Positions 1 through 45,039 of a DNA stretch of 45,039 bases are shown here, piece after piece. Every line of letters begins with the position of its first letter. Within the stretch, counting starts at the first letter, position 1. The notes under the pieces were generated by a model that ran no database searches, was not told the DNA's origin, and saw only the letters and a list, made by a program, of their open reading frames with translations. This DNA comes from Streptosporangiales bacterium (GTDB lineage Bacteria > Actinomycetota > Actinomycetes > Streptosporangiales > WHST01), in contig WHST01000046.1 of the NCBI GenBank assembly GCA_009379955.1, forward strand, positions 1-45,039. Reading direction: 5' to 3'. Position numbers and translations under genes: made by a program.

Positions 1-425
1 TCCAGCCCGTCGATCGCGACGTCGCAGCTGGCCCACTCAGCGGCCGACAGCTTGCTCATCGGATCGATGGCCCGGTTGGCGACCAGCGCGAACAGCACCC
101 GCTCCACGTCAGTGGTGAATCGGCGGGACCCCAGCACCTTGCGCAGCGCGGTATCCACGTCGAGCGCTCGCCACAACCCGTCCAGCAGGTGCACCGTCCC
201 CACCGGACGCGACGCGGCGACCCGCAGCCCGTCCCCGGCCAGCTGTCCAGCTTCGGCCGGCGTCCCGGCCTCGGGTTCGCCGAGGTAACGGTTGATCGAG
301 GTGACCAGGCGGCGCAGCCCGTCGTTGTCGAGCTGATCTTCCCGCCCGAGGTTGAGCAGTACCTGCGCCTGGGTGACCCCGTCGACCCTCTGGTTGTGCG
401 CCAGCTGCACATAACCCACCCAGCC
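1..425 (-). mobile_element. IS1634-family transposase, N-terminal fragment (runs off the window)
   Basis: Read on the minus strand from about 425 down to base 1, one frame is open and encodes a typical IS1634-type (IS4 superfamily) transposase N-terminus. Recognisable stretches are YVQLAHN, VLLNLGRE, LVTSINRYLGE, HLLDGLW, RVLFALVANRAIDP and KLSAAEW. No start codon or terminal inverted repeat is visible at the N-terminal side. Instead the frame runs at about 421-431 into sequence resembling another transposase family, so the 5' end of the element is missing or fused. The catalytic DDE part would lie beyond the left edge. The family call is from remembered motifs and is fairly secure; whether the element is functional cannot be judged here, but the missing N-terminus argues against it. 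Confidence 0.75.
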
Positions 426-580
426 GGTCCTTCGGCACCAGCCGCGGTTCGAAGGTGGCGTCACGGTCGTGCGGCATGTCTAACCCGACCTCGCTGGCCA
501 CCGTCTTCAGCGTCGTCCCGTTCCGCGAGTTCGCTGCCACGGCCGGGTCATGCTTGCCAGTGGGGTCGGTTAGGTGCGCG
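422..580 (-). mobile_element. IS256 (Mutator)-family transposase fragment
   Basis: The minus strand from about 580 to 422 encodes a short segment with the IS256-family signature: GKHDPA, then NSRNGTTLKTV, then HDRDATFEPRLVPK. Intact members carry a closely similar NSRNGT..KTV...VP.DRDG.FEP stretch near residue 60-100. Neither the upstream N-terminus nor the downstream catalytic domain is present. The fragment stops where the IS1634-like reading frame takes over. It is therefore debris of one mobile element interrupted by or recombined with another, and marks a recombination-prone boundary next to the catabolic gene block. Confidence 0.65.
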
Positions 581-883
581 ATGCCGGTGTTGCCTCCGGT
601 CCGTCTCCAAGGGCCGCATGAACAGGACGTGCGGATTCACCGTATCCGGCCGCCACGGTATGTGGAGGTAGGCCGTCTGATCCCTTGGACGAGAGCATCA
701 GCCCAGGTCAGGGCGTTTGGCGAGCGTCTCGTCGCAGGTGAGCGGTTTCCACTCAGGTAGCAGATGTGGTCGAATCCGGGTGTGAAGCGACGAGGTCGGC
801 ACTGCCACGAACGTGGGCCGGTGCAGCTGCGGGCGGGATCGTTAGTGGAGGCCGTGTGGTTGAGCGGGTAGCAGGGTCTGCCG
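581..883. other. Intergenic stretch without a recognisable gene
   Basis: About 300 bases between the transposase debris and the first intact gene. Short open frames exist on both strands, but none shows a family motif, a convincing ribosome binding site or sustained coding character. It may hold further insertion-sequence debris and the promoter of the SDR gene that starts at 884, but no clear -35/-10 pair was found. Confidence 0.4.
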
Positions 884-1663
884 ATGCCTGAAACACGCTG
901 GGCACTGGTGACCGGTGGGTCGGGCGGACTGGGTGCCGAGACCGCGGTGGCGTTGGCTGCGCGCGGCTTCGACGTTGTTGTGGCCTACGGTCGGAGGGCG
1001 GACGTCGCAGAAGGTGTCGCGGAACGTGTTCGAAACGGTGGAGTGGATGCTGCGACCGTCCGGCTCGACCTCGATGACCCGTCCGCCTGCGCTGCTGTCG
1101 TCGGCGCGCTTGTCGGTGAGCGGGGCGCGCCGAGTGCGGTGGTGCACGTGGCTGGAGCGTTGTTGAGATCCAGTCTTGCGGACACCAGCGACGAGGCGCT
1201 TGATCGCATCTTCCGGGTCAATGTGTTCGCGCCCTTCGCCATCGACCGGACGGTGGCGCCGGGGATGCGAACTCAGCCTTCGGGCGGTTCGATCATCCAT
1301 GTGGCCTCGGTCATCGGTCCGTTGGGAAGCCGGCACCGGACTGCGTACGCCGCGTCGAAGTCAGCGCTCATCGGGCTCACCCGAGCGCTTGCGGTCGAGC
1401 TCGCGCCGACCATCCGTGTCAACTGCGTACTCCCCGGTCTCTTCGACACCGAGATGAACGACGCTTTGCGCGCCGATCCAGCTGCGCTCGCCAGTGTCGC
1501 AGCGCGGATCCCGCAAGGTCGGCTTGGTCGGCCTGCCGAGTGTGGTGCGGTGGTGGCATTTTTGGCCGACAACGAGGCGAGCTACGTCACCGGTACCTGC
1601 CTCGAGGTCGACGGGGGCCTTACCTACCGCCTCGCGGTGCCGTCGTCGGACTCCGGCACCTAG
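884..1663 (+). CDS. Short-chain dehydrogenase/reductase (classical SDR, FabG-like)
   Basis: A 259-residue classical SDR with a Rossmann fold. The nucleotide-binding motif TGGSGGLG is at residues 10-17, the catalytic Ser is near 142, and YAASK gives Tyr155 and Lys159. The usual NNAG motif is replaced by HVAG near residues 88-91. The C-terminus carries the family's YVTGTCLEVDGG stretch. It should oxidise or reduce a hydroxyl/keto substrate with NAD(P)(H); the substrate is unknown. The ATG at 884 is used because the TGGSGG motif follows at the usual distance; the upstream AGGG is a weak ribosome binding site. It lies 137 bases before the GntR regulator and is the first gene of the catabolic-looking block, which also encodes a second SDR at 5877. 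Confidence 0.85.
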   Translation: MPETRWALVTGGSGGLGAETAVALAARGFDVVVAYGRRADVAEGVAERVRNGGVDAATVRLDLDDPSACAAVVGALVGERGAPSAVVHVAGALLRSSLADTSDEALDRIFRVNVFAPFAIDRTVAPGMRTQPSGGSIIHVASVIGPLGSRHRTAYAASKSALIGLTRALAVELAPTIRVNCVLPGLFDTEMNDALRADPAALASVAARIPQGRLGRPAECGAVVAFLADNEASYVTGTCLEVDGGLTYRLAVPSSDSGT

Positions 1664-1800
1664 GGCGGATCCCCAACCGGCCTGGGTACCCTATTGTTCC
1701 AGGTCGGACTGGCGTTCACGCGTCAGACGGAGGTACTGCGGAGCCCGACGCCGATCCGGGTCCAACGGTGCTCTCCAGGTACTCACCGTTGGAGGTTTGA

Positions 1801-2526
1801 TTGACACAGCGCTCGACACATGGCCTGACGCCCGCGCCCAACCGCACCTCCGTGAGTCATGTTCTCGACGAGCTGCGTGAGGCCATCAGCTCGGGCGAGC
1901 TGCCGCCTGGCACGCGGTTGATCGAGCGTGACCTCGCGGATCGATTCCAGTTGTCCCGTGGACCGATCCGTGAGGCGGTCAGGGCGCTCAGCTACGAGGG
2001 GCTGGTCACGGTCCGACCGAACCGTGGTGCTGTTGTCAGCGCCATCGCCGCGGAGGATGTGCTCGAGGTCTACGTTCTGCGTGCAGTGCTCGGATCGGTG
2101 GCCATCCGGCAACTCATCGGTGCGGACATGGTGACCGAAAACGTCGTGAGCAGGCTGCGTAAGCTCGCCGACCATGCGAAGAAGGCGAGTGTCCGCGGCA
2201 AACAGGCGAGCCTGGTCGACGCCGACCTAGCTGTGCAACAGGGGATCATGGATGCCTGTGGACTTCGTCGGGTCGCTTCACGCTTCGTCGAAACGACCAC
2301 TGAGGTTCGGATGTTCGTCGCCACATCCGGGGTCCGGTATGTCGACGTCGATCAGATCCTCAAGGAACACGACGCACTACTCGCCGCGATAAGGGCCAAG
2401 GACGCCCACCTCGCCGAGACGCTCTGGCACGAGCGGATGCACACCGCGGTCAAGGAATTCCTTGCGCTGACCCCCGACGGCGAGACGATCGCCAACGATC
2501 GGCCGTGGTTGTGGCAACTCCTCTGA
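1801..2526 (+). CDS. GntR-family transcriptional regulator, FadR/FCD subfamily
   Basis: A 241-residue regulator. The N-terminal winged helix (about residues 18-85) contains the GntR signature: LREAISSGELPPGTRL, then ERDLADRF, SRGPIREAVRAL and EGLVTVRPNRGAVV. The C-terminal helical FCD domain (about 90-225) would bind a carboxylate or metal-associated ligand. The TTG start is chosen because GGAGG sits about five bases upstream; no ATG or GTG start in this frame keeps the full winged helix. It lies directly upstream of the E2/E1 operon, with a promoter-like sequence in the 200-base gap. It is therefore the likely ligand-responsive regulator of the oxo-acid/diketone dehydrogenase and transport genes. 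Effector and operator are unknown. Confidence 0.85.
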   Translation: MTQRSTHGLTPAPNRTSVSHVLDELREAISSGELPPGTRLIERDLADRFQLSRGPIREAVRALSYEGLVTVRPNRGAVVSAIAAEDVLEVYVLRAVLGSVAIRQLIGADMVTENVVSRLRKLADHAKKASVRGKQASLVDADLAVQQGIMDACGLRRVASRFVETTTEVRMFVATSGVRYVDVDQILKEHDALLAAIRAKDAHLAETLWHERMHTAVKEFLALTPDGETIANDRPWLWQLL

Positions 2527-2645
2527 CGTCCCTGCTCTGACGGGCGATCGATCCCGCAACTGCGGCATGCTTCGACCCGCCCACGCCGGTCAAAGATGCG
2601 AGCTCGATTCGTGAATCGGGACAAAACAACCGGCAACCAAGAGTC

Positions 2646-2674
2646 TTGACAGGGTCATCGGGCCTGGGCAGGAT
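2646..2674 (+). promoter_or_regulatory. Candidate sigma70-type promoter for the E2/E1 operon
   Basis: TTGACA at 2646-2651 is followed after exactly 17 bases by CAGGAT at 2669-2674, about 55 bases before the E2 start codon. This matches the vegetative actinobacterial consensus well in sequence and spacing. It lies in the only sizeable gap between the GntR gene and the dehydrogenase operon, so it is the natural start point for that transcript. It was not tested; the -10 lacks the first T of the consensus. Confidence 0.5.
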
Positions 2675-2728
2675 GGCAGACAATCTACGATCGCGACTAC
2701 GAGATTGGTTGACTGGAAGGCGAGCCCG

Positions 2729-3841
2729 ATGGACGTTGTGCTCCCCAAGAACTCATTGACCATGACAGAGGCGGAACTCGTCGCATGGCACGTGAGCGAG
2801 GGGGAGCACGTCGAGATCGGCACGCGACTGTTCACGATGGAGACCGCGAAGGCGCAGGTCGACATCGAGGCGTCGGCAGCTGGCGTGGTGTGCCGGATCC
2901 TGCGTCGGGAAGGTGAGGTCGTCCTTGCCGGAGACGTTGTGGCGGAGCTCGCCGTCGATGAGCCCGCTACCACTGGATGGGAGGATTCCTCTCCTGTCGC
3001 ACAGCGCAAGGTTGCGAGCGGAGCCGCAAGTCTTGCCCGCGAGCTGGGTATCGACCTCGAGGTCGTCCGCGGAACCGGCACCGGCGGGCGGGTTCTCGAA
3101 GAGGATGTCATCCACGCCGCCGGGACGGTCGCTGAAGGAGCGCTGACGGACGCGTCCCCGCCGCAACCGACGTCGAAGCCTGCTGACCCCACGGGCGAGG
3201 CCGGAGTGCTGCGGACTGAACCTGTCACGATGTCGAAGGCTCGTCGGTCCGGGCTACGACTCACCGAGTCAGTGGGCACCGTGCCTGTCTTCCATCTCGC
3301 TGGCAGGCTCGACTTCGCCCCGGTCTGGGATGCCATGGTGGCGGACGGTGCGTCGGTCACCGATGTCCTCGTCCAGGGATGTGCACGTGCTCTGCGTCGC
3401 GTACCCATCGCGAACGCGTGCATTCAGAACGGTGAGGTATGGCGGTATCTCGACATCCGGGTGGCGGTACTGACCCGCTCCGGCGATGCGTTGGTCCCAC
3501 TCGTATTCGCCGATCCTGATCGTCGCGCCTTGCACACACTCCACCATGTGCGTCGGGAGCTGATGGGGCACCTCGGCGTCACGCCGCTTCCAGTCGACGC
3601 AACGAGGTCGCCGACCTTCGTGATATCCAACATCGGCAGAACCGGTGTGACGTGGTTCTCGACGGTCCTGTTCCCCGGCACGGCACTTACCCTCGCATTG
3701 GGCGGGCTTCGCTCCGATCGCACTGCCGATGCCGTACTCACCTGCGATCACCGGATACTCGACGGCGTCGATGCCGCGGAGTTCCTGGAGTCAGTCGCGG
3801 CCGAAATCGCTGACGTCAGACCTGGATCGGAGGTCGCGTGA
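2729..3841 (+). CDS. Dihydrolipoamide acyltransferase (E2) of an acetoin-dehydrogenase-type 2-oxo acid/diketone dehydrogenase
   Basis: A 370-residue E2. The N-terminal lipoyl domain (about residues 1-75) carries the attachment lysine in METAKAQVDI, Lys41. A peripheral subunit-binding domain (about 98-130) reads ASLARELGIDLEVVRGTGTGGRV and is followed by a Pro/Ser/Thr-rich linker. The C-terminal catalytic acyltransferase domain contains the HxxxDG active-site motif as DHRILDG. The ATG at 2729 is preferred over the in-frame TTG at 2705 because GGAAGG lies about nine bases upstream and the lipoyl domain then starts normally. The stop overlaps the E1alpha start (TGATG). The three genes E2-E1alpha-E1beta form one complex, transferring an acyl unit to CoA. 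The order resembles Aco/branched-chain systems; the true acyl donor is not known. There is no E3 gene nearby. Confidence 0.85.
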   Translation: MDVVLPKNSLTMTEAELVAWHVSEGEHVEIGTRLFTMETAKAQVDIEASAAGVVCRILRREGEVVLAGDVVAELAVDEPATTGWEDSSPVAQRKVASGAASLARELGIDLEVVRGTGTGGRVLEEDVIHAAGTVAEGALTDASPPQPTSKPADPTGEAGVLRTEPVTMSKARRSGLRLTESVGTVPVFHLAGRLDFAPVWDAMVADGASVTDVLVQGCARALRRVPIANACIQNGEVWRYLDIRVAVLTRSGDALVPLVFADPDRRALHTLHHVRRELMGHLGVTPLPVDATRSPTFVISNIGRTGVTWFSTVLFPGTALTLALGGLRSDRTADAVLTCDHRILDGVDAAEFLESVAAEIADVRPGSEVA

Positions 3842-4857
3842 TGGTCACTGCTCCCACGGCATCGAACCGAATCGGCACGGAGGTCGCGCTCGGGATGCTC
3901 CGCACGATGCTTCTCATTCGACGGTTCGAGGAAGCGATGGTCGACCTCTACCAGCGCAACCTCATCCCGGGGTTCATTCATCCTGCGATCGGGGAGGAAG
4001 CGGTGCATGCGGGGGTGCAAGCGCACCTCCGCGGCGTCGACCACGTCGCGGCCACCCACCGCGGTCACGGACCGGCCATCGCAAAAGGCCTTGATCTGCA
4101 GGGAATGATGGCCGAGGTTCTGGGTCGCCGGGATGGTTTGCTCGGTGGGCGTGGTGGGTCGCTCCACGTGGGGGACTGGACGCAGCGTTGCCTGCCGGCT
4201 TCACCGTTGGTAGGCGGGAACATCGCCACGATGACAGGGGTCGCCCTCGCGCATCGAGACTCCGGCGACGGGGGTGTCGCCGTCGCGTACTTCGGCGATG
4301 GTGCGCTCAACCGTGGCTCGTGTCACGAGGCCGTCAACCTCGCCGCAATCTGGCGCTTGCCCGTGGTGTTCGCGGTCATCGACAACGGGTGGGCGATCTC
4401 GGTGCCTCGCTCGTACGCGACAGCCGGAGCTCTTCCCGACCGGGCACGAGCGTATGGAATACCAGGCGAGGTGGTCGACGGGAAAGACGTACTGGCTTGT
4501 TACGAGGGCGCGGGGAACGCGGTCGCGCGAGCGCGTGACGGCGGCGGCCCGAGCATGTTGTTCTTCGATTGTCCACGCGGCTATGGGCACGAAGAAGGTG
4601 ATGCGCAGGAATATCGGGACCGCGCCGAATACGACGCCGCACGCGCACGCGATCCGATACCAGCAGCAATCGCTACCTTACGCGCGATGGGCGTACTGAC
4701 CGACGAGCTGCTCACCGAGCTCCGTCAGGATGTCGAGTCGCAGGTGAGCCGGGCCGTCAGGTTCGGCATGGAGAGCCCGGAGCCGGACGGCGCGGAAGCA
4801 TTCAAGTTCGTTCGCCCGTCGCAGCAGCAAGACATCAACCCTGGGACGAAGTCATGA
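3841..4857 (+). CDS. Thiamine-pyrophosphate-dependent dehydrogenase E1 component, alpha subunit (AcoA/PdhA-like)
   Basis: A 338-residue E1 alpha subunit. The thiamine diphosphate motif begins GDGALN (Gly152-Asp153-Gly154, Asn157) and ends at the DN of DNGWAIS (Asn182), the usual GDG-X26-N spacing. Other family stretches are RRFEEAMVDLYQ near the N-terminus, THRGHGPAIAKG and GGRGGSLHVGD. It decarboxylates a 2-oxo acid, or cleaves an alpha-diketone as in acetoin catabolism, passing the acyl group to the lipoyl arm of E2. The ATG at 3841 overlaps the E2 stop codon; a GTG three bases earlier is an alternative. The 3' end overlaps E1beta by four bases. Acetoin-type specificity is favoured by the separate alpha/beta genes and by neighbouring SDRs that could produce a diketone, but this is inference. 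Confidence 0.85.
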   Translation: MVTAPTASNRIGTEVALGMLRTMLLIRRFEEAMVDLYQRNLIPGFIHPAIGEEAVHAGVQAHLRGVDHVAATHRGHGPAIAKGLDLQGMMAEVLGRRDGLLGGRGGSLHVGDWTQRCLPASPLVGGNIATMTGVALAHRDSGDGGVAVAYFGDGALNRGSCHEAVNLAAIWRLPVVFAVIDNGWAISVPRSYATAGALPDRARAYGIPGEVVDGKDVLACYEGAGNAVARARDGGGPSMLFFDCPRGYGHEEGDAQEYRDRAEYDAARARDPIPAAIATLRAMGVLTDELLTELRQDVESQVSRAVRFGMESPEPDGAEAFKFVRPSQQQDINPGTKS

Positions 4858-5855
4858 CCGAACACTTCACCTGTCGGGATGCCGTCATCGAGGCCCTCGA
4901 CGAAGAACTTGGTCACGACCCCACCGTATTCGTGATGGGGCAGGACGTCGGTCGTATGGGTGGCAACTTCGCAACGACCAAGGGCTTGCACACCAAGTGG
5001 GGAGACCGCGTCAGGGACACCCCGATCTCCGAAGACGCGATGGTGGGTGCTGCCCTCGGCGCTGCCATCGCTGGACGTCGACCGGTCGTCGAGGTGATGT
5101 TCTCGGCGTTCCTTGGTTGCTGCATGGACGAGATCTGCAACCACATGAGCCAGATCTACTACGTATCGGCGGGCAATGCCGTACCGCGTATGACGTTACG
5201 CACAGTCAACGTGCTCGGTCGATCGTCCGGGTGTCATCACTCGGGCCGACCGGAGAGTTGGTTGATGCACCTCCCCGGTCTCGTTGTTCTTGCACCCGCG
5301 ACACCTCGGGACGTCAAGGGAATGCTGAAGTATGCGATCCGAAGCGACGATCCCGTGATCTTCATCGAGAACGCGATGCTCTACAACGAGTCCGGGCCTC
5401 GGGGTCCAGAAGGTGAGCTGATCGGGTTCGGCACGGCCGACGTGGTCCGGAGTGGGGACGACGTCACGATCATCACCTACTCCGGGGGGGTCCGCACAGC
5501 ACTCGCCGCGGCAAAGGTACTGGCCCTTCGCCAGATCTCTGCTGAGGTCGTGGACCTGCGCAGTCTGGCACCGCTCGATCTCGAGACTATTCTCGGCTCG
5601 GTCACCAAGACGGGCAGGACGGTCGTACTCGCAGAAGACGTCCGCACCGCCGGCGTCGCGGCGGAAGTTGTTGCACGAGTCACGGAGCAGGCCTTTGCGC
5701 ACCTGCACGCAAGTCCGGTGCGCATCACGGCCGCTGACACACCCGTCCCCTTCGCCCCCGCACTCGAAGAGGCGATCACCCCCACGACCGGGGACGTCGT
5801 CGCCGCGGTGGCACAGGTATGCGAGACGAAGCTCTCCGACAGTCCCAGCAAATGA
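4854..5855 (+). CDS. Thiamine-pyrophosphate-dependent dehydrogenase E1 component, beta subunit (AcoB/PdhB-like)
   Basis: A 333-residue transketolase-like beta subunit. It opens with the conserved CRDAVIEALDEELGHDP, GQDVGRMGG and DTPISEDAMVGAALGAA blocks. The Glu in SEDAMVG is the expected residue contacting the thiazolium ring activation path. The C-terminal half carries VDLRSLAPLD and the VVLAEDVRTAGVAAEV stretch typical of PdhB/AcoB. One oddity is a cluster of cysteines and histidines (FLGCCMDEICNH, SSGCHHSGRPESW) where the family usually has DFM..A.DQI.N and the GG.GAQHS segment, suggesting an altered substrate channel. The ATG overlaps the E1alpha stop (ATGA), so the subunits are translationally coupled. 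The next gene begins 21 bases downstream. Confidence 0.85.
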   Translation: MTEHFTCRDAVIEALDEELGHDPTVFVMGQDVGRMGGNFATTKGLHTKWGDRVRDTPISEDAMVGAALGAAIAGRRPVVEVMFSAFLGCCMDEICNHMSQIYYVSAGNAVPRMTLRTVNVLGRSSGCHHSGRPESWLMHLPGLVVLAPATPRDVKGMLKYAIRSDDPVIFIENAMLYNESGPRGPEGELIGFGTADVVRSGDDVTIITYSGGVRTALAAAKVLALRQISAEVVDLRSLAPLDLETILGSVTKTGRTVVLAEDVRTAGVAAEVVARVTEQAFAHLHASPVRITAADTPVPFAPALEEAITPTTGDVVAAVAQVCETKLSDSPSK

Positions 5856-5876
5856 GCGTCGAGAGGAAGGTGACCG

Positions 5877-6629
5877 ATGAGTGAGTCAGCTGAAGTCGGT
5901 GACACTACGGGTTTCGCGGGCAAACACGTGATCGTGACCGGCGCCGCCAGCGGTATCGGGCGCGCGTGCGCTGTCGCATTCGCAAAGGCCGGGGCGACCG
6001 TAGCCGCCCTCGACATGGACGAGGCCGGCCTCGGTCGACTCTCCACCGAGGTGCCCGGCTGTGTTGCCTACCGGGCGGATGTGACCAAGCGAGCCTCAGT
6101 GCGCGACGCGATCAGCGCTGCCGTCGACACCAACGGCCCACCGACTGTGTGCGCCAACGTGGCAGGTGTATACCCCCTGACCACCCTCGCCACCGTTACC
6201 GAGGAGCGTTACCGCACGATCATCGACGTCAACCTCCTGGGCACGGTGCTGACAACTCAAGCAGCGGTGGAAGCCATGCCGCAGTCAGGTGGCGCGATAG
6301 TGAATTTCGCGTCCGTCGATGCATTCACGGCGAAACCTGATCAGCTCATCTACAGTGCGGCTAAGGCCGCAATCGTTTCTGTCACACGATCGCTCGCGAT
6401 CGATCTGGCCGACAAGTGCATCCGAGTGAACGCGGTCGCACCAGGCCCCGTTCGCACCGAGCCAATGATCACAAGTGGTCGGCTCGAGAAGGCGATCAAG
6501 AGAGTTCCTCTGGGACGCGTTGCTGAACCGTCAGAAATCGCAGGAGTGGTCATGTGGCTATGTGGACCCGAGAGCTCGTTCATCACGGGCGAGACGATCG
6601 TCGCCAGTGGTGGTTTGCTGATCCGCTGA
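5877..6629 (+). CDS. Short-chain dehydrogenase/reductase (classical SDR)
   Basis: A 250-residue classical SDR. Residues 21-28 read TGAASGIG, the catalytic Ser is near 146, Tyr159 and Lys163 lie in YSAAK, and NVAG (94-97) replaces NNAG. The C-terminal FITGETIVASGG stretch is family-typical. The ATG follows GAGAGGAAGGTGACC, a good ribosome binding site, and lies 21 bases after E1beta, so it is probably co-transcribed. A likely role is oxidation of a secondary alcohol (for instance an acyloin) to the ketone used by the E1/E2 complex, by analogy with acetoin/butanediol catabolism; this is inferred from context only. Confidence 0.85.
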   Translation: MSESAEVGDTTGFAGKHVIVTGAASGIGRACAVAFAKAGATVAALDMDEAGLGRLSTEVPGCVAYRADVTKRASVRDAISAAVDTNGPPTVCANVAGVYPLTTLATVTEERYRTIIDVNLLGTVLTTQAAVEAMPQSGGAIVNFASVDAFTAKPDQLIYSAAKAAIVSVTRSLAIDLADKCIRVNAVAPGPVRTEPMITSGRLEKAIKRVPLGRVAEPSEIAGVVMWLCGPESSFITGETIVASGGLLIR

Positions 6630-6691
6630 CAGTACGCGCGGTGAACGCACGCACCTAGATCGAGTCATGCACACACATCATCGGAGCTCAG

Positions 6692-7699
6692 ATGAAGGCA
6701 TACCTGTTCCTACTAGGCCACCAACCGACGGAGATCGACAGTCGCGAGGTGTACGAAAAGTTCCTAGACGACGGAGCCCTCGCCGAGGACCTTGGTTTTG
6801 ATGGCCTATGGGCCGCTGAGCATCATTTCTCCAACTACTCGATAATACCGAACTCGTTGACCCTGGCAACGGCACTCGCCCAGCACACCCGACGAATCCG
6901 GGTCGGCAGTGCCGTCGTGGTCCTACCGCTACACAACCCCGTCCGTGTCGCCGAAGAGATCGCGATGGCGGACCAACTGTCGGATGGTCGCGTCGATGTG
7001 ATGTTTGGCCGCGGATTCGAGCCGTACGAGTTCTCCGGTCTAGGCACACCTATCGAGGAGTCCCACACCCGCTTTGACGAAGCGCTCGATATCGTGTCTT
7101 CTGTCTTGCGGGAGCCTGACGTCAGTCACACAGGTCAGCACTTCAGCTTCCCTCCGATCACACTGGCTCCGCGTCCGCTGCAGAGCCCTGCTCCGCCGCT
7201 GTGGCTCGCGTGCGGTTCAGAGCAGTCGGTGAAGAACGCCTTGGGTCGAGGCATGAACATTGCTCTCACTGCCGGTATCGAGGGCCTGAGTAAGGCCGAG
7301 CAGCTGATTCGCGCGATCGATGACCAGTCCAAAGCGTCAGGGGAACGACCGCACGTTGCCGTGCAGTGCAACACCTACATCTCAGCGAATGACGAAGCAA
7401 ACAACCGTGCGGCCATGGAGACCCTCTACATCAATCGCTTGGCGAGCCAACTGCGCACGGGCACACATACGGTCCGCAACGGTCTCTTGGCCGAACCACC
7501 AGTCGGTGAAGGCGAGCCCAGTGTCGAAACCATCCTCAGCTCTACGCTGATAGGGACCGAGGAACAGGTAGCCAAGAAGATCGCGACGTTCGAGAGCATG
7601 GGTGTCACTCATCTCTCCGTCACCTTCCGGTTCGGGCGCCTCAGCGACGAAGAAGTCCGTGCGTCGATGACGGCGTTCATGCGACTGCTGCGGCCCTAG
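6692..7699 (+). CDS. LLM-class flavin-dependent monooxygenase (luciferase-like)
   Basis: A 335-residue bacterial-luciferase-fold protein. It shows AEDLGFDGLWAAEHHF near residues 30-45, then LATALAQHTRRIRVGSAVVVLPLHNPVRVAEEIAMADQLSDGRVDVMFGRGF through about 115, and the later PPLWLACGS and GTEEQVAKKIATFESMGVTHLSV stretches. Members use reduced FMN (or F420) to insert oxygen into, or oxidise, small organic molecules. The ATG at 6692 has CGGAG about seven bases upstream. The next gene encodes a flavin reductase, so the pair most likely forms a two-component monooxygenase with FMNH2 passed between them. Substrate is unknown; the neighbouring importer probably brings it in. Confidence 0.85.
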   Translation: MKAYLFLLGHQPTEIDSREVYEKFLDDGALAEDLGFDGLWAAEHHFSNYSIIPNSLTLATALAQHTRRIRVGSAVVVLPLHNPVRVAEEIAMADQLSDGRVDVMFGRGFEPYEFSGLGTPIEESHTRFDEALDIVSSVLREPDVSHTGQHFSFPPITLAPRPLQSPAPPLWLACGSEQSVKNALGRGMNIALTAGIEGLSKAEQLIRAIDDQSKASGERPHVAVQCNTYISANDEANNRAAMETLYINRLASQLRTGTHTVRNGLLAEPPVGEGEPSVETILSSTLIGTEEQVAKKIATFESMGVTHLSVTFRFGRLSDEEVRASMTAFMRLLRP

Positions 7700-7736
7700 G
7701 CCGTGGATCCGAGAGCCACTACTGATCCAACGAGAT

Positions 7737-8795
7737 GTGAACGGTGTGAGCGCAGCGATGACATCAGACAGTCCGGGACATGAGGTTAGTGCCGCCGCGT
7801 TGCGCGAGGTCATGAGCCACTTCGCCACCGGCATCACGATCGTCACCGCCCGATGGGAGGAGCACGACTATGGAATGGCCGCAACCGCGATCGCATCCGT
7901 GACTCTCGAACCGCCCACCGTCCTGGCTTGTCTGAACCGGAGCAGCTCCACCCACAAGGCTGTCACGAGCAGTGGTTCGTTCGTGATCAGCATTCTCAAG
8001 GAGGAGCAGGCGGACCTTGTCGGGCGATTCGCGTCGGACTCCGATCACAAGTTCACCGACGTTCCTGTGGTGCGCACGCAGCGGGGCGAGCCGCTGCTCG
8101 CCGACTCACTTGCCAACTTGGAGTGCCGCGTAACGTCGACGCACGACGCAGGTACACACGAGATAGTTCTCGGTGAATTGGAAAGAGTGCACATCCACTC
8201 CGGCGAGCCGCTGATCTACTACAGACGCAGGACTGGCCGGTTCGAGGATGGCATACGCACGAAAACGGCACAGAGCCCGGACCGCGAGCTCGTACGCGAC
8301 GGTACGGAGGATGCGGACAACGGAGTGGATCGTCTCCGCGCCAAGCTGGCAATCGACGTCGGCGTCATCAGCCTGCTCGAGTGCAACCCCAGCGGGGACG
8401 ACCTGGCGAACCTGAGGGATCAGGCGCAACGCAGCCTCGAGCTTGTGTCGGACCGCCGGTATGTCAGCGACGTGTCTCAGTATGTAGAGGCGGTCACGGG
8501 ATTCCATGAAGAACTTGTCTGGCTCTGTCGAAGTCGGAGCCTAATGACGGCATATCGCTGTCTTGGGATTGGGAGTGTGGTGCTTCCGGCAATCACAAGA
8601 TCTGACTCGCGTAGAGAGGAGATAGCGCTTGGCCGAATGGCCCTTGTCGACGCGCTGGCGTCAGGCGACAAGGACGAGATGCAGAGGCACGTCGTTGCAC
8701 AGCATCGTCGGGCCGTGGGACTACAACGGGCCGCCGTCCGGCCACCACAGAGTCGTCACTCAGTAGGACCTACGCATTTTAGGGGTAGAGGATGA
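7737..8795 (+). CDS. Flavin reductase fused to a C-terminal FCD-like (GntR ligand-binding) domain
   Basis: A 352-residue two-domain protein. Residues about 20-180 form a HpaC/DIM6-type flavin reductase: REVMSHFATGITIVTA, the MAATAIASVTLEPPTVLACL segment and the late GEPLIYYRRRTGRF stretch. Residues about 195-335 resemble the all-helical FCD domain of FadR-type regulators (FHEELVWLCRS, then ALVDALASGDKDEMQRHVVAQH), but no DNA-binding helix-turn-helix is present. Some metal-ligand positions are retained (the His of FHEEL and of RHVVAQH), while the middle EH pair looks lost. An enzyme that senses an effector, like the allosteric reductase of some 4-hydroxyphenylacetate hydroxylases, is plausible. 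GTG at 7737 is used; GTG 7746 and ATG 7758 are alternatives. Its stop overlaps the start of the transporter binding protein. Confidence 0.75.
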   Translation: MNGVSAAMTSDSPGHEVSAAALREVMSHFATGITIVTARWEEHDYGMAATAIASVTLEPPTVLACLNRSSSTHKAVTSSGSFVISILKEEQADLVGRFASDSDHKFTDVPVVRTQRGEPLLADSLANLECRVTSTHDAGTHEIVLGELERVHIHSGEPLIYYRRRTGRFEDGIRTKTAQSPDRELVRDGTEDADNGVDRLRAKLAIDVGVISLLECNPSGDDLANLRDQAQRSLELVSDRRYVSDVSQYVEAVTGFHEELVWLCRSRSLMTAYRCLGIGSVVLPAITRSDSRREEIALGRMALVDALASGDKDEMQRHVVAQHRRAVGLQRAAVRPPQSRHSVGPTHFRGRG

Positions 8796-10354
8796 TGTCC
8801 GAGAACACGCAAAACGTGAAGTTGAGCCGCCGTCGAGTCCTCCAGCTGGCTGGTGCGACCGCGGCCTTACCGTTGAGCCAGGGACTGGTGGGATGCGTGG
8901 GGGCGCCGGCGGAGCAGGGGAAAGGTGGTGGTGGCGGCGGAAAGCTCATCGTATGCATGAGCGAGTCGCCGTCCACGCTCGACCCCGCCTTCGCGATCGA
9001 TCGGCCGGAGTATTCGGTCACCTCGTGGGTGTATGACAATCTCGTGCGACTCGACCACGAGTTGAACGTAAAGCCGTCGCTTGCACTCGAATGGACATCG
9101 AACAAGCAAGCGGACGTGTGGAAGTTCCGGTTGAGAAAGGACGCCAGATTCACCAACGGCCGACGAGTAGTGAGCGACGATGTCGCCTTCTCACTGCGGC
9201 GGTTACTGGACAAGAAGGTCGCTTCACCCGGACGAACCGAGCTGGCTGTCATCGAGCGAGTCGAGATACCCGACAACGAGACGGTCGTCCTCAGGCTCAT
9301 CGGCCCATACGCCGAACTCCCTGCGCTCATGGCGACGAAGTGGGCGCGCATCGTGGCGAAAGAGGGAGTCAAGGACCTCAAGACCAAACCGTTGGGGTCG
9401 GGTCCCTACGAGTTCGACGAGTACGTCCCGCAGTCACATGTGAGCGTGCGCGTACGAGATGATTACTGGGACTCCGAAGCTGGACGGATGAAAGAGATCT
9501 TCCAGCGCACGATACCTGACAATGTTGCGCAGCTGAACGCTCTCGAGAGCGGCGACGTCCACATCGTCGCAGACGTGCCCGTCGAGTTCTACGACAGGGT
9601 GAACGACGGTGAAGGCCTCCGGATCGAGCAGTCGTCCGCGGCACAGTGGTTCCCGATGGTGATGCGAGTGGACAAAGAGCCGTTCGACGACCCCCTGGTG
9701 CGGGAAGCGCTGAAGTGGTGCATCGATCGGCAGGAGCTGATCGACGGACCGTTGGACGGGCATGGCGTCTTGGGGAACGATCAACCGGTGCCACCGTCGA
9801 GTGAGTACTACGCCGACATCAAGCCGAAGGAGCAGGACATCGGCCGTGCCAAGCAGCTTCTCGCGAAGGCCGGCTTGCCCGACGGATTCACCCACACGAT
9901 CGTGGCTTCCACGGACACGCCCTTGCGTGCCGACGTGGCAGTCGCGATCACGCAGATGGTGAAGAAGGCAGGCATCACCTTCAAGGTCAAGACCGTCGAT
10001 CCAAACACCTATCTGAACCGAGTGTACAAGAAGGGATCTCTCTATATCGGCCAGTGGGGTCAAGCTTATCCGCTCGACTCGTTGCTCACTCCCCACTTCG
10101 CCTCCGATGCATCACTGAACGAGTACCGGTACAGGGAGAAGAAGCTGGACAAGGCGCTCATGGCCGCCCGCGCGGCGGTTGACGATCAACGGAGGAAGGA
10201 ACTCTACGGAGACGTGCAGTCGATCATCGGTGGAGAGGGACCGATCGTGATCCCGTTCTTCACGCGACGGTTCTCCGGTGTTCGGTCGGGAGTCAAGGGG
10301 TACGAGGCAAGTGCCCTGCTCAACTTCGACCTTCGCTACGTGGACCTCCGCTGA
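8792..10354 (+). CDS. ABC transporter substrate-binding lipoprotein, DppA/OppA family (SBP family 5)
   Basis: A 520-residue extracytoplasmic binding protein. The N-terminus has a twin-arginine-like signal (SRRRVLQLAG) followed by a lipobox LVGC with the modified Cys near residue 34, then a Gly-rich linker. The mature protein shows family-5 features: SPSTLDPAF, SVTSWVYDNLVRLDHELNVKPSLALEW, WKFRLRKDARFTNGRRVVSDDVAFSLRRLLD, and LGSGPYEFDEY. It captures a peptide-like or other small organic solute outside the membrane for the permease and ATPase genes that follow. Start codons ATG ATG are adjacent at 8792 and 8795 with AGGGGTAGAGG upstream. The first overlaps the flavin reductase stop, so uptake and oxidation genes are coupled. 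Ligand is unknown. Confidence 0.88.
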   Translation: MMSENTQNVKLSRRRVLQLAGATAALPLSQGLVGCVGAPAEQGKGGGGGGKLIVCMSESPSTLDPAFAIDRPEYSVTSWVYDNLVRLDHELNVKPSLALEWTSNKQADVWKFRLRKDARFTNGRRVVSDDVAFSLRRLLDKKVASPGRTELAVIERVEIPDNETVVLRLIGPYAELPALMATKWARIVAKEGVKDLKTKPLGSGPYEFDEYVPQSHVSVRVRDDYWDSEAGRMKEIFQRTIPDNVAQLNALESGDVHIVADVPVEFYDRVNDGEGLRIEQSSAAQWFPMVMRVDKEPFDDPLVREALKWCIDRQELIDGPLDGHGVLGNDQPVPPSSEYYADIKPKEQDIGRAKQLLAKAGLPDGFTHTIVASTDTPLRADVAVAITQMVKKAGITFKVKTVDPNTYLNRVYKKGSLYIGQWGQAYPLDSLLTPHFASDASLNEYRYREKKLDKALMAARAAVDDQRRKELYGDVQSIIGGEGPIVIPFFTRRFSGVRSGVKGYEASALLNFDLRYVDLR

Positions 10355-10378
10355 CCCTGGCGAAACGGATGTGTCGAG

Positions 10379-11326
10379 ATGGTCGTCCTGGTATTTCGTC
10401 GCCTGGCATCGTTAGCCATCACCTTCTGGCTGCTGTCTGTCCTTGTGTTCGGGGCAACGCAGATCCTCCCCGGTAACGCTGCGACTGTCATGCTCGGCCC
10501 GTACTCCAGTAAGGCGGCGCAGCAGGCGCTGACCAAGGAGCTCGGCTTGGATCGGCCGGCATGGGTGCAATACGGCACCTGGCTGAAAGGTTTCGTGACG
10601 GGAGACTGGGGGACGTCCATCTCCCTCGGCCAAGAGAGCCGCACGATCGTGATGACCAGCCTGGCCAGGTCGATGTACCTGGGCGTCTTGGCCGTCGTGT
10701 GCGTCGTGATCGTGGGCATCGGTCTCGGCTTGGTGGCTGCGACACGACGTGGCTTCCTGGACCAAGGCATATCCGCGGTGTCGTACGTAGGAATATCTGT
10801 GCCAGAGTTCGTGTCGGGTCCGGTGCTACTACTCATCTTCACCGGAGGTGGTCTTGGGCTGCTGCCTGGTTCGGGGTACGGGGATCCCAAGGACGGCATG
10901 ATTTCCTTTGTCTCGCACCTCGTGCTACCCGCGGCCGCGGTCACCCTGCTGTTGTTGGCGTATGTGATCCGAACGACGAGAACCAATGTGGCCGTCGAAC
11001 TGAGCAGGGAGTACGTGAGAACCGCGCGCCTCAAGGGAGTGTCGGAGGCGGGTGTGGTGGTGCGTCACGTACTCCGCAATGCGCTACTGCCAGTGATCAC
11101 TGTCATAACGATGAACATCGGTTGGCTTCTTGGCAGCGTGGTAGTGGTGGAGGAAGTGTTTGCTTATCCTGGAATAGGCCGGTTGACATTGTTTGCTGTC
11201 AACAACCGGGACATTCCGCTCCTGCAGGACTGTGTCATGGTCCTCGGTATCGCGACAGGTATTGCCAACCTGCTGGCCGACGTCCTCTATAGGTACGCGA
11301 ACCCAGTGTTACGGGAGTCGTCGTGA
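10379..11326 (+). CDS. ABC transporter permease, DppB/OppB type
   Basis: A 315-residue integral membrane protein with about six transmembrane helices. It starts with the typical LASLAITFWLLSVLVFGATQILPGN segment and contains the cytoplasmic EAA-loop region VAVELSREYVRTARLKGVSEAGVVVRHVLRNALLPVITV that contacts the ATPase. The C-terminal GSVVVVEEVFAYPGIGRL stretch is diagnostic of the DppB group. It forms the translocation pore with the next gene. The ATG lies 24 bases after the binding-protein stop. The GTG start of the second permease overlaps its stop codon by four bases. Confidence 0.88.
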   Translation: MVVLVFRRLASLAITFWLLSVLVFGATQILPGNAATVMLGPYSSKAAQQALTKELGLDRPAWVQYGTWLKGFVTGDWGTSISLGQESRTIVMTSLARSMYLGVLAVVCVVIVGIGLGLVAATRRGFLDQGISAVSYVGISVPEFVSGPVLLLIFTGGGLGLLPGSGYGDPKDGMISFVSHLVLPAAAVTLLLLAYVIRTTRTNVAVELSREYVRTARLKGVSEAGVVVRHVLRNALLPVITVITMNIGWLLGSVVVVEEVFAYPGIGRLTLFAVNNRDIPLLQDCVMVLGIATGIANLLADVLYRYANPVLRESS

Positions 11327-12213
11327 CGACCACAAGTCGGCGGTACGGACCGTTCCTGGCAGAGCTCGGCCGTAGGTGGAGGTCTGTGGTTGCCGGCAAC
11401 CGTCAACTGGTCGTGGGTGGCGTGATCTGTGTCGTGTTTGTCGTCATGGGAGTAGCGGGTCCGTACATCACGCCCTACTCGCCGTTCGACGGAGATACGG
11501 CCAGTCGACTCGCCACTCCGTCGCTCGCGCATCCGTTCGGTACCGATGCGTTCGGCCGGGATGTACTTAGCAGACTGATGGCCGGTACACGGTACGCCCT
11601 GGTGACCGGCGTCGGGGCGATCGGCCTAGCTGTCGTGATCGGAGCGTGCGCCGGGCTGATCGCGGGATACTTCCGTGGCTGGATCGACGAAGTCCTAATG
11701 CGACTGACGGATGTAGCGCTCGCAGTGCCATCGGTCATTCTCGCTCTGGTCATCGTGACGTCGCTGGGGAGCTCGGTACGGAACCTCGTCATCGCGATCG
11801 GCGCGGTCTACGCGCCACGCATAGCCCGAGTGGTACGCAGCAGGACACTCGAGATCAGGGAGCGAGACTTCGTGGTCGCAGCGCGGGCGCGAGGCGAGAA
11901 CCACCTGTATGTGATGGCAGTGGAGATAGGTCCGCACACCGCGTCTGCGCTGGCGGTAGAGGCGAGCATGCGGATGTCGTTCGTCCTGTTGCTGCAAGCT
12001 GCTCTCTCGTTTCTCGGACTCGGGTTGTCGCCGCCGGCCCCGGACTGGGGTCTCATGATCAGCGGAAGCAGACTCCAGATGTACTCGGCGCCGTGGCTGA
12101 TCGTCTTCCCTTCGCTGGTCATCACGATCACCATCGTTGGATTCAACATGCTGGGCGACGGCATCGTGTCCGCTACTGATCGCACCCTCGATGCCGCCCG
12201 ACCGAGGAACTGA
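11323..12213 (+). CDS. ABC transporter permease, DppC/OppC type
   Basis: A 296-residue second permease of the Dpp-type importer. After a first membrane helix near residues 27-47 it has the conserved HPFGTDAFGRDVLSRLMAGTRYAL motif. It then shows helices with GLIAGYFRGWIDEVLMRLTDVALAVPSVILALV and the EAA region REIRERDFVVAARARGENH. It ends with FLGLGLSPPAPDWGLMI and NMLGDGI. The GTG at 11323 overlaps the upstream permease stop (GTGA), indicating translational coupling and equal subunit production. The ATPase gene begins four bases after its stop. Confidence 0.88.
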   Translation: MTTTSRRYGPFLAELGRRWRSVVAGNRQLVVGGVICVVFVVMGVAGPYITPYSPFDGDTASRLATPSLAHPFGTDAFGRDVLSRLMAGTRYALVTGVGAIGLAVVIGACAGLIAGYFRGWIDEVLMRLTDVALAVPSVILALVIVTSLGSSVRNLVIAIGAVYAPRIARVVRSRTLEIRERDFVVAARARGENHLYVMAVEIGPHTASALAVEASMRMSFVLLLQAALSFLGLGLSPPAPDWGLMISGSRLQMYSAPWLIVFPSLVITITIVGFNMLGDGIVSATDRTLDAARPRN

Positions 12214-12216
12214 GAT

Positions 12217-14052
12217 ATGAGTGATGACGAGCCGATCCTTCGGATCGAGGGACTGAGCGTCGTGTACCGAACCCGAGAAGATGTGACGCATGCGGTACGA
12301 GGGGTGGATCTGGATCTGAAGAGGGGGGAAACCCTGGGCCTGGTCGGCGAGAGCGGGTCGGGCAAGACATCCGTCGCCTTCGCGATCCTGCGGTACCTGG
12401 GCGGCGCGGCAGTTGTCGAGGGCCGGATCCTGTTCAAGGGGCAGGACCTTCTTACAGCGGGACCAGATGAGCTTAGCCGGCTTCGCGGCAAGGAGATCGG
12501 CATGGTCTATCAGAGTCCCGGTACGGCGTTGAATCCAACGATGACGGTGGGGCGTCAGATATCGGAGGTGCTCCGCATTCACCATCTGGCGGACCGGAAG
12601 ACGGCGCGGATGCGCGCGGAAGACATGTTGCGGTTGAGTGGTATCCCTGACCCAAATGTCACGGTGAAGCGCTATCCTCATCAATTGTCAGGTGGCATGA
12701 AGCAGCGCGTCGTGATCGCAATGGCGCTCGTCGCCAACCCGAGCCTGCTCATTCTCGATGAGCCGACGACGGCACTCGACGTGACGACAGAGGCTAGAAT
12801 TCTCGATCTGATCAATGAGATCGGGCGCACCAGAGACCTTGCGATCCTGCTGATCACTCATGACCTTGGCGTCGTGGCCAGTCGTGCCGATCGTATGGCA
12901 GTCATGATGCAGGGCGAGCTTGTTGAGTCGGGTCGAGTGGCGGACCTGTATGCCCGACCCAAGCACGAGTACACGCAGTCGCTGCTGGCGGCTGCGCGGG
13001 GACCGGTGCGGGTCGAGGCAGATGAGACGCCGAGAGATCTAGGCGACGACGTGATGGCTACCTCGAGTGTTCGTGTCGAGTTCCGAGGTATCGGTCGAGC
13101 ACCTCTCACTGGGGGAAGATCGAGAGTTCACGCCGTCGAGGGTGTGTCGCTGAACATTCGCCAGGGCGAGACGGTCGGGTTGGTGGGGGAGTCCGGCTCA
13201 GGGAAGACGACACTTGGCAAGACGTTGTTGAGGTTGCACACACCGACAGGCGGAACCGTGTTGTTCCGCGGTCGAGATGTCGGTGCATTGTCGAGATATG
13301 AAGTGAAGAACATGAGGCGGGAGGTGCAGTTCATCTTCCAGGATCCGGCGTCCTCATTGAACCCACGAAGAACGGTGGGCGAGCTGATCGCGCGGCCGTT
13401 GAAACTCTACGGCGTCGTGTCGGGACGGGACGCGATCCGGAAGGAGGTTGCCAGGCTTCTGGACCTCGTCAACCTGTCGTCGGACTACGCGTCGCGCCTT
13501 CCATCGGAGTTGTCGGGTGGACAACAGCAGCGAGTCGCGATAGCGCGAGCCTTTGGCGCGCGGCCGGAGATGATCATTGCGGACGAGCCGACGGCCTCGC
13601 TCGACGTGTCGGTCGCCGCGCGGATTCTCGATCTGCTCCGGAGCCTGCAACGTGAGTTCAACGTCGCCTACCTGGTGATCTCGCACGACATGAGGGTGGT
13701 GCGGTCGCTGTGCGACCGGGTCATGGTGATGTACCTGGGCGTGCTCTGTGAGTCGGGCAGGGCATCCGAGGTGTTCGAGCCGCCGTACCACCCGTACACG
13801 GAGGCGTTGCTGTCATCCGTGCCGCTGGCTGACCCGAATGTGGAGGCGGAACCGGTGCGACTGACCGGGTCGGTGGCGAGCCCGATGAACCCGCCTCCTG
13901 GATGCAGGTTCCACACTCGTTGCCCGCGGAAGCTCGGAGCCGTCTGCGAGGAGACGGTTCCAGTTGAACGCGAGGTGACCCCAGGTCATGTGGTGTGGTG
14001 CCATCTGCCCGACGAAGGACTTCGCCGTGACAGTGTCTACAAGCAGGTCTAG
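12217..14052 (+). CDS. Fused ABC transporter ATPase (DppD-DppF type, two nucleotide-binding domains)
   Basis: A 611-residue protein with two complete ABC ATPase domains. The first half has Walker A GESGSGKTS, signature LSGGMKQRV and Walker B LLILDEPTTALD. The second half has GESGSGKTT, LSGGQQQRV and MIIADEPTASLD. The end carries the oligopeptide-transporter C-terminal extension with GCRFHTRCP near residue 570. It powers the importer made by the two preceding permeases. Many species encode DppD and DppF separately; the fused form is common in actinobacteria. It starts with ATG four bases after the DppC stop and is followed after 19 bases by the racemase-family gene. Confidence 0.9.
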   Translation: MSDDEPILRIEGLSVVYRTREDVTHAVRGVDLDLKRGETLGLVGESGSGKTSVAFAILRYLGGAAVVEGRILFKGQDLLTAGPDELSRLRGKEIGMVYQSPGTALNPTMTVGRQISEVLRIHHLADRKTARMRAEDMLRLSGIPDPNVTVKRYPHQLSGGMKQRVVIAMALVANPSLLILDEPTTALDVTTEARILDLINEIGRTRDLAILLITHDLGVVASRADRMAVMMQGELVESGRVADLYARPKHEYTQSLLAAARGPVRVEADETPRDLGDDVMATSSVRVEFRGIGRAPLTGGRSRVHAVEGVSLNIRQGETVGLVGESGSGKTTLGKTLLRLHTPTGGTVLFRGRDVGALSRYEVKNMRREVQFIFQDPASSLNPRRTVGELIARPLKLYGVVSGRDAIRKEVARLLDLVNLSSDYASRLPSELSGGQQQRVAIARAFGARPEMIIADEPTASLDVSVAARILDLLRSLQREFNVAYLVISHDMRVVRSLCDRVMVMYLGVLCESGRASEVFEPPYHPYTEALLSSVPLADPNVEAEPVRLTGSVASPMNPPPGCRFHTRCPRKLGAVCEETVPVEREVTPGHVVWCHLPDEGLRRDSVYKQV

Positions 14053-14071
14053 ACCCGGTAGGAGGAACGAA

Positions 14072-14941
14072 GTGAACACGAGCGGAGACGGCACAAGGCC
14101 CACGCTGGCGTGGGTGGAGGGAACTGTCGCTCGGCCCGAGCTGAAGCGGCTCTGGGAGCTGATGGATGAACATGTTCGTGACCTGGCCGGCTCCGACTAT
14201 GACGTGACCTTCGCCGTCCTTCCTATGCAGTCGGGCGGCGTGCGGTCCGCAGCGCCGAGTCTCGCGAACAGTGTGCTCGGACTCTCCGCGGCGCGAGAGG
14301 CGGCCGTCATCGGCAAGGCCGACCTGGTGGTGTTCAATGGGTGGACCATGCCAGTGCGGGTAACACGCGCGTTGTTGGATGTGTCGGTCACAGGTGTGGA
14401 CGAAGGCTCGGTCTTCATGGGCTGCGTGCTTTCGCAGCGACCGGCCGTTGTGACTGTGTCGAAAGGCTTCAGGTGGGAGCTGGAGAGTCTGCTGGAAGAG
14501 TTCGGGCTACGGAGTCGTATGGCGACACCGCCAGTGTGGTGGCTCGACCCGGAGTCGACGCATGATGACGTCGTGCGTGCGGTGGACGACCCCGACGAGC
14601 TGGTCAGCAGAGTGGACTCAGTCGCGCAGCGGGCCGTCGCTGCCGGTGCCGACGCGATACTCCTTGGCTGCGGCTACTTCGGTGCCGTGCTGGCCCGGGC
14701 GGGTTACACGCACGTCAACGGTCGACCCGACGTACCGGTTTACGACTGCACGCGTCTCGCGTTGGAGTTCGGTTCGACTCTCTATCGCCTGCGAAAGGCC
14801 GGCATTGGTCCGAGTCGCCTGGGCTTCGCGCAGCCGTCGCCGGCTAGCCTAGCCGCGTTGGAGGGTATGTTGACTCACCTTACGGAGACGCGCGGTGAGG
14901 GCACCGGCGGAGTGAGGAATGCCTTGGTTCATACCGGATAA
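14072..14941 (+). CDS. Asp/Glu/hydantoin racemase-family protein
   Basis: A 289-residue protein of the aspartate/glutamate racemase superfamily, including maleate isomerase and arylmalonate decarboxylase relatives. The C-terminal half has the catalytic-Cys region AGADAILLGCGYFGAVLA with Cys200. In the N-terminal half, the strand that normally ends in the first catalytic Cys reads LVVFNGWTMP (Asn89-Gly90), so that Cys appears absent. A single-Cys enzyme would resemble decarboxylases more than two-base racemases. The GTG at 14072 is chosen because GGAGGA lies five bases upstream; longer starts overlap the ATPase gene. It is the last gene of the uptake/oxidation operon. Substrate unknown. Confidence 0.7.
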   Translation: MNTSGDGTRPTLAWVEGTVARPELKRLWELMDEHVRDLAGSDYDVTFAVLPMQSGGVRSAAPSLANSVLGLSAAREAAVIGKADLVVFNGWTMPVRVTRALLDVSVTGVDEGSVFMGCVLSQRPAVVTVSKGFRWELESLLEEFGLRSRMATPPVWWLDPESTHDDVVRAVDDPDELVSRVDSVAQRAVAAGADAILLGCGYFGAVLARAGYTHVNGRPDVPVYDCTRLALEFGSTLYRLRKAGIGPSRLGFAQPSPASLAALEGMLTHLTETRGEGTGGVRNALVHTG

Positions 14942-15054
14942 TGACCCGGAGGTCTGGTCGCCTCGGTAGGCATGCACGATGCTCGCCGGCAGGCGACGTG
15001 CGCACGTTACCGGTGAAATTCAGGCCCCACAGTTGTCGGATCGCGCCCGGGGTA

Positions 15055-15621
15055 CGAGGTGCTGAACGCGCTCGGTGGCCGGGAGGCCCATGGGACCTGG
15101 TGGAGCGCGGGCGGCTCATCTGCACGAAGGTCCCTGAGCTCGTTGCCGCGTCGCGTGACTGAGGACAGCGCACCCGCATCGTCTGGGTTGACCAAGACGC
15201 CATGCCACGGGAAGGTCCTCGGGCGTGGACGAGGTTCGCCGGCATGCAGGTCCCGTACGGTCTCGTCGAACGAACCGTCGAACGCGAGCTGCTCCCGATG
15301 GCCCGGGCACTCGACCTCGCGGTCACGACCTGGTCACCGCTGGCCAACGGGTTGCTCAGCGGCCGATACGGCACCGACCAGACGCGGCGGGACAACTCAC
15401 GCGTCGCCGCGATCGCACCCGGCTCCGTGACGGAACGAAACCTGCAGATCGCCGACGCCGTGAACACGGTCGCGGCCGCTCGCGGCTGCAGCTCGAGCCG
15501 GGTCGCGCTCGCCTGTCCTCGTCATCTTGACCGGATCGTTGTGGTCTCGACTCGAGTCACGCCTGACCCACTGGCGGAACTAGCCGTGTCTGGCAACCAA
15601 CCAAGGACAGATGGAGCGGCC
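15055..15621 (+). pseudogene. Aldo/keto reductase remnant (C-terminal half, frameshifted)
   Basis: Pieces of an aldo/keto reductase are visible in more than one frame. Around 15055-15160 are EVLNAL and then DLVERGRL in another frame, matching the family's stretch before the NADPH-binding half. From about 15202 there is a clear block, YGLVERTVERELLPMARAL, followed by LAVTTWSPLANGLLSGRY and ending around VALACPRHLDR. The N-terminal barrel strands with the catalytic Asp-Tyr-Lys-His are missing, and the last helices are cut off where the ABC ATPase gene starts in the same frame. This is a degraded gene, not an enzyme. Confidence 0.65.
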
Positions 15622-16425
15622 GTGACAGAGCTCACCGTCGAGAACCTCACCGTCAAGTACGGGGTCGACACCAGCAACGAGCTGACCGCATGCGAGGGCA
15701 TCGACCTCACGATCCAAGGCGACGAGTTCGTGACGATCATTGGTCCGAGCGGTTGCGGCAAGTCGACGCTCCTGCACGCGATGGTCGGTCTCATCAAGCC
15801 GAGTGAGGGGAACATCCGGTTCGGTGGACAGGAAGTGACGAGGCCGAACCCGAGGAATACTGCGTTCGTGTTCCAGGACTACAGCCTCTTTCCCTGGAAG
15901 TCGGTCGCGGAAAATGCGGGCCTCGGACTGCGGTTCGCCGGTGGCTCGAAAAAGGAAGCAGCTCAGCAGGCCAGGGCGCAGCTCGACTTCGTCGGGCTAG
16001 GAGACTTCGTCGACCGCCACCCGCGGGAACTCTCCGGTGGGATGCAGCAACGCGTCGCGATCGCCCGTGCGCTTGCGCTCGAGCCGAAGATGCTCCTCAT
16101 GGATGAACCGTTCGGTGCCTTGGACGAGCAGACCAGGCGCAATCTCGGCAGCGACCTGTCGCGGATCCTTGGTGAGGCAGGACAGGCCGTCGTCATGATC
16201 ACGCACAGCCTCGACGAAGCGATCTTCTGGGCGGACCGGATCATCGTGATGAGCGCCAGGCCGGGGAAGATCGCTGAAGAGATCAAGGTGACGGCCCCTC
16301 GACCCCGTGAGCTCGACTTCATGACGACAGCGCAGTTCCAGGACATTCGTGTGCACCTCTTCGAACAACTCCAACTGCACCAGCGTCATGGCGCCGAGCC
16401 TGCGTCGCGAGAGGCGATCGCGTGA
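15622..16425 (+). CDS. ABC transporter ATP-binding protein, nitrate/sulfonate/taurine (SsuB/TauB) type
   Basis: A 267-residue ATPase. It shows Walker A GPSGCGKST, Q-loop FQDYSLFPWKSV, signature LSGGMQQRVAIARAL, Walker B LLMDEPFGALD and the H-loop ITHSLDEAIFWADR. The FPW motif and overall length are typical of the SsuB/TauB/ThiZ group. The open frame extends about 420 bases upstream into aldo/keto reductase debris; the GTG at 15622, with GGAG about six bases upstream, gives the normal N-terminus (TELTVENLTVKYG). Its stop overlaps the permease start by four bases (GTGA). No substrate-binding protein gene is found nearby, so the importer is incomplete in this window. Confidence 0.88.
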   Translation: MTELTVENLTVKYGVDTSNELTACEGIDLTIQGDEFVTIIGPSGCGKSTLLHAMVGLIKPSEGNIRFGGQEVTRPNPRNTAFVFQDYSLFPWKSVAENAGLGLRFAGGSKKEAAQQARAQLDFVGLGDFVDRHPRELSGGMQQRVAIARALALEPKMLLMDEPFGALDEQTRRNLGSDLSRILGEAGQAVVMITHSLDEAIFWADRIIVMSARPGKIAEEIKVTAPRPRELDFMTTAQFQDIRVHLFEQLQLHQRHGAEPASREAIA

Positions 16426-17210
16426 CACCCCAGGCAACGGCACGAAGGCCACGGTTGCGGGCGGTTCGGCGTCCAGCAGCCATCTGGGCGATGCGGCTCG
16501 GGCTTGTGGCGGCGGTGCTCGGCGTCTGGGTGTTCTTGACGAGCACCGGAGGTGTCTCCCCGCTGATCCTGCCCGAGCTTCCTGTCGTCGTGGACTCGTT
16601 CGTCAACGTGTTCACCCGGACCGAAACGTGGGGGCAGGCGGCGATTACCGTGCTCGAGATGCTCGCCGCATTCGCGATCGCGGCGGTAGCCGGGCTGCTC
16701 ACCGGCTTCCTCGTCTCGAGGGGCAGGGTCGCCGCCCTGGCAGCCGAGCCGCTGCTTGCCTGGGGTTACATGTTCCCGTTCGCGCTGATCTATCCGATGC
16801 TCCTGCTCTGGGCCGGCGTCGGCGTCGAGTCGAAGATCATGTACGGGGCGCTCGGTGCGTTCTTCCCGATCGCGTACAACACCATCCGAGGCCTGCGCAG
16901 CGTCGACAAGAAGTATCTGCAGGTCGGTCAGGCCTACGGCGCGTCCCGCCTGCAGACCGACCTCAACATCAAGCTCGGCGCCGCCCGACCGATGATCCTG
17001 GCTGGCCTGCGGATCGGCTCGTCGGTCGTCGCCATCTACGTCGTCCTCGCGGAGTTGCTCGGATCCAACCAGGGTCTCGGGCACGCGATTGAGCAGGCAT
17101 CGAGCCGGCTGAAGACCGCGGACTCCTATGCGACGGTCGCCCTGCTGATCCTGATCACGGTCATCCTGCAGCGGATCATGGAGCGGCTGCTGCGGACACG
17201 ACACGAATAG
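16422..17210 (+). CDS. ABC transporter permease, SsuC/TauC type
   Basis: A 262-residue membrane protein with about six helices of the BPD_transp_1 family. It contains the ATPase-contact segment YLQVGQAYGASRLQTDLNIKLGAARPMILAGLRIGSS, the equivalent of the EAA loop, and the early VLGVWVFLTSTGG and LILPELPVVVDSF stretches. It pairs with the ATPase just upstream, with which its GTG start overlaps. An amidohydrolase-like gene follows after 28 bases, suggesting the transported solute was a heterocyclic or amide compound processed after import. That downstream gene is damaged, so the pathway is probably no longer working. Confidence 0.85.
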   Translation: MTPQATARRPRLRAVRRPAAIWAMRLGLVAAVLGVWVFLTSTGGVSPLILPELPVVVDSFVNVFTRTETWGQAAITVLEMLAAFAIAAVAGLLTGFLVSRGRVAALAAEPLLAWGYMFPFALIYPMLLLWAGVGVESKIMYGALGAFFPIAYNTIRGLRSVDKKYLQVGQAYGASRLQTDLNIKLGAARPMILAGLRIGSSVVAIYVVLAELLGSNQGLGHAIEQASSRLKTADSYATVALLILITVILQRIMERLLRTRHE

Positions 17211-17238
17211 CCGAGCCGACGACCAAGGATCGAGACAC

Positions 17239-18213
17239 ATGAACGACGATTCCCCGCACGACGAACGGGATCTGCTTGTCCGCGGTGGGCTGGTCCTGCG
17301 CGACACGGCCGTCGACAGCCGGCTGGAGCCACTGGACATCCGTATCAGCGACGGCGTGATCGTCGAGCTCGCAGATCGGATCGAGACCCCGCCGGGCCGA
17401 GAGGTCGAGGTGCTCGACGTCTCCGGCAAGCTGGTCATCCCTGGCATGATCAACTCGCATTACCACTCGCATGACACGCTTGCCAAGGGAACGCTCGAAG
17501 AGGAGCCGCTCGAGTTCTGGCGCCTTCTCGCTCTGCCGCCGCAGTTCCCGCCGCGGACCCGCGAGGAGGTGAAGGCACGGACCCTTATCGGTGCCTACGA
17601 GAACCTCTGTTCCGGCATGACCACTGTGCAGGACATGGTCACCCTCTTCCCGTTCGAGCCAGACCACCTCGACGCTGTCATCGAGGCGTACGAGGAGATC
17701 GGCCTGCGCGCGGTCGTCGGCCTGCAGTACGCGGACAAGAAGGGGATCACCACCATTCCGTACTGGGAGGACGTGTTCCCGTCCGAACTGCACGGCGGCC
17801 TGTCCACGGCAGCGGAGCCCGACAAGAAGAACGACCAACTGGCCTACCTCGAGGCGACCTACCTCGGCGAGTCGCTCGAGGTCGGGTACAAGGGAGATGT
17901 CGTGGCACTCGACCTGGCCGACCCGTCGTTCGTCCCGCTGAACAGCCCGGTGCGGCAACTGGTGTACGCAGAGTCCGGTCGTGCCGTGACCGATGTCGTG
18001 GTCGACGGGCGCGTCGTCATCAAGGACCGCGCTCTGCGCACCATGAGTCGGGACGCCTTGGTCGAACAGGTCAACGAGCTCGCACCGAAGTACATGGCGG
18101 ACTTCCGAGCGGTCAAGGAGCGGACGGAGAAGCTCCGCCCATACCTGCTCGAGGCGCACCGGCGTACCTGGAGTGCGGATGTCGGTCTCAACCGCATGTT
18201 CACGGGGGAGTGA
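17239..18213 (+). pseudogene. Amidohydrolase (TrzN/AtzB/guanine-deaminase-like) with large in-frame internal deletion
   Basis: A 324-codon open frame. Its N-terminal part (about residues 1-195) begins an amidohydrolase barrel with the first metal motif PGMINSHYHSH. Its C-terminal part (about 215-324) is the composite beta-sandwich end: GYKGDVVALDLADPSFVPLNSPVRQLVY, then VTDVVVDGRVVIKD. Related enzymes are roughly 450 residues. The segment that should hold the later metal-binding His residues, the general-base Glu/His and the metal-binding Asp is missing between about residues 195 and 210 (near GGLSTAAEPDKKND). Without those ligands deamination or dechlorination chemistry is not possible. It is in one frame, so this is a clean deletion rather than a frameshift. 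Confidence 0.75.
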
Positions 18214-18378
18214 CGGAGCCATCCCGAGCTCGTCGAGGTCATCCACGCCGAGCTCGCCAGCGTCAACGTGGCGTGTGTCTGCGACCCAGAGCTTCTATGC
18301 ACCAGGCCCTGGACTCCAGGTGGTCGACATGGCGGTCATCGTGGGAGTCGCCGAGAGAGGAGCCAATCTCTGGAACGA

Positions 18379-18918
18379 TCAGCGTGCCCGGATGGTCCGC
18401 GCACGTCTGGCTACGGCAGCAACGACCCCAGCGGTCAGACCGACGCCGAGACCGATCGTCATGGCGATCACGAGCGCGTAGCCGTGCAGGACCAACTCGC
18501 GAAGTGGCGGGCTGAATCGCTCGGCCAACCTGACGGCGCTCTGCAGCGGGTGATGCCCAAGGGACGACCCGGCGGCCCAGAGTGCCTCGTGCACAATGAC
18601 CAGCGAGAGTCCGTAGAGCGTCCCGGCGACGAGATGATCCTTGATCGGACTGCCAGTCCGACGACATACCGCAACTGCCAACCAGACGGCAAACGGTGTC
18701 AGTGCGAGCACGTAGTAGATCGACGAACTCTCCGGTGCGACGATGCCCAGATCCGCAAGAATGGTCCGCGGCAAGCCTAGGGCGATCAAGCCCAGCAGGA
18801 GCCATCCGGGCATTTCGGTGCCGAGGAGATTGCGCCTGAGGCGGCCAGGACTCCTGATCGCACCCTGGGCTGCGTCGGGGTCTGTGTCCCCTCCACGGGG
18901 ATGAAGTCGTTGGACCAT
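18379..18918 (-). CDS. Hypothetical integral membrane protein
   Basis: A 179-residue protein starting at ATG 18918 (MVQRLHPRGG). After a polar N-terminus of about 35 residues there are four likely membrane helices: GWLLLGLIALGLPRTIL, YYVLALTPFAVWLAVAV, HLVAGTLYGLSLVIVHEAL, and ALVIAMTIGLGVGLTAGVVAAVA near the C-terminus. No family name is recognised. It is the only apparently intact gene between the truncated amidohydrolase and the next membrane-protein gene, and shares orientation with the latter, with a 145-base gap between them. The bases from 18214 to 18378 show no convincing gene. Confidence 0.55.
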   Translation of the reverse strand: MVQRLHPRGGDTDPDAAQGAIRSPGRLRRNLLGTEMPGWLLLGLIALGLPRTILADLGIVAPESSSIYYVLALTPFAVWLAVAVCRRTGSPIKDHLVAGTLYGLSLVIVHEALWAAGSSLGHHPLQSAVRLAERFSPPLRELVLHGYALVIAMTIGLGVGLTAGVVAAVARRARTIRAR

Positions 18919-19063
18919 GACACACACTCCAATCCGAATGCCCTCTACGGTCGCTGCGCGCCCGCCGGGTGGCGTCAGTCGTGAAGCGACACTTCGGCTA
19001 CGTCGAGCTATGTACGCCGCCAACCCGTTGGTCACACGGTGTCGGACGGGTCGGGTCGGCGTG

Positions 19064-19753
19064 TCAGGCGGCCACCGTCCGGAACCGCTGTGAGCCGCGG
19101 GCCAGGCTGATCGCCGCGACCACGCACCAGACCATGCCCAGCAGGCGGCCTGCAAGGATCAGGACCGAGGCGTAGTACACGGCCAGCGAGACGAGCGATC
19201 CGACGGCCAAGACCGCGACGACGATCGCGAAGACCCGAACCGGTGTTGACATACCCGGGATACGGGACGCGGCCAAGGCGAACAGGCCGAGGAATGCGAC
19301 GTGCGCGGTGCCGCCGGCGATGAAGCTCGATGTCCGGAGCAAGGCAACGGTCTCCGGCGTCATGCCGGCTGCGAGGGCGCACAGCACCCAGGCCAGAACG
19401 CCGGACACCACGATGGCGGCGACGGCTGCCACACCGGCACCGATGGCCGAACGCCGAGCAGGACCGCCGACCGGCCGGGTGATCGTCGCGACCGCGGCGA
19501 CGAAGACGGCGAGGAAGGCGACCGACAGCAGCATGATGGCCGCCTGTACCGCACCGGCCACGGCGTTCTCCACGATCCACGCCCGGGTCACGTCACCGCT
19601 GACGTTGGGCTGTGGAGACGGACTGGACGCGAACGACGAACTGATCGGGTCTGACGCGAGATAGCTCAGGACGAAGCCCGCCGCGCCGACGAGAAGCACG
19701 ACGGCTCGGCCCCGGCTCGACGCGATGCCTGAGGTGGATGTGGTGCCTGTCAT
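19064..19753 (-). CDS. DUF4386-like integral membrane protein
   Basis: A 229-residue membrane protein with about six or seven helices. The start at 19753 is favoured by GGGAGTTCACC immediately upstream; the open frame extends about 420 bases further without recognisable content. The spacing of short loops and motifs such as RTSSFIAGGTAHVAFLGLFALAASRI and LAVYYASVLILAGRLLGMVWCVVAAISLA resemble actinobacterial multi-spanning proteins of the DUF4386 type, but the family call is tentative and no activity can be stated. It is divergent from the broken DUF998-like gene. Confidence 0.6.
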   Translation of the reverse strand: MTGTTSTSGIASSRGRAVVLLVGAAGFVLSYLASDPISSSFASSPSPQPNVSGDVTRAWIVENAVAGAVQAAIMLLSVAFLAVFVAAVATITRPVGGPARRSAIGAGVAAVAAIVVSGVLAWVLCALAAGMTPETVALLRTSSFIAGGTAHVAFLGLFALAASRIPGMSTPVRVFAIVVAVLAVGSLVSLAVYYASVLILAGRLLGMVWCVVAAISLARGSQRFRTVAA

Positions 19754-19948
19754 GGTGAACTCCCGTGGTCGATGCTGTCGGGCCGGCATCAGCCTGGCGC
19801 GACGCACGTCGGACATCGTCCGCTCGGCGACGGCTTGTTCCCTACGCACCCTGACGTAGACGTGCACGCGTCGGTACGCCACGAGGCGTAGCCGACGTGT
19901 CGCACCACAACGGACGCCACCTGGCGTGCGCGCAGCGATCGTCAGGGC

Positions 19949-20633
19949 ATGAAGCCATTGATCAAGCACCAGGGCAGGTTTCCGGCCCTGCAGCAGCAAC
20001 GCCTGGGGGCGGTGTGTTGGCTGTTGACCGTCCTCTATTTCGCGGTGGAACCAGTGGTCGCCTCGGCGTGGGGCACGCCCTACAGTTTCGCCGGCGACAC
20101 GATCAGCATGCTCGGCATCACTGACTGTGTCCCGGCCGGAGACGTCTCTCGCCAATCCGGGCTTGTTCACCATGGCATGTGTTGCTGAACGGCTCGTTCA
20201 TCACCCTAGGGGTGCTGACCGGCGCGGGCGCGGTCCTGCTGCGCGGTGTGTGGCCCGGCGAAGGATGACAGCCGTCGGACTGGTGCTTGTCGTCCTAACC
20301 AGCCTCAGTACTGCCGCCACGGGGCTGTTTCCGCTGAACGTCAGCATGGTGGCGCATTCGATCGCCTCGCTGCCACAGTTCCCTGTACAGGATCTCGGCA
20401 TGCTCTTGCTCGGCGTCGTGTGGTGGCAGGACAATCGGGGAGCCGCCGTCTTATCGCTGCTGTGTGGCCTGGTCGGGCTGGTCGGCCTGGTGCTGTTCGT
20501 CGGCGCGACACCGTGGGGTCTCGGGCTGGGGGGCATGGAGCGGCTGGCGTTGTACCCGGAAACGGTCTGGAGTGCCGTCGTCGGGGTGTTCGTGCTTTGG
20601 CGTTGCCGAGCTCGGGCCGGCGTCGCGCACTGA
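19949..20633 (+). pseudogene. DUF998-like membrane protein gene, broken by several frameshifts
   Basis: A DUF998-type protein can be followed through three reading frames. The first frame from 19949 gives LGAVCWLLTVLYFAVEPVVA and PYSFAGDTISMLG. A second from about 20131 gives NPGLFTMA. A third from about 20173 gives WHVLLNGSFITLGVLTGAGAVLLRG. A return to the second frame at about 20265 gives TAVGLVLVVLTSLSTAATGLFPLN through to the stop at 20633, including GATPWGLGLGGMERLALYPETVW. At least three frame changes are needed, so this is either a pseudogene or a patch of poor sequence. The intact family has about six membrane helices and unknown function. Confidence 0.65.
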
Positions 20634-21090
20634 CTACGTCGAGAGCGGGACGGACTACACCACTCGGCACGACCCGACCCAGCGCCAGTGTCCGGTTGGG
20701 GATCCCAACCGAGCGGACTGAGACGGTAGCGCGTGCCCGGTCGCGGGCCCTAGAAGACCGTGACCTGGCAGTCGAGCAGGCTCCGTCCGGCGTTGCTGCT
20801 TGCGCTTTCCAATGGCCTCGCGATCGAGCAGCTCCTTGACCCGGAAGGCGCAGATCAGTCACTGCTGCCGACACTCTTGGAGGCATTGGGCTCAGCGCCG
20901 CCGTATCGGAGAGGTTCCACCGTCGCGTCACTACTGCATGACCCCACCGCTGTGTCGATAGCGGAGCCTCGTCACACACACGGGTCTGCGCTGGTGACGC
21001 CCATCTATCCGCGATCGTGGCTGCCGCCGCCGCATGCCTCGGTCGCGACCACCGATGACCAAGCACGTCGACACCCGGGTCCGTGCGGGA
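20634..21090. other. Gap with a probable TetR C-terminal remnant near 20760-20905
   Basis: No intact gene is visible. On the + strand at about 20764-20905 the stretch LRPALLLALSNGLAIEQLL, then DPEGADQSLLPTLLEALG, closely resembles the final two helices of TetR-family ligand-binding domains. It has no DNA-binding domain upstream and the frame continues into unrelated sequence. This looks like the tail of a deleted regulator gene. The rest of the gap, up to the stop of the intact TetR gene on the other strand, shows nothing recognisable. Confidence 0.45.
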
Positions 21091-21726
21091 TCATGTCAGC
21101 TGGCTCTCGCCGATGCCCGCTTCGAGCTGATCCAGAGCACGCCGACCTTCCTCGATGACCATGGTCGCGATCTCGGTGACCGGCCGGTCGGCGATGGCGA
21201 GCCGGTGCACGATGTTCTGCATGGTCTGGGTGACGCCGATCATGGCGTTCGCGATCACCCAGGCTTGGGCGGAGGTCACCGCCGCACCGCGTTCGGCGAT
21301 GATCAACTCGGCGACCCGTTCGGTGCAGCGATCGAAGTTCTGACGTGCTCGAAGCTGGAGCGCGGGACTGCCGGCGATGACCTGGGCATGACGGGCGATC
21401 GCCTGGATCGGCGCCTGGTCCTGCTGGGCCAGAGCGCCCCGGACCCGAATCGAGAACCTCCGAAACGCGTCTAGCAGCGGCACCTGCGCCGGACGAGATG
21501 CGAGCGTGTCGACGAGCTCTTGCTCGAAGGCCCTGCTCCCTCCGAACACCAGGTCCTCCTTGGTCGGGAAGTAGTTGTACACCGTCCCCGGGGACACCTC
21601 GGCGGCCTCGGCCACATCGACCACCCGCACGGCATCGAACCCCTGCTCCACGAACAGGTCGATCGCCGCGGTGACGATGCGCTCATGCCGAGCCAGCTTC
21701 TGTCGTTCCCGCAGACCCGTGCCCAC
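21091..21726 (-). CDS. TetR/AcrR-family transcriptional regulator
   Basis: A 211-residue TetR-type repressor. The N-terminal helix-turn-helix spans about residues 10-60: IVTAAIDLFVEQGFDAVRVVDVAEAAEVSPGTVYNYFPTKEDLV in consecutive blocks. The variable C-terminal domain (about 70-205) is helical and would bind the inducer. The ATG at 21726 is the first start in frame. The gene is divergent from the rhodanese/SnoaL gene. An imperfect palindrome in the 95-base gap (21750-21773) is a plausible operator, so it probably represses itself and that gene. Inducer unknown. Confidence 0.88.
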   Translation of the reverse strand: MGTGLRERQKLARHERIVTAAIDLFVEQGFDAVRVVDVAEAAEVSPGTVYNYFPTKEDLVFGGSRAFEQELVDTLASRPAQVPLLDAFRRFSIRVRGALAQQDQAPIQAIARHAQVIAGSPALQLRARQNFDRCTERVAELIIAERGAAVTSAQAWVIANAMIGVTQTMQNIVHRLAIADRPVTEIATMVIEEGRRALDQLEAGIGESQLT

Positions 21727-21749
21727 ACCGACATCCTAACAGTGCCTAT

Positions 21750-21773
21750 AGTGACTTCAAACATGAAGCTACT
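21750..21773. promoter_or_regulatory. Candidate TetR operator (imperfect palindrome)
   Basis: Half-sites AGTGACTTCA (21750-21759) and TGAAGCTACT (21764-21773) are separated by four bases. The reverse complement of the second half-site is AGTAGCTTCA, matching the first at eight of ten positions, with a GA/AG swap at positions four and five. It lies 24 bases upstream of the TetR start and 49 bases before the divergent gene, where TetR operators normally sit. Confidence 0.5.
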
Positions 21774-21821
21774 TTAAGAGTCGCCTTCTCGGACGCATGT
21801 CGCATCGAACGGAGGATCACT

Positions 21822-22585
21822 GTGGAGACCATCAATCGTGCGGAGCTGGCCGAGGCGCTCACGGCCGGGACGGTCACGGTCGTCGACGCCTTGCCGGCCG
21901 CTCCGTTCGCCAACCGGCACCTACCCGGCGCGCTCAATCTGACCATCGAGGAGATCGCCGACGTCGCCGACATGCTGCCTGACAAGGCCGCCGCGGTCGT
22001 CACCTACTCCACCGACGCGTCCTGCACCCGTGGACCAGAACTGGCCGAGGCCCTCACCGCCGCCGGCTACGGCAACGTCCGCGTCTACACCGACGGGATT
22101 GCCGACTGGGCGGCCGTTGGCCTTCCCCTCGAATCCGGCGCCACCGCGGAGAAGCCGTCCGAGCCGCCGACCGCCACCGGATCGTCCGACGACCACGACG
22201 CCGTCCGGGCACTGGTACGGCAGTGGGCGGAGCTGGAACGCACCCAAGACGCCGACGGTCTCCAGAACCTGCTCACCGATCAGTTCACCGGCATCGGCCC
22301 GGTCGGGTTCGTCCTCGACGCCCGACAATGGGCCGACCGACACCGCGGCGGCGACCTGGTCAACACGCGTTCGACGTCACCGACATCCAGATCGCCGGAT
22401 ACGGCGACACCACCGTCGTGCACGCCGTCGAAACCCAACGCACCACCGCCCGAGGCCACGACAACAACGGATCCTTCCGAGCCGGACTCACCCTCATCCG
22501 CGGCGCCGACGGCTGGAAGATCGCCCACATCCAGCTATCAGGCCCCATGATCCAACCCCCACAGAACCCGCCGTTCACCCAGTGA
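21822..22585 (+). pseudogene. Rhodanese-like domain plus SnoaL/DUF4440-like domain gene, frameshifted
   Basis: The first frame from 21822 encodes a rhodanese fold: VVDALPAAPFANRHLPGALN and YSTDASCTRGPELAEALTAAGYGNVRVYTDGIADW, with the active-site Cys in SCTRGPEL. It continues into the start of an NTF2/SnoaL-like domain (HDAVRALVRQWAELERTQDADGLQNLL, then FTGIGPVGFVLDARQWADRH). Near 22364 the protein continues in another frame, HAFDVTDIQIAGYGDTTVV through GADGWKIAHIQLSG, to the stop at 22585. One base appears lost (or two gained). Without the shift the product would be a two-domain protein of about 254 residues. The frameshift could be real or a sequencing error. The gene is divergent from the TetR regulator and probably controlled by it. 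Confidence 0.65.
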
Positions 22586-22780
22586 CCCGGACACTCGGTC
22601 CGACGAGTGCACCCGGTCCGAGAAATGACTGGCGGCAACGCGTTGCCTTTGTTGGGTGTATCCGTTCTTCGTCGGCACCGGCTCGGCCAGTGACCTGCTC
22701 TACCGCGCTGGATCGTCCCCCCGATGGGCAGGCGCAGGCCGCTCACCGAGGCCGGCTGTGACGCGACAGGCATCGCCGAG

Positions 22781-23272
22781 CTACGCGCCACCGGGGTTAT
22801 CCGCTGAACCACCGGCGACCGCGCCGGGGCGTACGGTGTCGCGCACGACGCTCAGCGCCTTCATCAGGGCATCGAGCTGCTTGACACCGAGGACGCCGGT
22901 GAAGCATGCGTCGATCTCCTTGAGTAGCGGCGGAAGAACGGCGCGTACGCGGTCGTGTCCCTGCTTCGTGAGCACCGCGAACGAGCTACGTCGGTCGCCT
23001 GGACATGGCTCGCGCTGAACCAGTCCGTGTCGTTCGAGCCGGTCGACGACCCGGGTGACACCGCTCGTCGACATCGAGGTCTGGACGGCGAGGTCGGTCA
23101 TCCGCAGCCGGCTCTTCGGGGATCGGGCGAGCCGGATCAGGGTGTCGAAGTCGTTTCCCGAGATGCCGTGGCTGGTGTGCACGGGGGTCAGTCGGCTGGT
23201 GACACCTTCGTACACCTCGATGAGCAGACCCATCGCGGTGAGTCGCGGGTCGTCGAAGTCGGGTCTGGCCAT
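22781..23272 (-). CDS. MarR-family transcriptional regulator (copy 1)
   Basis: A 163-residue MarR-type winged-helix protein. It has FDTLIRLARSPKSRLRMTDLAVQTSMSTSGVTRVVDRLERHGLVQREP through the recognition helix (about residues 42-90), followed by the wing GDRRSSFAVLTKQGHDRV. It ends with dimerisation helices. It is closely similar to the next gene in order, length and sequence (both end in VVRDTVRPGA or AVRDTVRPGA), so the two are tandem paralogues. A shared 17-base element lies about 22 bases upstream of each start codon. Such regulators usually respond to phenolic or other aromatic ligands; here the ligand is unknown. Confidence 0.85.
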   Translation of the reverse strand: MARPDFDDPRLTAMGLLIEVYEGVTSRLTPVHTSHGISGNDFDTLIRLARSPKSRLRMTDLAVQTSMSTSGVTRVVDRLERHGLVQREPCPGDRRSSFAVLTKQGHDRVRAVLPPLLKEIDACFTGVLGVKQLDALMKALSVVRDTVRPGAVAGGSADNPGGA

Positions 23273-23294
23273 TCCGACAGTGTACGCGATCTAG

Positions 23295-23311
23295 TTGACG
23301 TGGGGAAAACT
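23295..23311. repeat. Shared upstream element, copy A (before MarR copy 1)
   Basis: TTGACGTGGGGAAAACT, read on the + strand, lies in the leader of the first MarR gene. It matches copy B (23850-23866) at 16 of 17 positions and copy C (23926-23941) more loosely. Its position just upstream of a regulator start makes it a candidate operator or core promoter element retained after gene duplication. Confidence 0.5.
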
Positions 23312-23355
23312 GCGAGCGCAAGGGTGTGGTCCTCTGCCCGCACGACGTGGGAGGT

Positions 23356-23829
23356 CTAGCCGCTACTCCCGGCTGCCGCGCCGGGGCGGACGGTGTCCCG
23401 TACCGCGCGCAGCGCCTGCAGGGCGGCGTCCAGATCGGCCGGTGGTAGCAGGCTGATGAACCACCGGTCGATGGCCTCGACGAGGATCGGGAGTACGGCG
23501 GCCAGCTGTTCGGCGCCGGCGTCGGTGAGCACCGCGTACGAGCCGCGCCGGTCGCCGAGATACGACTCGCGGCATACCAGGCGTCGCAGTTCCAGGCGGT
23601 CGACGAGCCGGGTGGCTCCGCCGGTGGACAGGGACATCTGCGCCGCGAGGTCACCCATCCGCAGCCGCCGACCCGGCGACCGGGCGAGCCGGATGAGCGC
23701 GTCGAAGTCGGGCATGCCGTCGAGCTGGTCGGCGAACAGCGTGCCGGTCCTGGCTCGAAGGCTGCTCCGGACTTCGATCACAAGGCCGACCGCGGTCAAG
23801 CGATGGTCGGCGAGCTGTTCCTCGGTCAT
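23356..23829 (-). CDS. MarR-family transcriptional regulator (copy 2)
   Basis: A 157-residue MarR paralogue of the preceding gene. It shows FDALIRLARSPGRRLRMGDLAAQMSLSTGGATRLVDRLELRRLVCRE as the winged helix, the wing LGDRRGSYAVLTDAGAEQL, and terminal dimer helices ending AVRDTVRPGA. The start at ATG 23829 gives a protein that begins TEEQLADHRLTAVGLVIEV, aligned with the sister protein's N-terminus. The open frame upstream is unrelated. It is divergent from the DoxX/FMN-reductase operon and likely controls it. Whether both copies bind the same site or form mixed dimers is open. Confidence 0.87.
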   Translation of the reverse strand: MTEEQLADHRLTAVGLVIEVRSSLRARTGTLFADQLDGMPDFDALIRLARSPGRRLRMGDLAAQMSLSTGGATRLVDRLELRRLVCRESYLGDRRGSYAVLTDAGAEQLAAVLPILVEAIDRWFISLLPPADLDAALQALRAVRDTVRPGAAAGSSG

Positions 23830-23849
23830 GCGTCCACGGTACGACTTAT

Positions 23850-23866
23850 TTGACGTGCGGAAAACT
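23850..23866. repeat. Shared upstream element, copy B (before MarR copy 2)
   Basis: TTGACGTGCGGAAAACT begins 21 bases upstream of the second MarR start codon. It differs from copy A at one base and occupies nearly the same distance from the start codon, so the element was duplicated with the gene or is under selection as a binding site. Confidence 0.5.
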
Positions 23867-23925
23867 ACCGCAGCAACATTGACCTCGAGCCACCGCCCTG
23901 GAGGCGTCGTCCATCTGCTGTTCTC

Positions 23926-23959
23926 TTGACACGCGGAACTTCCTCGATGAAGATAAGTA
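23926..23959 (+). promoter_or_regulatory. Candidate promoter of the DoxX operon overlapping element copy C
   Basis: TTGACA at 23926-23931 is followed after about 18 bases by AAGATA, giving a reasonable -35/-10 pair pointing at the DoxX gene. The -35 overlaps TTGACACGCGGAACTT (23926-23941), a looser third copy of the element found upstream of both MarR genes. A repressor bound here would block the promoter directly. Confidence 0.45.
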
Positions 23960-24003
23960 GTTGTCACAGCAGATATCCGCATCGCAGGTTCTTTGGAGGG
24001 ATC

Positions 24004-24429
24004 ATGGCGAACGAGATCACGGCGCGGGAAGCGCCGGCCCAGGCCGGCACCTCTCGTGGTGTCAACGCGCTGCTCTGGGTGCTGCAGGCCTTCGCGGCCG
24101 CCGGGTTCGTATTCGGCGCCTTCGGCAAGTTCACGGCATTCCCCGCGGCGGTCGAGGTCTTCCAGTCGATGGGCACCGCGGGCTGGATGCCCTACGTCAT
24201 CGCGCCACTCGAGGTGCTCGGGGCCATCGCACTCGTCGTGCCGCAGCTCCGGCTGTACGGCCTCGCCGCGGTCGCCTTCGTGGCGCTCACCGTCGGCGCA
24301 GTCATCAGCCACCTTGTCTGGGGTGGCAACCCGATGTCGGCCGTCATGCTGCTCGTCATCTCCGCGGCCATCGCGTGGGGTCGCCGCTCGAACACGGCCG
24401 ACCTGTTCGCCCGTCTCGGCCGCCGGTGA
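24004..24429 (+). CDS. DoxX-family membrane protein
   Basis: A 141-residue protein with four predicted membrane helices: LLWVLQAFAAAGFVFGAFGKF, MPYVIAPLEVLGAIALVV, LAAVAFVALTVGAVISHLVW and SAVMLLVISAAIAW. The early FGKF and the central VIAPLEVLGAIALV are typical of the DoxX/DoxD-like group, whose members are linked to quinone-dependent oxidation and redox stress. The ATG at 24004 has GGAGGG about four bases upstream. It is the first gene of a three-gene operon with an FMN reductase and a split-barrel oxidoreductase, suggesting a quinone- or electrophile-detoxification unit under MarR control (inference). Confidence 0.82.
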   Translation: MANEITAREAPAQAGTSRGVNALLWVLQAFAAAGFVFGAFGKFTAFPAAVEVFQSMGTAGWMPYVIAPLEVLGAIALVVPQLRLYGLAAVAFVALTVGAVISHLVWGGNPMSAVMLLVISAAIAWGRRSNTADLFARLGRR

Positions 24430-24458
24430 CCACCTCGATCGACGAACGGAAGTGAGTC

Positions 24459-25022
24459 ATGACCAACGTCCTCGCCATCTCAGGCAGTCTGCGGACCGGT
24501 TCGTTCAACTCGATGCTGATCGAGGCCGCGCGCGAGCGCGTGCCGTCCGGGATGAGCATCGAGGTCTATGAAGGGCTGCGCGACATCCCGCCGTACGACA
24601 GTGGGATCGACACCGAGGCACCGCCGCCGCCGGTGGCGGACCTGCGGGCCCGCATCGCCGCGGCCGACGGTCTGCTGATCGCGACGCCGGAGTACAACTA
24701 CGGCGCACCCGGCGTGCTGAAGAACGCCCTCGACTGGGCGTCGACGCCGCCGTGGGCTTCCGTGCTGCAGGGTAAGCCGGTGGCGCTGATGGGCGCCTCC
24801 CCGACGCCGTTCGGGACCGTGCGCGCACAGCTGGCGCTGCGCCAGGTCTTCCTCTGGACGGGCTCGCCCGTCGTGACGAAGCCTGAGGTGCTGGTCTTCA
24901 GTGCATACGAGCGGTTCGACGCCGACGGACGCTTGACCGACGAGGGCACCGCGGAGCTGGTGTCGGGGCTGCTCGCGGCGTTGGACGCCGAGATCCTGGC
25001 TCTGCTCCCGGTCGCGGTCTGA
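24459..25022 (+). CDS. NADPH-dependent FMN reductase (flavodoxin-like fold)
   Basis: A 187-residue flavoprotein. It has the phosphate-binding SGSLRTGSFNSML loop at residues 7-19, the ATPEYNYGAPGVLKNALDW motif near 75-93, and KPVALMGASPTPFGTVRAQLALRQVF near 107-132, all typical of the NADPH:FMN reductase/azoreductase family. It reduces FMN, quinones or azo compounds with NADPH. It lies 29 bases after DoxX, and its stop lies 12 bases before the ATG of the split-barrel gene. It might also feed reduced flavin to the halogenase encoded 2 kb downstream, but that would normally need FADH2 from an HpaC-type reductase. Confidence 0.88.
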   Translation: MTNVLAISGSLRTGSFNSMLIEAARERVPSGMSIEVYEGLRDIPPYDSGIDTEAPPPPVADLRARIAAADGLLIATPEYNYGAPGVLKNALDWASTPPWASVLQGKPVALMGASPTPFGTVRAQLALRQVFLWTGSPVVTKPEVLVFSAYERFDADGRLTDEGTAELVSGLLAALDAEILALLPVAV

Positions 25023-25034
25023 GTGGTGAGCGAG

Positions 25035-25430
25035 ATGGACAGGACGATCGTGACCACGAGCGTGTTCTCCGCGGCGGAGCTGGCGTACCTCACGAACGAC
25101 GCGGGGTTGGGTCGCCTGGCCACGGTGGACTCCGCCGGTGCCCCGCACGTCGTGCCCACCGGCTGGACGTACAACGCGGAGCTCGACACCATCGACGTGG
25201 GTGGTCGAGACCTCACGGCCACCCGCAAGTTCCGCAACGTCCGTGCCCATCCGCAGGTCTGTCTGGTCATCGACGACGTGCAGCCACCGTGGCATCCGCG
25301 GTGCGTGCAGGTGCGTGGGGAGGCTGAGGCGATTCCCCACATGACCGGACCGGACGGCGAGGACCACGGTGCCATCATCCGAATCCTTCCGACCAGGGTC
25401 GTGAGCTGGGGCCTCGACGGCGGCGACTGA
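25035..25430 (+). CDS. PPOX-class (pyridoxamine oxidase-like) F420/FMN-dependent oxidoreductase
   Basis: A 131-residue split-barrel protein. It shows GLGRLATVDSAGAPHVVPTGW (residues 24-44) followed by the TIDVGGRDLTATRKFRNVRAHPQVCLVIDD block typical of PPOX-class proteins. It ends with the RILPTRVVSWGLDG tail characteristic of the small F420-type group. It binds F420 or FMN and probably reduces a small electrophile. ATG 25035 is used; GTG at 25023 and 25026 are alternatives that would add four or three residues. It is the third gene of the DoxX operon and is followed 30 bases later by a strong hairpin terminator. Confidence 0.82.
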   Translation: MDRTIVTTSVFSAAELAYLTNDAGLGRLATVDSAGAPHVVPTGWTYNAELDTIDVGGRDLTATRKFRNVRAHPQVCLVIDDVQPPWHPRCVQVRGEAEAIPHMTGPDGEDHGAIIRILPTRVVSWGLDGGD

Positions 25431-25460
25431 CCGTCAGCGGATCCCACCCGCTCCCGACCC

Positions 25461-25504
25461 ACGACGGAAGACCGCATCCCTTGGCGGAGGCGGTCTTCCG
25501 TCGT
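25461..25504 (+). terminator. Strong hairpin terminator after the DoxX operon
   Basis: A perfect 15-base inverted repeat (left arm 25461-25475, ACGACGGAAGACCGC; right arm 25490-25504) with a 14-base loop lies 30 bases after the split-barrel gene stop. A long T-run is lacking, as is common in actinobacteria. It insulates the redox operon from the antiporter/halogenase operon that starts 130 bases later. Confidence 0.75.
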
Positions 25505-25635
25505 CTTGCATGCCGGCACGACTCACGTGTCGGCATCGCGGGTTCACGTGATGACGGGGGCACGCGCCGCTTCGCATGCTTGATCACAGCGGCCGACGCG
25601 GGCCGCACAGACGCCGAGGCGAACAGGAGACCGTC

Positions 25636-26988
25636 GTGGACTCACGCATCGACCTGGCGATCGGCGTGCTGGCCGCGCTCGCGATCATCCTTGTGGCCAC
25701 CGGTGTCTGCGGACGACTGGCACAGGCGGTGGGGCAGCCGCGCGTCGTCGGCGAGATGGTCGCCGGCGTCGTCCTCGGCCCGTCGATCTTCGGCGCGGTG
25801 CTGCCGTCCGTCCAGCAGGACCTCTTCACGCCCGACATCAAGAACGTGCTGTACGTGCTGAGCACGATCGGCCTGACGTTCTACATGTTCCTGGTCGGCG
25901 CGGGCATCGACCATCAGTTCCTGAACCGCCGGTCGATCAGGCGGGCCGCGACGGTCGCGTCGTCCGGGATCGTCGTCCCGCTGGTTCTCGGCGCGGGCAC
26001 CGGCCTGCTGCTCGCCGACCGACTCGCCGGTCAGGGAACATCGACCGCGGGGTTCGCGCTGTTCCTCGGCGCAGCGCTGGCGGTGACCGCCTTCCCGGTG
26101 CTCGCGCGCATCCTGCAGGAACGTCGGATGACGAGCACCCCGCTGGGCTCGATGACACTCGTGGCGGCCGCCATCGACGACGCTGCGGCGTGGGCGCTGC
26201 TCGCCGTCGTCGTGGCCCTCGGTGCCGCGGGATCCACCTCGGGGGTGTTGATCGCGATCCTCGGCGCGGCGCTCTTCGCCGTCGGAATGTTCACCCTGGG
26301 ACGCCGGCTGCTCCGTCTCCTCGTGCGGCGGGTCGAGCGTGCCGGCACGATGACGCACGGCTCCGTGGTCGTCGTGCTGCTCATCGTCGTCGCGTGCGGG
26401 TGGTTCACCGACACGATCGGCATCCACTCGGTCTTCGGCGGCTTCATCGCCGGTGTCGCGCTGCCCGCATCCCCAGTGCTGCGCCGTGAGCTGACCACAC
26501 GACTCGCCGACGTCAACGCGGTGCTGCTGATGCCCGTGTTCTTCGTCTTCTCCGGCCTGAACACCGAGCTCGCCGGACTGCTGGACATCAGCCTGCTGCT
26601 GCCCCTCGCGCTCCTCATGCTCGTCGCCTTCGTCGGCAAGTACGTCGGCTGCGCGCTGGTGGTACGGCTGCACGGCTTCTCCTGGCGACACGCGTCCGCC
26701 GTCGGGGCGCTGATGAACGCGCGTGGCGTGATGATCCTGATCTTCATCAACGTGGGACTCGGGCAGGGCGTGATCGGTCCGCCGCTCTTCACGATGCTCG
26801 TGCTCGTCGCGGTGGTGACCACGGCGGCCGCGACGCCCATCTACCGTGCCTCGTTCCCGGTCTCTCTCGAGGACGCCGAGCGCGGCGCCGACGACCGATC
26901 GAGTGTCGACGCCGCCGACCCGCGGCCGATCCCGACCGCAGGCACCGTACGGACGACCACGTTGACCGAGAGGAAGGAACCCGCATGA
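25636..26988 (+). CDS. Cation:proton antiporter (CPA2/KefB-type)
   Basis: A 450-residue membrane protein with about twelve helices of the sodium/hydrogen exchanger superfamily. Typical blocks are GQPRVVGEMVAGVVLGPSIFG near residues 35-55, GAALAVTAFPVLARIL, the ion-site region LVAAAIDDAAAWALLAVVVAL with the paired Asp residues, and LMNARGVMILIFINVGL late in the protein. The C-terminal 40 residues are a polar cytoplasmic tail without a TrkA domain. The GTG at 25636 has AGGAGA five bases upstream. Its stop overlaps the halogenase ATG (ATGA), which is unusual and ties it to the biosynthetic cluster, perhaps for export-linked ion balance or self-protection. Confidence 0.87.
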   Translation: MDSRIDLAIGVLAALAIILVATGVCGRLAQAVGQPRVVGEMVAGVVLGPSIFGAVLPSVQQDLFTPDIKNVLYVLSTIGLTFYMFLVGAGIDHQFLNRRSIRRAATVASSGIVVPLVLGAGTGLLLADRLAGQGTSTAGFALFLGAALAVTAFPVLARILQERRMTSTPLGSMTLVAAAIDDAAAWALLAVVVALGAAGSTSGVLIAILGAALFAVGMFTLGRRLLRLLVRRVERAGTMTHGSVVVVLLIVVACGWFTDTIGIHSVFGGFIAGVALPASPVLRRELTTRLADVNAVLLMPVFFVFSGLNTELAGLLDISLLLPLALLMLVAFVGKYVGCALVVRLHGFSWRHASAVGALMNARGVMILIFINVGLGQGVIGPPLFTMLVLVAVVTTAAATPIYRASFPVSLEDAERGADDRSSVDAADPRPIPTAGTVRTTTLTERKEPA

Positions 26989-28331
26989 CATCCCACGACG
27001 ACCGCCACCACGACGATGCCGTGTCGCCAGACGTCGACATCATCGTCATCGGAGCGGGTCCCGCCGGAGCCACCGCCGCCTTCGAGCTGGCCAGCGCGGG
27101 CCGCTCGGTGTTGATGATCGAGCGGCGCACTCTGCCCCGGTTCCATGTCGGCGAGTCGGGCCTGACGTACACGGCCGAGCTGCTGCGCCGGATGGGCCTC
27201 TACGAGGACGCCGCCGCGCAGGGCTACCCGGTGAAGACCGGCGCGGAGTTCATCTTCCCCAGTGGGGATTTCCGCCGCACCGACTTCGCCGACCAGGGTC
27301 CCGGTCGCCAACCGACGACGTTCCAGGTGGAGCGCGCGCACTTCGACGAGTTCCTCACCCGGCACGCGGTGGCGAAGGGCGCGGTCCTGCTCGAGGACGC
27401 CATCGCCAAGGAGCTCCTCCTCGACGGCGACGGCCGGGTGGTCGGCGTCCAGTACGAGCACGACGGTGTCGTGCGCACCGTGCGGGCGCCGTGGGTGCTG
27501 GACGCCGGCGGCCGGGCCAGCAAGGTGGCCCAGCACTTTCACACCCGTAAGGAGATCAGCTGGCTGCGCAACGTGGCGGTCTTCCGGCACTTCGACGGCC
27601 TGGACGAGCGGCACAACCCCGGCCACGAGGGTGACATCCAGATCGGTGGTCACCAGGACGGCTGGCTGTGGGCGATCCCGATCTGGCCGGCCACGATCAG
27701 CGTCGGGTCCGTCATGCCCAAGTCCGTGCTCCGCGCGGGCGCGAGCCGAGCAGAGTTGCTGGACGACCACATCGCCCGTGTGCCCCGCATCGTGGAGCGG
27801 CTGAAGGGCACCACGCCGAGGCCCGACGTCCACGTCGAGTCGGATTACTGCTACTACTCCGACACGGTCACCGGGCCGGGCTGGATGATGGCCGGTGACG
27901 CCGGTACGTTCATCGACCCGATCTTCTCCGGCGGTGCGTTCCTCGCGATGACGACGGGGCGAGCGGCGGCGCGGACGCTGAACCGGATCCTCGACGAACC
28001 GGGGAGCGCCGGGACCGAGCAGCTCGCGTACGCCAACCTCTACAAGACTGGATACGACTCGTACACGCGGCTCATCTCCGCGTACTACGAGTCGGAGTAC
28101 CGGCTGGGCGCCTACCTGCAGCAGATCGGCTTCAGCGTCGACAACGACAGGTGGTTCGCCCGGATGCTCAGCGGAGACTTCTGGAGCGACCTCAACCCGC
28201 TGACCGGCTGGCTGCGCGAGCAGCGGCGCTGGGACACGTTCGAGCCCTTCGACGTCGTGCGCGAGTGCCCGGTCTACCCCGAGCTCGACGCAGAGGAGCG
28301 CGAGCACGCGGGGTCGGCGGCGGCGCGGTAG
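26985..28331 (+). CDS. Flavin-dependent halogenase (phenol/pyrrole-type, tryptophan halogenase family)
   Basis: A 448-residue FADH2-dependent halogenase-family protein. FAD-binding GAGPAG is at residues 23-28, HVGESGL at 54-60, and the probable catalytic Lys84 lies in PVKTGAEF. The halogenase motif GWLWAIP is at 226-232, and the late segment GDAGTFIDPIFSGGAFLAM is present. GWxWxIP distinguishes halogenases from plain monooxygenases, and the Lys equivalent would handle hypohalous acid. The combination and length fit enzymes that chlorinate phenols or carrier-bound pyrroles rather than free tryptophan. The ATG overlaps the antiporter stop. A dedicated flavin reductase is not adjacent. Likely substrate is an aminohydroxybenzoate-derived or dihydroxybenzoate-derived ring made by the operon opposite. 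Confidence 0.82.
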   Translation: MTSHDDRHHDDAVSPDVDIIVIGAGPAGATAAFELASAGRSVLMIERRTLPRFHVGESGLTYTAELLRRMGLYEDAAAQGYPVKTGAEFIFPSGDFRRTDFADQGPGRQPTTFQVERAHFDEFLTRHAVAKGAVLLEDAIAKELLLDGDGRVVGVQYEHDGVVRTVRAPWVLDAGGRASKVAQHFHTRKEISWLRNVAVFRHFDGLDERHNPGHEGDIQIGGHQDGWLWAIPIWPATISVGSVMPKSVLRAGASRAELLDDHIARVPRIVERLKGTTPRPDVHVESDYCYYSDTVTGPGWMMAGDAGTFIDPIFSGGAFLAMTTGRAAARTLNRILDEPGSAGTEQLAYANLYKTGYDSYTRLISAYYESEYRLGAYLQQIGFSVDNDRWFARMLSGDFWSDLNPLTGWLREQRRWDTFEPFDVVRECPVYPELDAEEREHAGSAAAR

Positions 28332-28441
28332 CGGGTGGCGTCATGCGGTGGTCGAGGCTCGCCGGCTGGTTGCGGCTCGCGGGCCCGACCATCGGCGGTG
28401 GACCGACGGGGCCGGCACGGCGAGAGCACGAGGGAGTCACC

Positions 28442-29911
28442 ATGACCAACACCACGCTCGACGCGACGTCTCCCGCGCTCGTCGAGGCGGTCGCGCCCGC
28501 ACCATCCGACCACCGCAACGGCACACGCCACGGACCGGCGGCCCCGGTGGTCGGGGAACTCGTTCCGCGGGTGCGTGGCGACGTCTTTCTTCCCGGTGAC
28601 GCCGGCTACGACGAGAGCCGTACGGGCTACAACCTTGCGGTCGACCACCGCCCGGTCGCCGTCGTCCGGGCCGGTGGAGTCGCGGATGTGATGGCCACGG
28701 TCGCGTTCGCGACCGTGCACGATCTTCCGGTCGGCGTCCTCAACTCCGGGCACGGTGCGTCCGCTCCCGCCGACGGCGGGATCCTGGTCGATCCGCGCCG
28801 GATGCGCAGCGTGCGCGTCGACCCGATGGCCGGCGTCGCGCGGATCGAGGCGGGCGCGCGCTGGGACGACGTCATCCACGAGGCCGCCGTGTTCGGCCTG
28901 GCGCCGTTGAGCGGGTCCTCGCCGGGGATCGGCGCGGTCGGGTACACGCTCGGTGGTGGCCTCGGGCTGCTGGGCAGGGCGTTCGGCTACGCGGCGGACC
29001 ACGTCCGCAGCATCGACGTCGTCACCAGGCACGGCATGTTGCGCCAGGTCAATGCCGAGCAGTACGCGGACCTGTTCTGGGCACTGCGCGGCGGCAAGGG
29101 CAACTTCGGGGTCGTCACGTCGATGGAGATCGGTCTCTTCCCGGTGCCCAGGCTCTACGGCGGCGGGCTCTACTTCCGCGGCAGCGCCGCGTCCGACGTG
29201 CTCGCCGCGTACCGGCGCTGGCTGCGTACGGTTCCCGACGAGCTCGGGTCGTCGATCGCGCTGACCAGGTTCCCGTGGGGCGCCGGTGTCCCCGAGGAGC
29301 TGCGTGGACGGTTCGTCGTCCACGTGCGCATCGCCTACCACGGCTCGGCCGCCGACGGTGAGGCGTTGGTGCGACCGTTGCGGCGCGTCGCGTTCCCGTT
29401 GCTCGACACGGTCGCCGACCGGCCGTACACCACGAGCGGTGAGATCCACGACGATCCGCCGCATCCGTTCGCTCTGTACGAGACCACCGCCTGCCTCAGT
29501 GAGTTCGACGAGGACGCGGTCGACGAGCTGCTGTACGCCGCCGGTCCTGACAGCAGTTGCCCGCTGCGGCTGGTGGAGGTGCGGCACCTCGGTGGCGCGC
29601 TTGGCCGGCCGCCGACGGTGCCGAACGCGGTCGGCAACCGGGATGCCGCGTTCCTGCTGTACGTCGCGGGTGTCAGCGGACCGGACGGCGCCGAGGCGGT
29701 GCGCGACTGCGGACAGCTCGTCCTGGACCGGATGGCGCCGTGGACGACCGGTGGTGTGAGCCCCAACTTCCTCGGCGCGGCCGACGCCACGCCGGACCGC
29801 GTCCGGGCAGCGTATGCGCCGGAGGACTACCGGCGGCTGAGGCGGGTGAAGCGCGCGTACGACCCGGAGAACCTGTTCCGGCTCACCCACAACATCCCGC
29901 CCGCGGGCTGA
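28442..29911 (+). CDS. FAD-dependent oxidase, berberine-bridge-enzyme (BBE)-like
   Basis: A 489-residue FAD-linked oxidase. The PCMH-type FAD domain (about residues 65-240) has LNSGHGAS with His104 as the likely covalent flavin attachment and SPGIGAVGYTLGGGLGLLGRAFG. The C-terminal BBE segment AYAPEDYRRLRRVKRAYDPENLFR lies at 460-485. In bicovalent BBE enzymes a Cys precedes the Pro of the second motif; here it is Ser160, so only one covalent bond is expected. Such oxidases remove hydride equivalents in late steps, forming rings, double bonds or ketones and releasing H2O2. The ATG has GAGGGAGTCACC upstream. It is the last gene of the antiporter-halogenase operon and converges on the minus-strand operon. 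Confidence 0.85.
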   Translation: MTNTTLDATSPALVEAVAPAPSDHRNGTRHGPAAPVVGELVPRVRGDVFLPGDAGYDESRTGYNLAVDHRPVAVVRAGGVADVMATVAFATVHDLPVGVLNSGHGASAPADGGILVDPRRMRSVRVDPMAGVARIEAGARWDDVIHEAAVFGLAPLSGSSPGIGAVGYTLGGGLGLLGRAFGYAADHVRSIDVVTRHGMLRQVNAEQYADLFWALRGGKGNFGVVTSMEIGLFPVPRLYGGGLYFRGSAASDVLAAYRRWLRTVPDELGSSIALTRFPWGAGVPEELRGRFVVHVRIAYHGSAADGEALVRPLRRVAFPLLDTVADRPYTTSGEIHDDPPHPFALYETTACLSEFDEDAVDELLYAAGPDSSCPLRLVEVRHLGGALGRPPTVPNAVGNRDAAFLLYVAGVSGPDGAEAVRDCGQLVLDRMAPWTTGGVSPNFLGAADATPDRVRAAYAPEDYRRLRRVKRAYDPENLFRLTHNIPPAG

Positions 29912-30051
29912 GAACGTCAGGTGGACTGGTTGGACGCAGCCTCGACAGCAACTTCGATCGCGTCGAGGTACTCCCACCACATCCTGCTGTCCCTTCTGCT
30001 TGTTCGTCTTGCGTAGGGCAGCGAACGCTGATGCGGTGCCGCCACCTACGG

Positions 30052-30083
30052 CCCCGGTCGCGGAACCGTTGCCGCGACCGGGG
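30052..30083. terminator. Hairpin between convergent operons
   Basis: A perfect 12-base inverted repeat, CCCCGGTCGCGG (30052-30063) and CCGCGACCGGGG (30072-30083), with an eight-base loop. It sits in the 188-base gap between the BBE-like gene and the convergent minus-strand operon, 16 bases from the stop of the latter. It can act in both directions. Nothing else is seen in the gap. Confidence 0.7.
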
Positions 30084-30099
30084 TCCGTGGGGCCCTGGG

Positions 30100-30504
30100 T
30101 CAGCTCTTGTCCGGCAGGGTCAGCTGCAGGGTGTAGTGGTGGATGTCGGGGCTCGCCGGGTCGATGTGCATCTCGCCGGTGGCGCCGGCGTACGCGCCGG
30201 TGCCACCGGTGATCGCCGCGTAGAACGGGGGCGGCGGGAAGACCTCCTGGACGAACGTCTGGAACGCGATCGTGCCCTCGGGCAGCATCATGCTGACGTT
30301 GCACAGGATGTAGTACGAGGCGTCGTCCTCGACGCGCACGACGGAGCAGGAGCCACCGTCGAAGCCGACCTCTTCGTCGTCGAGGAACAGGGCGTGCGTG
30401 AACATGCTGCGGTCGCCGAGGTTGACGTCGGCGCTGCCGTTCTTGAACACCTCACGCCGGAGGGGCTTGGCGACGAGCTTGAGGGTCTTGGTGGTGTCCT
30501 GCAT
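30100..30504 (-). CDS. Allene-oxide-cyclase-barrel / dirigent-like small protein
   Basis: A 134-residue protein resembling the allene oxide cyclase barrel (AOC/dirigent-like calycin) group. Its pattern is short beta strands with SMFTHALFLDDEEVGFDGGSCSVVRVED, then GTIAFQTFVQEVFPPPPFYAAITGGTGAYAGATGEM, in which ITGGTGAYAGATG is the family hallmark. No signal peptide is seen. Plant relatives steer cyclisation or radical coupling; bacterial members in biosynthetic clusters are largely uncharacterised. The ATG at 30504 has GGGAGTTCACC directly upstream. It is the final gene of the minus-strand operon, beside the BBE-like oxidase on the other strand. A role in guiding ring closure or coupling is possible but unproven. 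Confidence 0.7.
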   Translation of the reverse strand: MQDTTKTLKLVAKPLRREVFKNGSADVNLGDRSMFTHALFLDDEEVGFDGGSCSVVRVEDDASYYILCNVSMMLPEGTIAFQTFVQEVFPPPPFYAAITGGTGAYAGATGEMHIDPASPDIHHYTLQLTLPDKS

Positions 30505-30535
30505 GGTGAACTCCCGTTCGAACGTGGTGTCGGTG

Positions 30536-31351
30536 TCAGGGCATGGGTGGGAAGAAGAACGTTCCTTCAGGCACGTCGAGCCCGGGGATGGGTCGACCGG
30601 GGTTGCGGACGGACGTCGTCGGGACGGGTGTGCCGTTGAGCCAGATGTGCAGGTCCCACGCGCGCGGGTGCCCGTAGCTGGGCGGCGGGGCCTGCGGCGG
30701 GTCGGCACCGGGTGCCGTGCCGTACTGCTCCTCGACCGGGGGTACGGGCTCGAAGCCGCCGTCGTCCCACAGGTGGATGCCGCGTTCGTGCGCGAACCAC
30801 TCCGCGCGGCTCACGCACGGCAGCAGCTGCGCCGGGTACTTCGCGACGTCGTACGGCGCCTGGTAGGACCAGCCGGCGAGTACGTAAGGAAAGTCGTACC
30901 CGTCGCGTGGTCCATTGGACGTGCCGGACGGCCGGTAGCTCAACATGCTGGGCTTCCCCGGAGTGGGCGCCATCATCGCGTCCATGTCGGCGGCGGTCCA
31001 GCCGACGCCGGTGAGGCTGGTCTGCCAATGCGGGAACGAGTCGAACCCGAGGGCGGTGAGCCGGTCGACGTCGGCCTCGTCTCGGAGGACGACCAGGGTG
31101 CCCAGCCTCGCCAGCAGCCTGCGCTGGTCCCTGGCCAGGGTCTGACGCCGATCCCGCGGCGTGCACGACGCCTGCGCCCGCGTTCCCGTCACGGCGGACT
31201 GCTGCGTCGTGACCGCGTTCGCGTGGTGGTGTCCGGCCGCCGCGGTGGTGTCGCCGGGTGCCGTCACGACCGTGAACGTGGCCGCCGGCACCGCCAGCGC
31301 CAGCGCGATCGTGCCGACCAGGCGAGCTCGTGGTGTCAGGTGTCTTCCCAT
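30536..31351 (-). CDS. Secreted protein of unknown family
   Basis: A 271-residue protein with an N-terminal signal peptide: positive MGRHLTPRARL, then hydrophobic VGTIALALAVPAATFTVV, with probable cleavage around residues 30-42 before a short His-rich stretch (GHHHANA). The mature part has no family recognised with confidence. It contains DEADVDRLTALGFDSFPHWQTSLTG, a Pro-rich segment near residue 215, and ends HPRAWDLHIWLNGTPVP through DVPEGTFFFPPMP. Several His, Trp and Asp residues could bind metal. It lies in a tight operon, 18 bases after a monooxygenase and 31 bases before the AOC-like gene. A cell-surface or extracellular role for an aromatic-metabolite cluster is unusual. Confidence 0.7.
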   Translation of the reverse strand: MGRHLTPRARLVGTIALALAVPAATFTVVTAPGDTTAAAGHHHANAVTTQQSAVTGTRAQASCTPRDRRQTLARDQRRLLARLGTLVVLRDEADVDRLTALGFDSFPHWQTSLTGVGWTAADMDAMMAPTPGKPSMLSYRPSGTSNGPRDGYDFPYVLAGWSYQAPYDVAKYPAQLLPCVSRAEWFAHERGIHLWDDGGFEPVPPVEEQYGTAPGADPPQAPPPSYGHPRAWDLHIWLNGTPVPTTSVRNPGRPIPGLDVPEGTFFFPPMP

Positions 31352-31369
31352 GCCGTTGCCCCTTCGTGG

Positions 31370-32989
31370 TCAGTGCCCGCTCACCTTGGCGAGCACGGTG
31401 TTCCAGTCGTCCGGCGGTTCCGATCCCCGCCACGCGACGTGGTGGTCGGGTCGGACGAGGACGAGCTCGCGCTCCCACACCTCGCGTACCGCGACGTCGA
31501 GTGGGAGGTACGTGACCGGCATGGCGCGGTGCCGCGCCGTGTCGACCACGCCCTTCCCCGCGCCGGCCCCCGACGAGTCGACGAGGGTGAAGCCGGCGCC
31601 GAGACGGTCGAAGAGCGGGCTGCCGTCCGCCAGCCGTACCGATGGCGCGCGCCCCCCGGGCCAGGTGGTCGGCACGATGCGACCCCAGTCCCACGCGGAT
31701 GGGTCGGCCTCGTGCCAGACCACGGGTGAGGTGTCGTAGCGGTACCCGAAGTGGATCCCCAGGTTGTCGAGCTGGTACGTCTCGTGTGCCAGGAAGCCCG
31801 CGATCTGCTCCCGCGACGCGGCCGCGGCGACGAGCCGCGGGAACCGCAGCCAGACCTCGAGCAGGTTCGCGCACATCTCCCGGTTGAACAACGCCACCGG
31901 CCGCCGCTCGATCTGGTAGCTGGCGAGCAACGCGTCGGCACCCCAGCCACGCAGCCTGGCCGCGAGCTTCCAGCCGAGGTCGACCGCGTCCGCGATCCCG
32001 GTGTTCGCGCCGTGTCCGCCGGTCGGGTAGAAGTGGTGCACGGAGTCGCCGGCCAGGAAGACGCGGCCGCGGCCGTACGTATCCGCGACGCCGAGGCTGC
32101 CCTCCCACTCGACGATGCTGAGCACGTCGTCGACGGTGAAGTCCGCGCCGAGGTTGCGGCGCATCTGTGCGACCGGATCCTCGGCCCGCGCCGCTTCGTC
32201 GGCGAGGTGGACGGTTCCCGTCCAGGTGTCCCGCTCGTCCCTGGAGACCAGGGTCAGGCCTCCCGCGGCGATCGTGAGGAACGCCCTGCCGTGACGCCGC
32301 AGGACCGGATCGCTGCTGCGGAAGTAGACGTCGCGGTGGTGGGTCGGTGGCGCCAGCAGGCCGACGCCGACGTCGAGCAGCGTGCGTACGGTGCTGCCCG
32401 CGCCGTCGCAGCCGATGACGTAGCTCGCCCGGACACGCCGCTCGGCGCCCGTCTGCGACTCGACGAGAGAGACGCGGACGTTGCTGGCGTCCTCCTCGAG
32501 GTCCGTCACTGCGCAACCCGGCCGGAAGTCGATGAGCGGATGTGCCTCCACCCGGGCGCGCAGGATCTCCTCGAGCAACGAGCCCTGCAGCCGCTGGTGC
32601 GGTTCGGCCGGCATCGTCCCGTCGTTCACGGCGTCGATGCGGTCGCGCAACTCCGTCACCGACGAGTAGTGCCATGTCGCGATCGGCGGCTCGGCGAAGT
32701 CGCGGCTCCAGATGAAGGTGAACGGGTGCTCGGGCGGTACACCGCGCCGCCTGATCTCGTCGGTCACGGCGAGCCTGCGCAGCAGCTCCATGCTGCGACC
32801 GTTGATGTAGTCCATCTTCGGATGCGGCGACGCGGTCAGCGCCCGGTCGACGAGCACGCTGGTGACGCCGTGCCGGGCGAGCTCGAGGGCGAGCACGGCA
32901 CCCACCGGGCCGGCCCCGACGATCAGCACCGGCGTCGTGGCGCCGTCTGGCGCCGTGCCGTCGCGGCCGGCCCGCGCTGACTCAGACAT
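31370..32989 (-). CDS. FAD-dependent aromatic monooxygenase (MhpA/PheA-type)
   Basis: A 539-residue class A flavoprotein monooxygenase. It has GAGPVGAVLALELARHG near residues 25-41 (dinucleotide fold), the RSMELLRRLAV segment, GCDGAGSTVR near 194-203, and AGDSVHHFYPTGGHGANTGIADAVDLGWKLA near 310-340 (FAD ribityl binding). A C-terminal thioredoxin-like extension includes ELVLVRPDHHVAWRG. This architecture is typical of MhpA, phenol hydroxylase and polyketide/aromatic hydroxylases such as RdmE. It adds a hydroxyl group to an aromatic ring using NAD(P)H and O2. Its start overlaps the amidohydrolase stop by eight bases. Probable substrate: an aminophenol or dihydroxybenzoate unit or the coupled product. 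Confidence 0.85.
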   Translation of the reverse strand: MSESARAGRDGTAPDGATTPVLIVGAGPVGAVLALELARHGVTSVLVDRALTASPHPKMDYINGRSMELLRRLAVTDEIRRRGVPPEHPFTFIWSRDFAEPPIATWHYSSVTELRDRIDAVNDGTMPAEPHQRLQGSLLEEILRARVEAHPLIDFRPGCAVTDLEEDASNVRVSLVESQTGAERRVRASYVIGCDGAGSTVRTLLDVGVGLLAPPTHHRDVYFRSSDPVLRRHGRAFLTIAAGGLTLVSRDERDTWTGTVHLADEAARAEDPVAQMRRNLGADFTVDDVLSIVEWEGSLGVADTYGRGRVFLAGDSVHHFYPTGGHGANTGIADAVDLGWKLAARLRGWGADALLASYQIERRPVALFNREMCANLLEVWLRFPRLVAAAASREQIAGFLAHETYQLDNLGIHFGYRYDTSPVVWHEADPSAWDWGRIVPTTWPGGRAPSVRLADGSPLFDRLGAGFTLVDSSGAGAGKGVVDTARHRAMPVTYLPLDVAVREVWERELVLVRPDHHVAWRGSEPPDDWNTVLAKVSGH

Positions 32990-33800
32990 GGGACGTCTCC
33001 CTCGTGGACGGTTCGATCCGGTGTTCCGGCTCGCCGAGCAACCGGCAGGCGTTGCGCCAGGTGATCCGCTCCCAGGTGTCCGCGTCGAGGCGCAGCGTGC
33101 GGAGCTTGGTCAGCTCGACGTCGGGGTGCTGCAGCGGATACTCGGTGCCGAGCAGTACCCGGTCGGCGCCGAGGCGTTCGATCGCCACGCCTGCCACGCC
33201 GGCGTAACATCCGGAAGTCTCCGCGAGGATGGTGGGGTACGGGGCGACGACGTCGACCGAGTAGACGTCGATGCCGATGAAGCCGCAGTGCCCGAGCACG
33301 AACGTCGTGTCGGGGAACGTCTGGGCGAGTGCGACCAGGTCGCGGGCGCCGCAGCCGCGCCGGCCGATGCAGACCACATAGACCGGATGCCCTGCGGTGG
33401 CTGCCACCTCGACCAGCGCCATCGTGCGTTCGTCGGTGAGCGGCACGCCGTGCACGGCAGGCGAGATCTCCAGTCCTCGGAAGCCGGTGACCTGCTCGCG
33501 GTACGGACGTTCGCCGCGGTGCGGGTTGCCGAAGAAGAACGGCAGCAACCGGCCGGCGGTGCTCGAGCAGGCCTCGAGTACGGCGTCGTTGTCGGCGTCG
33601 TCCTCGATGTGGCCCTCGGTCATGATCTGCCTCGCGAGCCGGTCGAGGTCGATCACGCCACCCGAGCAGATGGCGGCGCGGTCGATGCCGCAGCCGTCCA
33701 TCGTCGCGAGCAGCGTGTCGACGGCGCCGGGTCGCGGTGCGAGCCGTGCGTGGATGTCGAAGATCGGCGTGCCGGTGGCGGCTCCTGCGCGTGCGCTCAT
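32982..33800 (-). CDS. Amidohydrolase-family (PF04909-like) protein with altered metal ligands
   Basis: A 272-residue TIM-barrel protein of the ACMSD/amidohydrolase_2 type. Landmarks are FDIHARL (Asp15, His17), PVYVVCIGRRG, LGHCGFIG (His171), the ERLGADRVLLGTEYPLQHPD segment and a final WRNACRLLG. The usual HxH is HxR (Arg19). The strand-end His that follows in relatives is Cys144, and the last Asp of GSDxP is Glu220, so the normal metal site is mostly gone. In nataxazole-type pathways an amidohydrolase relative catalyses benzoxazole formation. A cyclase or nonhydrolytic role is possible here, especially beside an F390-type ligase, but loss of activity is also possible. It overlaps the isochorismatase stop by four bases (ATGA). 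Confidence 0.75.
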   Translation of the reverse strand: MSARAGAATGTPIFDIHARLAPRPGAVDTLLATMDGCGIDRAAICSGGVIDLDRLARQIMTEGHIEDDADNDAVLEACSSTAGRLLPFFFGNPHRGERPYREQVTGFRGLEISPAVHGVPLTDERTMALVEVAATAGHPVYVVCIGRRGCGARDLVALAQTFPDTTFVLGHCGFIGIDVYSVDVVAPYPTILAETSGCYAGVAGVAIERLGADRVLLGTEYPLQHPDVELTKLRTLRLDADTWERITWRNACRLLGEPEHRIEPSTRETSHV

Positions 33801-34507
33801 CGGTCGCTCAGCCCTGCCAGGTCCCGGTCGCGACGCACTCCGGCGGCGAGCGAGGACGAGCCGGCCCTGCTCGCGGTCAGTGCCTCCCGCATCCGACGCG
33901 TCGTGACGGTCACCGCGCAGCGTTGCGTCGCATAGTCGAGTCCCATCCGGTGCTGGGCCAAGGAGAAGTCGGCGACCGCGTCGGCGACGAGGAACGGTTC
34001 GATGTCCTGGGTGAACGCGTCGCAGGCCGTCATCAGGCAGCCGATGTGGGCGTAGACGCCGCAGATGACCAGCTGGTCACGTCGGTACCGGTGCAGGATG
34101 TTCGCCAGCGTCGTGCCGTGGAACGCGCTGTACCGCCACTTCGTGAGGACGGCGTCCTGCGGCCCGGGGGCGAGCTCGTCGATGATCCGCCTGCCGTGGT
34201 CGTCGGTACCCATGCCGGGACCCCAGAAGTCGTGCAGGAGTCCGCGCTGTGCGCGGGTCATCCGTCCCGGCTGCGCCGTGTAGACGACCGGCATGCCGAG
34301 CCGCGTCGCAAGCTCACGCAACGAGACGATGTTCGCGACCAGGTCGGTCACCGGTGGCCGGTCGGCGGGGAACGCCTGGACGAAGTAGTGCTGCATGTCG
34401 TGGACGAGCAGGGCGGCCCGACCGGCGTCGGGTTGCCAGGTCACCTGGGCCAGGCCGAGCTCGGCCTCGGTCGGCATGTCGTACGCGGCGATCGTGGGGA
34501 TGGCCAT
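33797..34507 (-). CDS. Isochorismatase (PhzD/EntB-type)
   Basis: A 236-residue isochorismatase. The N-terminus [17 protein letters not shown] is characteristic of the EntB/PhzD/DhbB group. [11 protein letters not shown] gives the catalytic Asp37, [10 protein letters not shown] gives Lys123, and [11 protein letters not shown] has Gly where related nicotinamidases have the nucleophilic Cys. It hydrolyses isochorismate to 2,3-dihydro-2,3-dihydroxybenzoate, or the amino analogue (ADIC) to 2,3-dihydro-3-hydroxyanthranilate. The EntB aryl-carrier domain is absent, as in PhzD. The start at 34507 matches the family's N-terminus. It follows the EntA-like gene by 42 bases. No isochorismate or ADIC synthase is in the window. 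Confidence 0.9.
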
Positions 34508-34549
34508 GTCTGCTCCTTCTGCGGTGTCGCCGAGGCCGGGCAGTGCGGA

Positions 34550-35326
34550 TCAGGCCCGCAGAGCCGCGCCTCCGTCGACGTAGAGGTCCTGCATGGTGAT
34601 GTGGCCGGCGCGGTCGGAGGCCAGGAACAGCACCGCGTCGGCCACGTCGTCGGGCCGTGCGAGCTTCTGGAGCGGGATGCCTACCCGGTACTGCTCGGGC
34701 GCGCCGTCGATCGTGGACTGCGCGCCGTACCCGTCGTGCCACATCGACCTCAGCATCGTCGTGTCCGTCGAACCCGGCGCGACCACGTTGCAACGGATGC
34801 CGCGTGGTGCGAGCTCCAGCGCGAGACACCGGGTGAAATGAGCGGCGGCGGCCTTCGACGCGGCGTACGCCGACATGCCCATCCGCGGTACACCGGCGGC
34901 GTTGGACGCGACCGTGACGATGCAGCCGTACCCCCGTGCCGCCATCCGCCGGCCGACCGCACGGCAGGCGTGGAAGACGCCGAAGGTGTTGACGGCGAAC
35001 ACGGCCGCCCAGTCCTCGTCGGACATCTCCACCGCCTGACCGGTACGCAGCACCCCCGCGACGTTGACCAGGACGTCGACGGGGCCGAGCTCCGCCTCGA
35101 CCCGGTCGACCGCGGCGTCGACGCTGGCCGGGTCCCGCACGTCCGCCGGGTAAGCGGCGTGCCGCCCCGGCCGGTCGAGCTTCTCGACCAGCGTGTCCAG
35201 GCCCGCGGCGTCGAGGTCGACCGCCGCGACGGTCGCCCCGTTCCTGGCCAGCCCGTGGGCGACGGCCTCCCCGATGCCGGCGGCCGCGCCCGTCACCACG
35301 GCGACCCGGTCCTCGAACCCGTCCAT
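34550..35326 (-). CDS. 2,3-dihydro-2,3-dihydroxybenzoate dehydrogenase-like SDR (EntA/DhbA type)
   Basis: A 258-residue [11 protein letters not shown] lies at 12-19, the catalytic Ser at about 141, and Tyr154 and Lys158 in YAASK. Strong EntA-type features are [30 protein letters not shown] and [17 protein letters not shown], then [39 protein letters not shown]. It oxidises the dihydro-diol from the isochorismatase to 2,3-dihydroxybenzoate, or the amino analogue to 3-hydroxyanthranilate, using NAD. Immediate proximity to the isochorismatase supports this. Which of the two acids is made depends on the missing chorismate-using enzyme. Confidence 0.88.
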
Positions 35327-35349
35327 GTCGTCCTCGCTTTCCGTGGCGG

Positions 35350-36534
35350 TCAGCCGGTGACCGCGGCCGCGGCGTCGTAGCCGTAGATCCAGTCCTGCTT
35401 CGCCAGTGCGCCCTCCGCCGCGAGCGCGCGGTCACGCTGCCGCTGCTCCTCGCCGTCGGGGAGATGCAAGGCGGTCGTGTTCGCCCGGGAGATCTCGTGC
35501 ACCCGCCCGGTGCGTGGCTTGCGAAGGTCCTCGTACTGGCGCAGCGCGCCGGCGATCCCGCCGACGTCCACGTCGCGGAGGCAGGCCGCCAGCGTCACGG
35601 CGTCCTCGATCGCCTGGTTCGCGCCCTGCGCGAAGAACGGCAGCATCGGGTGGGCCGCGTCACCGACGACGGTCAGCCGATCGGTGCTCCAGGTGGACAA
35701 CGTCCCGCGGTCGTGCAGCGCCCACTGGCTGACGGTGTCCGGGGCCGCCGTCAGCGTCTGCACCTCGGAGTTCCACCCGGTGTACGCGTGCGCGAGCGTC
35801 TCCCTCCGCCCTTGCGCCGACCACGACTCGATCTCCCACCGGCTGCCGGGGAACGTCGCGCCGAGGCTGACCTGCGTTCCGCCGGAGACCGGGTAGCTCA
35901 CACAGTGCTGCCCGGGGCCGAGCCAGATGACGACCCGCGGTTCGGCGAGGAGGAACGGCGCCCGCTCGGCCGGGATGAGCGCCCGGTAGATCGTCTGCCC
36001 CGAATAGCGCGGCTCGTCGCGGACGAGCCGTTCGCGTACCCGCGAGTGGATGCCGTCCGCTCCGATGACGAGATCGGCGGTGACACTCGACCCGTCGGAG
36101 AACTCGAGTTCGACCTCGTCGACGCCCTCGCGGACGGCGACGCAGCGCCGGCCGAGGTGCACGATCCGCTCCGGCAGCCGTTCGAGCAGGCCGCGGTGCA
36201 GATCGGCCCGGTGCACCGTGTAGTACGGCGCCCCGTAGCGTTCCTCGCACTCGTCGCCGAGCGGCGTGCGGCGCAGCAACGAGTTGTCGTCCCAGCGGCG
36301 CATCTCGAGTGCCGCGGGACGCACGCCCTTGTCGCGCAGCCTGGTGCCCACGCCGAGCCGGTGCAGTACACGCGCGGCGTTGGGTGCCAGCTGGATGCCC
36401 GCACCGACCTCACCGAGCAGACGCGTCTGTTCGAAGACGTCGCAGCACAGGCCGGCCTCGTGCAGCGCCGCCGCCACGGTCAGGCCCGCGATGCCGGCGC
36501 CGACCACGGCGATCCGGATGTCCTCGCTCCGCAC
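35350..36534 (-). CDS. FAD-dependent monooxygenase, salicylate/3-hydroxybenzoate hydroxylase-like
   Basis: A 394-residue single-component flavoprotein hydroxylase. It shows [19 protein letters not shown] (dinucleotide fold), [14 protein letters not shown] near residues 43-58, [16 protein letters not shown] near 155-170, and [26 protein letters not shown] near 285-310. It ends QDWIYGYDA, as in salicylate 1-hydroxylase and 6-hydroxynicotinate 3-monooxygenase. Related enzymes hydroxylate, or hydroxylate and decarboxylate, aromatic acids. In known 3,4-AHBA pathways such as platensimycin an FAD hydroxylase acts on this acid, so this enzyme may hydroxylate 3,4-AHBA or the second acid. Gaps are 30 bases from the ligase and 23 to the SDR. 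Confidence 0.86.
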
Positions 36535-36564
36535 TGCGCACCTCCGATACGTGTCGCGAACCGG

Positions 36565-37881
36565 TCAGTAGTAGAGGACTGCCTTGCTCCAGTCCTCGTC
36601 CGGGCCGAACAGGCTGCGAGGCTTGACCACGTCGTGGCTGCGGGTCAGCACCTCGGCGGGGACGAGCGATCCCGCCTGCAGCGCGACGACGTGGGACCTG
36701 ACGCCGAGCCGGTCACGAAGGGCGTCCGTGAGCGCGGCGACGGCGTGGTCACGGTGCTGGTCGGCCGCCTCGATCTCGACCCGGAGAACGTCCCGCTCCG
36801 CGCGGGCGCGCCAGAACAGTACGCCGTACTCGGCAGGCAGGTCGAAGACGATCTCCTCCAGCTGATGCTGGCTGACCGGGACGCCCCCGACCTCGTGGCC
36901 GAACGCGTTGCGGCCGAGCACGCGGATCGACGGCAGCGCCCACCCGCAGTCGCAGTCGGAGTAGCTGACCTCGACGTTGTCCTCGAGGTTGTAACGGACC
37001 AGCGGCATGGCCTCCCGGTACAGCGTGGTCGCGACCAGCTGGCCGCTGCCCTCGCTGCTGCAGCGCCCGGTCCGTGGGTCGTACACCTCGAACACGAAAC
37101 GGTCGGCCCACAGGTGCATGTGTCCCGCTGCACACTCCCCGGCGAGGCTGCCGGTCTCGGTGGAGCCGTACTCCTCGACGACCGGCACGCCCCACAGCTG
37201 GCTGATTCGCCGGCGCCGTGCCGTGCTGAGCGGTTCCCCTCCGACGAAGAGGCCGCGCAGGGCAGGGAAGTCGGTCTTCGGATCGAGGCCGGCCTCCTTG
37301 GCCGCCGCCGCCCAGAGCAGGCACTCGGTCGGCACCGACCAGGTGATGGTGACGCCGAGGTCGCGGAGCACCCGGACCACCCGGGAGTACGGCATCGCCA
37401 GCGAGCGGTTGTCGCCGGGGACGACCGTCGCCCCGGCCAGGCGTCCCGCCGCGTGCGCGAGGTGCCCGGTGAGCAGAAGGGCGTACGGCGTGCGGACCAG
37501 GAACGTGTCCGTCGGCAGCATGCCGATCGCCTTGCGAGCGAACCGTTCCGCGAGGTCGAGCCAGTCCTCGGCGGTGTAGTAGGAGGCGGTCGGCCGTCCC
37601 GCCGTCCCGCTCGACTCGTGGTACGTGGCCAGCCGTTCCCTGCCCACTGCCAGTAGACCGTACGGATACGAGTCGCGCAGGTCCTGCTTCGTCGTCAGCG
37701 GCAGGCTCGCGAGGTCGTCGAGCGTGCTCGGTGGGCTTCCCGCGGCGAAGCGTTCCCGGTAGAACGGTGAGCGGGCAGCCCAGGTCAGTGACCGGGCGAG
37801 CTGTCGCGACTGCATCTCGAGGAGTTGCTCGGCGCCGTCCCACTGCCCGAGCTGGGGCAGTGGCTCAAGGGTCTGGGTCAT
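36565..37881 (-). CDS. F390-synthetase/phenylacetate-CoA ligase (PaaK)-like adenylating enzyme
   Basis: A 438-residue ANL-superfamily adenylating enzyme of the PaaK/F390 synthetase group. SFYRERFAAG and LPLTTKQDLRDSYPYG lie early, the AMP-binding ESSGTAGRPT loop is at 89-98, LRGLFVGGEPLS around 208-219, EEYGSTETG at 236-244, and the family's later LVRYNLEDNVEVS and DCDCGWALPSIRVLGR segments follow. It activates an aromatic carboxylate as acyl-AMP and may transfer it to CoA or directly to an amine/hydroxyl. F390-type ligases occur in benzoxazole pathways (A33853, nataxazole), where they join aminohydroxybenzoates. It lies directly after the two 3,4-AHBA genes, so 3,4-AHBA or the second acid is the likely substrate. 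Confidence 0.86.
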   Translation of the reverse strand: MTQTLEPLPQLGQWDGAEQLLEMQSRQLARSLTWAARSPFYRERFAAGSPPSTLDDLASLPLTTKQDLRDSYPYGLLAVGRERLATYHESSGTAGRPTASYYTAEDWLDLAERFARKAIGMLPTDTFLVRTPYALLLTGHLAHAAGRLAGATVVPGDNRSLAMPYSRVVRVLRDLGVTITWSVPTECLLWAAAAKEAGLDPKTDFPALRGLFVGGEPLSTARRRRISQLWGVPVVEEYGSTETGSLAGECAAGHMHLWADRFVFEVYDPRTGRCSSEGSGQLVATTLYREAMPLVRYNLEDNVEVSYSDCDCGWALPSIRVLGRNAFGHEVGGVPVSQHQLEEIVFDLPAEYGVLFWRARAERDVLRVEIEAADQHRDHAVAALTDALRDRLGVRSHVVALQAGSLVPAEVLTRSHDVVKPRSLFGPDEDWSKAVLYY

Positions 37882-37897
37882 CGCCGGTCCCTTCCGT

Positions 37898-38998
37898 TCA
37901 CTGCTCGAGGCAGAACTCGTCGATGGGGTAGCCGACGTGCCGCTGCTCGGTCGGCAGATAGCCGAGCACCCGCGTGCCGGCGGTCAGCTCGGTGACATTG
38001 AGCACGACGCCGCCGGGGCCGAGCACGCGCACGTGCCAGTCGTCCTGGACGATGAGGTTGACGTCCTGCCCGGACGGCGCGACCGCGTCGATCGCGAGCA
38101 GCGGCCTGGTCTCGATCTTCACCCGGCCGACTGCGACGATGCGCGTGCGTCCTGACGAGTCCACGGCGAGCACCTTCGAACCCGCGCGCAGCTCGCTGAG
38201 GTAGTTCGTCCGTCCCGCCGCCCCGACGGTGTACGAGTGCAGGGCGCCCGCGTTCACCCGGAACGGCCGGGTCGGCATGTACGGCAACGGGTGCGTCTCG
38301 CTGCAGCCCAGGATCATTCCCTGGGAGGTCGAGCCGACGAGGATGCCCTCGTCCAGCCGGAAGTGGGTGCAGGTGTCGACGCACGCACGCTCGCCCATGC
38401 CCACACGCCTGATGCCGCGCACGTCGAGCGCGACGAGATCGAGGTCCGCGGGACGGTCGTCGGCGGCCGCCTTGAGCTTCGTGGCGTCACCGACGGTCTG
38501 CGGGGTGAGCATGACGCCGTCCGAACCGTGCTCGAGCACGCCGAAGACGATCTCGGCCTCCTCGACGTCCTGGACCCCGGTGATGATGCTGCCCTCGGCC
38601 TTGTTGGCCGCGGCGAGCACGATCTCGAGCGGGATCTTGGTCGGGTCGCGGAACAGCAGGACGGCCCACCGGTCGCTCCTGGCGACCTCGCAGGCGAGCT
38701 CGAGGCTCTCCGCGTCGGTGATCTCGACGAAGCGTCCGAACTCGACGGTCGGGTGGGTGGCGGCCAATGCGGCGCGGTCGCCGTACGCCTCAGGACCCAG
38801 GATGACGATGTCTGCCTTCAGGTCGCTGGGCACCTCACCGCCCTGAGGGAAGTACACCCGGCGGGTGGTCGGTGGCAGGGTCTCGAGGTCGGCGAGATCG
38901 GCGGCGACGATGCCGTCGACGCGCTGGTGCACCGCCTCTTCGAGGATCGCGTCCTTCACACCGTTGGTCTTGCGGACGTCCAGCCAGCAGAGTTTCAC
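37898..38998 (-). CDS. griH-like: 3-dehydroquinate synthase II family protein, GriH-type 3,4-AHBA synthase
   Basis: A 366-residue DHQ synthase II (PF01959) homologue. Signature stretches are MKLCWLDVRKTNG at the N-terminus, VEFGRFVEITD, a mid-protein GVMLTPQTVGD, MGERACVDTCTHFRLDEGILVGS, SETHPLPYMPTRPFRVNAGALHSY and GRVKIETRPLLAID. Archaeal members make dehydroquinate from an amino-heptulosonate. GriH in grixazone biosynthesis instead converts the C7 product of GriI into 3-amino-4-hydroxybenzoate. Pairing with a GriI-like aldolase and an aspartate kinase, in a bacterium that has the ordinary shikimate route, favours the GriH function. Spacing is 42 bases after the aldolase and 16 before the ligase. 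Confidence 0.87.
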   Translation of the reverse strand: MKLCWLDVRKTNGVKDAILEEAVHQRVDGIVAADLADLETLPPTTRRVYFPQGGEVPSDLKADIVILGPEAYGDRAALAATHPTVEFGRFVEITDAESLELACEVARSDRWAVLLFRDPTKIPLEIVLAAANKAEGSIITGVQDVEEAEIVFGVLEHGSDGVMLTPQTVGDATKLKAAADDRPADLDLVALDVRGIRRVGMGERACVDTCTHFRLDEGILVGSTSQGMILGCSETHPLPYMPTRPFRVNAGALHSYTVGAAGRTNYLSELRAGSKVLAVDSSGRTRIVAVGRVKIETRPLLAIDAVAPSGQDVNLIVQDDWHVRVLGPGGVVLNVTELTAGTRVLGYLPTEQRHVGYPIDEFCLEQ

Positions 38999-39040
38999 GG
39001 CATCTCCTTGGAATCGTGGTTGCTGAGGTGGTCCCGGCGA

Positions 39041-39865
39041 TCAGCCGGCCGCGACCGCGAGCTCGTCGTGGGGGAGTGCGGGGATCCGGTCACTGTCGTC
39101 GTGCACCAGGTCCGCGACCATCCGCGCCGTCGCGCCCGGATCGGTGGCCTGGAAGATGTTGCGGCCCATGGCGAGACCGGCGACACCGCCGCGCATCGCG
39201 TCGCCCACGTATCGGCGCAGCTCGCCGATGCTGGTCACCGGCGGGCCACCCGCGAGGATCACGGGAATGGGGCAGGCACGCGTGATGTCCGCCATCGTGC
39301 TCACCGAGTCGACCGCGACGGTCTTGACGATGTCGGCCCCGAGGTCGACAGCGAGCGTCACGGCGTGCGCGACGAGCTCCGGGTCCCGCGGGTTGCGGAC
39401 CTCAGGCCCGCGCGGGTACACCATGGCGAGCAGCGGGACGTTCCACTGCTCGCATGCCTCGGACACGGCCGCCAGGTCGGCGACCTGGCGGCCCTCGTCC
39501 AGCGATCCGAGGTTGACGTGCACGCTGACCGCGTCGGCGCCGAGCCGCAGCGACTCCGCGACGTTGGCGACCAGGTACTTGGCGTTCGGGTCGGTGGCGC
39601 GGGCCGTGCTCGCGGACAGGTGCACGATGAGGGACGTTCGGGCGAACCAGGCGGGGTCGACGTGGCGCAGGCTGCCCTTGTGCAGGACGACGGCGTCGAC
39701 GCCGTTGCCGGCGAGCTGGCCGACCAGCCGGTCCAGGCCCGCCCCACCGGTGATGGGCCCGTCACTGATCGAGTGGTCGAGGGGAACCACGAACATCCGT
39801 GTGGGGGCGTGCCGGTAGAGGCGGCGTAGCCGAATCCGGCGGGCGAACGAGGAGTTCATCGACAT
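39041..39865 (-). CDS. griI-like: GriI-type class I aldolase (DhnA/ADH-synthase family)
   Basis: A 274-residue aldolase related to archaeal 2-amino-3,7-dideoxyheptulosonate synthase. Characteristic blocks are MFVVPLDHSISDGPI (residues 24-38), VVLHKGSLRHVDP, LIVHLSAST, RLGADAVSVHVNLGS, PLLAMVYPRGPEV, GADIVKTVAVDS (the Schiff-base Lys region), VILAGGPP, and the phosphate-binding GGVAGLAMGRNIFQ near the C-terminus. In grixazone and related pathways GriI joins aspartate semialdehyde with dihydroxyacetone phosphate to give a C7 amino sugar phosphate-like intermediate for GriH. The start at 39865 has GGAAGGAACGACG upstream; a second in-frame ATG two codons later is possible. Confidence 0.88.
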   Translation of the reverse strand: MSMNSSFARRIRLRRLYRHAPTRMFVVPLDHSISDGPITGGAGLDRLVGQLAGNGVDAVVLHKGSLRHVDPAWFARTSLIVHLSASTARATDPNAKYLVANVAESLRLGADAVSVHVNLGSLDEGRQVADLAAVSEACEQWNVPLLAMVYPRGPEVRNPRDPELVAHAVTLAVDLGADIVKTVAVDSVSTMADITRACPIPVILAGGPPVTSIGELRRYVGDAMRGGVAGLAMGRNIFQATDPGATARMVADLVHDDSDRIPALPHDELAVAAG

Positions 39866-39885
39866 CGTCGTTCCTTCCTTCCAGC

Positions 39886-41241
39886 TCAGGCCGAGGTCAC
39901 TGCCACGGCGGCGAGGTCTTCGCGGGCGAGCTCGAACTCGTCATGCAACAGCCGCACCGCATCGAGCACGCGGTCCAAGGGGATGACCACGGAGGTACGG
40001 ATCTGGGACGTGGAGAGCCAGCTGGTGGGGATGCCGGCGGTCGCGAGAACGGTGAGCATCCGGGCCGTGTACTGAGGACGGTTGAGCAGTCCCATGCCGA
40101 TGACCGAGACCTTGCCGACGTTCTCGTCGACGTGGACGTCGGCACCGAGCCCGGTCACTGCCTCTCGGATGGTGGACAGCGTGTCGGCGACGTCCTTTCG
40201 CCGCATCGTGAAGCCCATCCGGAACTCTTCCTCGTGCAGACCGGAGCGGGCGACGAGATCGACCGGAACAGCATGAACGGACAGCATCGCGAGGATGTCC
40301 GCGGCGAGGTCGCCCCGCCGTGATCCGCAGTGCACCAGGACACGGGCGACGTCCATATCGTGGGCAATGGCCACGACCACTCCACTTGTCTCGAGCATGG
40401 TCTCGTCGCTTTCCGCCGGGATCACCGTTCCCGACTCGGTAGTGGCTCTCGGTGCCGAGTGACGGACTCGCAGCTCGACGCGGTGCATCGCCGCGAGCTC
40501 GACCGCCCTGGAGTGCAGGACCTTGGCGCCGGCGAAGGACATCTCGGCCATGACGCTGACGTCAACGGTGGTGAGGACGCGTGCGTCCGCCACGACGCGA
40601 GGGTCCGCGGTGGAGACGCCGGGGACGTCCGTGCAGATCTCGCAGCGGCCGGCACGCAGTACCGCGGCGAGTGCGACGGCCGTGGTGTCCGAGCCGCCAC
40701 GACCGAGCGTGATGACATCGCCCGTGTCGCCGACCCCCTGGAATCCGGCGACCACGGGGACGGCGCCGTCGGCCAGCACTCTCCCTATTCGCCGGGTGTC
40801 GATGTCCGCGATCACGCCGGACCCGTGAGGGCCCGCGGCGCGGATCCCGGCCTGTGCGGCGGTGAGCGAGCACGCGGGTGTCCCGAGGTCCTCCAAGGCG
40901 ATCGCGAGCAACGCGGCCGAGGCGGTCTCCCCGGTCGTGAGCAGCTGGTCGGTCTCGCGGCCGGCACGGTCGGGACCGGCTGTCGCGGCGAGCCGAAGCA
41001 GATCGTCGGTCGTGTCGCCGCGCGCTGACACGACCACGACCGTCGGGTGCCCCGACCTGTGCTGTGCCGCCACGGCCCGGGCGATGCCGGCGACCTGCTC
41101 GCCCGTCGCGAGCGAGCTACCCCCGTACTTGACGACGGCCGGGGCGCGGCCGGTACCGGAGCTCTGGCCGGTCGCACCGAGCCAGGAGACGGTCTGCGTC
41201 TCCCGGTTCCTTCGATCGACCGGTTGGCTCGTGCTGATCAC
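39886..41241 (-). CDS. Aspartate kinase with C-terminal ACT domains
   Basis: A 451-residue aspartokinase. VVKYGGSSLA is at residues 36-45, then VVVVSARGDTTDDLL, LLTTGETASAALLAIAL, GFQGV and ITLGRGGSDTTAVALAA, and CTDVPGVSTADPRVV. Two ACT regions follow (about residues 305-365 and 385-445). The ACT effector region reads VPVDLVARSGLHEEEFRMGFT, which differs from the IDMVLQNVS..TDITFT pattern of lysine/threonine-inhibited enzymes, suggesting altered feedback. It makes aspartyl phosphate for aspartate semialdehyde, the GriI substrate. GTG 41241 is the most downstream start that keeps the kinase motif; ATG 41307 is an alternative. The open frame continues much further upstream without coding signal. 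It is the first gene of the 11-gene operon. Confidence 0.88.
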   Translation of the reverse strand: MISTSQPVDRRNRETQTVSWLGATGQSSGTGRAPAVVKYGGSSLATGEQVAGIARAVAAQHRSGHPTVVVVSARGDTTDDLLRLAATAGPDRAGRETDQLLTTGETASAALLAIALEDLGTPACSLTAAQAGIRAAGPHGSGVIADIDTRRIGRVLADGAVPVVAGFQGVGDTGDVITLGRGGSDTTAVALAAVLRAGRCEICTDVPGVSTADPRVVADARVLTTVDVSVMAEMSFAGAKVLHSRAVELAAMHRVELRVRHSAPRATTESGTVIPAESDETMLETSGVVVAIAHDMDVARVLVHCGSRRGDLAADILAMLSVHAVPVDLVARSGLHEEEFRMGFTMRRKDVADTLSTIREAVTGLGADVHVDENVGKVSVIGMGLLNRPQYTARMLTVLATAGIPTSWLSTSQIRTSVVIPLDRVLDAVRLLHDEFELAREDLAAVAVTSA

Positions 41242-41399
41242 GTGGTGCCCCTGTACGTCGCGGCTCTTGGTGCGATCAGCGTGCGGCTGCGCGACCGACC
41301 GGGGCATCACCGGTTCACGGGATCCTTTGGGATCACAGCGGTTTCGACGAAGGTCTGCTCTCGCTCCGTGACTGTTTCCTCGCCTGCGCGATGCGGAGA

Positions 41400-41421
41400 G
41401 TAACGCGTCGACAGTCGTTAC
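41400..41421. promoter_or_regulatory. Inverted repeat in the divergent promoter region (candidate operator)
   Basis: GTAACG (41400-41405) and CGTTAC (41416-41421) form a perfect six-base inverted repeat with a ten-base spacer. The 261-base region between the aspartate kinase and the LAL regulator must hold promoters for both directions. The repeat lies 82 bases before the regulator start and about 160 before the kinase start, so it could be the binding site of the LuxR-type regulator. The rest of the gap shows no clear -35/-10 pair. Confidence 0.4.
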
Positions 41422-41502
41422 GCCAGCCTTCACTCGGCTGCGGTGTATGGGCCCGAGGTGGGGTGGACAGATTGGTGCTGTCGCTTCCGAGGAGGGATCG
41501 GT

Positions 41503-44304
41503 ATGCCGCCGGTGAGTCCGCCACTCGTGGGACGCGACGGTGCGCTGCGTGAGCTGGGTACCGCGCTCATCGGCACCGCCGAAGGCGGAGGAGGGTGTGT
41601 CGTACTCGAGGGACCGGCGGGGATCGGCAAGAGCAGGATGCTCGAAGCGGTCGCGACGAGGGCCTGCCGACTCGGGGTCGAGGTGGCGGCGGGGCAGGCG
41701 GCCGAGCTGGACCGGGTGGCGCCGCTCACCACACTGATCACGGTGCTGCGCGAGTACGCGCCCGCGCTCGTGCACGGCGCCATGACCGACGCCGACTCCG
41801 GTGGCCTGTCGCGGGTCGACGCACTTCGTACCGCCATCGAGGACCACGTCCGCGACCGCCGGCTCCTCGTCCTGCTGGACGACGCGCACTGGGCCGACGA
41901 GCTGAGCGCCCTCGCCCTGCGGGTCCTGGTGCCGGCGCTCGCGTCGTCTCCCGTGCTGTGGGTGCTTGCCCGCCGGCCCGGTCCGGTGTGGGGCGGCACG
42001 CCGGCCGCGCAGGAGGCCATCGACTGGCTGGTCCTGGACGGGGCGCGCAAGATCCTGCTGGAACCGCTCGACGACGACGCGGTCGCCACGCTCTGCGCCC
42101 GCCTGCTCGGCGCCACGCCCGACCAGACCGTCATCGAGCTCGCCGGCCGCGGCGAGGGGAACCCGTTCCTCATCGGTGAGCTGTTGACGACGTTGGACAT
42201 GGCGGGTCAGCTGCGGATCGACGACGGTCGCGCCACCGTCGTCGACCGCGACCTGCCCTCGGACTTCCTCACGGCCGTGCACCGGCAGATGCGCGGCCTC
42301 TCCGACGACGTACGCAGATTGCTCGACGCCGGCTCCGTCCTGGGGCGACCGTTCAGCCTGCACGAGGCCGCCGGGCTGCTCGGTCGGCCCGCGGTCGACC
42401 TCGTGCCCGCCGCCACCGAGGCCGTCGCGTGCTGCGCACTCGTCGACAGCGGGGACGAGCTCGACTTCCGGCACGACCTGATCAGGGAGGCGATCTACGA
42501 GGCGCTGTCGGGCCCGGTGCGGTCGGCGCTGCACCGCGAGGCCGCCGGTGTCGTCCAGGCCGAGGGGCGGTCCGCGGTCGAGGTCGCCGAGCACCTCGTC
42601 CGTGGTGGTCGTCCCGGCGACGAGAACGCCAGGGCGGTGCTTCGCGAGGCGATCGGACAGGTCGCGCCGTCCGCCCCTGGAACCGCCGCCGATCTGGCGT
42701 TGCGCATGCTCGAGCTCGTCGACGAGCACGACTCCGGCCGGCCGCAGCTCATCGCGGACACGGTACGGCTGCTCGCTGCCGCCGGTCGGGTGGAGCAGGC
42801 CACGGAGCTCGGAGAACGGGCGTTACGGTCCGGCCTCGACGTGCCGTCGGAGGCCGCGTTGCTGCTCGGACTCGCCGAAGCGCACAAGCACGCGGGTCGC
42901 AGCGCTGCGGTCGTCGACTTCACGGCGCGGGCGTTGTCCCGCGACGGCGTACCGGAACCGCTACGCGCGCAGCTGCTCGCGATCCGCGCCCACGGCCTGC
43001 TCGGCGAGATCGACCTGACGGGAGCAGACAGCGCCGGTGCCGACGCGGCGGAGGTGGGAGCGCGGACCGGGCAGCATGCCGCGACGGTGTTCGGCATGGT
43101 GGCTCGCAGCGTGGCGTCACGTGCCGGCGGTGCGCTCGACGACGCGGTGCGGCACGCGCGGGAGGCCGTGGCGACCGCCGACGCCGCGGGCGGTGAGGCG
43201 TCGCAACGCCATCCGCGGCTGTGGCTCGCGCGGGCGTTGGTCGCGGTCGACCAGTTCGCCGAGGCCGACGCCGTGTACGAGATGGGCCAGCGCGAGGCGG
43301 ACCAGATGGGCACCGCGTGGTCGCAGCCGTTGTGGCACTACTACCGTGCCGAGCTGCGGATGGCCGCGGGCCGGCTGGACGACGCGTGCGCGGAGGCCGA
43401 GGCCGGTCTGCTCATCTCCGAGCAGCTTGCTGCGCGCGCATTGACCGTTCCGCTGTTGGGCATCCTCGCCCAGGTCGCGACGCTGCGGGACGAGGTGGAC
43501 GTCGCCCGCGACCATCTGAAGAGCGCCGACGACCTGCTGGCGGGAGGGATCGGCGCGGGACCCGAGGACCTGGCCTGGCGGGTCGCGCTCGTGCAGGACG
43601 CCATGGGCGAACCCGCGGCGGCCGTGGAGACGGTCACGGAGATCTACGCCGGGTTCCCGCGGCGGGTACTGATCCTCACGCAGGACCCGATCGCGGGAGC
43701 ACAGCTCGTCCGGATGGCGCTGCGGGCGGATGCCGGGGCCCGGGCGAGCCTTGCGGCCGCGGCGACGCGGCGGCTGGCCGAGCTCAACCCGACCGTGGCG
43801 TCACTGTACGCCGCGGCCGCGCACGCCGACGGGCTGGTGCGCGGCGACGTGGTCATGCTGCGCTGTGCGGTTCGGGCGTACCGGGGGACGCCCCGAGTGC
43901 TCGCCCGGGCGATGGCGTTGGAGGACACCGGGTGCGCCGAACGCGACGCGGGCCGTCGGCAGGCGGCCGTCGAGCTGCTGACCGAGGCGCTCGAGCACTA
44001 CCGGTCGTGCGGGGCGCGACGCGAGGCGACCCGCGTCGCCAAGCGGCTGCGCCGGCTCGGTGTGCGGGGCGGGTCGGTACGCGACACGCCGGCCAGCAGC
44101 CCGTGGGACACCTTGACCGAGTCGGAGCTGCGCGTCGTCCGGCTGGTGGCGGACGGCCTCACCAACCGCGAGGCCGCCGACCAGCTCTTCCTGTCGCCGC
44201 ACACCGTGGACAGCCACCTGCGGCACAGCTTCACCAAGCTCAGCGTCAACAACCGGGTCGAACTCACCAGGGAGGTCCTGGCACATCGGGCCGACGCGGA
44301 TTGA
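41503..44304 (+). CDS. LAL-type (large ATP-binding LuxR) transcriptional regulator
   Basis: A 933-residue regulator. The N-terminal ATPase domain has Walker A GPAGIGKS at residues 37-44 and Walker B LLVLLDDAHWAD near 120-131. A long helical TPR-like middle region (about 350-850), rich in Ala, Leu and Glu, follows. The C-terminal LuxR helix-turn-helix (about 868-925) reads LTESELRVVRLVADGLTNREAADQLFLSPHTVDSHLRHSF. The ATG at 41503 follows GGAGGGATCGGT; an extension of 20 codons upstream lacks a site. LAL proteins are usually pathway-specific activators of actinomycete secondary metabolism. It is divergent from the aspartate-kinase-led operon and is its likely activator. Confidence 0.9.
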   Translation: MPPVSPPLVGRDGALRELGTALIGTAEGGGGCVVLEGPAGIGKSRMLEAVATRACRLGVEVAAGQAAELDRVAPLTTLITVLREYAPALVHGAMTDADSGGLSRVDALRTAIEDHVRDRRLLVLLDDAHWADELSALALRVLVPALASSPVLWVLARRPGPVWGGTPAAQEAIDWLVLDGARKILLEPLDDDAVATLCARLLGATPDQTVIELAGRGEGNPFLIGELLTTLDMAGQLRIDDGRATVVDRDLPSDFLTAVHRQMRGLSDDVRRLLDAGSVLGRPFSLHEAAGLLGRPAVDLVPAATEAVACCALVDSGDELDFRHDLIREAIYEALSGPVRSALHREAAGVVQAEGRSAVEVAEHLVRGGRPGDENARAVLREAIGQVAPSAPGTAADLALRMLELVDEHDSGRPQLIADTVRLLAAAGRVEQATELGERALRSGLDVPSEAALLLGLAEAHKHAGRSAAVVDFTARALSRDGVPEPLRAQLLAIRAHGLLGEIDLTGADSAGADAAEVGARTGQHAATVFGMVARSVASRAGGALDDAVRHAREAVATADAAGGEASQRHPRLWLARALVAVDQFAEADAVYEMGQREADQMGTAWSQPLWHYYRAELRMAAGRLDDACAEAEAGLLISEQLAARALTVPLLGILAQVATLRDEVDVARDHLKSADDLLAGGIGAGPEDLAWRVALVQDAMGEPAAAVETVTEIYAGFPRRVLILTQDPIAGAQLVRMALRADAGARASLAAAATRRLAELNPTVASLYAAAAHADGLVRGDVVMLRCAVRAYRGTPRVLARAMALEDTGCAERDAGRRQAAVELLTEALEHYRSCGARREATRVAKRLRRLGVRGGSVRDTPASSPWDTLTESELRVVRLVADGLTNREAADQLFLSPHTVDSHLRHSFTKLSVNNRVELTREVLAHRADAD

Positions 44305-44500
44305 TGGCTCTTCACGATCCAGGGTGTGGTCGGGGTCTGATGCCGCCGGTCTCCAGCAGTGATCGGGCGATGTAGTTCGTCAGGTTGCAGACCCGCCCAT
44401 GTCAGTGGTGCCGCATAGGTTGCCACCACGTCTCGTCATGAACGCCCCGAGAGAAGTAACCGGGGCGCGAGAAGCGCCTATGACACGAAAGGTGATCCAC

Positions 44501-44902
44501 ATGTCCCACACCATCGTCAATCCCGCCGGGTTGCACGATCCGGTCCCGTTCGGCTACAGCCACACCGCCACCATCCCGGCTGGCACGGAGCTGGTGCTTG
44601 TCGCGGGTCAGTACGGATCGGGCGCGGACGGCGCGGTTGTCTCGACCGACTTCACCGAGCAGGTGCAGCAAGCGTTCCGCAACCTCGGCGTCGCCCTTGC
44701 CGCCCACGGGCTCGACCTCAGCCACGTCGTCCAGCTCAGGACGTATGTGGTGAACCTCGACTTCGACAAGCTCGGGGCAATCGCCGGGGCCGTGCAGGGC
44801 GGCTGCGGCGACAATCCTCCCACGCAAACCGTCATCGGGGTCGCCGGCCTGGCTATGCCCGACATCCTGTTCGAGGTCGAAGCCGTCGCCGCAGGATACT
44901 AG
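44501..44902 (+). CDS. RidA-family (YjgF/YER057c/UK114) protein lacking the deaminase Arg
   Basis: A 133-residue trimer-forming Rid protein. It shows IVNPAGLHDPVPFGYSH, LVLVAGQYGSG, STDFTEQVQQAFRNLGVALAAHGLDLSHVVQLRTYVVNLD and a C-terminal PDILFEVEAVAAGY. In RidA the imine-hydrolysing Arg occurs in PAR[ST]; here the position is Gln109 (PPTQTVIGVAGL), as in the less understood Rid4-7 groups, so simple 2-aminoacrylate deaminase activity is unlikely. The ATG at 44501 has AAAGG about nine bases upstream; an in-frame ATG at 44480 would add seven residues. It lies 196 bases after the LAL gene, in the same direction, at the edge of the biosynthetic cluster. It may act on an imine or ketone intermediate. 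Nothing is seen from 44903 to the window end. Confidence 0.82.
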   Translation: MSHTIVNPAGLHDPVPFGYSHTATIPAGTELVLVAGQYGSGADGAVVSTDFTEQVQQAFRNLGVALAAHGLDLSHVVQLRTYVVNLDFDKLGAIAGAVQGGCGDNPPTQTVIGVAGLAMPDILFEVEAVAAGY

Positions 44903-45039
44903 CTACTTCGACCTGAAAAACCCTGTGGGGTCGTGACGGCGACCTCGGCAGACGGTTGGGCGGCTATCGGTGACCGGTCAGGTGGGCATGATTCATCCCG
45001 GTGGGGCTCTTCACGCTGCCAGCGCTCCGACCTTGACCA

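Follow-up and report, generated by a model that had tools for sequence, protein, structure and literature searches.

The locus considered here has two adjacent genes for MarR-family regulators, each preceded by nearly the same short sequence. The question it raises is what this sequence does, and whether the two proteins, placed divergent from an operon of redox enzymes, regulate each other, as the original prediction proposed. The window analyzed is the whole stretch of 45,039 nucleotides from a Streptosporangiales bacterium (contig WHST01000046.1). The genes concerned are:

22781..23272, minus strand: MarR1, 163 aa, MarR-family regulator (Pfam MarR_2 7e-16, MarR 5.8e-12)
23356..23829, minus strand: MarR2, 157 aa, tandem paralog of MarR1 (Pfam MarR_2 1.6e-9)
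24004..24429, plus strand: DoxX-like membrane protein, first gene of the operon divergent from the MarR pair (Pfam DoxX_2 3.3e-11)
24459..25022, plus strand: NADPH-dependent FMN reductase (Pfam FMN_red 3.6e-38)
25035..25430, plus strand: PPOX-class F420-dependent oxidoreductase (NCBIfam TIGR04023, above its cut-off)

The doxX-FMN reductase-PPOX operon is thus divergent from two minus-strand MarR genes. MarR1 and MarR2 display 53% identity over 156 aligned residues (E = 5e-48), which bears out the proposal that the two align along their lengths, and both are above the Pfam cut-off for PF12802 and PF01047. A DUF24/HxlR domain, which we take to be the defining feature of the YodB/QsrR type (MarR/DUF24), is absent from the Pfam matches listed for the two proteins. 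A rhodanese and DUF4440-like reading frame at 21822-22585 shows an apparent break near 22365, and its later part continues in another frame.

The 17-base element reads TTGACGTGGGGAAAACT at 23295-23311 and TTGACGTGCGGAAAACT at 23850-23866. The copies are identical at 16 of 17 positions and lie 22 bases (MarR1) and 20 bases (MarR2) from the ATG, in agreement with a near-identical element about 20 bases before each start. In exact form it is present in the 6.6-Mb genome only at these two places, and with up to three mismatches there are 6 matches in total, versus 2 for a reversed control pattern. These whole-genome counts rule out an element that is frequent in the genome.

The element is also found upstream of relatives that have a single gene of this type. 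The comparison is with 67 single-copy orthologs (5 named Nocardia loci and 62 further loci) that are 49%–62% identical to MarR1; loci L012 and L013 (34%–36% identical) and the distant L036–L043 had been left out before this count. Within 90 bases upstream of the ortholog, the window 17-mer is matched at 12 or more of 17 positions in 51 of the 67 (shuffled mean 1.1), and at 13 or more in 39 (shuffled mean 0.15). Because it is matched upstream of 51 single-copy orthologs, the element predates the duplication, and an origin together with the duplication is rejected.

A matrix was built from the sites of 65 of the 67 relatives, with the window excluded. The relatives' own sites score 17.3 to 35.9 bits (median 29.3), and a site of at least 17 bits is present in 16 of 20 further loci outside the matrix (those without one are L103, L107, L110 and L112). 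Four of the 20 (L115–L118) have a second strong site, inverted relative to the first, which is what binding at the target promoter as well would lead one to expect; in some relatives a copy of the element also lies beside the divergent target gene, and some (e.g. L058, L033, L061) display perfect or near-perfect dyads, ATAGTTG-N6-CAACTAT, in the middle of the intergenic region. Taken together, this supports the view that the element has a regulatory role linked to this MarR family; it is predicted to be the family's own operator.

On this matrix the two best scores in the window are those of the two elements:

23291..23313, plus strand: putative operator O1, before MarR1, CTAGTTGACGTGGGGAAAACTGC, 24.4 bits
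23846..23868, plus strand: putative operator O2, before MarR2, TTATTTGACGTGCGGAAAACTAC, 22.5 bits

Apart from these and two sites termed O3 and O4 (see below), no place in the 45-kb window scores above 6.9 bits. A whole-genome profile search gave O1 and O2 as the only matches, with weak E-values (0.62 and 3.0). The dyad symmetry of the element is poor, 6 and 8 of 20 positions, unlike that of textbook MarR operators, and the strict consensus of the SCO3205/AbsC type, TTnAAnnnTCAA, has no match in 22701-24100. The likeness of O1 and O2 exceeds expectation: just 2 of 733 pairs of relatives at 50%–56% protein identity reach 16 of 17. This would fit selection for one shared site, or conversion.

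Two other MarR genes of the same genome also have TTG-N6-CAA sites in their divergent intergenic regions. One, at C10 (38% identity to MarR1), has two sites of this type (L093 1469-1520) and a zinc-type alcohol dehydrogenase-like gene as its divergent neighbor. The other, an SCO3205-like MarR at C140 (30%), has TTGACCGCTCAA (L095 1379-1401) between it and a divergent YceI gene, the only YceI match of the genome.

The promoter regions of the two MarR genes display the following features:

23279..23284, minus strand: TACACT, -10 like sequence of MarR1, 6 bases before the ATG in a leaderless arrangement (from sequence)
23836..23841, minus strand: TACCGT, -10 like sequence of MarR2, 6 bases before the ATG (from sequence and the pattern in relatives)
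23859..23864, minus strand: TTTTCC, overlapping the element and in the presumed -35 position of MarR2, 17 bases from the -10

The TTTTCC hexamer of MarR1 is 19 bases from TACACT. A strict scan for sigma-70 hexamer promoters over 22700-25700 found nothing. On the strand of the gene the element reads AGTTTTCC(C/G)CACGTCAA, and its best-conserved part, GTCAA, lies in the gene's direction between the -35 and -10 regions. In 56 of the 67 relatives an in-frame start is preceded, 6–7 bases away, by TANNNT and further upstream by GTCAA, and this arrangement suggests that the marR transcripts are probably leaderless. The distance from the end of GTCAA to the -10 is 11 bases in 39 of those 56 scored relatives. 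GTCAA in the spacer would be where a repressor blocks RNA polymerase.

Two weaker sites are found at the promoter of the divergent operon:

23922..23944, plus strand: putative weaker site O4, overlaps the likely doxX -35 (TTGACA, 23926-23931), 11.5 bits
23957..23976 (matrix window to 23979), plus strand: putative site O3, GTAGTTGTCACAGCAGATAT, 14.65 bits

A looser third copy of the element had been proposed to overlap the -35 of the DoxX operon. This copy, TTGACACGCGGAACTTC at 23926-23942, lies within O4 and is real as sequence; its score is weaker yet above chance, with 0.39% of shuffles of its 87-bp stretch scoring as high. As the sole site at doxX it is rejected, since O3, which was missing from the original prediction, scores higher (0.24% of shuffles of a 135-bp stretch score as high). 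O3, GTAGTTG-N6-CAGATAT, is an inverted repeat of imperfect symmetry and lies downstream of the likely doxX -35. The pattern WWAGTTG-N6-CARMTWW has two genomic matches with at most one mismatch, namely O3 and a site next to another MarR gene; this count by itself proves nothing, because the reversed control pattern gave five. In the DoxX-linked single-copy loci L035 and L112 the best sites reach only 12.1 and 12.6 bits, so that scores as modest as those of O3 and O4 are what comparable loci also show.

Among the genomes sampled, the tandem pair is confined to this one. A search of the order gave a match at E ≤ 1e-28 in 155 of 345 genomes, and a search of the class a match at E ≤ 1e-25 in 44 of 394; in both, only the genome of the window has two matches, and the pair is absent from every other sampled genome carrying the gene. 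Of two genomes of the same genus, G002 (77% complete) has no match to the MarR gene and G001 has a single MarR divergent from an FMN reductase. MarR2 therefore holds the ancestral place beside the operon. In G001 (L032 2018-3446) the FMN reductase is followed by an apparent fusion of a PPOX domain with what we take to be an isochorismatase.

Phylogenetic trees place MarR1 and MarR2 inside the ortholog family. Their sisterhood is neither established nor rejected (AU p = 0.377 on 75 rows, 0.325 on 41 rows). Shared rare residues were rejected as a proof of sisterhood: the copies share three, but 36 of 228 pairs reach three. The proposed duplication thus stands insofar as both copies are members of one family whose gene occurs only once in the other genomes sampled; the element is not its product but ancestral.

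The two copies differ at residues predicted to contact DNA. In the SCO3205-DNA structure, as described, Ser73 contacts bases and Thr62 a phosphate (PMC3737563); these align with positions 70 and 59 of the window MarRs. All 87 relatives (the 67 and 20 further loci) have Ser at position 70, as does MarR1, whereas MarR2 has Gly there. At position 59, Ser or Thr is found in 65 of 67 relatives, and MarR1 has Thr; the residue is Gly in MarR2 and in the single-copy MarR of G001, and the 20 further loci include one Gly (L117), one Ala and one Asn. The presence of Gly59 in single-copy G001 and L117 means that this change alone need not abolish function. Of 78 well-conserved positions, MarR1 keeps 66 and MarR2 60, and both keep R74, R78 and the wing residues D93-R94-R95. 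Judged by these residues, MarR1 is the likelier repressor of the sites, and the loss in MarR2 of a Ser70 kept in all 87 relatives suggests that cross-regulation may be one-sided. The proposed two-repressor switch is therefore only partly supported, and it is weakened in its mutual form.

A further residue may relate to the signal that is sensed. AbsC is described as bonding salicylate through a His (His120) (PMC3737563). The equivalent position here is 116, which is Leu in both window copies. A survey of this position covered 89 proteins (the 67, the 20 and both window copies). All 70 proteins with YceI as the divergent gene have His, and all 10 with a putatively esterase-like divergent gene (first seen in Nocardia) have Tyr; Leu or Val is present in all five with a DoxX or FMN reductase target, the window pair included. 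Four proteins with other neighbors have three His and one Tyr. The pattern was first noticed in the 67 and held in the 16 classifiable loci of the 20 later ones. It is a lead, not a statistical proof, because only about three changes are needed on the tree, with one or two independent pairs. When the five DoxX/FMN-type proteins are made to group together, the tree gains 8.4 log units over the free quick tree (AU p = 0.68), so that target and pocket may have switched once.

In 58 of the 67 relatives the divergent neighbor is YceI (Pfam confirmed one N-terminal stretch; the remaining assignments come from tblastn). In the window it is doxX, so the YceI arrangement does not apply here; the YceI of this genome is at another locus, beside another MarR. 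A C-terminal cysteine (RPCATAG, position 150) is found in 41 of the 67 relatives and may be a redox switch in them; it is Gly in both window copies. A redox or quinone signal at the locus is suggested by the neighboring enzymes and by analogy with MhqR; the two window MarRs display no conserved redox cysteine that would support it.

The explanation that follows is, as a whole, the one we consider probable. The 17-base element would be the operator through which members of an actinobacterial MarR subfamily, akin to Streptomyces SCO3205 and AbsC, regulate their own genes. It would consist of a half-site, ATAGTTGAC, between the -35 and -10, and of GGAA(A/T)A, the other-strand -35 of a probably leaderless marR promoter, and a MarR dimer on it would block its own transcription. 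Through O3 and O4 in the doxX promoter the same protein may repress the doxX-FMN reductase-PPOX operon. The tandem pair would have arisen when the gene was duplicated together with its operator. MarR1, with its DNA-contact residues kept, would be the likelier repressor of all four sites, and MarR2 appears to be diverging and probably binds them more weakly or differently.

Three other readings account for part of the same evidence. A core promoter only, with a -35 shared by chance or promoter conservation, would explain why TTTTCC falls exactly at the MarR2 -35 with its 17-base spacer, and why the TTGACA of O4 makes a good -35 for doxX. This is unlikely, and we give it very little credence: the best-conserved part, GTCAA, falls in the spacer on the strand of the gene, no gene reads rightward from O1, and the site recurs at target promoters. 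A mutual two-repressor switch, in which both proteins bind all sites similarly and cross-repress, each with its own phenol or quinone, is a tentative alternative with more in its favor. O1 and O2 are near-identical, more alike than the proteins predict, the R74, R78 and D93-R94-R95 wing residues are kept by both, and the related MarR repressors GbsR and OpcR are reported to share control of B. subtilis operons (PMC7396694). Against it are the MarR2 substitution at the invariant Ser70 and the Leu116 common to both copies, which does not suggest different effectors.

On a third reading, MarR2 may have acquired a different operator specificity. The helix of MarR2, LSTGGATRLVDRLE, resembles STGGFTKLADRLE of another MarR subfamily with another upstream motif; this GG-type helix is found in 7 of 10 distant MarRs examined, whose upstream motif is different (GAAGAT in several), and GAAGATAAGTA is present in the doxX promoter. 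The likeness of the motifs was judged by eye only, however, the remainder of the MarR2 sequence clusters with the Ser70 family, and O2 beside MarR2 is still intact, so that we regard a new specificity as rather unlikely. More speculative is the idea that MarR2, without the position-70 base contact, still dimerises with MarR1, and that repression by MarR1 is tuned or relieved according to the amount of MarR2, which the shared operator would set. MarR2 would then be a built-in anti-repressor controlled by the site for which it competes, and family-wide the DNA-reading helix would be fixed while residue 116 switches with the regulated gene. The subfamily with the GG-type helix (L036, L037, L039, L041–L043, L047) has its different upstream motif often with GGGAAGAT.

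An ancestral autoregulatory operator with MarR1 as the likelier repressor thus remains the preferred explanation. It provides a predicted conserved operator motif for an actinobacterial MarR group for which the literature found assigns no function. The motif makes it possible to predict autoregulation and targets from sequence, and one pocket residue appears linked to the kind of target gene. The tandem may be a natural example of one repressor becoming two, with the same control site retained by each. Open-licence PMC literature yielded no paper on this tandem, nor on a YceI-linked MarR operator of this kind except the SCO3205 paper.

Several known systems can be compared. MhqR of Staphylococcus aureus and Bacillus, of the MarR type, represses an operon that responds to quinones, and its site overlaps the start of transcription; it is likened here at the level of the MarR family only, and its operator is of the TATCTCGAA type (PMC6798810). 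ForJ and ForZ of Streptomyces formicae, another actinobacterium, are a pair of MarR proteins that govern a single pathway; one senses redox state, via a cysteine with no counterpart evident here, and the abstract describes no tandem duplication (PMC12421854). GbsR and OpcR of Bacillus subtilis are close relatives among MarR-type repressors; their targets overlap, and they are autoregulated. They differ in controlling osmolyte operons, each with a separate operator and mechanism, and adjacency is not indicated in the account consulted (PMC7396694).

SCO3205/AbsC of Streptomyces coelicolor (PDB 3zpl, 3zmd; PMC3737563) provides the best solved sequence relatives of both copies. The recognition helix differs (Arg72, Arg74 and His77 there, Thr69, Gly71 and Arg74 here), the strict consensus TTnAAnnnTCAA is absent here, and the ligand His of AbsC is replaced by Leu. 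The likeness lies in the placing of the sites, which in the published description are on both sides of a divergent intergenic region with the 12-bp TTG-N6-CAA spacing (PMC3737563). One SCO3205 site is described upstream of a gene for a polyisoprenoid-binding-protein homolog (YceI-like) (PMC3737563), and a YceI gene is the divergent neighbor in most of the single-copy relatives compared here (58/67).
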